The notes under the pieces: model-generated
The model's database searches: none
What the model saw: the letters and a program-made list of their open reading frames with translations, nothing else
Told to the model about the DNA's origin: nothing
Source: Thermoguttaceae bacterium
Lineage (GTDB): Bacteria; Planctomycetota; Planctomycetia; Pirellulales; Thermoguttaceae
Assembly (NCBI GenBank): GCA_029975295.1
Contig: JARKPK010000004.1
Location: 1 to 44,001 of the forward strand
Length of the DNA: 44,001 bases
Reading direction: 5' to 3'
Program-made: the position numbers and the translations under genes
Shown here: positions 1-44,001 of the stretch, piece after piece
How the letters are laid out: each line of letters begins with the position of its first letter
Position numbering within the stretch: position 1 is the first letter of the stretch

Positions 1-1713
1 CGGCTCCAGCGGCTCGGCCCGAAGCGGTTCGTCGCTGTCGGACGGCGCTGCCGGCGCAACCGAGCCTGCCTTGGCGGCCTCGGGCGCACGGCTGGCGGCG
101 ATCATCGCATCGACCGCCGGCCGTTCCGCACGTTTCATCAAGTGCGTGAATGGTCCAACTGGCCGCCCCAATAGAGGCTTTTGCGATTGCGACCAGCAAG
201 CGATCGGTTCGGCCAACCACGAACCGGTCTGCTCGGCCAACCGCGGAAGCACCGGGGCCAAGTAAACCACCAGCTGACGGAACAAATTGATGCCGATCGT
301 ACACACCCGCTGCAATTCGGCCTCTTTGACCGACTGTTTGGCCAAGTCCCAGGGGGCGTGATCTTCGATGAACTTGTTGGCCCGATTGCCCGCAGCCAGG
401 ATGATCCGTACCGCTTTGGCGAAATCGCATTCTTCGTAGGCGGCCGCAATCGCCGCGCCGTCGGCGGCCGCTTGAGCGAACAAGCCTCCGTCGTCGGGAT
501 ACTCCGCGGCCAAACCCACGCGCGAGGCGAATCGCGCCGTGCGGCTGGCCAAGTTCACCACGTTGCCCACCATGTCGGCATTGACTTTGGCCACGAACTC
601 GTCGAGGTTCAAATCGATGTCCTCGACGCGCCCGTTGAGCTTGGCCGCGTAGTAGTAGCGGAGGTAGGCCGGGTCGAGATGTTCCAGGTAGGTCGCGGCG
701 CGGACGAACGTGCCTTTGCTCTTCGACATCTTCTCGCCGTTGACCACCAGATGGCCGTGGATATGCACCTTTTTCGGAAGGTTGAATTCGGCCGTGTGCA
801 GCATCGCCGGCCAGAAGAGCGTGTGGAAGTAGGTGATGTCTTTGCCGATGAAGTGGTGAATTTCCGTCTCCGGATCGCGCCACCAACGGTCGATCGATTG
901 GCCGACCCGCGCGCACCATTGGGCCGTCGAGGCGATGTAGCCGATCGGGGCGTCGAACCACACGTACCAATATTGGCCCGGCGCATCAGGAATCTCGAAG
1001 CCGAAGTACGGCGCCGGCCGCGACACGTCCCAATCGCGCAGCGGTTCATTAAGGAAATGCCCTTTGAGATAGTTGGCCACCTCGGGCTGAAGTGCGCCGC
1101 TCTCTTGCGTCCACGATTCTAGAAACGGCCGCAACCGCTCGATGTTGACGAACAGATGCGCCGACTGGCGCAGCTCGGGCCGCGTGCCCGAAAGCGTGCT
1201 GACCGGATCGACCAACTCCGAGGGGCTGTAATGCGCGCCGCACTTATCGCAACTGTCGCCGTATTGGTCGGGCGCGCCGCACTTTGGGCAGGTTCCTTTG
1301 ACGAAGCGATCGGCCAGGAACGTGCCCGCCTGAACGTCGTAAAGCTGCGTAACCTCTTGTTGCGAAACCAGCCCTTTGCGGCGCAGTGCGGCCCAAATCT
1401 CGGCGCAGACTTGGCGATTCTCTTCGCAGTGGGTGCTGCCGTAGTTGTCGAAGCGGATGTCGAAGCCGGTAAAATCCTTGATGTGCGCATCGCGCATCCG
1501 AGCAATCAAGTCGGTTTCGGGCACGCCTTCTTCGCGGGCGCGAATCATGATGGCCGTGCCGTGCGTATCGTCGGCGCAGAAATAGCGGCACTCGTTGCCG
1601 ACCAATTGCTGAAAACGGACCCAGATGTCGGTTTGGATGTACTCGACGAGGTGCCCGATATGGATATGCCCGTTGGCGTAGGGCAACGCGCTGGTAACCA
1701 GAATCCGTCGCAT
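1..1713 (-). CDS. metG: Methionyl-tRNA synthetase, 3' end outside the window
   Basis: Cytosolic class I aminoacyl-tRNA synthetase that charges tRNA-Met. About 571 residues are visible; the C-terminus runs off the window's left edge. The start at 1713 gives [15 protein letters not shown], the usual MetRS opening, with the HIGH-type signature HIGH at residues 18-21. A four-Cys zinc knuckle is visible as CPKC (142, 145) and CDKC (155, 158). The KMSKS loop is intact at residues 328-332. The last visible part is the anticodon-binding helical domain, ending in an Ala/Pro/Glu-rich linker that could lead to a C-terminal tRNA-binding or dimerisation domain, which I cannot see. It is divergent from the secreted-protein gene at 2122. 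Identification is secure. Confidence 0.97.
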
Positions 1714-2121
1714 CAGAGAGTTCTCGCTTGGTCCGATTCGGGCATGGGGAAGCGACGTCGCGGCCTCGGCTGCACCGCTGCCCGAACCGTTCGAATATGC
1801 CATTGCATCAACAATCAACGCGACCGCAGACGCAGCAAGAAGGCCGACTTCGTACAACCGCCCTACCGACGGGCGATGCGTCTGCCGCCGAATTATCTCG
1901 AAGGCCTTATTCTAACGCCACTTTCGACTGCGGACAGCACCCCGACGACCGCCGCAGCGCTCGCAGCGGCCCGAGAGCGACCACTGCCCGCTTTTTCCGC
2001 CAAACAGGGCGATGAAATTCGCAGGAAATTGAGGTTCCGTCGCCCCCGAGAATGCGGTTACAATCCGTGCCGGTGGAATGCCCGGCCCAACTCAAATGCC
2101 TGGCCCGACGAAAAAGGAACG
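1714..2121. other. Divergent intergenic region, metG / secreted protein
   Basis: This stretch separates two divergent genes, so it should hold both promoters. A TACAAT hexamer at 2059-2064 could be a -10 box for the plus-strand gene, but no good -35 stands at the right distance. I see no coding sequence: the open frame running through from 1156 is an antisense shadow of metG continued upstream of the real start. Confidence 0.4.
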
Positions 2122-3324
2122 ATGCCCATGGCGCGATGGATCGCCCGGTTTGCTCCGGCAGTGTTCAGTTTGATTGTGTTCTGTGTTTTTGCTGCGGGCA
2201 TCGGCGGCCGCGTGTGGGGACAGGGGACTTACCCGTCGTACCCACCACCTGGTCAAGCAACCCAGCCGACGGGCGGCTATCCGTCGGCCGCACCGGGCGG
2301 GCCCGATCAACCCGTCGATCCGCAAATGCCGCGGCTCGAACGCCGCGTGCCGCCGCAACCCTACGGGGCGGGACAGGGCGCTCCAACCGGCTCGTACCCC
2401 GCACCGGCAGGTGGTGAGTATCAACCGGCCCCCGGCAGTGCGGCAGCGCCTTCGGCCGGCGGGCCGTACGGCACGCCAGCCCCCGGAGCCGCGGCGGGCG
2501 GCGGCGCAGCGGCTGGGCCGATGCCGCGCGCGATGGCCCAGACTCCGCCGGCACCGTTCGATTTGACCCCCGAGCAGGTGGCCGATGTCGAACGGGTTCT
2601 GCGGTTGTGGGAACAGCGGAGCGCGGGCGTGAAAACCTTCGAATGCCGCTTCAAGAGATGGGATTACGACCGGGTGTTCGGCCCCAAGGATGTTCCCCGA
2701 TACGAAGATATCGGCGTAATCAAGTACGCCGCGCCCGACCGCGGCGTATTCCAAGTGACCGACACCGTGATTTACGACCCGCAAGATGTCGAACGCCGGA
2801 ATCCGCGCCAGCAACCGATTGAGCCCGAACGCGCCGAGCATTGGATTTGCGACGGCAAATCGGTGTTCGAGTACATCCCGCGTCAGAAGACCGTCAACGA
2901 GTATCCCTTGCCGCCCGAGTTGCAGGGCAAGGCCATCGCCAACAGCCCGCTGCCCTTCTTGTTCGGCTCTCGGGCCGACGACTTGAAGCGACGCTACTTC
3001 CTGCGGATCATCACGCCCGTGGAGTTGCAGACCCAACAAACCTGGATCGAAGCCTATCCGCGCTTTCAGGCCGACGCGGCCAACTTCAGCCGAGCCATCC
3101 TTGTGCTGCAAAACCACAACATGCAGCCGTTCGGCATGAAGGTGTTCGCCACCAACGGCAAGAACGAAACCTCGTACCAGTTCTTCGAAATCGTCGTCAA
3201 CGATCCGTTGCGATTCTTCAAGGGCGATCCGTTCCGCGCCGGCGTGCCCATCGGCTGGAAGAGCGTCGTCCATCGTTCCAACAACGAGCAGGCGGGCCGA
3301 ACAACCCCGCCGGGAACCCGATAA
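2122..3324 (+). CDS. Secreted planctomycete protein, TIGR03009-like
   Basis: Protein of about 400 residues resembling the TIGR03009 family, known mainly from planctomycetes; its role is unknown and its fold is likely LolA/LolB-like. A signal peptide is visible (Arg near the start, then a hydrophobic run to about residue 33). Residues about 35-150 are low complexity, rich in Pro, Gly, Ala, Gln and Tyr. The folded domain follows, from about LTPEQVADVERVLRLWEQRS to the end, with conserved aromatic and charged positions (FECRFKRWDYD, EHWICDGKSVFEY). An AAGGA sequence lies at 2113-2117; ATG at 2122 or the in-frame ATG at 2128 could be used, and 2128 has the more usual spacing. The frame is open back to 1156, but that part overlaps metG antisense. 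The family assignment is from memory of conserved features. Confidence 0.8.
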   Translation: MPMARWIARFAPAVFSLIVFCVFAAGIGGRVWGQGTYPSYPPPGQATQPTGGYPSAAPGGPDQPVDPQMPRLERRVPPQPYGAGQGAPTGSYPAPAGGEYQPAPGSAAAPSAGGPYGTPAPGAAAGGGAAAGPMPRAMAQTPPAPFDLTPEQVADVERVLRLWEQRSAGVKTFECRFKRWDYDRVFGPKDVPRYEDIGVIKYAAPDRGVFQVTDTVIYDPQDVERRNPRQQPIEPERAEHWICDGKSVFEYIPRQKTVNEYPLPPELQGKAIANSPLPFLFGSRADDLKRRYFLRIITPVELQTQQTWIEAYPRFQADAANFSRAILVLQNHNMQPFGMKVFATNGKNETSYQFFEIVVNDPLRFFKGDPFRAGVPIGWKSVVHRSNNEQAGRTTPPGTR

Positions 3325-3360
3325 GGCGACACGTTGGGGCGACACTTGCAACGGCTGCCT

Positions 3361-3489
3361 CCGTGCGATTCATGGCGGTCCCTCCGTTTTTCCAGGGTTG
3401 AGGAAACATAAACCTTTTTCCGAAAAACGTTTGTCGAGGGACCGCCAGTTTCTTCCTCCAACCAAAATCAGTGGGGATGAGTCAGGGTT
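3361..3489 (-). repeat. Dispersed structured element, copy A
   Basis: About 129 nt, read on the minus strand, roughly three quarters identical to copy B at 9000-9128 (plus strand). Outer hairpin arms are AGGGACCGCC (plus coordinates 3437-3446) and GGCGGTCCCT (3374-3383), a perfect 10-bp inverted repeat. Just inside lies a second pair, CGTTTTTC / GAAAAACG. On the minus strand the 3' arm contains GGAGGGACCGCC directly before an ATG (start at 3374), which opens MNRTEA. The shared block ends just after that ATG. It lies between the end of the secreted-protein gene and tRNA-Lys. No known RNA or IS family is recognised. Confidence 0.7.
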
Positions 3490-3712
3490 TACGGCCCCTT
3501 GCGGAGAACGAGAAAACGCCTAAGATAGTAGGTTCGACATCGGATTTCGCACGCCCCAGAATCTTCTTGCGTGAAATGTCGCCTTCGATCGCGAACGCCA
3601 ACCGGTTTGCTCGGCGGATGAACGAACGAAGCAACGCGATTACATCGCAAGATTGCAGCATTGGCCCGGCCGGAAACAGCGAACGGGCCAAAGCAGTGCG
3701 GCGACCGATCAC
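3490..3712. other. Spacer before tRNA-Lys
   Basis: No gene is visible between the repeat element and tRNA-Lys. The tRNA promoter is probably here, but no convincing -35/-10 pair was found. Confidence 0.3.
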
Positions 3713-3785
3713 GCCCCCTTAGCTCAGTTGGTAGAGCAATTGACTCTTAATCAATGGGTCGAAGGTTCGAGTCCTTCAGGGGGCA
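3713..3785 (+). tRNA. tRNA-Lys (anticodon CUU)
   Basis: A 73-nt cloverleaf. The acceptor stem is GCCCCCT / AGGGGGC with discriminator A at 3785. The D arm contains AGCTCAGTTGGTAGAGC. The anticodon stem is ATTGA / TCAAT around the seven-base loop CTCTTAA, giving anticodon CTT (Lys, codon AAG). The T arm contains GGTTCGAGTCC. No CCA is encoded directly after the discriminator. Confidence 0.97.
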
Positions 3786-4138
3786 CTAACTCAGCATTCG
3801 GAAAGTAGTTGCGCTCTGCAACCCTCGGCGCGGTTTCGCGCGGGCAATTCTTTCTTCCGCGGCGTTTGCTGCTTCTGCCGTTTCTGGACGGGAGTGTACG
3901 AGCCGAGCTTTCGACCGACCCGATCGCGCAGATGGGGCCCCGGCTTTAGTCCGAATATATCCTGCTGGTTTTCCGTGTTGAATGGGTCCGTGTGGGCAGC
4001 CCGGCCGAGCCTTCGCCTCGCTTCGGCCCGTCGTCGGCAAGTTCGCCAAAAGCTCGGCGGCGCGGTACACTTGCTGAACGTGACCGCGCGGCCAACGGCT
4101 TTGAAGAAACCGCCCATTCTCCCAAAGGAGCACCGACG
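3786..4138. other. Intergenic region, no gene seen
   Basis: This 353-nt stretch lies between tRNA-Lys and the DUF1080 gene. Frames read through it on both strands, but none has a ribosome-binding site or recognisable protein. No repeat or terminator stands out; the promoter of the downstream gene is presumably here. Confidence 0.3.
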
Positions 4139-4981
4139 ATGACCCTGCGCACAATCGCCCCGAGCCGGTTTTTGCCCCATCGGTTTGCCGTTGTGGCGTG
4201 GGTTGTTTCGGCGACCGTAGCCTTGGCAGCCGCGCCGGCTGCGACCAGCGAGCCGAAAACCGCCGGCGCCGAGGGGCAATGGGTCAGCCTGCTGAACGGC
4301 AAGAATCTCGACGGCTGGACGCCGAAGTTCCGCGGCTGCGCACTCGGCGAGAACTACAACGACACGTTCCGCGTCGAAGATGGCGTGCTGAAGGTTTGCT
4401 ACGACAAATACGACCGCTTTGACGAACGCTTCGGCCATCTGTTCTACAAAGAGGTGTTTTCGCACTACCGGCTGCGGGTAGAGTATCGCTTCGTCGGCCA
4501 GCAGGCCCCCGGCGGGCCGGGCTGGGCGTTCCGCAACAGCGGGATCATGATCCACGGACAGTCGGCCGAAAGCATGGGCAAAGATCAGTCCTTCCCCGTT
4601 TCGATCGAGGTGCAGCTTCTCGGCGGGCGCGAAACGGGTGAGCGGCCCACGGCCAATCTTTGCACGCCGGGCACACACGTCGTAATGAACGGCAAACTCC
4701 ACACGCCCCACTGCACCAATTCCCGATCGAAAACCTACCGCGGCGATCAGTGGGTCACCGTCGAACTGGAGGTTCGCGGCAACCAACTCATCAGGCATGT
4801 GATCGATGGGCAGACGGTAATGGAATACGAGAAGCCGCAACTCGACCCGGGCGACGGCGACGCGAAGAAGCTGATCGAAGCCGGCGCTCCGGTGATGATC
4901 GACCGGGGAACCATCTCACTCCAAGCCGAGAGCCACCCCTGCGAGTTTCGCAAGGTCGAGATCATGGTGCTCGACAAGTGA
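4139..4981 (+). CDS. Exported DUF1080 (3-keto-disaccharide hydrolase-type) protein
   Basis: A 280-residue secreted protein of the DUF1080 family, a concanavalin-like beta-sandwich linked to sugar hydrolysis and very abundant in planctomycetes. A signal peptide spans about residues 1-37 (basic start, hydrophobic core, Ala-rich cleavage region). The domain begins with the family's WVSLLNGKNLDGWTPKF and continues through FRVEDGVLKVCYD, YRLRVEYRF, NSGIMIHGQ and the C-terminal SLQAESHPCEFRKVEIM. The start is fixed by AAAGGAG at 4124-4130, eight bases before ATG. The frame extends upstream to 3992 but without support. It stands alone, with no operon partner. The exact substrate cannot be told from sequence. 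Confidence 0.92.
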   Translation: MTLRTIAPSRFLPHRFAVVAWVVSATVALAAAPAATSEPKTAGAEGQWVSLLNGKNLDGWTPKFRGCALGENYNDTFRVEDGVLKVCYDKYDRFDERFGHLFYKEVFSHYRLRVEYRFVGQQAPGGPGWAFRNSGIMIHGQSAESMGKDQSFPVSIEVQLLGGRETGERPTANLCTPGTHVVMNGKLHTPHCTNSRSKTYRGDQWVTVELEVRGNQLIRHVIDGQTVMEYEKPQLDPGDGDAKKLIEAGAPVMIDRGTISLQAESHPCEFRKVEIMVLDK

Positions 4982-5404
4982 TCCTCGCCGCCCGCCAACA
5001 GAAGCACTGACACGCGCCGACGGGCGATGCGAAGCACGGCACGCCATCGCTCTGAGCACTCGGCGCGGCGTTGCGGGAACTGTGCCGATCGCTTCGCATG
5101 TTGCGCATGCAACGCCGACCGGAACGACGCGCCCTCGGGGCGACTCGCAGAAACATGAGAACCTGCTCATCGGGAAGCCCGCAGCCAGAGGGGCTCCGAT
5201 TCGTTGACCCATCGCCCGACGTATGCCTTCCCGCGCCACGAGCTAAGATGGGCGTTCACACCTTGCTGAACAATCGATTCGTTGGGCGGTTCGAACCAAT
5301 CCGCTCCAAAGCGACAGAATGTCCCTAGAGAAGGTGCCGCAAAATCCGGCATGCTTGAACTCAAGACCGGCGGCGCAGAAGGCGACGCAGGCCCCCCTCT
5401 TCGG
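4982..5404. other. Intergenic region, no gene seen
   Basis: Between the DUF1080 gene and the tRNA-Glu terminator. No open frame has a ribosome-binding site or recognisable protein, and no clear hairpin with a T run was found for the plus-strand gene. Confidence 0.3.
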
Positions 5405-5446
5405 AAACAAAAAAGAAAGGCGCAACCCCTTGCCGGAGTGCGCCTT
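5405..5446 (-). terminator. Intrinsic terminator of tRNA-Glu
   Basis: On the minus strand, a perfect 8-bp stem AAGGCGCA / TGCGCCTT (plus coordinates 5417-5424 and 5439-5446) is followed at once by the T-rich run at 5416-5405. It lies about 50 nt beyond the tRNA-Glu 3' end, on the same strand, as expected for rho-independent termination. Confidence 0.85.
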
Positions 5447-5493
5447 ATTGCCGATCGTTGCGAACGTAAACCCTTATGGCGCAACGACCAAAG

Positions 5494-5566
5494 TACCCCC
5501 TAGGGGACTCGAACCCCTGTTCTCGGACTGAGAACCCGATGTCCTAGGCCACTAGACGAAGGGGGC
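5494..5566 (-). tRNA. tRNA-Glu (anticodon CUC)
   Basis: A 73-nt cloverleaf on the minus strand: 5' GCCCCCT, D arm CGTCTAGTGGCCTAGGACA, anticodon loop TTCTCAG (anticodon CTC, Glu, codon GAG), T arm AGGGGTTCGAGTCCCCT, acceptor 3' strand AGGGGGT and discriminator A. The closing pair is a G-U wobble. No CCA is encoded. The short CTTCG/CTAG D-arm start is typical of tRNA-Glu. Confidence 0.95.
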
Positions 5567-5838
5567 GAAAACACTCAACGAACGGCCGAAAACCGATCCC
5601 CACTTTTCTCGCTCGATGATGGCATCGGAGAACGGCACAATCCGGACAAGCATCGCAACGGAGCGGACGGAATGGCATCCGATTTCTTGGTAATTCCATC
5701 AAACCCGACGCTGCGTTCTTTGTCCGAAGACCGCTGGAGCCCCTCCGCCGGCATGCGCTGGCGGAACGAAGCAATCGCGGTGCTCGGTCGCCTCTGCGCG
5801 GGCAACGCACGGAGGCGGCGCCCGCAGAAGGCAACGAA
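5567..5838 (-). other. Long GC-rich leader between promoter and tRNA-Glu
   Basis: About 270 nt between the predicted transcription start (about 5838) and tRNA-Glu, on the minus strand. Within the first 45 nt is a strong hairpin: TCTGCGGGC (plus 5820-5828) pairs with GCCCGCGCAGA (plus 5794-5804, two bases bulged). A second small hairpin, CCGCC / GGCGG, follows about 35 nt later. No protein is recognised. It could be a processed leader or a separate small RNA. Confidence 0.4.
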
Positions 5839-5844
5839 TACTCT

Positions 5845-5873
5845 TTTATAAAACCCGGGTCGTTGCCTGTCAA
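5845..5873 (-). promoter_or_regulatory. Near-consensus sigma-70 promoter
   Basis: On the minus strand TTGACA (plus 5868-5873) is followed by exactly 17 bases and then TATAAA (plus 5845-5850). This is the best housekeeping promoter seen in the window, pointing toward tRNA-Glu about 280 nt away. Confidence 0.75.
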
Positions 5874-6206
5874 CCGGGTGCTTTTTCGAGTGCTGGGCGG
5901 TGGGGTCCGGTGTTCTTTTGGCCCCCAACCAAGGGAGCGCGTTTGGCCCGCAAGCGAGGGAAGGCGGCTTTTCCTCGCCCAAGGGACAGGCCGTGCGATC
6001 CGCGCTGGAAAACGCAGAAATTCGTTTTCATCGAAGATGAGCACGCGGGCTCGCGGTTTGGGCGTCCGATGCGGAAACCGTCGCAGGCACGAACTACCGG
6101 ACCTGTGCAACCGAACCAACCGCGCAGTGCTGTGCCGGTTCACGCCAACGCGACCGAGAACGCGGCGTCCAACAAGAGCTTACAAAAGGTGATCGTTGGC
6201 GGCAGG
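5874..6206. other. Intergenic region, no gene seen
   Basis: Between the tRNA-Glu promoter and the 3' end of the c-type cytochrome gene. No coding frame with a ribosome-binding site and no clear terminator is visible. Confidence 0.3.
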
Positions 6207-8807
6207 TTACTCTCCACTGGCGGAAAGCCAGTAGTCGAGGTGCTCGGCCTCGAGTTCTGCCAGCCGACGTCGTTTCGATAGGAAGTGTTCGTAACGCGCA
6301 ACTTCCTCATCGCTCCAAGCGTGTGCCTCCCGATAGTCGCCGCAAAACGGCACGCCCGGGTCGATCCAGGCCATCAGCTTGGCCATTTCTTCCTGAGTAA
6401 GCGTTACGCCCTCGTGTCCGGCAATCATCATGTCGATGAGTTTGCTGCGGGCCGACCCGGCGGAGTACGGCGGCAGCATGTTGGGAACCGACTGGGCGCT
6501 GATCCAGTTGACCAAGCGATGATCGGGGTCGCCGCGCCACGCCCAGCCATCGTGGGGTTTATCAGGCCGGGCATGCGTCAGTGTCAAGTACGCGGCGGTC
6601 CACCGGCGCTTTGCCCGCGGATCGAGTATTTCCCGGTCAGTCAAGTCGAGCGGCTTTTCGGCGCTGCCGTCGTGGCACTGAGCGCATTTACCATTGAGGA
6701 TCGGCTGAACTTCGCGCAAAAAACTGAAACCGCGCGGTGGCCCGAAGGGCTGTTCGAGTTCCTTCGGTGGTTGGCGCAAAGCCTCCGACAGCCGCCGTTC
6801 GTGGAGTGGCGCGGTGTTCTTATGCTCGTGACAGCCTACACACGAGGCCGTTTCGCCCGGCTGCAACGTGACCCAGCTACGCATCGACTGGACCATCCGT
6901 CCCTGCTCGTCGAGTAGTTGAAAATATATGGGCGTGCGCGCCGGCACACGGAACACCACCGAGCCGTCGGGATGCACCTCGGAGTCGCCGATGATGGTCT
7001 TCGGGTCCCAGGCGCCATTGCCGACAGCTATTGGAGTGCTGACCACTGCACCGCCGCCGGGGCCGCCGTTGTAATTCTCGCCGATGCCGGCCGCACGAAA
7101 AGCTATCGAAACCACTCGCAATCGCTTCACTGTTCCGCGCTCGATGCCATTCAGCCCCGGCCCAGCGTACACGTCCTGCACGTAACACACGCCGTCGCTG
7201 CGGCGGAAGTCGACTGTGCTGGGCCGCACGTGGGCTTGTCGGGCGCGAACTGGAATCGACTGGTTGCACGGCAACCGTTGGTCGCGCACCAAGAGTTCGC
7301 GCCGTCCGTCAATGGTCACAAAGTAAATTGCAAATCGCGGTCCAAACTCGCCGGCCCATCGCCAGCCTACCGGATGATAAGTGACCAAGTATTCTGTTTC
7401 GCTGATGGGATAAGGATACTGGAACAGTTCACCGTCTTGGCCGTAGGCGTCGATCTTCACCGCCGGCGTGTGGCGCGGAGGTGCAATGAGCTGCACGCCC
7501 TGGTTTTCCTGGCGCCCGCGAGCCGGGTCGATCAGAATCAGTTTGCCCGTCTGCCGCGAATGATGTCCTGTGGCGATCGCCGCCACCTTCCGCGTGCCGG
7601 GCACGCTGCGCGCGTGCAAGATCGTCGTTGGAAACCACGAGTTGCCCCCGAAGAACTCGGCCTGGCCCGTGCCGTCCGGGTTCATCTGCAACAGCGGTTG
7701 AGTAAAGATCTGGCCGCGGTCGTTGTATTCCCAGCGGGTGTACAACACGCGGCCGTCTTCGGTCACGGTGGGGAAGTTGGTATGAACCTGATCGAAGGTC
7801 AGCCGCCGGATGCGTTTTCCCGACGGATCGCAGCGGTATAGATTGCTCACCTCGGTCCACCAGCAATCGACGATCTGAACACAGCGGGTGGAGTTGAAGA
7901 TGATGTCGCCGTCGGGCAGATACGCGCCTTCGTAATCGGCGACGCCCAGCCCTTCGGTCAATTGCCGAACCGCGCGCGACGCCAAATCCATCTCGTAGAG
8001 ATGATAATCGTCGTGGCGCGAAGATTTCTTCCACGCAAAAAGCACCCGCTTTCCGTCGAAACTTATGTCTGGGTCGCGGATCACTCCCCGCGGATCATCC
8101 ACCAAGGTCTCCACCGAGTACTGCGTGCCGTCCCAGCGAGCCACACACAGCGCCGCGGGCGGTTTGAAATGCCGCTCGTGTTGGGCGTCGGACTGGCCTT
8201 CCGTGTACGCATAATGCGACCCGCCCAAAGTGTAGTGTTTCGTAAAGACGAACTGCGGCGCCTGCTTCACCAACGATTCCAAACGCAGTTGCCGACGGCG
8301 CCGGCAGGCTTCGACGTAGAGGTCGACCCACTGCGCGTCGTCCGCGGGTGTATTGACTGCGACGAGGCGATCGAGCCGCTCCCGCAGTGCGGCGGCTCCG
8401 TCGCCCAACTCGTCGAGCACCTTGTTGATCAGAGCGCGCTGGTTGACGGCAGCGCTTTGGGGATCGAAAAACCAAGCGAAATCGCGGGACGGTTGAAACT
8501 CCGAATCACGGGATGGCCGCGCAGGCGCATCCTGCATGAACCAATCCATCTCCGTAAAGTCTTCCCACAGCCGGCGGCAAAGCCCGTCCCACATTGCATC
8601 ATCCATCGGCTCGCCGGCCTGGCGCCTCTGCGCCACGGCGCCGCGCAGGGCAACCATGGTTTCCACCCAGGTTTTCTGCGGAGCGTATAACGCATCGGCC
8701 TCGTTCGCGCCGAGGGCAAACGGCCGATCACACAACAAGGCAACCAGTGTTGCGCCTAGCAGGCGGCTGATTGCCTTGATCGGGCAAGAAACGAAGGGTG
8801 TTCTCAT
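6207..8807 (-). CDS. Exported HzsA-related c-type cytochrome with beta-propeller
   Basis: An 866-residue exported protein. The start at 8807 gives MRTPFV and a signal peptide ending near FALGANEADA; the frame is open to 8927 but adds only low-quality sequence. After an N-terminal helical region come TolB/WD40-like propeller blades (DPDISFDGKRVLFAW, YLPDGDIIFNSTR, NFPTVTEDGRVLYTRWEYND). The C-terminal half resembles the middle domain of hydrazine synthase alpha, common in planctomycetes that do not make hydrazine. Two haem-c motifs are visible, CVGCH and CAQCH. It should be periplasmic and bind two haems. Genuine hydrazine synthase function is unlikely without the beta/gamma subunits, none of which lies nearby. 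Its partner and substrate are unknown. Confidence 0.82.
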   Translation of the reverse strand: MRTPFVSCPIKAISRLLGATLVALLCDRPFALGANEADALYAPQKTWVETMVALRGAVAQRRQAGEPMDDAMWDGLCRRLWEDFTEMDWFMQDAPARPSRDSEFQPSRDFAWFFDPQSAAVNQRALINKVLDELGDGAAALRERLDRLVAVNTPADDAQWVDLYVEACRRRRQLRLESLVKQAPQFVFTKHYTLGGSHYAYTEGQSDAQHERHFKPPAALCVARWDGTQYSVETLVDDPRGVIRDPDISFDGKRVLFAWKKSSRHDDYHLYEMDLASRAVRQLTEGLGVADYEGAYLPDGDIIFNSTRCVQIVDCWWTEVSNLYRCDPSGKRIRRLTFDQVHTNFPTVTEDGRVLYTRWEYNDRGQIFTQPLLQMNPDGTGQAEFFGGNSWFPTTILHARSVPGTRKVAAIATGHHSRQTGKLILIDPARGRQENQGVQLIAPPRHTPAVKIDAYGQDGELFQYPYPISETEYLVTYHPVGWRWAGEFGPRFAIYFVTIDGRRELLVRDQRLPCNQSIPVRARQAHVRPSTVDFRRSDGVCYVQDVYAGPGLNGIERGTVKRLRVVSIAFRAAGIGENYNGGPGGGAVVSTPIAVGNGAWDPKTIIGDSEVHPDGSVVFRVPARTPIYFQLLDEQGRMVQSMRSWVTLQPGETASCVGCHEHKNTAPLHERRLSEALRQPPKELEQPFGPPRGFSFLREVQPILNGKCAQCHDGSAEKPLDLTDREILDPRAKRRWTAAYLTLTHARPDKPHDGWAWRGDPDHRLVNWISAQSVPNMLPPYSAGSARSKLIDMMIAGHEGVTLTQEEMAKLMAWIDPGVPFCGDYREAHAWSDEEVARYEHFLSKRRRLAELEAEHLDYWLSASGE

Positions 8808-8999
8808 TTTGGCGGGGTGAGATGCAATGGGGTTGCGTTGTGGAAAGCCTGCGGCTGCCGAAGCATTGCACCGGAAGCGCGAACGCGACGCGCGGCTCGG
8901 GATGTTCCGATCGCCCGATTGCCGCACAGGGGCAGCGGTCTATCGCACGCGGGATTCATTCAATGATGCCCGATTGCGGCCCCGGTATCAAGCCTGTGC
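8808..8999. other. Intergenic region, first part
   Basis: Upstream of the cytochrome gene; it should contain its promoter. No convincing -35/-10 pair or gene was seen. Confidence 0.3.
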
Positions 9000-9128
9000 A
9001 ACCCCGACTCATCTCCAAGTGGTTATGGTCGGAGGAAGAATCTTGCGGTTCCTCGACAGACGTTTGTCGGTAAGAGGGCATCTTCTCTCGACTCTCGAAA
9101 AACGCAGGGACCGCCATGAATCGCACCG
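9000..9128 (+). repeat. Dispersed structured element, copy B
   Basis: Plus-strand counterpart of copy A (3361-3489). Outer arms are GCGGTTCCT (9045-9053) and AGGGACCGC (9106-9114): against copy A one base differs, turning a G-C pair into G-U, so the stem survives. The inner pair CGTTTGTC / GAAAAACG has one mismatch. AGGGACCGCC again precedes ATG (9116), opening MNRTDA; that frame ends after 14 codons at TAG. The loop is the most divergent part. It sits between two minus-strand genes. Confidence 0.7.
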
Positions 9129-9334
9129 ATGCAATGGGCGCGGTGCGCAATCCGGGTTAGCCTGCCGGCAAGCCAGACGAACACATTGGCCGATTTGGTC
9201 GGCGCGGCCTTGAGCGTCGGCTATGGCGGGCTGGCGGAAGAACGATTCCATTCGAAAACGTGAACACGCGCCGCTGTCGGCCGACGCGGCGGATTTGCAA
9301 TCGTGCGTCCGCCGTCGCGTTGGGATTTCAAACA
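9129..9334. other. Intergenic region, second part
   Basis: Between element copy B and the end of the beta-helix gene. Apart from the end of the 14-codon frame started in copy B, nothing is recognised; the large plus-strand frame beginning here is an antisense shadow of the next gene. Confidence 0.3.
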
Positions 9335-11665
9335 CTAGTCCTTGCCGACTTCCACCGTCTGGGGCTGCTGGTCGCGGACAATGCCCACGCGAAGCCGTCC
9401 GCCGGTGGGCTCCTGCCGTCCGATCAGATCGGCCGGCGATTGGACTGGTCGGGAGTTGACGCTTTGGATCAGATCGCCGGTTCGAAACCCCCATTTTGCG
9501 GCAGTGGAGTTTGCCGGCACTTCGACCAGGAGAACCCCGCCCGATTCCTTGCTGACACCGTACGCAGAGTATTCTTCTCCCTGAAGAGCGCGCACGTTCG
9601 CTTCGAGCCATTGATGCGTCGCGCCGGCCGGCGCAATCGGGGCGGCGATTCGTATCTGCGGAACCTCCGGCACGCGCGCCATCGCCTTCAGCCGCGGAGA
9701 TTGCACGCCGAAGCGATCCATGGGGAAGTTTCGAAAGCCGAGTTTCGCTGCCGGAGACTCTTTCTTCACCCGGAAATCGCCGCGGGACGCATCGTAAAAA
9801 AGAGCGTCGCCCACGAGCGAATGACGGTCGCAGCCGTGGTTGGCGAACCGGGTGCGGTCGGCCTCGGAGGTGGTGAACAGGTTTCGGTCGATCTCTTTGC
9901 CCCAATTCCCTTGAGGCATTCCGCCGGCGGGGCGATAGGCGCCCATCCAAATGTTGCCGGTCACCTCATCGCCGCTGTTGTCGTACCACACGTGCGGATG
10001 AAGCGAATTGTTGACCGCGATGTTGTTCCAAACCTTGCGATGGAATCCCTCACGCAACTTCAGCCCGCCGCGAAGAAAGAGATTATTGTAGATCTCATAA
10101 TTCGACGATCCGTCGTCGAGGTCCACGTCCCACCCGTGATCGCAGCGCCAGCGGCTGTTGCGGATGACGTTCGGCCCGACCATGTCCAGCTTCGCCAGTC
10201 GCGGCAGTTCCGCCGGCGGGGCGTCTTCGAGGCCCCAGAATCGGTCGCGGCCCCACGAGTTGAAGCTGCCGTGGTCGCCCGTTTCGAGCACCGTGTCGAA
10301 GACATCGCAGAACTCGATTACGTGCCCGCCGAAGGTCCCCTCGCTGATGTTGATGCCCGCCCGCGACGCTTCATAGATCGAGCAATGGCGAATCGTGACG
10401 TTCATCGCCATGGAAAGTTGGATGCCTGTAGCCTGCTTCTCGACCACGCCCATTCGGCGGATGAGGCAGTCTTCCACCAGGCAATCAGCCGGGTAGTTGT
10501 TTGTTTTCGGGCCGGGGGTCTGATCGATCCGGTGGTAGCTTTGGCGTTGATGATACTCGAACAACGGACTGCGCACGGCTTGCGGATCGCCCACCAACGC
10601 AACGGCGCTTGCCCCAGTGTCGCGAATGTCGCAGCCGCGGATGGTGATGCGGCGATTGTAATTATTGACGAATACGGCATTCCCGCCGAGTTGGTCGAAA
10701 TCGCAATCCACCACCGTGCAGTCTTCCGCGCCATCAAAGAACAGGGCGCCGCCGCGATAGATGGTCCAGTCGCTGCGGAGCAGCGGTTCTCGCACATCCA
10801 TAAAGGTGCGCGCCGCATGACGAAACACGATTCCGCGCAGCGTTACGCCGCGAACCGGCTGCGACGGCGTGCCGCGGAACTCGACCAAATGACGCAAGCG
10901 GACCACCTCGACAACGGCCTTTTCCAAGTTCGAGCCGGCAAGGGGCATGTAGTAAAGCGTCGCTGCCTGCGGGTTGTGGAACCATTCGCCGGGCGCATCG
11001 AGCTCCTCGAAGATGTTCTCGACGTAGCGATGCTGCGGATGCATGCCCATCTGGCGGTTGTTCTGCCAACCGCCCTCATACAACACCTCGCCCTTGTCGT
11101 TCTTTCCGGTGATGCGATAGTGATACCCGCCCCAATGAGCGCGATGCATGGCATGGATAAACCCGCCGGCCGGATCTTTCCAGCGCGCCGCACGCTGCGG
11201 GCTGAGCGCGTCGGCCGCGTATCCCCCGTAGGGCCGCACGTTCGCATCGAAGTTCGGGTAGCGGGCCATCATCTGCCGTCGGCCGTCGATGAAGAGCTGA
11301 TCGAACACCAATCCCGCCGGAGTGGATGCCTTGATGATCCCATCGCGAAACGGTTCCCAGCGCAGATCGAGTTTCAATCCGCCGCTGACAACAACCGCTT
11401 CGCCCGCGGCTGCGCGGTACTCGCAATCGTTGTCGGCCGGTGTGAACACGATCGGTTCCGGCAAGTAATACACGCCGCCGTGCAGGATCACTATCGCGCC
11501 CTTTGCCGAGCGCGCCGCCCGCTGTGCTCGGGCAATGGTTGCAAAGGGTTCTGCGGCTGTGCCGACTGAATCATCGTTGCCGGCTGGAGAAACGTGGTAC
11601 TCCGCCGCCACCGCCGGAATCGGCGAAAGAAGCAGTGCGACTACCAGGGGCATGCGCAGATTCAT
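9335..11665 (-). CDS. Secreted right-handed beta-helix protein with C-terminal PDZ domain
   Basis: A 776-residue exported protein. The start at 11665 is preceded by GGAGCTACCG and opens a signal peptide ending in IPAVAAEYHVSPAGND; the frame is open to 11743 but without support. EYHVSPAGND followed by GGVYYLPEPI is typical of parallel beta-helix carbohydrate-active proteins. The middle contains repeated helix rungs (VVDCDFDQLGGNAVFVNN, ITIRGCDIRDTGASAV, VTIRHCSIYEASRAGI). The last 85 or so residues form a PDZ-like domain: AAKWGFRTGDLIQSVNSR fits the PDZ core, followed by a final strand. The catalytic part may be a polysaccharide lyase or glycosidase; which one cannot be told. The PDZ could anchor a partner or substrate in the periplasm. 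Confidence 0.85.
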   Translation of the reverse strand: MNLRMPLVVALLLSPIPAVAAEYHVSPAGNDDSVGTAAEPFATIARAQRAARSAKGAIVILHGGVYYLPEPIVFTPADNDCEYRAAAGEAVVVSGGLKLDLRWEPFRDGIIKASTPAGLVFDQLFIDGRRQMMARYPNFDANVRPYGGYAADALSPQRAARWKDPAGGFIHAMHRAHWGGYHYRITGKNDKGEVLYEGGWQNNRQMGMHPQHRYVENIFEELDAPGEWFHNPQAATLYYMPLAGSNLEKAVVEVVRLRHLVEFRGTPSQPVRGVTLRGIVFRHAARTFMDVREPLLRSDWTIYRGGALFFDGAEDCTVVDCDFDQLGGNAVFVNNYNRRITIRGCDIRDTGASAVALVGDPQAVRSPLFEYHQRQSYHRIDQTPGPKTNNYPADCLVEDCLIRRMGVVEKQATGIQLSMAMNVTIRHCSIYEASRAGINISEGTFGGHVIEFCDVFDTVLETGDHGSFNSWGRDRFWGLEDAPPAELPRLAKLDMVGPNVIRNSRWRCDHGWDVDLDDGSSNYEIYNNLFLRGGLKLREGFHRKVWNNIAVNNSLHPHVWYDNSGDEVTGNIWMGAYRPAGGMPQGNWGKEIDRNLFTTSEADRTRFANHGCDRHSLVGDALFYDASRGDFRVKKESPAAKLGFRNFPMDRFGVQSPRLKAMARVPEVPQIRIAAPIAPAGATHQWLEANVRALQGEEYSAYGVSKESGGVLLVEVPANSTAAKWGFRTGDLIQSVNSRPVQSPADLIGRQEPTGGRLRVGIVRDQQPQTVEVGKD

Positions 11666-12606
11666 CGGTAGCTCCGCGGGTCTGAAAACACCTATCGAAC
11701 GAGGGCCAACGATTGGTCCGCACCGCGCAGGTGAGCGGGCCAATGGTTCGGCTCAACGTGGCTTTTCCCGATTCGTGGCGTTGTTCATCGATTCTCAAGG
11801 CATCAAGGCCACTCCGCGCGATCACGATTGTCTGCGGCGACCGGCCCCGGGGCTGCCGCGATAACCGTTGCCGCTGAGCGGCCCCAACGCCTTGTGTGTA
11901 TTTTTTGATCCTCGGATCGCCAGCGTTGAGTCCGGGAATCGGCTTTTCCCCGTGAAACCCGGCTTCCCGTTGGTCGGACTCGCAACATTTTTCCTTCGCG
12001 CCCCACTTTTGTGGGCGCATTGACATGCTTGCTTTGTCAGGTCGTCGATGCGACAAGGCCGCGGGGAGGAAGGATGGTTTGTAGGGCGCGGTGCGAACCT
12101 GCCATTGGGTTGGGGTTACGAAGTCCAATTGACGCCGCTTTTTCGCGGCTCTCAATCGCACGGCCTGCCGGCTTGCGGAGATGTTGGCGTTGGCGTCTGA
12201 GCCGAGCCGGCATCTTACCTATTCTCACCAGAGATTGCCAGCAAGCCAGCAAGAACGAATCGGGTCGGCAGGTTGTCAACAAAGCGGTGGCGTGATAAGC
12301 TGCATCCATTCTGCCTATCGGTGTTCGGAAGGGCAATGCAACTGGGCCGACCAACGGAAATTCGATTTCCGGGGAGACTGCCTGGCAGTGGTGTTGTTGT
12401 TCTGATGATCGATAACGGGACTTGTCGGCGGCGGATCGGTTGGTTTGCGGCGGCAGCCGAAGGCGGCAGATACTGCGGCGAGGAACTGGGCCGCAGCGGT
12501 GCGGGGCCGTGTTCGATCGGTGCGGCAGAACCATTTCAGGCCGCGCGGTCGCGGCTCGCAATGCTCGGAAGGCGCCGGGCGGGCTGTTCTTCATAGGAGC
12601 AACGCG
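11666..12606. other. Long intergenic region upstream of csrA
   Basis: A 941-nt stretch between two divergent genes, with no recognised gene. A hairpin with arms GCGCCCCAC and GTGGGCGC (11998-12018) has no T run. TTGACA at 12020 has no matching -10. The csrA promoter or a 5' regulatory leader is probably here, but I cannot place it. Confidence 0.35.
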
Positions 12607-12837
12607 ATGCTGGTTGTCTCCCGCAAAGTCGGCGAGCGGGTTTGGATCGGCGATCAAATCGCCGTGACGATCGTCCGTGTCGCTCAAGGCGTTGTTCGAA
12701 TCGGCATCGAAGCGCCTTCGGAGATGCCCATCGTTCGCGAGGAACTGCGACAGAACGCAGCCGTGCCGGCGTCGCCGGCTTCGGCCGCGTCATCAGGCGA
12801 GTCTTCGATCACCGAAGCTCCGCGCAAACCACGCTGA
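12607..12837 (+). CDS. csrA: Carbon storage regulator CsrA
   Basis: A small dimeric RNA-binding protein that binds GGA motifs in mRNA leaders, often over the Shine-Dalgarno site, to control translation and stability. 76 residues. The sequence opens MLVVSRKVGERVWIGDQI and continues VRIGIEAPSEMPIVREEL, matching the CsrA fold, including the conserved Arg before the EEL segment that contacts RNA. After about residue 50 a variable Ala/Ser/Pro-rich tail follows, longer than in E. coli (61 residues). The start is set by AGGAG at 12595-12599. That GGA lies in the ribosome-binding site, so autoregulation is possible. The gene is alone and convergent with ftsQ. Confidence 0.95.
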   Translation: MLVVSRKVGERVWIGDQIAVTIVRVAQGVVRIGIEAPSEMPIVREELRQNAAVPASPASAASSGESSITEAPRKPR

Positions 12838-12850
12838 ATCGGTTTGCGCG
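12821..12850 (+). terminator. Perfect hairpin spanning the csrA stop codon
   Basis: Arms CGCGCAAACC (12821-12830) and GGTTTGCGCG (12841-12850) form a perfect 10-bp stem; the csrA stop TGA (12835-12837) lies in the 10-nt loop. There is no T run after it (AAAAGGGGGG follows), so it is either a factor-assisted terminator or a 3'-end stabiliser rather than a classical intrinsic terminator. Confidence 0.5.
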
Positions 12851-13033
12851 AAAAGGGGGGAGGGGAGCGGCTGCGGGCAAATCGCGTCGCCCATTGGGCT
12901 GTTCTCGACGTGCCGGCCCCTCTTGTCTTCCGCATTGTTTTCCGCGATTTCATTCGGCGCATTCATTCGGCGCCATTGCCGCGGCCCGGGCTAGGGTTCT
13001 CTCTGGCGAATCGCCTGCAATAGCTGTAGACGG

Positions 13034-13906
13034 TTATGGGCGAAGAGACGGAAGATTGCGGACGTCCCACAGCCGCTGGTCGCCATTGGAGGCCGTTGGC
13101 TGGGGCTGAGAGAAGAACGCGTCGAGCCGGGCGATTTTTTCGTTGGCGGGTAGTTCGGCCGGGTCGCCGGTGGAGGGCGATCGCCCCCAGTAAATGCGAC
13201 GCCCGTCGCGTGTCACCAGTTGATACACATAGTCTTCCGGCGAGGAGCCGATCGGGCGAATGGAAGAAACCATGTGATCGAGCCCCCAGGGGAGCCAATG
13301 GTCGGCCAGCGCAGCGGCGATTTTCGCGCCGCCGAAAACGCGGGGATCGCCCCAACGCTCGCCCATCGCCCCAAGCGGCTGGGTTTCGATCGCCGCCAAA
13401 CGCGGCAATCGTTGCTGCTCTGCCGGCGTAAGGTCGCCGCCCGGCAGCAATGTGCCTTCGTGGTCCACCGGCAGCAGGCCGGCGGGCGTTTCGACCATCA
13501 ACACCGGTCGGCGATAGTCCAAGTCGACGATTACGCGCGCCGGGTGGCGCTTGGCAACACGGCGGACCGAGCTAACCCACGGATGAAGAGCGAAGGCGCC
13601 GGCCAAACGCTCGGTCAAATCGGCATCGAGCAGCCAAATCGCTCCGCCAAGCTGAGCCGCGCGGAACACCTCGCCGCGAATGTCGGTGCGGATCCACGGC
13701 GGCGGCGGGCTGATCTCGATTGACTCGGCGGTGATGGCGTAGTCGGGGCCGGAAAGCACCTGCCCGCGCACCTCCGACCACATCCAGTACCACAGGCCGA
13801 AGAAGACGCCCAAAGTGGCCGCCGCGGCGGTCCAGGGACGGTGGAACTTGAGCTTCGGCATGAGCCTTGTCCACCAACGCTCTGCCTTGCCTTTCGGTTT
13901 CGCCAT
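13034..13906 (-). CDS. ftsQ: FtsQ-like cell division / POTRA protein
   Basis: A 290-residue single-pass inner-membrane protein. A basic N-terminus (MAKPKGKAERWW) is followed by a membrane helix at about residues 27-45 and a periplasmic region with a POTRA-like segment at about 60-135 (TERLAGAFALHPWVSSVRRVAKRHPARVIVDL, here split by an expected loop). In other bacteria FtsQ links FtsB/FtsL and septal synthesis to FtsZ. It is the last gene of a minus-strand block, 64 nt after ddl, the dcw order seen widely. No ftsA or ftsZ follows: csrA lies convergent downstream. The assignment rests on topology, the POTRA-like region and position; overall similarity to model FtsQ is weak, as is normal for the family. 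Confidence 0.75.
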   Translation of the reverse strand: MAKPKGKAERWWTRLMPKLKFHRPWTAAAATLGVFFGLWYWMWSEVRGQVLSGPDYAITAESIEISPPPPWIRTDIRGEVFRAAQLGGAIWLLDADLTERLAGAFALHPWVSSVRRVAKRHPARVIVDLDYRRPVLMVETPAGLLPVDHEGTLLPGGDLTPAEQQRLPRLAAIETQPLGAMGERWGDPRVFGGAKIAAALADHWLPWGLDHMVSSIRPIGSSPEDYVYQLVTRDGRRIYWGRSPSTGDPAELPANEKIARLDAFFSQPQPTASNGDQRLWDVRNLPSLRP

Positions 13907-13970
13907 TGCAAGCGCATCCGTAGAATCTGTTGCCGCGCAGGGACAGCCGACCGACCGGGCAGGCGGGAAG

Positions 13971-15026
13971 TCACCGGTCGGGCCGGCTTTGTGCAGGGGC
14001 AGAAGGGCTTGCCGCGGCGCGGTCGCTGCTGGCCGCCCGCAGTGGCTTGCTCAGTCGCTCGAAGCGGACTTCGCCGCGCTCTCGTTGCCGTTTCGCCGCA
14101 GCGGCCTGGCGCACCAGCCAGTCGCACAGTTGCGGCAGCGGCATGCCCGCGGCTTGCGCGGCGCGCGGGGCAAGGCTTCGCGCCGTCATGCCCGGCGTGG
14201 TATTCACTTCGAGCAGCCAAAGTCGGCCTTGGGGATCAAGCCGCAGATCCACCCGCGACAGCCCCTCGACGCCCAACGCTTCGGCAGCCGCCAACGCCGT
14301 CTTCTGCACCTCATCGGCTATCATCGGCTCGAGCGGAGCAGGCAGACGATATCGGGTGGCAGAGCTGGAGTATTTGGCCTGATAGTCGAAAACGGAATCG
14401 GCCGATTCCACCTCGATCAGCGGCAAAGCCGTTCGCCCCAGCAAAGTTGCCGTGATTTCCCGCCCCGGCACAAACCGCTCGATGAGCACAACCGATCCAA
14501 ACTGGGCGGCATGGGCCACGGCTGCCGCGATCTCGTCAGGGGCAGAGACCAGCCGCAGCCCGATGCTCGACCCCTGATCGTCGGGCTTGACGACTAGCGA
14601 CTTGCCAAGGCGGATCGCCGCGGGCAACCATTGTTCCGGCGGTTGATTGCCCGCCACGCACAGCCACGGCGGCGTGGGCAGGCCCAAATCGTTCCAAATC
14701 GTTTTGGCCGCCGACTTGCGCATTGCATTCTGCGAGGCCTCGGGCCCGCTTCCCGTGTAGCAGATGCCGTGGTCTTGCAGCCAACGCTGCACACGGCCGT
14801 CTTCGCCCGCGGCCCCGTGCAACGCCAGAAAGCATACATCATCGGGGCGCCAGGCGAACTGGTCGAGCGGCAAGCAAGCGGGATCGAGCGGCTCCACCCG
14901 GTAACCGGCGGATTGCAACGCATCGGTCACCGCGTTGCCGCTGCGGATGCTGACTTCGCGCTCGGCGGAATCGCCGCCAAGGAGCACGATCACGCGGCCG
15001 ATCGGCCCGACGCCAGTGTCGGTCAT
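13971..15026 (-). CDS. ddl: D-alanine--D-alanine ligase
   Basis: Cytosolic ATP-grasp enzyme joining two D-alanines for the peptidoglycan stem peptide. 351 residues. GGDSAEREVSIRSG at residues 17-30 holds the conserved Glu/Ser of the N-terminal domain. ATP-grasp motifs include VVKPDDQGSSIGL and, near the C-terminus, LEVNTTPGMTARSL with the metal-binding Glu and Asn. The start at 15026 is preceded by GAGGA; a longer frame to 15260 overlaps the end of murB and is not used. About 45 extra residues at the C-terminus (Arg/Ala/Ser-rich) are absent from typical Ddl of about 306 residues. It lies between murB and ftsQ. Confidence 0.95.
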   Translation of the reverse strand: MTDTGVGPIGRVIVLLGGDSAEREVSIRSGNAVTDALQSAGYRVEPLDPACLPLDQFAWRPDDVCFLALHGAAGEDGRVQRWLQDHGICYTGSGPEASQNAMRKSAAKTIWNDLGLPTPPWLCVAGNQPPEQWLPAAIRLGKSLVVKPDDQGSSIGLRLVSAPDEIAAAVAHAAQFGSVVLIERFVPGREITATLLGRTALPLIEVESADSVFDYQAKYSSSATRYRLPAPLEPMIADEVQKTALAAAEALGVEGLSRVDLRLDPQGRLWLLEVNTTPGMTARSLAPRAAQAAGMPLPQLCDWLVRQAAAAKRQRERGEVRFERLSKPLRAASSDRAAASPSAPAQSRPDR

Positions 15027-15228
15027 GCGACCATCCTCTTCTAATCGACGCCGAGAAGACGACCCGATTGATGCCCAACGCATCGACGCCACTGGGCCGA
15101 CTGGCAGAAAGCCGCCCTCTGCCGGCGGCCCGGCCGTTCGACGCTGTATCGCATTACTGACGATCGACCGTCCGCACCGCAGGGCCGCGCGCTCTCCGCG
15201 AGCGTTGCCGCGCATTCCCGGGCCGGGC

Positions 15229-16107
15229 CTACCAAATCTCGATCTCGAGTTGCAGTTCAACTCCCATCCGTTCGCGCACCTGATCTCGGACGAAATGAAT
15301 CAGGCGGAGCACGTCGGACGCAGAGCAATCGGAGTCGGCCACGATGAAACCGGCATGACGTTCGCTGACCATCGCGCCGCCGATGCGGGTGCCCTTGAGT
15401 CCGGCGGCCTCAATCATTTCGGCGGCAGCGCCGCCGGGAGGATTCTTGAACACGCAACCGGCGCACTGATGGGCCAGCGGTTGGGCGGCTTTTTTGACGA
15501 TCCAATTCTTCTGCATGCGGCGGACCAGCTCGCGCGGATCGTCTTGTTCCAATTCGAACTCGGCCTCAACGATCGCCAGGTCGTCCAAATTGCTTTGGCG
15601 GTAGGAGAATTGCAACTCGTCACGGTCGCGCTGGTCGGACTGTCCGTCGGCCGAAAGGACCGTAACACTGCGGGTCCACTGCCCGATGTCGCCGCCCTGA
15701 GCGCCGGCGTTGCCGTGCAAAGCGCCCCCAATGGTGCCGGGAATGGCGATCAATGACTCGAGCCCGGCCAAACCGTGGCGCACGGCGGTGGTGACCACGC
15801 GGCCCAGCGAAGCGCCGCCGCCGGCGATCACCCGTTGATCATCGACCCGAATTTCATGGAAGGCCGGCGCCGAGAGATGCACCACCACGCCCTTAACGCC
15901 CTCGTCGCGCACCAGCAGGTTCGAGCCGCGGCCGAGCAAACGCACGGGTTTCTGATTCTCGGCACAGCGTTTGAGCAATGCCGAAAGCTGCTCGGGCGTT
16001 TCGGGTTCGGCGAAGAACTCGGCCGGTCCGCCCAACTGAAACCAGGTGTGCATGGCCAGCGGTTCAGATTCGCGGACGATCTTTTCGAATCCGTTGAGAA
16101 AGCTCAT
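15229..16107 (-). CDS. murB: UDP-N-acetylenolpyruvoylglucosamine reductase
   Basis: FAD enzyme reducing UDP-GlcNAc-enolpyruvate to UDP-MurNAc with NADPH. 292 residues. FAD-binding features are visible: LLGRGSNLLV at residues 57-66, then IPGTIGGALHGNAGAQGGDIG. The YRQSNLDD region fits the substrate Tyr and catalytic area, and GCVFKNPPGGAAAEMIEAAGLKG (split by usual family variation) marks the C-terminal domain. The start at 16107 is chosen because its ATG overlaps the murC stop as ATGA, implying translational coupling; an in-frame ATG at 16119 has GGAG touching it without spacing. Expression is thus likely tied to murC. Lack of the extra Tyr-loop insert would make it type II, but I cannot decide this firmly. 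Confidence 0.95.
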   Translation of the reverse strand: MSFLNGFEKIVRESEPLAMHTWFQLGGPAEFFAEPETPEQLSALLKRCAENQKPVRLLGRGSNLLVRDEGVKGVVVHLSAPAFHEIRVDDQRVIAGGGASLGRVVTTAVRHGLAGLESLIAIPGTIGGALHGNAGAQGGDIGQWTRSVTVLSADGQSDQRDRDELQFSYRQSNLDDLAIVEAEFELEQDDPRELVRRMQKNWIVKKAAQPLAHQCAGCVFKNPPGGAAAEMIEAAGLKGTRIGGAMVSERHAGFIVADSDCSASDVLRLIHFVRDQVRERMGVELQLEIEIW

Positions 16108-17495
16108 GTTGCCATCCATCTCCGTCGCACATCGTCGGCCAATCGGCGGATATCGCCAGCTCCTAGAGTAACGAAAAGATCGCCCGCTGTCAGCGCCTCG
16201 GCCAGCGTTTGCGGAAGCCGGTCGGGCGATTCGACGGCGATGATTGCCGGGCCGCGAACCCGACGCCTAAGCTCCTCCGCCGCGCCGTCGGGGCCGACGC
16301 TCGGCGGCTCGCGGGCGGCAAAGACATCGGTAATCGCCAGCAGGTCGGCCGACGACAGGCTGCGGGCGAACTCGTCGAGCAGCCCGAGCGTTCTGCGGCG
16401 CTGATGAGGCTGGAAGACGCACACCAGCCGGCGTTGCGGATGGAGTTGGCGCAACGTGGAGAGCGTCGCGGCGATTTCCGAGGGATGATGGGCGAAGTCG
16501 TCGTAGAACTCGACATCGCGATGCCGGCCCAGTCGCTCCAAGCGTCGTTCCAAGCCCGAGAACTCGGCCAGGGCCTGGGCGGCTTGCCCGGCGTCTATCC
16601 CGCTTTCGACGGCCACCACCAACGCAGCCAAGGCGTTGAGCATCTGATGCCGGCCGGCAACGCGAAGTTGAACGTCGGCTGCCTTGCGCCCCCGGTGCGT
16701 TACAGAGAACCGCATCGGCGGGCCGTTGCGGCGATCGGCCTGGACGTTCCAGTCGGCCGGGCCCAAGCCGAAGCTCACCACGCGATGCCGCGCCAAACGG
16801 CCGGTCAATCGGGCGGCCAGCGGGCTGTCGGCGCCAACGGCCAGCAGGCCATCGGGAGACACGCGATCGGCGAACTGGGCGAACGCGTCGAACAGTGATG
16901 ATTCATCGGGGTAGGTGTCGAGGTGGTCGGGCTCGATGTTGAGAATGACGGCCGAGTGGGCGGCGAGATTCAAAAAATTGCGATTCCATTCGCACGCCTC
17001 GACGATGGCCCAACGACCGCTTCCCGCTCTGCCCCCCGAGCCCCAACGGCCGCCCAACGGCGTAGCGCCGCACAGAACCAACGGATCGCGACGCGCGTGC
17101 TCGAAGATGGCGGCAAGCATGGCCGTTGTGGTCGATTTGCCGTGCGCGCCGGCCACTGCGATGACCTGCGGCCGCGGCGGTGCGGCCAACAGGCGGGCGA
17201 CGGCCTCGACATAGCGCACCACGGGCAATCCTTGCCGGCGGGCGGCTTCCAATTCCGGGCTGTCCGGCGCGATCGCGTCGCTGTGGATCACCAAGCGGCA
17301 ATCCGGCGGCAGGTTGTCCACCGCATGGCCGGTTCGCCAGGGGAAGGGCGATTCGGGCTCGTCGCGGCGATCGGCTCCGGTCAATCGCCAACCGCGATCG
17401 AGCAACACGCGAGCCAACGCTCGCATTCCCGAGCCGGCCGCGCCGACCAGCAACGCCGTCTGCGGCCGGTCCCAAGGCAAATCCGATCCACTCAT
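16104..17495 (-). CDS. murC: UDP-N-acetylmuramate--L-alanine ligase
   Basis: Cytosolic Mur ligase adding L-Ala to UDP-MurNAc with ATP. 463 residues from the start at 17495 (MSGSDLPWDR); the frame is open to 17567 but adds poor sequence overlapping the end region of uppS. An N-terminal Rossmann domain begins LLVGAAGSGMRALARVLL. The ATP-binding loop GAHGKSTTT lies at residues 116-124. NIEPDHLDTYPDE and DDFAHHPSEI are Mur-ligase signatures. The ribosome-binding site is weak. The stop overlaps the murB start (ATGA). A short N-terminal region and GAAGSG instead of GIGGSGM are minor departures from model MurC. Confidence 0.95.
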   Translation of the reverse strand: MSGSDLPWDRPQTALLVGAAGSGMRALARVLLDRGWRLTGADRRDEPESPFPWRTGHAVDNLPPDCRLVIHSDAIAPDSPELEAARRQGLPVVRYVEAVARLLAAPPRPQVIAVAGAHGKSTTTAMLAAIFEHARRDPLVLCGATPLGGRWGSGGRAGSGRWAIVEACEWNRNFLNLAAHSAVILNIEPDHLDTYPDESSLFDAFAQFADRVSPDGLLAVGADSPLAARLTGRLARHRVVSFGLGPADWNVQADRRNGPPMRFSVTHRGRKAADVQLRVAGRHQMLNALAALVVAVESGIDAGQAAQALAEFSGLERRLERLGRHRDVEFYDDFAHHPSEIAATLSTLRQLHPQRRLVCVFQPHQRRRTLGLLDEFARSLSSADLLAITDVFAAREPPSVGPDGAAEELRRRVRGPAIIAVESPDRLPQTLAEALTAGDLFVTLGAGDIRRLADDVRRRWMAT

Positions 17496-17568
17496 AGTCG
17501 CCGCGCGCCTCCGGGCCCGGGCCGAGAGCCATCGAACCGCGGGTTTCCGGCAACCGAGTTCCGACATC

Positions 17569-18330
17569 TCATGCGTTGAGGCCGCCGAATCGCCGTTCGC
17601 GCCCAGCGAACGACCGAATCGCCTCGTTGAGCAACTGCTCGTCGAAGTCGGGCCAGCACCGATCCGTCACCCAGATCTCGGCGTAGCTGATCTGCCAGAG
17701 CAGGAAGTTGCTCACCCGCAACTCTCCGGCGGTGCGCACGACCAAGTCGGGATCGGGCATGTCGGCCGTATCGAGCCGGGCGCTGACCAAGGCTTCGTCG
17801 ATTTCGTCGAGGCGAATCCGGCCCGACGCCGTTTCGGCCGCGATGCGTCGAACCGCCTCGACAATCTCCTGACGCCCGCCGTAGTTGATCGCCAAACACA
17901 GCCGCAGCCCGGTGTTGCCGCGGCTCAACTCTACGGTGCGATCCATCGCGCGCAGCGCATCGGATGCGATGCCCTCGCGCCGGCCGATCGTAGTCAGGCG
18001 GATATTCTGCCGAAGGATCTCCGCCCGTTCCTCCACCATGTACTGCTCGAGCAGGTGCATGAGGAAATCGAGTTCTGCCGCCGGGCGCTTCCAGTTCTCG
18101 CTGGAAAGGCAGTAAAGAGTCAGTTGTTCGATGCCCAATCGGGCGCAATGCGTGACCACGGCGCGTACGCTTGTCACCCCTTTGCGGTGACCTTCGATGC
18201 GGGGCAGCCCTCGCTGGCGCGCCCATCGCCCATTGCCGTCCATAATAATCGCGATGTGCCGCGGCAGCCGCTCGCGCGGCACGTCGGGCAGGACGGCTTC
18301 GGCAACGGAGTTGGAAACGGAAGTGGACAT
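17569..18330 (-). CDS. uppS: Isoprenyl transferase (undecaprenyl diphosphate synthase)
   Basis: Cytosolic or membrane-associated cis-prenyltransferase that extends farnesyl diphosphate to the lipid carrier for cell-wall precursors. 253 residues. The catalytic segment HIAIIMDGNGRWARQRG puts the Mg-binding Asp at residue 31. GHRKGV, TLYCLSSENWKRP and the C-terminal DLVVRTAGELRVSNFLLWQ, followed by YAEIW and WPDF, are all family signatures. Substrate Arg and Glu of the last block are present. It is the first gene of the wall block, 73 nt before murC. A slightly long N-terminus of about 22 residues precedes the conserved core. Confidence 0.96.
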   Translation of the reverse strand: MSTSVSNSVAEAVLPDVPRERLPRHIAIIMDGNGRWARQRGLPRIEGHRKGVTSVRAVVTHCARLGIEQLTLYCLSSENWKRPAAELDFLMHLLEQYMVEERAEILRQNIRLTTIGRREGIASDALRAMDRTVELSRGNTGLRLCLAINYGGRQEIVEAVRRIAAETASGRIRLDEIDEALVSARLDTADMPDPDLVVRTAGELRVSNFLLWQISYAEIWVTDRCWPDFDEQLLNEAIRSFAGRERRFGGLNA

Positions 18331-18839
18331 GGATGTCAGTCAGGCCCCGCTTGTCCGCAAAGGAAAGTCGCCAACAGCCCGCTGCCTTTCAATGAAACCG
18401 CGGAATACAAAAAGCGGCCCAGGCGAGTGCTGCTCGCCCCTCGGCCAAGTGGATGCGCTCGCCTCGATTGGCGATCCACGGGCAATCAACGAAACTCCGC
18501 CAACGCGAAGCCGTCCGCAGACGCCGGCCTTCCGTCGGTCAGCCTCGGTGCATTTCCGTTCTAGATCAATAGCAATCGATCAGACGGCGAACGGCCGCCG
18601 TTGCCCGATTATATCAGAAGCCGCGCATTCTGTCGGCAGTGGCTGTCGCGAATTCGTTGTCCAGGATTCGATCGGAGCGGTGTCGCCCTTGGCCGAAATC
18701 GCTCGGAAATCGGCGTTGCCTCCAGAGAACGCTCCGAGCGCCGGCGGGTTTGCGCGTCGCTAACACGCACGCCGGTTCGACCCGCCCGTTGCCGCGTCTT
18801 GGTTTGCGCGTTCGATCCGGGCGGGGGCAGAGGAGCTGA
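18331..18839. other. Intergenic region purA / uppS
   Basis: A 509-nt gap between two minus-strand genes. No coding frame is supported. It should contain the purA 3' end signals and a promoter for the wall block, but no clear T-run hairpin or -35/-10 pair was found. Confidence 0.3.
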
Positions 18840-20162
18840 TCAGGCCATTCGGATGGTTTGTTGGCGGTCGGGCCCAACGGAGACGAGTTCGACCGGGCGG
18901 CCCACCAGTTGCGCGATCCGTGCGAGATATTCTCGTGCGGCTTGAGGCAGTTCGCCCGGGCTGCGAGCGCCCGTGATTTCGGCTTGCCAGCCGGGCATGG
19001 TTTCGTACAGGGGCACGGCGCGGCGCAAGTCGTCGACATGACTGGGGAAGTCCGTCGTGCGACGCCCGTCGATCTCGTAGGCCGTGCAGATCTTCAACTC
19101 GGGAAACGTGCTCAGCACATCGAGAAGCATGACGGCCAACGAGTCGGCGCCGCTTAGGCGGGCCGTGTAGCGCGCGGCAACCGCGTCGAACCAGCCGCAA
19201 CGCCGCGGCCGACGCGTGACCGTGCCATACTCATTGCCGCGGTCGCGGATTAATTGGCCGATTTCGTTGTCTTGTTCTGTCGGAAACGGGCCGCCGCCCA
19301 CCCGGGTGCAGTAGGCTTTGACGATTCCCAACACCTTGGTCAGATAGCGGGCGGGCACCCCGGCGCCGGGCGAAACCCCAACGCCCGAACTATTGCTGCT
19401 GGTGACGAAGGGAAATGTGCCGTGGTCGATGTCGAGCAGCGCGCCTTGGGCGCCCTCGAAGAGTATGCGATCATCGGCCTCGACGGCGGAAAGGAGGTAG
19501 GCGGTCGTATCGGCCACGTGCGGCCGCAGCCGTTCTGCGTAGCTGCGGTATTCGTCGTACACGGCCCCGGCGTCGAGTTTCGTCCACTCGCTGCCGGCCA
19601 ATGCGGCGAACAACTGGTTCTTCGCGTCGAGTATCTGTTCGATCTGTTCGCGAAACCGATCGCGGTAGAGATCGCCCAGCCGCACCGCAAGCGAACGGCC
19701 GACTTTGTCGCGATAGCACGGGCCGATGCCGCGCATCGTCGTGCCGATATTCTCGCCGGCCGAGCACTGCCGATCGAGCAAGCGATCTTCCTCCACATGC
19801 CACGGGAAGATCACATGGGCCCGATCCGAGATCATCAAGTTTCGCTCCACGCGGATGCCGCGGCCCGTTAAGTGGTCGATTTCGGCAATCAGCGTGGCCG
19901 GATTGATCACCACGCCGCCGGCAATCACACATTGAACGTCTGGACGAAAGATGCCGCTCGGAATCAGCGACAACTTGAACTTCTCGCCGCCGAAAACAAC
20001 CGTATGCCCGGCATTTGCGCCGCCTTGATAGCGGACCACAATATCGAATTGCTCTGTGAGCAAATCGACGATCTTGCCTTTGGCCTCATCGCCCCATTGC
20101 AAACCAACGACGCACGTAGCTGGCACGGAACCATCCCTCGCTTCTTCGACGCCGCCTCCCAT
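18840..20162 (-). CDS. purA: Adenylosuccinate synthetase
   Basis: GTP-dependent enzyme joining IMP and aspartate in AMP synthesis. 440 residues from ATG at 20162. The P-loop region reads [15 protein letters not shown], with Ala where most have Gly. Other landmarks: [49 protein letters not shown] (read in two parts), GGGPFPTE and TGRPRR-like [17 protein letters not shown] at 20126, with GAGG nine bases upstream, would give a shorter N-terminus closer to the family's usual start ([10 protein letters not shown]) and may be the real one. It lies 188 nt after the SpoU-type gene on the same strand. Confidence 0.96.
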
Positions 20163-20350
20163 CGTCGGGGGGCCGCCGCGCCCAAACGCCCTACGTTAGC
20201 AAACGGCCGTTGCCGTGGTCAAGTGTGTCGCCGGGCGTTTTCCGGCGCGAACTCGGCCTCGCCCCTCTCCGGCCGCTTCGCTGTATCCGCCGCCGCAGGC
20301 CATCGCTTGTGGAATGGAAGCCGCGCGCTTGCCCCCTTCAGGCAGTTTCT

Positions 20351-20854
20351 CTAGCCGCGCGGCCACTGGCGGCAGTATTCGTAGAGCGCCATGCAGGCGG
20401 CCGTCGCGGCGTTATGGGCATAGGGCCGCCCGTACACAGGGATTTCCACACAACGATCGAGCATGCGCAGCACTTCGTCTTCGATGCCGGTCCGCTCGTT
20501 GCCGATCACCAGCACTGCCTTCCGCGGAAACGCGAAATCGAACAGACACTGCGACGCGTTGGTTTGCTCCAAACCAATTAGCGGGTAGCCCTCGTCGCGA
20601 AATCGCTTGAGCACTGGCGGAAGTGTGCGGTGAATCTCGATTTCGAGCGTTGTCTCGGCATCACGGGCAATCTTACCGATCACGCGCGCTGCGCCGCACA
20701 CAACCATTCGCTCAATCCCGCAACAGCCCGCCGCTCGAACAATCCGCGACAAGTTGACATTGCTCCGCATCGGCGGACAGGCAACAACGAGTTCGCGCGG
20801 TCGGTCGAGCGCGGCCTGCGGCTTGTGCCGCAACTGTTCGAGTTCGCCGGCCAT
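20351..20854 (-). CDS. SpoU/TrmH-family RNA 2'-O-methyltransferase
   Basis: A 167-residue SPOUT-fold enzyme using S-adenosylmethionine to methylate a tRNA or rRNA ribose. N-terminal SNVNLSRIVRAAGCCG is the TrmH/TrmL opening. VLVIGNERTGIEDEVL is motif 2 and VEIPVYGRPYAHNAATAA motif 3, forming the knotted cofactor site. Motif 3 usually reads SLNVSVA; here it is AHNAATA, keeping the Asn. The start at 20854 has AAGG upstream; an in-frame ATG at 20899 is possible. The short single-domain form points to TrmL-like wobble-ribose methylation, but the target cannot be fixed from sequence. Confidence 0.85.
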   Translation of the reverse strand: MAGELEQLRHKPQAALDRPRELVVACPPMRSNVNLSRIVRAAGCCGIERMVVCGAARVIGKIARDAETTLEIEIHRTLPPVLKRFRDEGYPLIGLEQTNASQCLFDFAFPRKAVLVIGNERTGIEDEVLRMLDRCVEIPVYGRPYAHNAATAACMALYEYCRQWPRG

Positions 20855-21675
20855 TTCCGTCGCCCTTGTCGCAGTGGAGGATGCTCGCGGCGGCCGCATT
20901 GCCGCACCAACGGGCAGAGGTGCCGATCCCATTCGCGGCGGCAAACGCCTTGCGGAACGAACGTGCGTCGCACGGAAAAGCCCGCGCCATGAAAGAAAAA
21001 AGGACCAGGACTTTGCCGGGCGCTTTGCGCTGGCGCCATCCTGGCCCAGTGTAGCATTATCGAGCGATAACGCTACGGTACCTTCGTGGTGAGGCACGGA
21101 ACCGCCTTCGGCGCCAACCGCTAGGGCCAGAAGCGCAGTCCCCCGCTTCGAACGACCGGGCGGACGCATCGCCGATAAGCGGCCATTGATGATCGGACTC
21201 ACCTTGCGGCGCGGCCTGCCGACCGGCGACGGAATAGGCCCGTCCCGGGCCGACACTTGCCGCTTGGCCGTCCGAAAACTCCATCAACCGACGCGATGAT
21301 CGCCCGGCTTGCGGCCGATAGCAGCCGCTTCAACAAGATGTCGCTCATTCTAACGAAAGGCGTTTTCTTTGCAACGCGATTTCGCGCGCGTTGCCTGCCG
21401 ATTGCCGCGAGCACGATCGATTCCACTCGACCTGTTCGACAAAGCGCCGGTCAACGAGCCGGCCATCGTGCCGTGCGTCAAACGCGCCCTTTGGCGCGGT
21501 CGGTGGCGGTGAGTCGAACTGGTTCAAGTCGATCTCACCAGTTCAGGCAGTGCGGCCGGTTCCCAATGAAGCTGTGGAGAAGAAGCGGCCCAGGCCGGTG
21601 AAATGCAACCGGCCGCTTCGCAGTGCCGACGGCCGTTCGACTTGTTGTGATCGACAATTCGGTCCGCCCGGCAAT
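20855..21675. other. Long intergenic region with palindromes
   Basis: An 821-nt gap between minus-strand genes, without a recognised gene. It holds a 12-bp near-perfect palindrome at 21051-21076, a 7-bp inverted repeat AACTGGT / ACCAGTT near 21520-21545 and a strong nested hairpin at 21583-21618 (AAGCGG ... CCGGT ... ACCGG CCGCTT), about 60 nt past the MazG-like gene. None has a T run. Confidence 0.4.
21051..21076. promoter_or_regulatory. Near-perfect 12-bp palindrome
   Basis: GTAGCATTATCG, two bases, CGATAACGCTAC: one mismatch in 12 pairs. AT-containing, in a GC-rich region, about 200 nt upstream of the SpoU-type gene. It could be an operator; no partner site was seen. Confidence 0.3.
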
Positions 21676-22059
21676 TCAGTGCGGCCGGCCCGCGGGGCCG
21701 GGATCGTCGGGGCCGTATCGGCCGCGGTACTCGGCCACGGGGTATTTGCGAGCGTTCTTCTCGAGCTTGGCTCTAATCGCGTCCGACAGATCAATTCGGA
21801 GCGCATTGCTCAAGGCGAGGGCGTAGCAGAGGACGTCGGCCAATTCTTCGGCCACTGCGTCCCGCCGCTTCGGGTCGTCGGCCGCGCGGCGCGACTCCTC
21901 GACCGAGATCCATTGAAAGTGCTCCATCAGTTCGGCCGCCTCGATGGCAATCGACATGGCCAAGTTCTTCGGCGCATGAAAACGGTTCCAATCTCGTTGA
22001 TCGACGAACTCGGCCACCCACTGCCGAATTTGCTGCACACTGGTGCTCTCGTCGCTCAT
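21676..22059 (-). CDS. MazG-like nucleotide pyrophosphohydrolase
   Basis: A 127-residue all-alpha NTP pyrophosphatase of the MazG / dCTPP1 (RS21-C6) type, which hydrolyses unwanted (d)NTPs to monophosphate and pyrophosphate. The metal-binding signature is visible as EAAELMEHFQW, then EELADVLCYALAL, together giving the EExxE ... ExxD pattern. The start at 22059 (MSDESTSVQQIRQW) has GAGAAG upstream. The frame continues upstream to 22218 with plausible-looking residues (DRLSENATESEK), so a longer form from an alternative start is not excluded. It is cytosolic, and single-domain like the family. Confidence 0.88.
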   Translation of the reverse strand: MSDESTSVQQIRQWVAEFVDQRDWNRFHAPKNLAMSIAIEAAELMEHFQWISVEESRRAADDPKRRDAVAEELADVLCYALALSNALRIDLSDAIRAKLEKNARKYPVAEYRGRYGPDDPGPAGRPH

Positions 22060-22660
22060 GGCAACTTCTCGATAAACATCCGCAAGAAATGGGGGCAGGA
22101 ATCGTTTCTCGGATTCCGTGGCATTTTCGGACAATCGGTCGAGTATATCGGCCGCGTGTCTGGCCGCCCACGGGCCGCTTGGGCGACCGCAAGCAGCGAC
22201 AGCACGACGGGGCGGCACCGGAGCGTGTCAGGGCTCGCTTGCAATCGCGCTGGGTTGCGGGCGCGCTCGGCCATCGGGACGCTTAGCGACGCAAAGCTGC
22301 TGCGGCGTGCTGCCCAGCCTATCGGGGGGCTGCGGCGTGGTGCAGTGGCGGTTTCGGGTGCGGCGGTTGCTCGGGCGAGGCCGATTTTCGGCGGGGATAC
22401 CGGCTTGCATTTCGCGGAGAATCGACCACAATATGGGATTCTGCAACGCACCCCGCCCCGGTGCTACCGGCGGGCGTGCGGTGGGCGATTGCGCCTGAGT
22501 TGTGCGTTTGCGGAGCGCCCGCCTGGGGTAATTTCGCAGTCGAAGGCGGCCAACGCGGAGAGTAAGTTGTTGCGTCAGCGAATGTTGCGCATAAGGGAAT
22601 AGCCGGAAACAGTCGTTTTATGGCTCGGGTTGCACACCGGGCGAGTTAGCTGAGGAAGTC
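22060..22660. other. Intergenic region upstream of rplY
   Basis: A 601-nt divergent region between the MazG-like gene and the rplY cluster. No gene is supported. It must hold the promoter of the ribosomal-protein cluster; a TTGTTG / CATAAG pair 17 bases apart near 22568-22596 is only a weak candidate. Confidence 0.3.
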
Positions 22661-23287
22661 ATGCCGGAAGAACTGAAAGTTGAACTGCGTCAGCCCCATG
22701 GCAAGCTGCAGAACCGACGTCTTCGAGCCGCGGGAATCATTCCGGCCGTTCTTTACGGTCACGGCAAGGAGTGCGTCGCGTTGAGTGTCGATGGCGGTGC
22801 GCTTCGCGATCTGGTGCGTCACGGCAGCCGTCTGGTCAATCTGACCGGAGCGGTCAGCGAGTCGGCGTTGATTCGCGAGCTGCAATGGGACACCTGGGGC
22901 ACGCGCATCTTGCATGTCGACTTCAATCGGATTTCACTGCACGAGAAGGTGGAAGTCGAGGTCGAGATCGGGCTGCGCGGCGAGGCCCCGGGCGTTCGCG
23001 ATGGCGGCGTGGTGCAGCAATTGATTCACCAGGCGACGCTCGATTGCCCGGCCGGCTCGATTCCCGATCGCTTGTGGGTGAACATCAACCATTTGGGGCT
23101 CGAAGGCGAGATTCGGCTGGGCGAGCTCGAGCTGCCCGAAGGCGCCTCGTTGCTCGGCGACGCCGATGCGGTGGTCGTACAGTGCGTCGTGCCCACTGAA
23201 GCGCCCGAGGAAGAAGCGGCCGACCGCGGCCCGGCCGAACCCGAAGTCATCGGAGCGAAGAAGGAAGCGGAGGAGAGCGAAGAATAG
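22661..23287 (+). CDS. rplY: 50S ribosomal protein bL25 (CTC type)
   Basis: A 5S-rRNA-binding ribosomal protein of the long TL5/CTC form: N-terminal L25 domain (residues about 1-95, RAAGIIPAVLYGHGKE, HVDFNRISLHEKV), then the beta-rich C-terminal domain, then an acidic tail (EAPEEEAADRG ... EAEESEE). 208 residues. GAGGAA lies seven bases before ATG. First gene of a plus-strand cluster followed by pth after 116 nt; rplY-pth adjacency is common in bacteria. Cys replaces nothing essential that I can see. Confidence 0.96.
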   Translation: MPEELKVELRQPHGKLQNRRLRAAGIIPAVLYGHGKECVALSVDGGALRDLVRHGSRLVNLTGAVSESALIRELQWDTWGTRILHVDFNRISLHEKVEVEVEIGLRGEAPGVRDGGVVQQLIHQATLDCPAGSIPDRLWVNINHLGLEGEIRLGELELPEGASLLGDADAVVVQCVVPTEAPEEEAADRGPAEPEVIGAKKEAEESEE

Positions 23288-23403
23288 TCGGCCGTGGGAC
23301 GTGCGCGTGAGCGACCGGCCCGCTGCGGCCCGTGCGGGTTTGGCAGACCGAGGCGTGAAGGGCGCTCGCGCGCCGGCAAGGCCCTCGTGGGAGGACCGGG
23401 CGG

Positions 23404-23961
23404 ATGAAGCTCATCGTGGGCTTGGGCAACCCCGGCCGTCGCTACGAAGGCACGCGGCACAACATTGGGTTTGCGGTGCTGGCCAAGCTGGCCGAGCGGC
23501 ACGGCAACGGGGCTGCTCGGTCGAGGTTCCACGGGGAATGCATCGAGGCCGACTTGCAAGGGCAGCGAACCCTGCTGCTTCGGCCGGCGACGTACATGAA
23601 CCTGAGCGGTCAGTCGGTGAGCGAGGCGAAGGCCTTTTACAAACTCGATTGCTGCGACCTGCTGGTGATTTGCGACGATTTGAGCCTGCCCCTGGGCAAG
23701 CTCAGGTTTCGCGCTCGCGGGTCGTCGGGTGGGCAAAAGGGACTGGAGAACATCATTCAACGGTTGGGGACGGACGAGTTCAGCCGGTTGCGTTTGGGCA
23801 TTGGCTCTGCGCCGGCCGGCTGGGACTGGGCCGATTATGTGCTCAGCAAGTTCACCCCCGACGAGCAGCCCGAGATCGATCGCTGCATCGCGCTGGCGGC
23901 AGAGGCGGCATCGACTTGGGCGACGCAGGGCATCGAATACTGCATGAATCATTACAACTGA
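23404..23961 (+). CDS. pth: Peptidyl-tRNA hydrolase
   Basis: Cytosolic enzyme releasing peptides from stalled peptidyl-tRNA. 185 residues. The opening MKLIVGLGNPGRRYEGTRHN holds the substrate Asn, with the catalytic His just after GTR (His19). LLLRPATYMNLSGQSV and LLVICDDLSLPLGKLR, with the second active-site Asp, followed by SSGGQKGLENII, are family signatures. GGGAGG is upstream of ATG. 23 nt separate it from rpsF, so the two are probably cotranscribed. Confidence 0.97.
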   Translation: MKLIVGLGNPGRRYEGTRHNIGFAVLAKLAERHGNGAARSRFHGECIEADLQGQRTLLLRPATYMNLSGQSVSEAKAFYKLDCCDLLVICDDLSLPLGKLRFRARGSSGGQKGLENIIQRLGTDEFSRLRLGIGSAPAGWDWADYVLSKFTPDEQPEIDRCIALAAEAASTWATQGIEYCMNHYN

Positions 23962-23984
23962 CCTATCAGATCGGGAGCATCACA

Positions 23985-24404
23985 TTGGCCGCAAACGTCT
24001 ATGAAGGGATGTACATTCTCGACAGCAACCGCTACTTGCGCGATTCGGACGGGGTGACCAACCAGATCGAATCGATGATCCGCAAGGCCGGCGGCGAGGT
24101 GCTCGTCAGCCGCTTGTGGGAAGAACGCCGGTTGGCGTACCCCATCAAGGGCCAGCGAAAAGGCACCTATTGGCTGATCTATTTTCGGCTGGAAAGCGGC
24201 CGAATCAACGAGATCAAGCGCGAGTGCCAGATTACCGACGGCATTCTCCGCACGCTCTTTCTGAAGGTTGATCCGCGGATCGTCGATGCCGTGGTCGCTC
24301 ACGCGCAAACGGCCGTGCCCGGCGGCGAAACGAGCCCCGCGCCGCGGCCGGCGGTCGAAGAGCCGGTGGTGGACGCTTTGGATGACGAAGAGGTCGAGGA
24401 ATAG
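23985..24404 (+). CDS. rpsF: 30S ribosomal protein bS6, TTG start
   Basis: Small-subunit protein that binds 16S rRNA with bS18. 139 residues. The family core starts VYEGMYILDSNRY, then AYPIKGQRKGTYWLIYF and LRTLFLKVD. The only start that keeps the whole first strand is TTG at 23985, with GGGAG at 23973-23977, seven bases upstream. The next in-frame ATG (24009) would delete the first strand. An acidic tail of about 35 residues (ending DDEEVEE) follows the core, as in many bS6 proteins. The bS18 gene (rpsR) usually found downstream is not here. Confidence 0.92.
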   Translation: MAANVYEGMYILDSNRYLRDSDGVTNQIESMIRKAGGEVLVSRLWEERRLAYPIKGQRKGTYWLIYFRLESGRINEIKRECQITDGILRTLFLKVDPRIVDAVVAHAQTAVPGGETSPAPRPAVEEPVVDALDDEEVEE

Positions 24405-24471
24405 CGCGTTGGCGCCCTCGGCGTTGCGGCGCGGTGGTCAGGCAGACGACTCGATCGGATAGGGTTGCGAC

Positions 24472-24936
24472 ATGGCAAGCTACAACCGGGTGATTCTGCT
24501 GGGCAATGTGACGCGCGACATCGAGTTGCGCTGGGTTGCCGGCGGCGGCATGGCCGTAGCCGACATCGGTTTGGCGGTGAACGATCGGCGAAAGAACTCG
24601 GCCGGCGAATGGATCGACGAAACGACTTTCGTCGATGTCACCTTATGGGGGCGCACGGCGGAGGTGGCCAGCGAGTACTTGAGTAAAGGGTCGCCGGTGT
24701 TCATCGAAGGGCGGCTGAAGCTCGATACCTGGGAAGGCAACGACGGGCAGAAACGGTCGAAGCTCCGCGTCGTCGGCGAACGGATGCAGTTGCTCGGCGG
24801 AAAGGGCTCGGGCAGCGGAAAGCCGTCGGGCGCAGCTCGCGGATCGGGCGGGCCGCAGAAGCAGAACGAGGCGCCGGCAGACGACGGTATGGACGCGGGC
24901 CCGATGGAACCGCCCGCCGATGACATTCCGTTTTAG
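24472..24936 (+). CDS. ssb: Single-stranded DNA-binding protein
   Basis: Homotetrameric SSB that coats single-stranded DNA in replication and repair. 154 residues. The OB fold occupies residues about 1-110 ([53 protein letters not shown]). A flexible Gly/Ser/Pro-rich linker follows, and the C-terminus ends in the acidic DDIPF tip that recruits partner proteins. It sits between rpsF and rplI, the order found across bacteria, except that rpsR is missing. Confidence 0.97.
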
Positions 24937-25122
24937 CCCGATTGCCGACGGGAGCTCGATCGAGGCGGCTTGGCAACGTGTGTCGCCGGCCGAGTACGAA
25001 AACAAAGAGCAAGGTTCAGAAACAATCATCACGCGACAAGGCCTGCTGGCGGCGGTCCGGCTCCCGGCGACAATCGCCCGCGGCTCGTCGAGCGTGCCTT
25101 ACTTTCCTGAGGTTCAAAAGCG

Positions 25123-25665
25123 ATGGCCAACACGAAAAGCAGCCGAAAAGTCAGCCGAGCGCAGCGATTGCCCGCCAGTCCGCAAGGCGGGGTCGAATTG
25201 TTGCTGATTCAGAATGTCGAGCACTTGGGCAAGCAGGGCGAGGTGGTTCGCGTGAAGCGCGGTTTCGCCCTGAACTACCTGCTGCCCCAGGGAATGGCCA
25301 CGCTGGCTACCGATCATCACAAGCGGATGGTCGAGAAACATCGGGCGAAGCTCGAAGCCATCGAGCGCGCCCGGCTGACCGAGCTGAAAGCGTTGGCCGA
25401 CAGCCTCAGCAAGCTCAGCGTGACGATCGAAGCCAACGCGAACGACGAAGGCCATCTCTACGGCTCGGTCGGTGCGCCGGAGATCGTCAACGCCCTGAAG
25501 CGGAGCCAGGTGACCATCGCCCAAGATCAGGTTCGGCTTAAGGGCCCGTTGAAGGAACTGGGGCTTTACACCGTGCAGATTCACGTGGGCCGCGAGATCG
25601 AGGCCGATCTGAAGGTCTGGGTTGTTCCCACTGTGGGTGGCGAAGAGGTCGTTGCCAAGAGTTGA
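25123..25665 (+). CDS. rplI: 50S ribosomal protein bL9
   Basis: Large-subunit protein with two lobes joined by a long helix. 180 residues against about 150 usually. The N-terminal lobe is GGVELLLIQNVEHLGKQGEVVRVKRGFALNYLLP (given here in family terms; signature GKQGEVVRVKRGFALNYL), then the connecting helix (residues about 65-100) and the C-terminal lobe. The first 23 residues (MANTKSSRKVSRAQR...) are a basic extension not seen in model bL9; TGAGG before ATG at 25123 supports the start. Last gene of the cluster. Confidence 0.96.
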   Translation: MANTKSSRKVSRAQRLPASPQGGVELLLIQNVEHLGKQGEVVRVKRGFALNYLLPQGMATLATDHHKRMVEKHRAKLEAIERARLTELKALADSLSKLSVTIEANANDEGHLYGSVGAPEIVNALKRSQVTIAQDQVRLKGPLKELGLYTVQIHVGREIEADLKVWVVPTVGGEEVVAKS

Positions 25666-25702
25666 CCGGACGTCGCAATCGGCCCGACCCGATTCGAAGA
25701 GA

Positions 25703-25738
25703 ACACCGCCGGCGCCCCGTTTGGGCCGCCGGCGGTGT
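25703..25738 (+). terminator. Strong hairpin after rplI
   Basis: ACACCGCCGGCG (25703-25714) and CGCCGGCGGTGT (25727-25738) form a perfect 12-bp stem, 37 nt past the rplI stop. No T run follows. A GC-only hairpin may still end or protect the transcript of the cluster. Confidence 0.55.
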
Positions 25739-25850
25739 GAGCGCATCTGGACGGTGACTGCCACTTGCGCCCAGCAGGGTCGCGCGGTCTTCCGCTTCTT
25801 GTTGGATTCGGTTCAAGCCCACCTCACCCGCACTTCGCCGCCCTCGCTTA

Positions 25851-25872
25851 TGCCGTCAGGTCCCTGACGGCA
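25851..25872. repeat. Short perfect palindrome
   Basis: TGCCGTCAG, loop GTCC, CTGACGGCA. A 9-bp stem in the gap between rplI and the HEPN gene, with no T run. It may be an intergenic palindromic unit; it lacks the CTTG-type loop of the family at 33.4-33.7 kb. Confidence 0.35.
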
Positions 25873-25901
25873 CTTCACCCGCCTTCTCTCTTCACAATGC
25901 C

Positions 25902-25934
25902 CACGGAGGTGTGGTCACACTCTATCACTCCGTG
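25902..25934 (-). terminator. Nested hairpin downstream of the HEPN gene
   Basis: CACGGAG and CTCCGTG enclose a smaller GTGTG / CACAC hairpin, 13 nt beyond the HEPN stop on the minus strand. No T run; possible factor-dependent end. Confidence 0.35.
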
Positions 25935-25946
25935 AACGGCTACGCG

Positions 25947-26786
25947 CTACTTCAGCGGCGCTCGACGCCTCAAAATCATAGATAGCCGTTTTGCAACGTC
26001 TATGCACGTATGAGTGCAGTGCCGTGCTGCCTCCTTAACTTCTGCGTAGTGCCAGTATTCCTCCTTGACACTGATTCGGTTGAAGAGCACGCCCTTGATG
26101 TAGCACCCATCTTTGATGCGTTGCCGAAAATCATCATCCGGGTACATTTCCTTGAGGTTGTCGTCGAATTCCTTTGTCTCCTTCTCTTGGAAGAGTGGCA
26201 CAATGTAAGACAGGCCATCAGGGGCCTGTGGAGGTCGCATCAGAATCTTGGGTTCGATCCGGTGGATCTTGCAATGTCGATAGGTCTGCATTCGCTGAAA
26301 GTGACTTCCCTGGAGCCTGACTAGCTGTGCAACAAGTTTGTCCTGATGTTTTATCGAGAGCCCGAAGCGGGGTGGGTACTGTAACCGTTTGAGCACCTCT
26401 TCGTAGCCAAGCACCTCCGCCTTCCTGTTTGGATTGAACGGGCAGTAGTAGGCCCAAGCAAGCAGTGCCGCTTTGTCCCGAAACGAGTTTATTCTCGTTA
26501 TGCAATTGTCGGCATAGTATTGGAGATGAAATTCTTTCACGCCTTGTTGTTCGGAAATTTCCTCGGCATACGCCGACATCCAGCAATAGCTATACGCGAT
26601 CTCCCTGGCCAACTTGAAACAGTCAAACATCCAATTGACAGAGTTGAACCTTGGATCGAAATAAATTGCCTTGATGGTCTCGTCGAATCGTTGTTCCTCA
26701 GCGAACATGCCTTTCAACGAAGACTCGTCGAGTAGTTTTTTTGAAGCAGCTTCATATCGCTCGTTAGGTCGCATCGGGGTCACCAT
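25947..26786 (-). CDS. HEPN-domain protein, Cthe_2314-like
   Basis: A 279-residue, mostly helical protein with visibly lower GC and different codon use than its neighbours, suggesting horizontal acquisition. The N-terminal half (FDPRFNSVNWMFDCFKLA, FHLQYYADNCITRINSFRD, KAALLAWAYYC) resembles the Cthe_2314 HEPN family. TYRHCKIHRIEP holds R170 and H175, the R-x4-H spacing of HEPN ribonucleases, with a polar residue after the Arg. HEPN proteins often cut RNA in defence or toxin systems. No antitoxin nucleotidyltransferase is next to it. ATG at 26786 overlaps the stop of an upstream truncated frame as TGATG; there is no Shine-Dalgarno, so translation probably depended on that lost partner. ATG at 26774 is an alternative. 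The family call is from pattern memory. Confidence 0.6.
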   Translation of the reverse strand: MVTPMRPNERYEAASKKLLDESSLKGMFAEEQRFDETIKAIYFDPRFNSVNWMFDCFKLAREIAYSYCWMSAYAEEISEQQGVKEFHLQYYADNCITRINSFRDKAALLAWAYYCPFNPNRKAEVLGYEEVLKRLQYPPRFGLSIKHQDKLVAQLVRLQGSHFQRMQTYRHCKIHRIEPKILMRPPQAPDGLSYIVPLFQEKETKEFDDNLKEMYPDDDFRQRIKDGCYIKGVLFNRISVKEEYWHYAEVKEAARHCTHTCIDVAKRLSMILRRRAPLK

Positions 26787-26958
26787 CAAGGGTCAGAAGT
26801 TATGTTGGCGTCACATGGCAATTCGGGCTGTTGGGCTTCGTCGTCGAAGAACATCTGCCGACTGACTACGGTTCCGTCTTTCCATGTAAGCCAAACATGC
26901 TGCCTGACGGCGGTGCGGTCGTTCGCACGTCCGGCTTTGCCTGAAAACCTACTAAGTA
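26786..26958 (-). pseudogene. 3' remnant of a gene upstream of the HEPN gene
   Basis: About 57 codons at the end of an open frame, reading into HVWLTWKDGTVVSRQMFFDD and ending ITSDP. The stop TGA shares its last base with... the HEPN ATG (TGATG). Further upstream the frame runs into the antisense of the IS remnant at 26962, so the original 5' part seems to have been cut away. The sequence looks protein-like, with lower GC than the background, but no family is recognised. Confidence 0.45.
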
Positions 26959-27033
26959 TAGTGGACCGAGAAAACTGGACTACGACTTTAAGTCGAATCC
27001 CTGGTAGGATTGGTCCAATTCTCGGAGGAAAGC

Positions 27034-27210
27034 ATGGCGGCGAAGCGGCGACGGATCGAACCGTCCTTGAAGGCCAAGGCAGCATTGGCGGCGGTACGAG
27101 GTGATCGGACAGTGGGCGAACTGGCCGGCCAGTTCGGCGTGCATCCCACGCAGATCGGCCAGTGGAAGCGGCAGTTGCTCGACGGGGCGGCGGAGTTGTT
27201 CTCCGGCGAT
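27034..27210 (+). pseudogene. IS3-family transposase OrfA, N-terminal fragment
   Basis: From ATG at 27034 (GGAGG at 27024-27028): RRIEPSLKAKAALAAVRGDR, then TVGELAGQFGVHPTQIGQWK, a typical helix-turn-helix of IS3 OrfA (transposase 8 type), up to QLLDGAAELFSGDH. Normal OrfA continues about 40 more residues as a coiled coil; here the family match stops at about residue 59 and the frame continues as unrelated sequence. It is non-functional. Confidence 0.8.
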
Positions 27211-27349
27211 CATCGAGCCGGTGCTGCTGGAGTTTCAGCCTCGCAAGAACACGGGTCGGCCGCCCGCTGTCTGGCGGAATCGCATCAACGGCATTATCTA
27301 CCAGATGCGGACCGGCTGCCAGCGGAACCAATTGCCCAACGAGTGTTGA
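27204..27349 (+). pseudogene. IS5-type (DUF4096) transposase fragment
   Basis: In a different frame from the IS3 piece: IIEPVLLEFQPRKNTGRPP, then VWRNRINGIIYQMRTGCQRN and QLPNEC before a stop. This matches the N-terminal DUF4096 domain of IS5/IS1182-type transposases (usual pattern GRPP ... I-Y-x-x-RTGCQW-x-x-LP). Only about 48 codons remain; the catalytic part is missing. Its junction with the IS3 fragment is within about 10 nt. Confidence 0.75.
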
Positions 27350-27376
27350 GGGCAGTTGCAAATGGCGGCGGGGGGA

Positions 27377-28405
27377 TCAGCCGGTTTTTCGGAGCCTTCG
27401 CCGGCGGTTGACCGCCAAAAGGTCGTAAAGCACTTCAAACGATCGCGGCTCGCCATGGGGGCGATGGCGGTGCCAATGGCGATCGGTCGGCACATGGGCG
27501 TCGTCGAGCGGCCAGGGATCAAACGGCTCGAATCCCAGGGCAGCAGCCAGCTTGCTGCTGTCCATGGCCACGTTCCCTGCCCGCGGGGGAATCGGTCCGG
27601 CCTCGCGTCGGGGGATGCCCATCAACAACTCCGCAGGGAAGTCGCCCAAGCGATTGATGATCTGGGCGATTTCGTACAGGCTCAGCCGGCGCGGCCCGCC
27701 TGCGTGGAACAGGCCGCTCAGTCCCCGCCGAAGCACCGCTTCGTACAACTCGTTCATGCAGTCGGTGAACGTCGGGGTGCGAACCTCGTCGAAATAGAGC
27801 GTTGCGGGCCGACCCTTCTTGAATCGCGACACGATCCAATCGATGGCCCCCGCGTGCCCATTGAAACTGACGCCCATCGGCAGCGAGATGCGAAGGATGC
27901 AGGCCATCGGGTCGGCGGCCAGCACTTCTTGCTCGGCGACAACCATCGTTTTGCCGTAAACAGTGACTGGGTCGGTCGGATCTGTTTCTCGATAGCCGCC
28001 CTCACGCTGCCCGGAGAAGACCAGATCGACGGAAAGATGCACGAGCCGAACCTGCCGGGCGACCGTCAGTTTCAGAAGGTTGCGAACGCCCTCGACGTTG
28101 ATTCGCCATGCCAGTTGGGGATCGAGTTCGCAGGGCTTCAGCGCGCAGTTGCCGGCGCAGTTCAGCACCGCGGCAAATTGATGCCGATCGAACAACCGAG
28201 CCAACTGGTCGCCGTCCTCAGCGTTGCAGGCCAAAACGGCCGGGCCGGTCATCGGGCTGTCTGCTTGGCGCAGTCCGAACACCTTGCCGGGGAATCGCGA
28301 CTGGAAATAGGGCAGCGCATTGTAGCCCGGCACGCCGGTCACGCCGGTGATCAACAGCGGGAGGGGGATGGCCGCAGAAGTGGTGGCAGCAGCGGAAGGC
28401 AACAT
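27377..28405 (-). CDS. RmlD-like NAD(P)-dependent sugar-nucleotide reductase
   Basis: A 342-residue short-chain dehydrogenase of the extended RmlD / MAT2B type. The Rossmann loop LLITGVTGVPGYNALPYF gives the GxxGxxG fold near residue 20. The active-site strand reads VRLVHLSVDLVFSGQ with the Ser-x-Asp of RmlD (SVD). The catalytic YxxxK is altered: the sequence is YGKTM, so the position of Lys holds Met and the only Lys is two residues after Tyr. This may mean changed or lost reductase activity, as for non-catalytic relatives. A His/Arg-rich C-terminal tail is present. It lies upstream of the IS remnants, 170 nt after greA on the same strand. Confidence 0.8.
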   Translation of the reverse strand: MLPSAAATTSAAIPLPLLITGVTGVPGYNALPYFQSRFPGKVFGLRQADSPMTGPAVLACNAEDGDQLARLFDRHQFAAVLNCAGNCALKPCELDPQLAWRINVEGVRNLLKLTVARQVRLVHLSVDLVFSGQREGGYRETDPTDPVTVYGKTMVVAEQEVLAADPMACILRISLPMGVSFNGHAGAIDWIVSRFKKGRPATLYFDEVRTPTFTDCMNELYEAVLRRGLSGLFHAGGPRRLSLYEIAQIINRLGDFPAELLMGIPRREAGPIPPRAGNVAMDSSKLAAALGFEPFDPWPLDDAHVPTDRHWHRHRPHGEPRSFEVLYDLLAVNRRRRLRKTG

Positions 28406-28575
28406 CAGAGTCGGCCGTTCAACGCGGCCTCAAAAAAGCAACCTTGGATTGGCTAAACGGGGGCAATGACGGCCCGGCGGCCGGTCGCCGCTCGCCGGGG
28501 CTCTGTTGCAAATCTGCTGCGAGCCTGATGCGGGACCCTCGGTTGCATACCGTAACCGCGGCGGAACGGACCGAT

Positions 28576-29052
28576 TCAATCATTGTGGACTTCGAGGATG
28601 TCAAATCGCAGCAGGCCCTGGGGCACCTGAATCTCGACCTGTTGGCCGGCCTTCTTGCCCAAGAAGCCTTGGGCCAAGGGGCTGTTGACGAGGATCTTTC
28701 CCTGGTCGAAGTCTTCTTCGCCGTGGCCGACCAGCGTGAATTCCTCTTCTTCGTCCAAATCGAGATCGCGCACGCGGAATCGAGTGCCGAAACCGATTTC
28801 ATCTTTCGGAAATTGGGCGCCTTCGATGATCATCGCCATCGACAGCTTGTTCTGCAATGCAGCGATTTTGGCCGCGAGCAACCCCTGGCTTTCGCGCGCA
28901 CCGTGATACTCGGCATTCTCGCTAAGATCGCCCTCGGCACGGGCGGTGGCCAGCCGTTCGAGAATCTTCGGCATTTCCACATGCTGCAAGTGGTCGAGCT
29001 CGGCTTTGATTTTGTCGTAGCCGGCGCGGGTCATCGGAATGCGTTCACTCAT
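28576..29052 (-). CDS. greA: Transcription elongation factor GreA
   Basis: Stimulates RNA cleavage by stalled RNA polymerase through the secondary channel. 158 residues, the usual length. An N-terminal coiled coil occupies about residues 1-75, with the tip acidic pair in ARAEGDLSENAEYHGARE (the two carboxylates that bind Mg near the polymerase active site). The FKBP-like C-terminal domain follows (GTRFRVRDLDLDEEEEFTLV, SPLAQGFLGKKAGQQVEI). The start at 29052 has GAGGAT upstream; the longer frame to 29223 crosses a terminator hairpin and is not used. The C-terminal domain ends in LRFDILEVHND. Confidence 0.95.
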   Translation of the reverse strand: MSERIPMTRAGYDKIKAELDHLQHVEMPKILERLATARAEGDLSENAEYHGARESQGLLAAKIAALQNKLSMAMIIEGAQFPKDEIGFGTRFRVRDLDLDEEEEFTLVGHGEEDFDQGKILVNSPLAQGFLGKKAGQQVEIQVPQGLLRFDILEVHND

Positions 29053-29069
29053 GGGAATCCTCGTCAACC

Positions 29070-29109
29070 AAAAAAAACGCGGACTTTGACCGACAGGGGC
29101 CAAAGCCGC
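29070..29109 (-). terminator. Intrinsic terminator just upstream of greA
   Basis: On the minus strand a hairpin (plus 29098-29109 pairs with 29079-29091, GC-rich with CTTTG in the stem) is followed by eight Ts (29077-29070). The T run ends only about eight bases before the greA Shine-Dalgarno. It could end the upstream secreted-protein transcript, or act as an attenuator in the greA leader, since no room for a promoter remains between it and greA. Confidence 0.8.
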
Positions 29110-29460
29110 ATTTTGATCTCGTCGTAAGAAAAAGGTCTGCACACCGAGGAAAGCGGCCGCTGGGCAGCGGGCGATTGCCAGTCTTCGCCCGCCCGGGCCG
29201 CTTCCGATTTGCCGCGAATTCATTCAGGATTTCGACGTCGGCGGGCGAAACGCGGCCGGCCAAGCTCGATGTTCGCCGCTTGTACCGGCCTTGCCCACCA
29301 CGGCATTATTCTGCCCGACGCCGCGGTTTCTGGCAAGTGCAGTTGCGGCCCGCGACACCGGGCATGCAGACAACCGCCCCCCGGGGCCGACCGCTGGAAG
29401 GCCGGCCTGTCGGGACGAACGCAACGTCAACTCCGCCGCTGCGAATCGCAGGCGAGACGG
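29110..29460. other. Intergenic region upstream of greA
   Basis: A 351-nt stretch between the Gly-rich protein gene and the greA-leader terminator, both on the minus strand. No protein is recognised. A promoter for greA is expected here if it is transcribed separately, but no clear -35/-10 pair was found. Confidence 0.3.
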
Positions 29461-30261
29461 CTACTCGGATCGGGCCGATTCGCCCGGGCTGGGCGCGGCC
29501 TTCTGCGCCTCTTGGGCCGCCTTGACCGCCAGGGCAGTCGTCATCATTCCCGCTTTGATTTCCGCGGCCGAGAAGTAGGGCTGGCTCGTGCCGTTGGCAA
29601 ACTGCAACCGCTTGGCGGCCAACTCCTCGAAGCTCATCCCATTGACCAAGTGCCATGCGACAATCTGGGCGACGCGTTGGTTGACGCGCCCTTCGGCCAG
29701 CAACGCCAGGGTCTCCCGAACGCCTTCCTTGGTGGTCACGGTTTCCAGCGGCTTGATTTCGTAGGGAATGGCCGGACGCGGTTCGGCCTTGCCATGGTCG
29801 AGGCAAACACCGGGCACCTGCAACTGGGCCACTCGCTCGGGCGCGATGTTGAAGAAGCCGCCGCCACCCATGCCGCCGCCCATGCCCATGCCGCCCATGC
29901 CGCCGAATCCGCCACCCATCGGTTGCGGCTGCGTGTTTGTGGTGTTTCCGCCGCCGGCCGGCGCCGCCGCCTGACCGAGCACCGGCACGGCCGCAAACGC
30001 CGCGGGAAGCTGAATACTCAACGGCTTGTTTGTCTTGTTCTCAATCAGGACGTTGGCCTGCGTTGAGTTCTTCGGAATGAACTTCACACTGATCTGCTGT
30101 TGCGCGATCGCCGCGAACAACTCGACCTTTTCCGCCGGCGCGGGTTGGACGGGCGCACGTCGCGCTCGAGCACGGTCGGCCCCCAACGAAACTTGCGACC
30201 AAACGATACCGATGGCGATCAGACCGACCGCCAGAGCCATACGACCAACGCGAATGGACAT
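29461..30261 (-). CDS. Exported Gly/Met-rich protein, function unknown
   Basis: A 266-residue protein. A signal peptide spans about residues 1-30 (MSIRVGRMALAVGLIAIGIV, then LGADRA). A first domain to about residue 90 reads like a beta-sandwich (ISVKFIPKNSTQANVLIENK, PLSIQLP) and may resemble a pilus-chaperone or CARDB-like fold. A run of GGFGGMGGMGMGGG follows at about residues 115-135, then a helical C-terminal region (VRETLALLAEGRVNQRVAQI, AWHLVNGMSFEELA). GGAGG is 9 bases before ATG at 30261; the frame to 30516 is unsupported. Planctomycetes have many such lineage proteins. I do not recognise the family. Confidence 0.75.
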   Translation of the reverse strand: MSIRVGRMALAVGLIAIGIVWSQVSLGADRARARRAPVQPAPAEKVELFAAIAQQQISVKFIPKNSTQANVLIENKTNKPLSIQLPAAFAAVPVLGQAAAPAGGGNTTNTQPQPMGGGFGGMGGMGMGGGMGGGGFFNIAPERVAQLQVPGVCLDHGKAEPRPAIPYEIKPLETVTTKEGVRETLALLAEGRVNQRVAQIVAWHLVNGMSFEELAAKRLQFANGTSQPYFSAAEIKAGMMTTALAVKAAQEAQKAAPSPGESARSE

Positions 30262-30844
30262 GCTGTGATTCCTCCCCACCTGTGCCGTTGGGAAATCTGC
30301 TTGAGAGTCCGAAACGATAACGAAACCGTGAAAAGACGAAAGGCCGCAACCGCGAGAACGCCGCAACCGACGTCGCCGCAGTGCCGCCGCCCCAGTCCGG
30401 CTCGGCTGCCTATGCCGGCGCGCAGGCCTTCGCAGCGCGGCGCACAATTCCACGTTAACGAGCGCAAACCGTACTCCTTCCACAATAATCCAATCACTTC
30501 CTATTGTGAAGCGCAAACGGTGGAAACCCTTCGGCCCGTCAGGCCTTTTGCACTGGAAACGGCCAGCGGGGGGACTCCTCAGCGAATAACCACCACATTG
30601 GGGGTGCTGTTGGCTTGGTACTCGTTTTTCCGTCGCCAGCGGATAGAATGGGCTTTTCGTGAAAAGCCGCCCTGGCGTTGGTCTCGGTCGTTCGTTGCCT
30701 CGGACCGCTGGCGCTGAAGCGAGCCGATTCGGTTGGGGTGCCCGGCCCGGGTGGAACCGTACCCGAGCCGAACGCCCCGGACGGCCGTTGGTTTCGCAAC
30801 GTGTTGTATTTATTCACTTTCCGTAGCGCGATTTTTAACGAGTA
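30262..30844. other. Divergent intergenic region
   Basis: A 583-nt stretch between two divergent genes. It holds the candidate minus-strand promoter listed below and an inverted repeat CACAATA / TATTGTG (30481-30508) that overlaps it. No gene is supported. The rsfS promoter should lie near 30800 in the AT-rich stretch. Confidence 0.4.
30482..30510 (-). promoter_or_regulatory. Candidate promoter of the Gly-rich protein gene
   Basis: Minus strand TTCACA (plus 30505-30510), 17 bases, TATTGT (plus 30482-30487). -35 matches five of six, -10 four of six. It overlaps an inverted repeat that might be an operator. Start of the gene is about 220 nt away. Confidence 0.35.
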
Positions 30845-31243
30845 ATGGCCGACCTCACTACACTACAGCCGATTCTCGACGCAACTGCCAAGATCACCGA
30901 CCCCGCCCTGCGACGGGCGATCGTCGCCGCGAGAACCGCTCAGGAGAACCGCGGGCAAGAGATCGTCGTACTCGACATGCGGAAGCTGACGCCGATGTTT
31001 GATTTTTTTGTGCTGGCCACCGGCGGCAGTCCCAGGCAGTTGCACGCAATCAGCGAGGAGATTGATCGGGCGCTGGAAAAAGGGCTCGGGGATCGCCGTC
31101 TGGGAATCGAGGGCTACGAGCAAAGCCGTTGGATTCTGCTCGATTACGGCGATGTGGTCGTGCATCTGTTCGATGCCGACACGCGGCAGTATTACGCGCT
31201 GGAGGATCTCTGGGCTGGAGCGAAACGGGTGGCGTGGGAGTAA
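30845..31243 (+). CDS. rsfS: Ribosome silencing factor RsfS
   Basis: Iojap/YbeB family protein that binds uL14 and blocks subunit joining in slow growth. 132 residues. Signatures visible: VLDMRKLTPMFDFFVLATG, then SPRQLHAISEEIDRAL, SRWILLDYGDVVVHLFD and the end YYALEDLWAGAKRV. A basic-helical N-terminal stretch of about 40 residues precedes the core, somewhat long. Only six nt separate its stop from argS, so they are one transcript. The Shine-Dalgarno is weak (ACGAG). Confidence 0.96.
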   Translation: MADLTTLQPILDATAKITDPALRRAIVAARTAQENRGQEIVVLDMRKLTPMFDFFVLATGGSPRQLHAISEEIDRALEKGLGDRRLGIEGYEQSRWILLDYGDVVVHLFDADTRQYYALEDLWAGAKRVAWE

Positions 31244-31249
31244 GACGCA

Positions 31250-33208
31250 ATGAACCCGTTGAACGAACTGCGACGGCGTTTTCTCAGGGCCTTGAACGGG
31301 CTTGCCGATCGGCCCGAAGAACAGCTCGATCTGGTTCGCCGCAGCCAGGATGCGCGTTTCGGCGACTATCAGGCCAACATGGCCATGCCTTTGGCCAAGG
31401 CCCTCCGCCGTCCGCCGCGCGAAGTGGCTCAGGCAATCATCGATCGGCTCGAACTGAGCGATATCTGCGAGCCGCCGGAAATCGCCGGACCGGGCTTCAT
31501 CAACCTGCGACTGCGCAACGACTGGCTGGCCGCACAGCTTCGGCAGGCCGCCAACAACGATCGGTTGGGAGTTGCGCCCGTTGAACAGCCTCGGACGTAT
31601 ATCGTCGATTTCTCCGCGCCCAACGTAGCCAAACCATTGCACGTGGGCCACATTCGCTCGACGGTGATCGGCGACGCCATCAACCGTACGTTGCGCTTCG
31701 TCGGCCATCAGGTGATCAGCGACAATCACGTGGGCGATTGGGGCACCCAGTTCGGCATCCTGCTCTACGGCTGGCGGCACTTCCTCGATCACGAGGCGTT
31801 CCGGCGAAACCCGGTGCTGGAGTTGATCCGCGTTTACCGCCTCGTTCATCAGTTGCTCGAGAGGCAATCGCAAACGGAGACGAAAGACGCGGCCAACGTC
31901 GTGGCCCGCGACGAATCGGAGTTTCCCGAAACCGACGAGCCGGCCGACGCCTCGTTGCCTCCCGGGGAGCCAGCATCGGCCGATCGGGCGCCGGGGGCCG
32001 AACAGCCGATCGACAGCGACGGCGCCGGCGGCGCCGCGGCGCAGTTGGCGGCCGGTCCGGCCGAACTGGAAGATCTTTCGCGGGCACACCCGAACATCAA
32101 CGCCGCCGTGCTGGCCGAAACGGCCAAGCTGCACCACGGCGATCCCGAGAACCGCCGCATTTGGCAAGAGATTATCGACGTGTGCCGCGGCCTGATCGGC
32201 CACGTGTATCAGCGGCTCGGCGTCGAGTTCGACGTGACCCTCGGCGAGAGCTTCTACGAACCGATGCTGCCCGAGGTTGTCGCCAACCTCGTCGCCCGCG
32301 GGATTGCCCAAGAAAGCCACGGGGCGCTTTGCGTCTTTGTCGAAGGGATCGAAACGCCGATGATCGTCCGCAAACAGGACGGCGCGTTCCTCTACGCCAC
32401 CACCGATCTGGCGACGATCGTTTATCGAATGAACCGCTGGCGCCCCGACGTCATCCTCTACGTGGTCGATCACCGCCAATCGCTGCATTTCCGCCAGTTG
32501 TTCGCCGTGGCCCGGCTGCTCGGCTACGACCAGGTGGACCTGCGGCATATCAGTTTCGGCACGGTGTTGGGCGAAGACGGCCGGCCGTTCAAAACCCGAT
32601 CGGGCGCGCTGTTGGGCCTGGAACGGCTGCTCGACGAGGCCGTGGCCCAGGCCGCCCGAATCGTCGCCGAGAACGACGACGCCAAGCCGGGCGGGCCCGA
32701 ACTTTCGCCAGAGCAGCGGGCGCAGATCGCCGAAGCGGTGGGAATCGCGGCGATCAAATATGCCGATCTGTCGCAGAATCGGACCAGCGACTACGTCTTC
32801 AGCTTCGAGAAGATGCTGGCGATGACCGGCAACACGGCCACCTACATGCAATACGCCTACGCCCGCGTCCGCAGCATTTTCGCCAAAGGCGGCGTCGATC
32901 CGCAATCGCTCCGATCGTCGCCGCCGCCGCTGCTGCTCGATACGGCGGCCGAACGGGCGTTGGCACTGGAATTGGTGCGCTTCGGCGAATCGCTCGACTT
33001 GATGCTCGCCGATTTCCGACCGAACCAGTTGACCGCCTATCTCTACGATTTGGCCAATTGCTATTCGGCGTTTTTCGAGTCGTGCCCGGTGCTCCGCGCC
33101 GAAAACGACCGCCTGCGCCTCAGCCGCTTGCTGCTCTGCGACCTGACGGCGCGAACGCTGCAAAAAGGGCTGGAACTGCTGGGAATCAACGTTCTGGAAC
33201 GAATGTGA
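31250..33208 (+). CDS. argS: Arginyl-tRNA synthetase with a low-complexity insert
   Basis: Class I synthetase charging tRNA-Arg. 652 residues. The N-terminal tRNA-binding domain is residues about 1-110. The signature SAPNVAKPLHVGHIRST puts HVGH at residues 131-134. DNHVGDWGTQFG and VVDHRQSLHFRQLF are class-I ArgRS core elements; the KMSKS counterpart appears as FKTRSGALLGL, the degenerate form usual in ArgRS. The C-terminal anticodon domain ends in ELLGINVLERM. Residues about 207-278 form an acidic, Ala/Pro/Gly-rich insert (ESEFPETDEPADASLPPGE region) absent from model ArgRS of about 577 residues. GGGAG is upstream of ATG. Confidence 0.97.
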   Translation: MNPLNELRRRFLRALNGLADRPEEQLDLVRRSQDARFGDYQANMAMPLAKALRRPPREVAQAIIDRLELSDICEPPEIAGPGFINLRLRNDWLAAQLRQAANNDRLGVAPVEQPRTYIVDFSAPNVAKPLHVGHIRSTVIGDAINRTLRFVGHQVISDNHVGDWGTQFGILLYGWRHFLDHEAFRRNPVLELIRVYRLVHQLLERQSQTETKDAANVVARDESEFPETDEPADASLPPGEPASADRAPGAEQPIDSDGAGGAAAQLAAGPAELEDLSRAHPNINAAVLAETAKLHHGDPENRRIWQEIIDVCRGLIGHVYQRLGVEFDVTLGESFYEPMLPEVVANLVARGIAQESHGALCVFVEGIETPMIVRKQDGAFLYATTDLATIVYRMNRWRPDVILYVVDHRQSLHFRQLFAVARLLGYDQVDLRHISFGTVLGEDGRPFKTRSGALLGLERLLDEAVAQAARIVAENDDAKPGGPELSPEQRAQIAEAVGIAAIKYADLSQNRTSDYVFSFEKMLAMTGNTATYMQYAYARVRSIFAKGGVDPQSLRSSPPPLLLDTAAERALALELVRFGESLDLMLADFRPNQLTAYLYDLANCYSAFFESCPVLRAENDRLRLSRLLLCDLTARTLQKGLELLGINVLERM

Positions 33209-33402
33209 TTCCGCCGATCTGCGCGGCAGATGCTTGCGACGGCCCAGGATTGGCGTCAACCGAATAGTCTGTTTTTCACCCTGTAGCGTTCAACCTCCGA
33301 CTCGACCGCGTAATCGGCCCGACCGCTCGCGCAGCGCACCGACGCGAATCGAGCGGGCGCTGCGGCAAAACAAGCGGCTGCCACAGCAAACCTAGCGGGT
33401 GC
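33209..33402. other. Spacer after argS
   Basis: No gene is visible. Two GCGGCTGCCAC / GCGGGTGCCAC stretches near 33375-33405 lead into the palindrome family that follows. Confidence 0.3.
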
Positions 33403-33425
33403 CACGGCGGGCTTGTCCCGCCGTG
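33403..33425. repeat. Palindromic unit 1 of 4
   Basis: Stem CACGGCGGG, loop CTTGT, stem CCCGCCGTG, preceded by GGGTGC. Perfect 9-bp stem. Shares its left flank and CTTG-type loop with the next three units. Confidence 0.65.
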
Positions 33426-33487
33426 CTTCACTCCAACAGCCGATACAAGCCGCTGCACCCGCCAAGCCAAGAGAACCCAGCTTCCCA

Positions 33488-33510
33488 CACTGCCGGGCAA
33501 GCCGGCAGTG
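33488..33510. repeat. Palindromic unit 2 of 4 (inverted)
   Basis: Stem CACTGCCGG, loop GCAAG, stem CCGGCAGTG, followed by GCAC. Read on the minus strand it is GTGC + CACTGCCGG + CTTGC + CCGGCAGTG, the same layout as unit 1 with a different stem sequence. Confidence 0.65.
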
Positions 33511-33588
33511 GCACACAACACACGGAGGGATCCTCTCCGGTGTGGCCGGGGACGGTGTGGCATTCGTGTTCCTAAGGTGGCCGAGGGT

Positions 33589-33614
33589 GGCCGGGATAGC
33601 TTGCTATCCCGGCC
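33589..33614. repeat. Palindromic unit 3 of 4
   Basis: Stem GGCCGGGATAG, loop CTTG, stem CTATCCCGGCC, an 11-bp perfect stem preceded by GGGT. The loop sequence agrees with units 1 and 2. Confidence 0.65.
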
Positions 33615-33725
33615 GCGTAAGCGGCAAGAGGTGAATTCGCTGGGCAAGAGACGTGCCATTGTTCGGCAGAAGGCCAGAGGCCGCCCGAATGGGTCAATTC
33701 AACAGACCTCTTGTGCCTTACGGCA

Positions 33726-33748
33726 CCGCGATAGCCGAGCTATCGCGG
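33726..33748. repeat. Palindromic unit 4 of 4 (inverted)
   Basis: Stem CCGCGATAG, loop CCGAG, stem CTATCGCGG, followed by CCAC. On the minus strand it reads GTGG + CCGCGATAG + CTCGG + CTATCGCGG, close to unit 3. Confidence 0.65.
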
Positions 33749-33960
33749 CCACCCGGCGAGAACCTTACCGTTTACGCCGCTTCGGCCAAGGCTCCTGGGC
33801 GTTCTCGACCTCCTTGCCCTTGCCGCCCATCGGCAAGCGGCGGAAATCAAGACTGCCCATTCATACCACATCCCCCATCTTCGCGCAATCGCCCTGCCTC
33901 GCCCTTCCAGGGACTTCAAGACTCTCATACCACATGAATCAGGTCTTGGGGAGCACTCCA
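33749..33960. other. Spacer before the LRR gene 3' end
   Basis: No gene. Two short repeats of CATACCACAT (about 33863 and 33925) are visible. Nothing else is recognised. Confidence 0.3.
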
Positions 33961-34692
33961 TTAATACATGATATTCAAAGCCGCGTGTGCGTCCTGGAAG
34001 GCTGCCATCTTGTCCATTGCATCCCTAGAAACATCGGCGTTCCGTAGGTCCAGGGCCTTGAGCGTTTTCATTTGCCCCAGCATCTCTAACGCGCTCGCGC
34101 TTACCGGAACGCCAGAAAGCGTGAGGCGTTGCAGTCTGGGAAAGCGGCTGATTTCCACAACGCATTGATCAGTCAATGCGTGATTGTCCAGGCAAAGCAT
34201 CTCAAGAGTTGACAGCGCACGCAAGCGAGCCACACCCGCATCAGTTATCCGCGCATCCGATGAATAGAGGGCCAACCCGTTAAGGTTCTTAAAGCGCGCG
34301 ATCGTCTCTAACCCGGAATCGGTAATCTTGTCGCTGACCAGACACAACTCTATCGGACGTGAGAATCTCTCGATCACGGCCCGGCAGCGCTCCAAATCGG
34401 CATCCGTAATGCCCCGAAAAGAAACGCTAGTCACCCTGGAAAAAACAGGATGAACGACGCCCCAAATACTAGGCCGCAGCAAGAGACTGTCCTGCGTCAC
34501 TCCAAGATGACACAGGTCTGGCGCTGCCCAACTGGCACTGTCGTAGCCGAGACTTGGCTCGGCCGTGGCAAGCTGATCCAAAAGACGCTTGTCGTTGGAG
34601 TAGCCGAAGACTCGATATCCAATCCATGCTCCGGCGAGGAGCAAGAGGATCGCTGCACAGAAGGCAGCCCAACGAACGCATTTGCGTCCCAT
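33961..34692 (-). CDS. Membrane-anchored leucine-rich-repeat protein
   Basis: A 243-residue protein with a basic start (MGRKCVRW) and one membrane helix at about residues 8-28 (AFCAAILLLLAGAWIGY), then an extracytoplasmic part. From about residue 100 come LRR-type repeats of 23-25 residues: ITDSGLETIARFKNLNGLAL, ITDAGVARLRALSTLEMLCL, LTDQCVVEISRFPRLQRLTL, VSASALEMLGQMKTLKALDL. This cysteine-containing LRR style is frequent in planctomycetes, role unknown. Base composition is less GC-rich than neighbours. The start at 34692 has AGGAA about 11 bases upstream; a GTG at 34734 lies inside the attC-like site. It follows that site on the same strand, so it may be a cassette gene. Confidence 0.75.
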   Translation of the reverse strand: MGRKCVRWAAFCAAILLLLAGAWIGYRVFGYSNDKRLLDQLATAEPSLGYDSASWAAPDLCHLGVTQDSLLLRPSIWGVVHPVFSRVTSVSFRGITDADLERCRAVIERFSRPIELCLVSDKITDSGLETIARFKNLNGLALYSSDARITDAGVARLRALSTLEMLCLDNHALTDQCVVEISRFPRLQRLTLSGVPVSASALEMLGQMKTLKALDLRNADVSRDAMDKMAAFQDAHAALNIMY

Positions 34693-34721
34693 TAGTGCGC
34701 TGTTCCTGGCTCGAAGGTAAT

Positions 34722-34820
34722 GCCATAACGACACAGCTCAGCAGCGGCGGGGGCCACAGTGCGATTGAAGTCCCACAAAGCCGATCTGCCCCCGCCGTCT
34801 GCTGCAGCGCCTGGTTCGGC
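34722..34820 (-). other. attC-like integron recombination site
   Basis: Minus-strand imperfect palindrome of 99 nt. It starts with GCCGAAC (plus 34814-34820, R''-like), eight bases after the stop TAA of the gene at 34828-35109, and ends with GTTATGGC (plus 34722-34729, R'-like, not a strict GTTRRRY match). Between them GCT-CAGCAG-CGGCGGGGGC pairs along 19 bp with its partner, which has two extra unpaired bases (G and A) six base pairs apart. Such extrahelical bases are a mark of attC sites. The central loop is about 33 nt. No integrase is in the window. Confidence 0.6.
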
Positions 34821-34827
34821 GTCTGCG

Positions 34828-35109
34828 TTACTGGCTGTGGATGTACGCCTCGACCGCCTCCTTGGCCTCGGCCAGCCCGGCCCCGGTCTCCTCGCGGTAC
34901 ACCTTGATCGCCTCGATCTTCCGAGCCGAGTCGCTCGCCAACTGCTTGACGCGGTCGGACAACGGCAGCCCCTGGGTCGGATCAACGCCGTGGTGGCGGA
35001 GCAGGGCGTTGAGGTTCCGCTCGATGCGGCTGACGCGGGCCTTGGTGTCGAGCCACGACGCCAGCGCCAACAGGAGGAGCGCACCCACCGCCCAGAGAGT
35101 CCAATCCAT
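34828..35109 (-). CDS. Membrane-anchored protein with L7/L12 C-terminal-like domain
   Basis: A 93-residue protein. One membrane helix at residues about 3-20 (WTLWAVGALLLLALASWL), a short coiled part with RIERNLNALLRHHGVD, then KIEAIKVYREETGAGLAEAK and VEAYI, which resembles the C-terminal domain of ribosomal protein bL12 (I-K-x-V-R-E-x-T-G-L-G-L-K-E-A-K). It is not the ribosomal stalk protein: the N-terminal dimer domain is replaced by a membrane anchor. GGAGGG precedes ATG at 35109; the frame to 35172 is not supported. The stop TAA leads directly into the attC-like site, the arrangement of an integron cassette. Function unknown. Confidence 0.75.
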   Translation of the reverse strand: MDWTLWAVGALLLLALASWLDTKARVSRIERNLNALLRHHGVDPTQGLPLSDRVKQLASDSARKIEAIKVYREETGAGLAEAKEAVEAYIHSQ

Positions 35110-35272
35110 CGCAAGCCCTCCTTCGCCGAACGTCTTGAAACGATTCTTCGCAGCCCGCCCGTCCTGGGCCATCGCACTTCGTACCGTTCTCGAATGGCCC
35201 TTTTTCGGCTTCTCCGGATGTTGCCAAAGGCGGGCCGTTCCCGAGGCTAGGCTGCTGTCGTGCGATCCGCAG

Positions 35273-37159
35273 CTATTCGAGGACGGGCTGGCCGAGGATA
35301 TATTTCACCATGCGGCGGCGGTAGTCGCCCAACGTGCGGTCGCCGGGCGTTCTCGGCGCCAGTGAAAGATTCTTGAGAATCGGCTGCAATGAGGCGGCCT
35401 TGGCGCCTAAACGGTCGATCGCGTTCAGCGCAACCGCGTCGGCATTGGGCGCCGGGTCGTCGAGGGCGGCGGCCAGCACGGCCAACGGCCGCTCGCGGTC
35501 GGCCTCGGGGCCGAACTCGGCCAAGGCCTCGGCCGCGACGATCCGCACGCACACGCTCGAATCGTCGAGGGCTTTGGTCAACGCGGCGCGACCTTGCTGC
35601 ACCGCCTTTTCGCCGCGCATCAACAACCCCAGCGCGCCCCAGTAACGCACGCCCGAGTCGGCATGGCCGATCAGCTTGATTAACTCGGGCGTGGCCGATG
35701 GCTCCAATTTCGAGGCCAGATCGGCCGCCGCGAACACCGCATCGAGCGGATACTTCGCCGGGTCGCGGGCCATTTCATACGGCGTGCTGCCCGCAGCGCG
35801 AACGTGCATTTCCGGCTCGGGCAGCAGCCCCAGGTCGCGGACTTCGAACACCCAGTCGCGGTGGGCCTTCCGCATCCGTTCCAGAACGTCTCGGTGCTGC
35901 TGCGAACCGATCAGGTTGTTGATCTGATCGGGATCGGTCGTTGTGTCGTACAACTCTTCGGCCGGCTTGCGCTGCCAGAAACGGGCTTGCACCGGATGCA
36001 GTTGGCCTTCGTCGAACAGCCGCTTCCAAACCACAGTGGTCGGCGTTTGGAACATGTAAGCGAGATGCTGGCCGTAGGGCAAATGCGGCATGTAGTTGCG
36101 GATGTATAGGTATTGCTTGTCGCGCACCGAACGGCACAGGTCGTAGCGCTCGTCCATCCGCCCGCGAAAGCCGTAAACGTATTCGCGTGGGGCTTCCTCC
36201 TTCGGGCCGAGAAACGCTTGCCCGTGCATCCACTGCGGCTTTTCCGCACCGACGAGGCTGAGCAGCGTCGGCGCCAAATCGACGAACGAAACGAGCCGGT
36301 CGGTCGTCTCGCCCGGGCGATACTCCTTCGGCGCCAAATGCTTGAACTTCTCGGGGAAGTACACGATCAACGGCACGCGGAGCCCGGAATCGTAAAGCCA
36401 GCGTTTGCCGCGGGGCATGCCCGAGCCGTGATCGCCGTAGAAGAATACGATCGTGTCGTCGGCCAGTCCGGCTTCTTCCAGCTCTTGCAAGCGCAGGCCC
36501 ATTTCCGCGTCCATTGCGGTGATCTTATCGTAGTATTGGGCCCAGTCTTGCCGCACTTCGGGCGTGTCGGGGTGATACGTTGGAATCGGCGCTTTGGCCG
36601 GGTCGTGCACCTGTTTGTGCGGGCGGGTGCGAATCTGGCTCTCGTGCGTGGTCGTGCTGTTGAAAATGGCAAAGAAGGGTTTGCCCGCGGGACGGTTTTT
36701 CCAATGGGCCTTCTTCGACGACTCGTCCCAAACTTGTCCGTGTTTCTCGAGGTTGTAGTCTTCTTTCACGTTGTTCGTGCAATAGTAGCCGGCCTGTTGG
36801 AGCAAGGTCGGATACATGACCATCGACCGCGGCCAATCGACCATGCTCCGCATGTGTTCCGAACCGGTGGCCGGCGGATAAACACCGGAGATGATCGTCG
36901 TTCGTGCAGGCGCACAGACCGGCGCGTTCGAGTAGGCGTTGAGATAGCGCAGGCCGCGGGCCGCCAGCCGATCGAGATTCGGCGTGTCGGCATATCGATC
37001 GCCGTAGCAGCCCAACTGCGGGCCGGTGTCTTCGCAGGTGAGCCAGAGGATGTTCGGACGGGCCGCTTCGCCTTGCCGCTCTGCGGCCAACAAGGCTCCG
37101 CCGCCGGCAAGCAGACCCACAACCGCGAACACAGCGCCCCAATGCAGAACGATCTTCAT
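35273..37159 (-). CDS. Exported Cys-type sulfatase with C-terminal HEAT-like region
   Basis: A 628-residue arylsulfatase-family enzyme that removes sulfate esters, probably from sulfated polysaccharide, outside the cytoplasm. A signal peptide covers about residues 1-26. The core begins PNILWLTCEDTGPQLGCYGD, with Glu-Asp metal ligands where many have Asp-Asp. The formylglycine motif is CAPAR with Cys at residue 82, so it needs a maturation enzyme (formylglycine-generating or anaerobic); none is in the window. FFYGDHGSGMPRGKRWLYDSG (shortened: YGDHGSGMPRGK) holds further metal and sulfate ligands. Residues about 490-600 look like HEAT repeats (LIGHADSGVRYWGALGL, AEALAEFGPEADRE). GGGGAGA precedes ATG. 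Confidence 0.93.
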   Translation of the reverse strand: MKIVLHWGAVFAVVGLLAGGGALLAAERQGEAARPNILWLTCEDTGPQLGCYGDRYADTPNLDRLAARGLRYLNAYSNAPVCAPARTTIISGVYPPATGSEHMRSMVDWPRSMVMYPTLLQQAGYYCTNNVKEDYNLEKHGQVWDESSKKAHWKNRPAGKPFFAIFNSTTTHESQIRTRPHKQVHDPAKAPIPTYHPDTPEVRQDWAQYYDKITAMDAEMGLRLQELEEAGLADDTIVFFYGDHGSGMPRGKRWLYDSGLRVPLIVYFPEKFKHLAPKEYRPGETTDRLVSFVDLAPTLLSLVGAEKPQWMHGQAFLGPKEEAPREYVYGFRGRMDERYDLCRSVRDKQYLYIRNYMPHLPYGQHLAYMFQTPTTVVWKRLFDEGQLHPVQARFWQRKPAEELYDTTTDPDQINNLIGSQQHRDVLERMRKAHRDWVFEVRDLGLLPEPEMHVRAAGSTPYEMARDPAKYPLDAVFAAADLASKLEPSATPELIKLIGHADSGVRYWGALGLLMRGEKAVQQGRAALTKALDDSSVCVRIVAAEALAEFGPEADRERPLAVLAAALDDPAPNADAVALNAIDRLGAKAASLQPILKNLSLAPRTPGDRTLGDYRRRMVKYILGQPVLE

Positions 37160-37886
37160 GGTGTCTCCCCTCGAAAGGTAACGATCAATACGATTCGCGT
37201 GATTCGGCCGGGCGATTCATCCGCACGCCATTGCCGATGTCGCCGCATCAAACCGCGGAGCATGCAAAGGCAACTCAGCGGCCTGGTGCGAGCACACGGC
37301 CGCGGCGCTTTGCCATTGAACGATTCCCCGCTGGCATGAAGCCCTCTGTAGGCCATCAGAACAGCGACGCAACCTCGATCGAGCCCCCTGGCTGCACAAG
37401 CCGGCTTCGCGAGGGTCGGCCTTAGTGCGTTTCTTTCCGAGTTTCAAAAGGCAGGCAAAACTCATTGCGCCTCAAGTATGCGCCGCTTGCCCGGCGTTCG
37501 CAACCGTGCGGCTTCGGCCGCGGCGGCTTCGAGGGCGGGTGCATGGCCGTTTCCACTCTCTTGCTGCCGATTCGACCGTCGCATTGCTGGACGGAGCGGC
37601 CCGGGCCAATTACCATGCAAGGCGGGCGTCGGCCGGCAAGCGATCGGATATTTGGTCCATCGTGAACGGTGTGCGGCAAACCGCGACCGACACAAAGAAC
37701 GGTTGTTCGTTTCCCCCTGGGCCGATCAAGCCGTCGGGGGCATCGATCAAGACGATGCCGCCGCGGCCGCTATCGGCAGGCCGGTTCCGCGGGAAGATTG
37801 CAGGCCCGTGCCGGCACTGTTTTTCCGAGGATCAATCACACCCCCTCCCGCCTTGCATTTTCTTGCCTTGACAAGGAGCACAGCTC
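37160..37886. other. Divergent intergenic region
   Basis: A 727-nt stretch between the sulfatase and the oxidoreductase gene. No supported gene, tRNA or strong hairpin was found; promoters for both flanking genes are expected but not placed. Confidence 0.3.
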
Positions 37887-39209
37887 ATGGGTCTCGATCG
37901 TCGTGAGTTCCTGGAATGGATGGGTGCTCGTGGGGCCGTTTGGGCCGCCGGTGCAGCGGCTTTGTCCTCTGCGCGCTTGGCTGTGGCCGCTGAACCCGCG
38001 GTGCAACCGGCCGAGGGCCCGGTGCCGCAGAGAGTGGTGGTGGGCGTGATGGGCATGGGCGGTCGCGGCACCGAGTTGGCCAGCCAGTTCAGCAAACAGC
38101 CTGGGGTAGAGGTGGCCTATGTGTGCTGCGCCGATCGCACACGGATGGCGGCCGCCGCGGAGAAGGTGGAAAAGGTCTGCGGCCGGGCGCCGAAACAGGT
38201 GGGCGATTTCCGCCGTATTCTCGACGATAAGAATGTCGATGCGTTGGTGTGTGCTGCGCCGAATCACTGGCATGGGCCGGCGACGATCTTGGCCTGCTCG
38301 GCCGGCAAGCATGTCTATGTCGAGAAACCGTGCGCCCACAACCCCCACGAGGCCGAGCTGCAAGTGGCTGCGGCCAAAAAGTTCAATCGCGTGGTGCAGG
38401 TGGGCACGCAGCGGCGGAGCTGGCCCGGCCTCGTGGCGGCCATCGCGAAACTCCACGAAGGAATGATCGGCCCGGTGCGCGTCGCCCGGGGGTGGTACAA
38501 CAACCGTCGGGCGTCGATCGGCCGGGGGACCGTGACCGATCCGCCCGCCGAACTCGATTACGAGCTTTGGCAAGGCCCCGCCCCGCGCAAGCCTTTCCGC
38601 AGCAACGTGGTGCATTACAACTGGCACTGGTTCTGGCATTGGGGCAACGGGGAGATCGGCAACAACGGCGTGCATGCCATCGATGTTTGTCGCTGGGGGC
38701 TTCAGCTCGATTTTCCGCGGCGAGTGGTCTCGTCGGGCATGAAACTCCACTTCGAAGACGATCAGGAGACGCCCGACACGCACCTGGTCAGCTTCGAGTA
38801 CGACCACGCCATGCTCATCTGGGAGGGGCGGAGTTGCCAGCCGCGCGGGTTTGAAGGGAGCAAGTTCGGCGCGGCCTTCTACGGCGACAACGGCACGATG
38901 GTCATCGACGGCGGCGCAGGAGTGGTGTTCGATCTCAAGGATAAGCAGATCGAACGATTCGCCGGCGCGGGCGGCGACGCCGACCATGTAGCCGGTTTTC
39001 TGGCCGCCGTTCGGTCGGGCGGAAAGCCCGCGGCCTCGATCGATATCGCCTACCAAAGCACGGTGCTTTGCCACCTTGGCGCGATTGCCCATCGCACCGG
39101 CCGGCCGCTTCAATGCAATCCGGCCGACGGCAAGATCATCGGCGACGACGAGGCGGCCGCCCTGTGGCGCCGCCAATACGCCCCTGGGTGGGAGCCCAAA
39201 CTGACCTGA
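37887..39209 (+). CDS. Tat-exported Gfo/Idh/MocA-family oxidoreductase
   Basis: A 440-residue NAD(P)-dependent sugar oxidoreductase. The N-terminus MGLDRREFLEWMGARGA is a twin-Arg-like export signal (RREFLEW) followed by an Ala-rich core. The Rossmann domain begins VVVGVMGMGGRGTELASQF, with GxGxxG-like GMGGRG. KHVYVEKPCAHNPHEAE carries the family Glu-Lys-Pro. HWFWHWGNGEIGNNGVHAID holds the His/Asp near the sugar site. C-terminal part about residues 170-440 is the sugar-binding barrel. AAGGAG (37873-37878) precedes ATG. Next to a GH43 glycosidase (convergent) and near a sulfatase: polysaccharide processing is plausible, with no proof of a specific sugar. Confidence 0.9.
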   Translation: MGLDRREFLEWMGARGAVWAAGAAALSSARLAVAAEPAVQPAEGPVPQRVVVGVMGMGGRGTELASQFSKQPGVEVAYVCCADRTRMAAAAEKVEKVCGRAPKQVGDFRRILDDKNVDALVCAAPNHWHGPATILACSAGKHVYVEKPCAHNPHEAELQVAAAKKFNRVVQVGTQRRSWPGLVAAIAKLHEGMIGPVRVARGWYNNRRASIGRGTVTDPPAELDYELWQGPAPRKPFRSNVVHYNWHWFWHWGNGEIGNNGVHAIDVCRWGLQLDFPRRVVSSGMKLHFEDDQETPDTHLVSFEYDHAMLIWEGRSCQPRGFEGSKFGAAFYGDNGTMVIDGGAGVVFDLKDKQIERFAGAGGDADHVAGFLAAVRSGGKPAASIDIAYQSTVLCHLGAIAHRTGRPLQCNPADGKIIGDDEAAALWRRQYAPGWEPKLT

Positions 39210-39228
39210 ACGGCCGCCGGACTTTACC

Positions 39229-39278
39229 GGCCGGTGACCGATCGCTGGAAACAATAAGACTCAGGCCGGCGACCGATC
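39229..39278. repeat. Short direct repeat between convergent genes
   Basis: GGCCGGTGACCGATC (39229-39243) and GGCCGGCGACCGATC (39264-39278), 15 bases with one mismatch, 35 nt apart, overlapping the GH43 stop. Probably a minor duplication. Confidence 0.4.
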
Positions 39279-40353
39279 AACGCGCCGCGGGCCGAACCGG
39301 CGTCCGCTCGTTGCCGCGGCGCGGGCCGACGACCGGCGCCGGATGCTCTGTGCCGCGGGTGGCGCGGCTGGTGAGCGTGCCGTCGGCGTCGAACCACAAT
39401 GGGTCGATGGCGATGAAGCGCGACCATTCGCGGCGGTCGGTGTTCTTCTGGTGATAAACGTGCCACCATTGGCCGGCAGAATCGCGCACGGCGCAGCCGT
39501 GGCCCGGCCCGAACAGCCCTTCGCCGCGCGAGATGATCGGGTTGTTCTTGGCGCGTTGGAACGGCCCCAGCGGCGAATCGGCCGTGGCGTAGCCCACCGC
39601 ATAGTCAGGCGTATCGGCGCCCGAACCGCTGTACAGCAGATAATACCGCCCGCGGTGCTTGATCATCCACGGCCCTTCGGTAACGTGGCCGGCGCGTTTC
39701 TCCCATTCGGCTTCGGGTCGAAGAACAAACGTCGGTTCGCCGCTAAGCTCGGTGGGCGAGGCCAGCGGTTGAACCATGATGCGGAAGCCCGGGAACTTGA
39801 CAAAGTAGAGATACAACTTGCCGTCGTCGTCGCGGAACAGGTGCGCGTCGATCGCGTCTTTGAAAAACTCGCGGACGATCTTGAAGGGCCCCAACGGGCC
39901 GTCGGCCTCGGCCACGCCGACATTCTTGTTCACTGTGTAATAGAGATAGAACTTGCCGGAGGCGGGATCGCGCCAAACGTCGGGCGCCCAAACGTGCGGC
40001 TGCCCGGGCCGGAACACCACCGGCCCTTTTTCCCAGTGAACCAAATCTTTCGACGTGTACACCCGCGTCCCTTTGTCGCCCTCGACCTCGCCGGTGGCGT
40101 AAAGGTAAAACACTCCTTCGTGTTCGAGGACCATCGGATCGGCCAGGTTGCCCGACAGGACCGGGTTGCGGTAGGTCTTTGCCTTCGGCACAGCAGCTTG
40201 ACCCGCTGGGGCGGCATGCGCCGGCGGAACGGCCATCGGCGCCGCGCCGCTTTGCCGCGGCGTTTCACCGGCACTTGCTGCCAAATTGCCCAGAGCGATC
40301 GCAACTGCGGAGATCGCCGCCCCACGCACACGAAGAAGTAGCGCAACAGTCAT
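39277..40353 (-). CDS. Exported glycoside hydrolase family 43 protein
   Basis: A 358-residue secreted five-bladed propeller hydrolase, typically acting on arabinan, xylan or galactan side chains. Signal peptide about residues 1-25 (start MTVALLLRV). The first blade reads YRNPVLSGNLADPMVLEHEG, with the general-base Asp after ALA-like LAD; PHVWAPDVWRDPASGKFYLY holds the pKa-tuning Asp; HVTEGPWMIKHRGRYYLLYS has the general-acid Glu. GPGHGCAVRD and WHVYHQ complete the active-site face. GGGAGGATG precedes ATG at 40353; the long frame to 40860 is unsupported. About 40 Ala/Pro-rich residues separate the signal from the domain. Convergent with the oxidoreductase. Confidence 0.9.
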   Translation of the reverse strand: MTVALLLRVRGAAISAVAIALGNLAASAGETPRQSGAAPMAVPPAHAAPAGQAAVPKAKTYRNPVLSGNLADPMVLEHEGVFYLYATGEVEGDKGTRVYTSKDLVHWEKGPVVFRPGQPHVWAPDVWRDPASGKFYLYYTVNKNVGVAEADGPLGPFKIVREFFKDAIDAHLFRDDDGKLYLYFVKFPGFRIMVQPLASPTELSGEPTFVLRPEAEWEKRAGHVTEGPWMIKHRGRYYLLYSGSGADTPDYAVGYATADSPLGPFQRAKNNPIISRGEGLFGPGHGCAVRDSAGQWWHVYHQKNTDRREWSRFIAIDPLWFDADGTLTSRATRGTEHPAPVVGPRRGNERTPVRPAAR

Positions 40354-40595
40354 GACCCATCCTCCCAAGCTGATCCCGCCGGTTTGAGTTTGGCCGATCG
40401 GGGACGGCTCCGCAAGACGCGATAGGCCCAAACGAAACCGCGGAAAGAAGAAAACGCTCCAAACGAGGAAAACGCACCGCGGCTGCTTCGCTGCGCGTTC
40501 CGGCCGCTTCCCCAAATGCGCGCATGCGCGTGCGGCAATACCGCGAGTGTCTGAGCTGCACATTCCGGCCCCTAGGCACGATCGTGCAGACCTGT

Positions 40596-42017
40596 TCAGA
40601 AAGGCAGATCGCGCCCGCCCTGTTCGATACGCGCGAGCCGTTCTTCGAGTTGGCGTTTTCGCGGGCCTTCGGGCATGCGTTGCAATTCGCGGGCGATGGC
40701 GGCCACGCCGGCCGCACGGGTTTCCGGCGAAGCGTGGTCGAGCAAATACTCCAGCAGCGTGGTCAGCGCATTGGGCGTACAAAGGTTTTGGATGAAGCCG
40801 GGGATGGCGAACTCCATGAATTGCTCGCCGGTGCGCCCCAGGCGGTAGCAGGCGGTGCAAAAGCTGGGGAGGTAGTCGTTTTCCAGCAGCTCGCGGATCA
40901 CGACATCCAACGGGCGAACATCGCCCAAGTGGAACTGCTCGCGCTCCATAATCTGGGCGTCGCCGGCTTCGGTGTAGCCGCCCAATTCGATGCGGCTGCC
41001 GGCGTCGATTTGCGAAACGCCGAATTCGAGCACGGTGCGGCGGACGTCGGCCGGCTCGCGGGCCGTAAGGATCAAGCCCGTGTAGGGCACTGCCAGGCGG
41101 AGCACGGCCACCAACCGCTGGAAGTCGGCGTCGCCCACCAAATAGCGCTCATCGAGCTTCACCCCGCTGGCCGGCCGAAGGCGCGGAAAGCTGATCGTGT
41201 GCGGCCCGACGTTGTAATGCCGCTGCAAATGCAGGGCGTGGGTGACCAGCGACAACACTTCAAACCGCCAATCATACAGGCCGAACAGCGCGCCGATGCC
41301 CACGTCGTCGCATTCGGCCTCGATGGCGCGGGCCACGCCGTCGAGCCGCCACAGGTAGTCGGCTTTGCGCGTTACGCCGGGATGCACCCGACGGTAGGTT
41401 TCGTGGTGGTAGGTCTCTTGAAAGATCTGGTAGGTGCCGATGCCGGCGCTCTTGACGATCTCGTACCCGCGATGATCCATCGGAGCGGCATTGACGTTGA
41501 CGCGACGGATTTCGCCCCGGCCCGAGCGAACCGAATAGATGTGACGGACGCATTCGGCGATGAACTGGGCGTCGTAGTGCGGATGCTCGCCGAAGACGAC
41601 GATCAACCGCTTATGGCCCATCTGCTCCAGCGCGAGCACCTGGCGGCGAATGTCTTCTTCTTCCAGCGTGCGGCGAACCACCTGCTTGTTCGACCGGCGA
41701 AACGCGCAATATTCGCAATCGTTGCGGCAGAGGTTGCCGATGTACAACGGCGCGAACAATACGATGCGATTGCCGTACACGTCGCGCTTCAATTGCCGGG
41801 CGGCCGCATAGATGCGCTCGACAGCCGCCGGCGAATCGTTGCTCAGCAGCCGCGCGGTTTCCTCGACCGAAAGCGGCTGTTTGGCCATGCTCTTGGCGAT
41901 AATGTCGTCGATCTCGGTCAGATCGGCCGGCGCTTGGCCCAACAACTCTTCAATGGCCGCTTCGTCGATGAAGTCGTAGCCGGAATCGCTAAGTCGTGAG
42001 GTAATCAGTGAGGTCAT
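40596..42017 (-). CDS. hydG: FeFe-hydrogenase H-cluster maturase HydG
   Basis: Radical-SAM enzyme that splits tyrosine to make the CO and CN ligands of the H-cluster. 473 residues. The radical-SAM cluster motif CRNDCEYC has Cys at 97, 101 and 104. The C-terminal cluster ligands of true HydG are present: FCTACYRLGRTGEQF, Cys 387, 390 and 413 (C-x2-C-x22-C), which excludes the close relative ThiH. Surrounding features such as FQETYHHETY and HTISFPRLRPA fit. It lies 346 nt after hydE, same strand. hydF and the hydrogenase hydA are not in the window. Start at 42017 with a weak GAGAT. Confidence 0.95.
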   Translation of the reverse strand: MTSLITSRLSDSGYDFIDEAAIEELLGQAPADLTEIDDIIAKSMAKQPLSVEETARLLSNDSPAAVERIYAAARQLKRDVYGNRIVLFAPLYIGNLCRNDCEYCAFRRSNKQVVRRTLEEEDIRRQVLALEQMGHKRLIVVFGEHPHYDAQFIAECVRHIYSVRSGRGEIRRVNVNAAPMDHRGYEIVKSAGIGTYQIFQETYHHETYRRVHPGVTRKADYLWRLDGVARAIEAECDDVGIGALFGLYDWRFEVLSLVTHALHLQRHYNVGPHTISFPRLRPASGVKLDERYLVGDADFQRLVAVLRLAVPYTGLILTAREPADVRRTVLEFGVSQIDAGSRIELGGYTEAGDAQIMEREQFHLGDVRPLDVVIRELLENDYLPSFCTACYRLGRTGEQFMEFAIPGFIQNLCTPNALTTLLEYLLDHASPETRAAGVAAIARELQRMPEGPRKRQLEERLARIEQGGRDLPF

Positions 42018-42363
42018 CGTATCTCATGCCTCGTCGATCATTCCAATCGTCTCGTCAAGACGCCGCCGATCGACGTTTATTGATCTTCAGATCAGTAATG
42101 TTGACTGCGGCTCACGTTCTTCCGGAAAAACTCAACCTTCCGTTGGTCGGCCGCTCAACATCGCCTTTCCGGAATACGCCGCAATCACGCTTGTGTTCGC
42201 GGCGAAATCCGCCATTTCCCATTGACGGCCGGAAAAGCGGTGCAAACGCGAACTCGGCTTTGCATCGCGAAAACCGGCCGAACGTTGTTCGTCTTCGTTG
42301 CATTTCTCTTGCCAACATCCATCGGCCGGCCGACCGTCGCCGGCGCCCGTTCCACGCCCGCGT
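42018..42363. other. Intergenic region hydE / hydG
   Basis: A 346-nt gap between the two maturase genes. It holds the palindrome TGATCT-TC-AGATCA at 42081-42094; no gene is seen. A separate promoter for hydG is plausible because the gap is long. Confidence 0.4.
42081..42094. promoter_or_regulatory. Palindrome upstream of hydG
   Basis: TGATCT, two bases, AGATCA, 64 nt upstream of the hydG start on the minus strand. A perfect inverted repeat that could be an operator. It does not match the FNR box spacing (TTGAT-N4-ATCAA). Confidence 0.35.
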
Positions 42364-43446
42364 TCAGCGCTCGGCATACTCGTTGCTGCCGCTGGTTGTT
42401 GAGCAGGGCACGGGGCTGGTCGCCGCGTCGCCGCGGCCGCGGCCCACCGTTCGCCCAAGGGCCGCAATCCGCCCCCGCAAGCAACCGTGGCAGTCCTCGG
42501 CCGTTTCCGACACGCATGCCTTGTTCGGATAGATCTCGTACAGTTGCCGGTAGCGCACCGGGGTGAGGTTAGGCATCACCACATTGGCCCCGCGCGTCAG
42601 TCCCAGCTCGCGACCGTTCTGGCGGTTCAATGTCGCCAGGGCCGTTGTAGCGGGAATGTTCGCCCTGGGGCAAACCAGTCGGGCCAAGGCGATCACCTTG
42701 TAGGTGGTCAATTCGTCGGCCGGCACTTGTTCGTTGCCTGCCGCGCCGGCAACCAGGCCCACGCCCATCGGTGTGTGCGGGTGCGGCAGGTAGGGCCCTA
42801 CGCCGATCATGTCGAGGTCGAGTTCGGCGAAAAGGGCGATGTCGTCCGCCAGGTCGGCAAAGGTTTGGCCGGGGATGCCGATCATTACCCCGCTGCCCAC
42901 TTGGTAGCCCAGGCGGCCCAGTTCGCCCAGCAGTTCCAGCCGATCGTATCCGCCGGCGGGCCGCGGCGGGTGAATGCGTTCGTACAACGCCCGATTCGAG
43001 GTTTCAAACCGGAGCAGGTAGCGATCGGCCCCGGCACGCCGCCAAAGGGCCAGTTCGTCGGGCGAACGTTCCCCAAGACTAAGCGTAACGGCCAACGGGG
43101 TTTCGGCCTTGATCTGCCGCACGATGCCGGCGACCATCTCGGCCGAAAGCCCATCGTCTTCGCCCGATTGCAAAACCACCGTGCCGTAGCCCAGCCGTTG
43201 GGCAAGCCGGGCGCAATCAAGCACTTCCTCGGGCGTCATACGGTAGCGGCCCAGCCGATCGTTGGCCGCCCGAAGCCCGCAATACATGCACATCCGCACA
43301 CAGTAATTGGAAACCTCGATCAGCCCGCGCAAATGGACCTCGCCGCCGACATACTCCTGCCGCACACGATCGGCGCGATGCCAAAGCGTTTCGAGCCGCC
43401 CAGGCGACGTTTCTCGCAGCCAACCGAGGATTTCCGCATGTTTCAT
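42364..43446 (-). CDS. hydE: FeFe-hydrogenase H-cluster maturase HydE
   Basis: Radical-SAM enzyme that supplies a step toward the dithiomethylamine ligand of the H-cluster. 360 residues. CVRMCMYC carries the cluster Cys at 49, 53 and 56. An auxiliary cluster motif is complete: Cys 311, 319 and 322 (C-x7-C-x2-C), the positions familiar from Thermotoga HydE; many homologues lack it. LQSGEDDGLSAEM and VGPYLPHPHTPMG are HydE signatures. A tail of about 38 residues after the cluster is Arg/Gly/Ser-rich. The start at 43446 lacks a Shine-Dalgarno and directly follows a -10 box, so the mRNA may be leaderless. Confidence 0.94.
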   Translation of the reverse strand: MKHAEILGWLRETSPGRLETLWHRADRVRQEYVGGEVHLRGLIEVSNYCVRMCMYCGLRAANDRLGRYRMTPEEVLDCARLAQRLGYGTVVLQSGEDDGLSAEMVAGIVRQIKAETPLAVTLSLGERSPDELALWRRAGADRYLLRFETSNRALYERIHPPRPAGGYDRLELLGELGRLGYQVGSGVMIGIPGQTFADLADDIALFAELDLDMIGVGPYLPHPHTPMGVGLVAGAAGNEQVPADELTTYKVIALARLVCPRANIPATTALATLNRQNGRELGLTRGANVVMPNLTPVRYRQLYEIYPNKACVSETAEDCHGCLRGRIAALGRTVGRGRGDAATSPVPCSTTSGSNEYAER

Positions 43447-43452
43447 ATCCTG

Positions 43453-43461
43453 ATTATATCA
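43453..43461 (-). promoter_or_regulatory. Extended -10 box at the hydE start
   Basis: Minus strand TGATATAAT (TG-N-TATAAT), with TATAAT ending six bases before the hydE ATG. The -35 region is poor, as usual for extended -10 promoters. The expected start is at or beside the A of ATG. Confidence 0.6.
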
Positions 43462-43490
43462 GTTCGCAGCCCGTAAGACATGATTTGTGA

Positions 43491-43514
43491 CAGCCGTCGG
43501 CTGCTTTTTTATTT
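43491..43514 (+). terminator. Orphan terminator-like hairpin
   Basis: CAGCC, GTC, GGCTG followed by CTTTTTTATTT on the plus strand. No plus-strand gene lies upstream within the window region, so it might end antisense transcription, or be chance. Confidence 0.35.
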
Positions 43515-43734
43515 CTCGCCGCTCTCAGCGGCCCATGCAACCAGAGCAACTGAGTCCGTAAGAAGTTGGCAGCTATCGCTTTTCAGCTCCCGCGTTGCGA
43601 ACGGCCTGCCCAAGGTCCGCATGCCATCTCGGCCTTTCGGCCCGGCGAAAAAATGTCATCGAATTCGTTCGCACATGCGGATTTTCGGAAAACCCGGCAT
43701 ACACCACCGCCAAGGCGGCTTCGCATGGGGCGGC

Positions 43735-44001
43735 TCAGCAGTCCACCACGTTCAGCGCCAGTCCGCCGCGGGAGGTTTCTTTGTATTTCGACTGCATGTC
43801 GAGCCCGGTTTGCCGCATGGTTTCGATCACCTGGTCGAGGCTCACCCGATGCCGCCCATCGCCGTAGAGCACGGCCAGCCGCGCGGCATTGATGGCCGTG
43901 GCGGCCCCCATCGCGTTCCGCTCGATGCAGGGCACCTGCACCAAGCCGGCCACCGGATCGCAGGTCAGCCCCAAGTGGTGCTCCATGCCGATCTCGGCCG
44001 C
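43735..44001 (-). CDS. sdaA: L-serine ammonia-lyase, C-terminal part
   Basis: Iron-sulfur L-serine dehydratase converting serine to pyruvate and ammonia. Only the last 88 codons are in the window; the 5' end lies beyond 44001. [20 protein letters not shown] is followed by [19 protein letters not shown] and ends [19 protein letters not shown], all hallmark SdaA alpha-domain sequence. Two of the cluster Cys are visible (in LTCDP and VPCIE); the third would be upstream, and the C-terminal Cys of the family (...VVDC, last residue) is present and can act as an internal ligand. No terminator with a T run is seen after it. Confidence 0.95.

Follow-up and report, generated by a model that had tools for sequence, protein, structure and literature searches.

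What are two copies of a short hairpin element, each with a ribosome-binding site (RBS) in the 3′ arm of its stem, doing in a 44,001-nucleotide stretch of DNA from a Thermoguttaceae bacterium? An earlier note on this stretch, which we call the window, proposed an RNA switch or thermometer that hides the RBS, or else a small structured mobile unit. We conclude, with a probability of roughly 0.87, that each hairpin marks the left end of an old, truncated insertion sequence of the IS4 family that resembles IS10, and that the leader of such an element presumably serves as protection against read-through transcription.

Two copies of a hairpin at a start codon

Only two copies of this element were found in the 5.0-Mb genome, as a search with copy 1 returned only itself and copy 2 (E 5.7e-28). 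The proposed likeness of about three quarters over 129 nt agrees well with the 76% identity that we find over 129 aligned positions, with the bounds corrected to those given here.

3356..3485, minus strand: copy 1, the left part of an IS4-family element, comprising the CTGACTCATCCCCA tip (at 3485), the leader hairpin and the transposase start up to codon 6
3437..3447, minus strand: 5′ arm of the copy 1 outer stem (TGGCGGTCCCT)
3371..3383, minus strand: 3′ arm of copy 1 (AGGGACCGCC) and ATG (A at 3373)
9004..9133, plus strand: copy 2, the left end of a like element, with its tip CCGACTCATC at 9004, the leader hairpin and codons 1-6
9043..9053, plus strand: 5′ arm of the copy 2 outer stem (TTGCGGTTCCT)
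9106..9118, plus strand: 3′ arm of copy 2 (AGGGACCGCC) and ATG (9116-9118)
9116..9242, plus strand: start of a decayed IS4-family transposase gene in copy 2 (SQTNTLADLVGAALSVG...), about 42 codons

As first described, the 3′ arm is AGGGACCGCC in both copies and is followed directly by ATG AAT CGC AC, which opens the reading MNRT(E/D)A. It is at this conserved ATG that the transposase encoded by the insertion sequence itself begins. The outer stem differs between the copies at two positions rather than at the single base noticed before. One of them is indeed a change from C-G to U-G, but the other breaks a G-C pair in copy 2, where a U stands opposite a C. Similarly, the loop (75% identity over 52 positions) had been taken for the least conserved part, but the tip and spacer are lower (63% over 38). 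The 5′ arm is 82% and the 3′ arm 100% identical, each over 11 positions.

When each copy was folded and compared with 200 dinucleotide shuffles, five shuffles equalled or surpassed it (z -2.0 and -2.2), a signal that is modest when taken alone. Only two tRNAs were matched in the window by Rfam models at gathering thresholds. A tRNA-Lys at 3713-3786 (plus strand) and a tRNA-Glu at 5493-5566 (minus strand) separate the two copies, which are oriented tip to tip. Each tip is bordered on its outer side by the four bases AACC. There was no blastn match to copy 2 among plasmids, and the exact pattern of the 3′ arm plus ATG gave 0 matches in a set of genome contigs from which the present genome was possibly excluded.

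The intact element and its remnants

A DNA search of 60 genomes, including the present one, revealed relatives in two genomes of the same family (G030 and G007). There, the matching sequence opens a dispersed repeat that is bounded by the inverted ends CTGACTTATCCCCAG ... CTGGGGATAAGTCAG, and the right part of these repeats holds pieces of a transposase C-terminus that end in NWG-stop inside the right end. When this C-terminal protein was traced in 296 genomes of the order, nine long open frames were found in G312 and one was found in G127. There are also two copies of the element in G528, which belongs to another order of the same class.

The nine copies in G312, a genome of the same order as the window, have an intact transposase frame and run from CTGAGCCATCCCCAG to CTGGGGATGATT(C/G)AG. 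Eight of them are 1,238 bp long and one (L101) is 1,239 bp; seven are identical, L086 carries six differences, and L101 is a variant. Target duplications of 8-10 bp accompany every G312 copy except L086, as well as one of the two G528 copies, and none was found in G127. Terminal inverted repeats are present at both ends in G312 and G528. The G312 elements have the same CTGA...ATCCCC tip and the same hairpin as the window copies, within a leader that reads GGCGGTGTC ... GGAACCGCC-ATG, and their 365-amino-acid transposase begins MDRMEA (MNRMEA in L101), corresponding to the MNRT(E/D)A of the window copies.

The G312 and G127 transposases score 198 and 190 bits with the NCBIfam IS4-family model NF033591, for which the cut-off is 152, and the G312 protein also matches Pfam DDE_Tnp_1. 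A YREK motif in the transposase is a trait of the IS4 family. This motif can be read by eye in the G127 transposase (YGKRMTIEEMFRDYK), and its Y is replaced by F in G312. Nothing useful was obtained from Pfam with the C-terminal transposase fragment or from a PDB sequence search.

Two side observations concern these relatives. Copies L086 (G312:C4) and L128 (G528:C31), from different orders, are identical over 2,908 bp that include the insertion sequence and both flanks, and this copy has no target duplication; a recent transfer, a shared carrier or assembly contamination could each account for the identity. In addition, there are MITE-like derivatives of this insertion sequence at L040 259-1525 (G030:C5), L006, L013 and L043. 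By eye, they contain tandem units of about 24 bp between the hairpin arms, other repeats break up their remnant of the transposase C-terminus, and several G030 contigs end inside them.

Examination of what follows each copy in the window led to a transposase remnant behind copy 2 and to about six codons behind copy 1. Thus, the earlier remark that no recognised gene follows either copy does not hold for copy 2 as far as origin is concerned. In a tblastn search with the G312 protein, residues 17-42 match behind copy 2 at 9162-9239 (E 0.023), and the transposase N-terminus is still readable there over about 9159-9239, in a frame that an indel disrupts near codon 15. The N-terminus from a further element, in G371, matches at this place when compared with the window (E 4e-5), and the DNA alignment of copy 2 with G371 extends to about 9242. 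When the G371 N-terminus was compared with the whole of the present genome, its top match again lay behind copy 2, and it is weak alone (E 0.039). The remnant appears convincing through its place and order, the score being weak by itself (E 0.02-0.04).

Copy 1 is cut off after about six transposase codons. Its likeness to the element stops some 30 bp before the end of the gene at 1156-3324 (plus strand), which carries a TIGR03009 domain and towards whose 3′ end the copy reads from the opposite strand. Copy 2 also reads towards an opposite-strand gene, at 9335-11743 (minus strand). Another gene in the window, at 6207-8927 (minus strand), encodes a 906-amino-acid protein with a hydrazine-synthase alpha middle domain (Pfam, E 2.2e-33) that scores far under the NCBIfam hydrazine synthase cut-off.

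The window copies are fossils that have no working transposase. Searches of the present genome found nothing with the complete transposase of G312 (E <= 1e-20) or of G127 (E <= 1e-25), and nothing with C-terminal transposase fragments at E <= 0.001 and 1e-8. Of the terminal inverted repeats, the left tip alone was found in the window copies, and two pattern searches of the window for a right end gave matches solely inside the two left tips, at chance level. These findings bear on the possibility that each copy is a MITE, a miniature non-autonomous derivative that has both ends and is moved in trans. Both copies are short, and MITE-like two-ended forms do exist in G030 (for example L040 259-1525). 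However, apart from the two left tips themselves, the window yielded no match to a right end of a known type, and the decayed transposase gene continues behind copy 2, and so we consider a MITE to be quite unlikely. The suggestion of a mobile unit is correct in that the copies are part of something mobile, but the small self-contained unit was rejected on account of the right end not found in the window.

Copy 1 and the G371 leader share 77.8% identity over 99 nt (blastn against the window, E 1.7e-16). The identity of copy 1 with the G371 element (75%) is about the same as that with copy 2 (76%), and therefore it seems likelier that related elements inserted twice, independently, than that one copy was duplicated in place. 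The arms are again the kept part in the comparison with G371 (100% and 91%). Perhaps the host has retained the copies for a function as structured RNA or as a switch of translation, that is, as an exapted leader of an insertion sequence, given that the 3′ arm is perfectly kept in copies that are only 76% identical overall. However, because the G371 comparison looks alike, the conservation reflects constraint on living elements and not in this host. Moreover, one outer pair is missing from copy 2, the genes towards which the two copies read lie on the opposite strand, and only two copies were found in the genome. Retention by the host is thus very unlikely, and truncated left ends of IS10-like insertion sequences remain the preferred reading.

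Covariation of the arms and predicted pairing at the start codon

A covariance model (R1, the RNA family model) was built from ten leaders. A search of planctomycete relatives with such a model had been suggested in the earlier note, and it indeed found further copies. There are matches in at least 12 of 386 genomes of the order, including five that had supplied leaders for the model (the present genome is one of them), this number being a lower bound because large sets were scored with stricter filters. The leaders compared below number 27, of which 17 were collected by a model that scores the outer stem, and therefore the set favours paired leaders. Transposases alone were sought behind these leaders. 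A transposase match on the same strand (three queries, E <= 0.01) follows 17 of the 27, three of these matches being the queries’ own loci. Copy 1 and one leader at a contig end are among the ten without a downstream match.

The leader hairpin shows compensatory changes across leaders. Covariation of the pairing, likewise put forward for examination in the earlier note, is evident when the pairing of each leader’s own arms is compared with that of swapped arms in permutations that, like the shuffles described below, ignore the relatedness of the leaders. None of 50,000 permutations was as good for the 27 leaders, nor for a set with one leader per genome (13 leaders), and 79 of 50,000 were as good for the 17 further leaders. 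For the 12 leaders found by DNA or protein, 2 of 20,000 permutations were as good, and the own 3′ arm was the best partner in five of the 12. In an alignment of the 27 leaders made from sequence only, 83.4% of cells pair versus 38-59% for slid partners. Cells that are changed on both sides number 19, whereas shuffles give 10.3 and none of 500 reaches 19; each slid control also has fewer. For example, GGCGAT stands opposite ATCGCC in G099 in place of GGCGGT opposite ACCGCC.

Two other measures are no better than shuffles with the 27 leaders, namely the number of pairs with change on both sides (235 of 500 shuffles as high) and the number of further pair types (430 of 500). The same holds for both measures with the first ten leaders (266 of 500 and 500 of 500), for which the covariation score is weak (37 of 500).

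The upstream arm is predicted to pair with the RBS and the start of the transposase message. As a mean over the 27 leaders, the predicted pairing of the start region (-14 to +3) is 0.77 in the full leader versus 0.57 without the upstream arm. Pairing is greater with this arm in 24 of the 27, and the other three lose none without it. With a shuffled upstream arm the predicted pairing is 0.65, and the full leader is higher in 23 of the 27.

This predicted sequestration upholds one part of the switch proposal, namely that the RBS is hidden, but not a riboswitch or an RNA thermometer that controls a downstream gene. The location of the RBS in the 3′ arm of the stem would suit either device. However, neither copy matches an Rfam family at gathering thresholds and the loop is variable among leaders, and on these grounds the riboswitch was rejected. 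The mean predicted start pairing is 0.79, 0.77, 0.75 and 0.72 at 20, 37, 50 and 60 °C, and from 37 to 60 °C it falls from 0.92 to 0.87 in copy 1 and from 0.73 to 0.62 in copy 2. A thermometer was rejected because warming from 37 to 60 °C is predicted to reduce the pairing of the start region so little. Furthermore, the transposase sequence behind 17 of the 27 leaders, where only transposases were sought, speaks against both devices. Both devices are therefore extremely unlikely, and the preferred reading is again that of an insertion-sequence leader that presumably protects against read-through.

In the intact element, the upstream arm GGCGGTCCCT, located after the tip, would pair with a downstream arm that carries the RBS and reaches the transposase ATG. 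A read-through transcript from a neighbouring host gene would have both arms, and would fold so as to hide the transposase start. In this way, the landing site would not switch the element on. A transcript begun internally, between the arms, would be without the upstream arm and might be translatable. Such fold-back regulation would call for an internal promoter between the arms. No sigma-70-like promoter was found there in the window copies or in G312, and planctomycete promoters may differ from this type.

Meaning and comparison with known systems

The hairpin of the element probably hides the transposase start from outside transcripts, a form of self-protection that is already known and is encountered here in a planctomycete. 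The object in the window is ordinary but instructive, since a puzzling riboswitch-like two-copy repeat becomes a well-understood one. As a caution, planctomycete intergenic hairpins with a hidden RBS may be fossils of insertion sequences. The leader set constitutes a covariation-supported candidate for read-through protection beyond the model enterobacterial elements. A literature search on IS4-family insertion sequences in planctomycetes gave nothing evidently on this element in the accessible portions of the sources, and we do not claim that it is unpublished.

More tentatively, the start-hiding hairpin might be an inherited hallmark of the entire IS10-related branch of the IS4 family, forming one R1 RNA family with which read-through protection could be mapped in many genomes through covariation and whose loop has been enlarged by tandem arrays in G030 and G007. 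If this rather doubtful reading is true, the branch runs from planctomycetes to enterobacteria, and the hairpin has been maintained through compensatory change.

In IS10, read-through transcripts are subject to fold-back inhibition, and the transcript from the internal promoter is without the upstream arm. The target duplications of IS10 are 9 bp long, and an antisense RNA (RNA-OUT) is a further trait of this element. Its read-through protection was reportedly described by Davis, Simons and Kleckner in 1985. The relatives of the window copies are IS10-like in their CTGA..ATCCCC tip, their target duplications of about 9 bp and their IS4-family transposase. They also have an inverted repeat that reaches over the start codon with its 3′ arm, and the start is predicted to be freed without the upstream arm. 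The tip of Iso-IS10R, taken from an E. coli plasmid, is CTGAGGTATCCCCAG, and this element likewise has an inverted repeat, or hairpin, over the start codon, with a predicted start pairing of 0.83 with the upstream arm versus 0.43 without it. By this analogy, the leader pattern fits IS10 fold-back inhibition of read-through transcripts. However, the transposases of Iso-IS10R and G312 are merely 29% identical over 285 amino acids, the arm sequences are different (GGCGGTCCCT here versus AACATTCATGGCG in IS10), and the window copies are truncated.

The leader hairpin of IS200 follows the same principle of hiding the RBS. According to the accessible part of the source, one IS200 stem-loop stops impinging transcripts and another occludes the RBS, whereas the transposase is of another class and there are no terminal inverted repeats (PMC3196728). 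ISPpu9, as far as the accessible part of its source goes, differs in having a long 244-nt untranslated region (UTR) and an activating antisense RNA, and is alike in that folding of the 5′ UTR restrains the transposase and keeps it low (PMC8450116).
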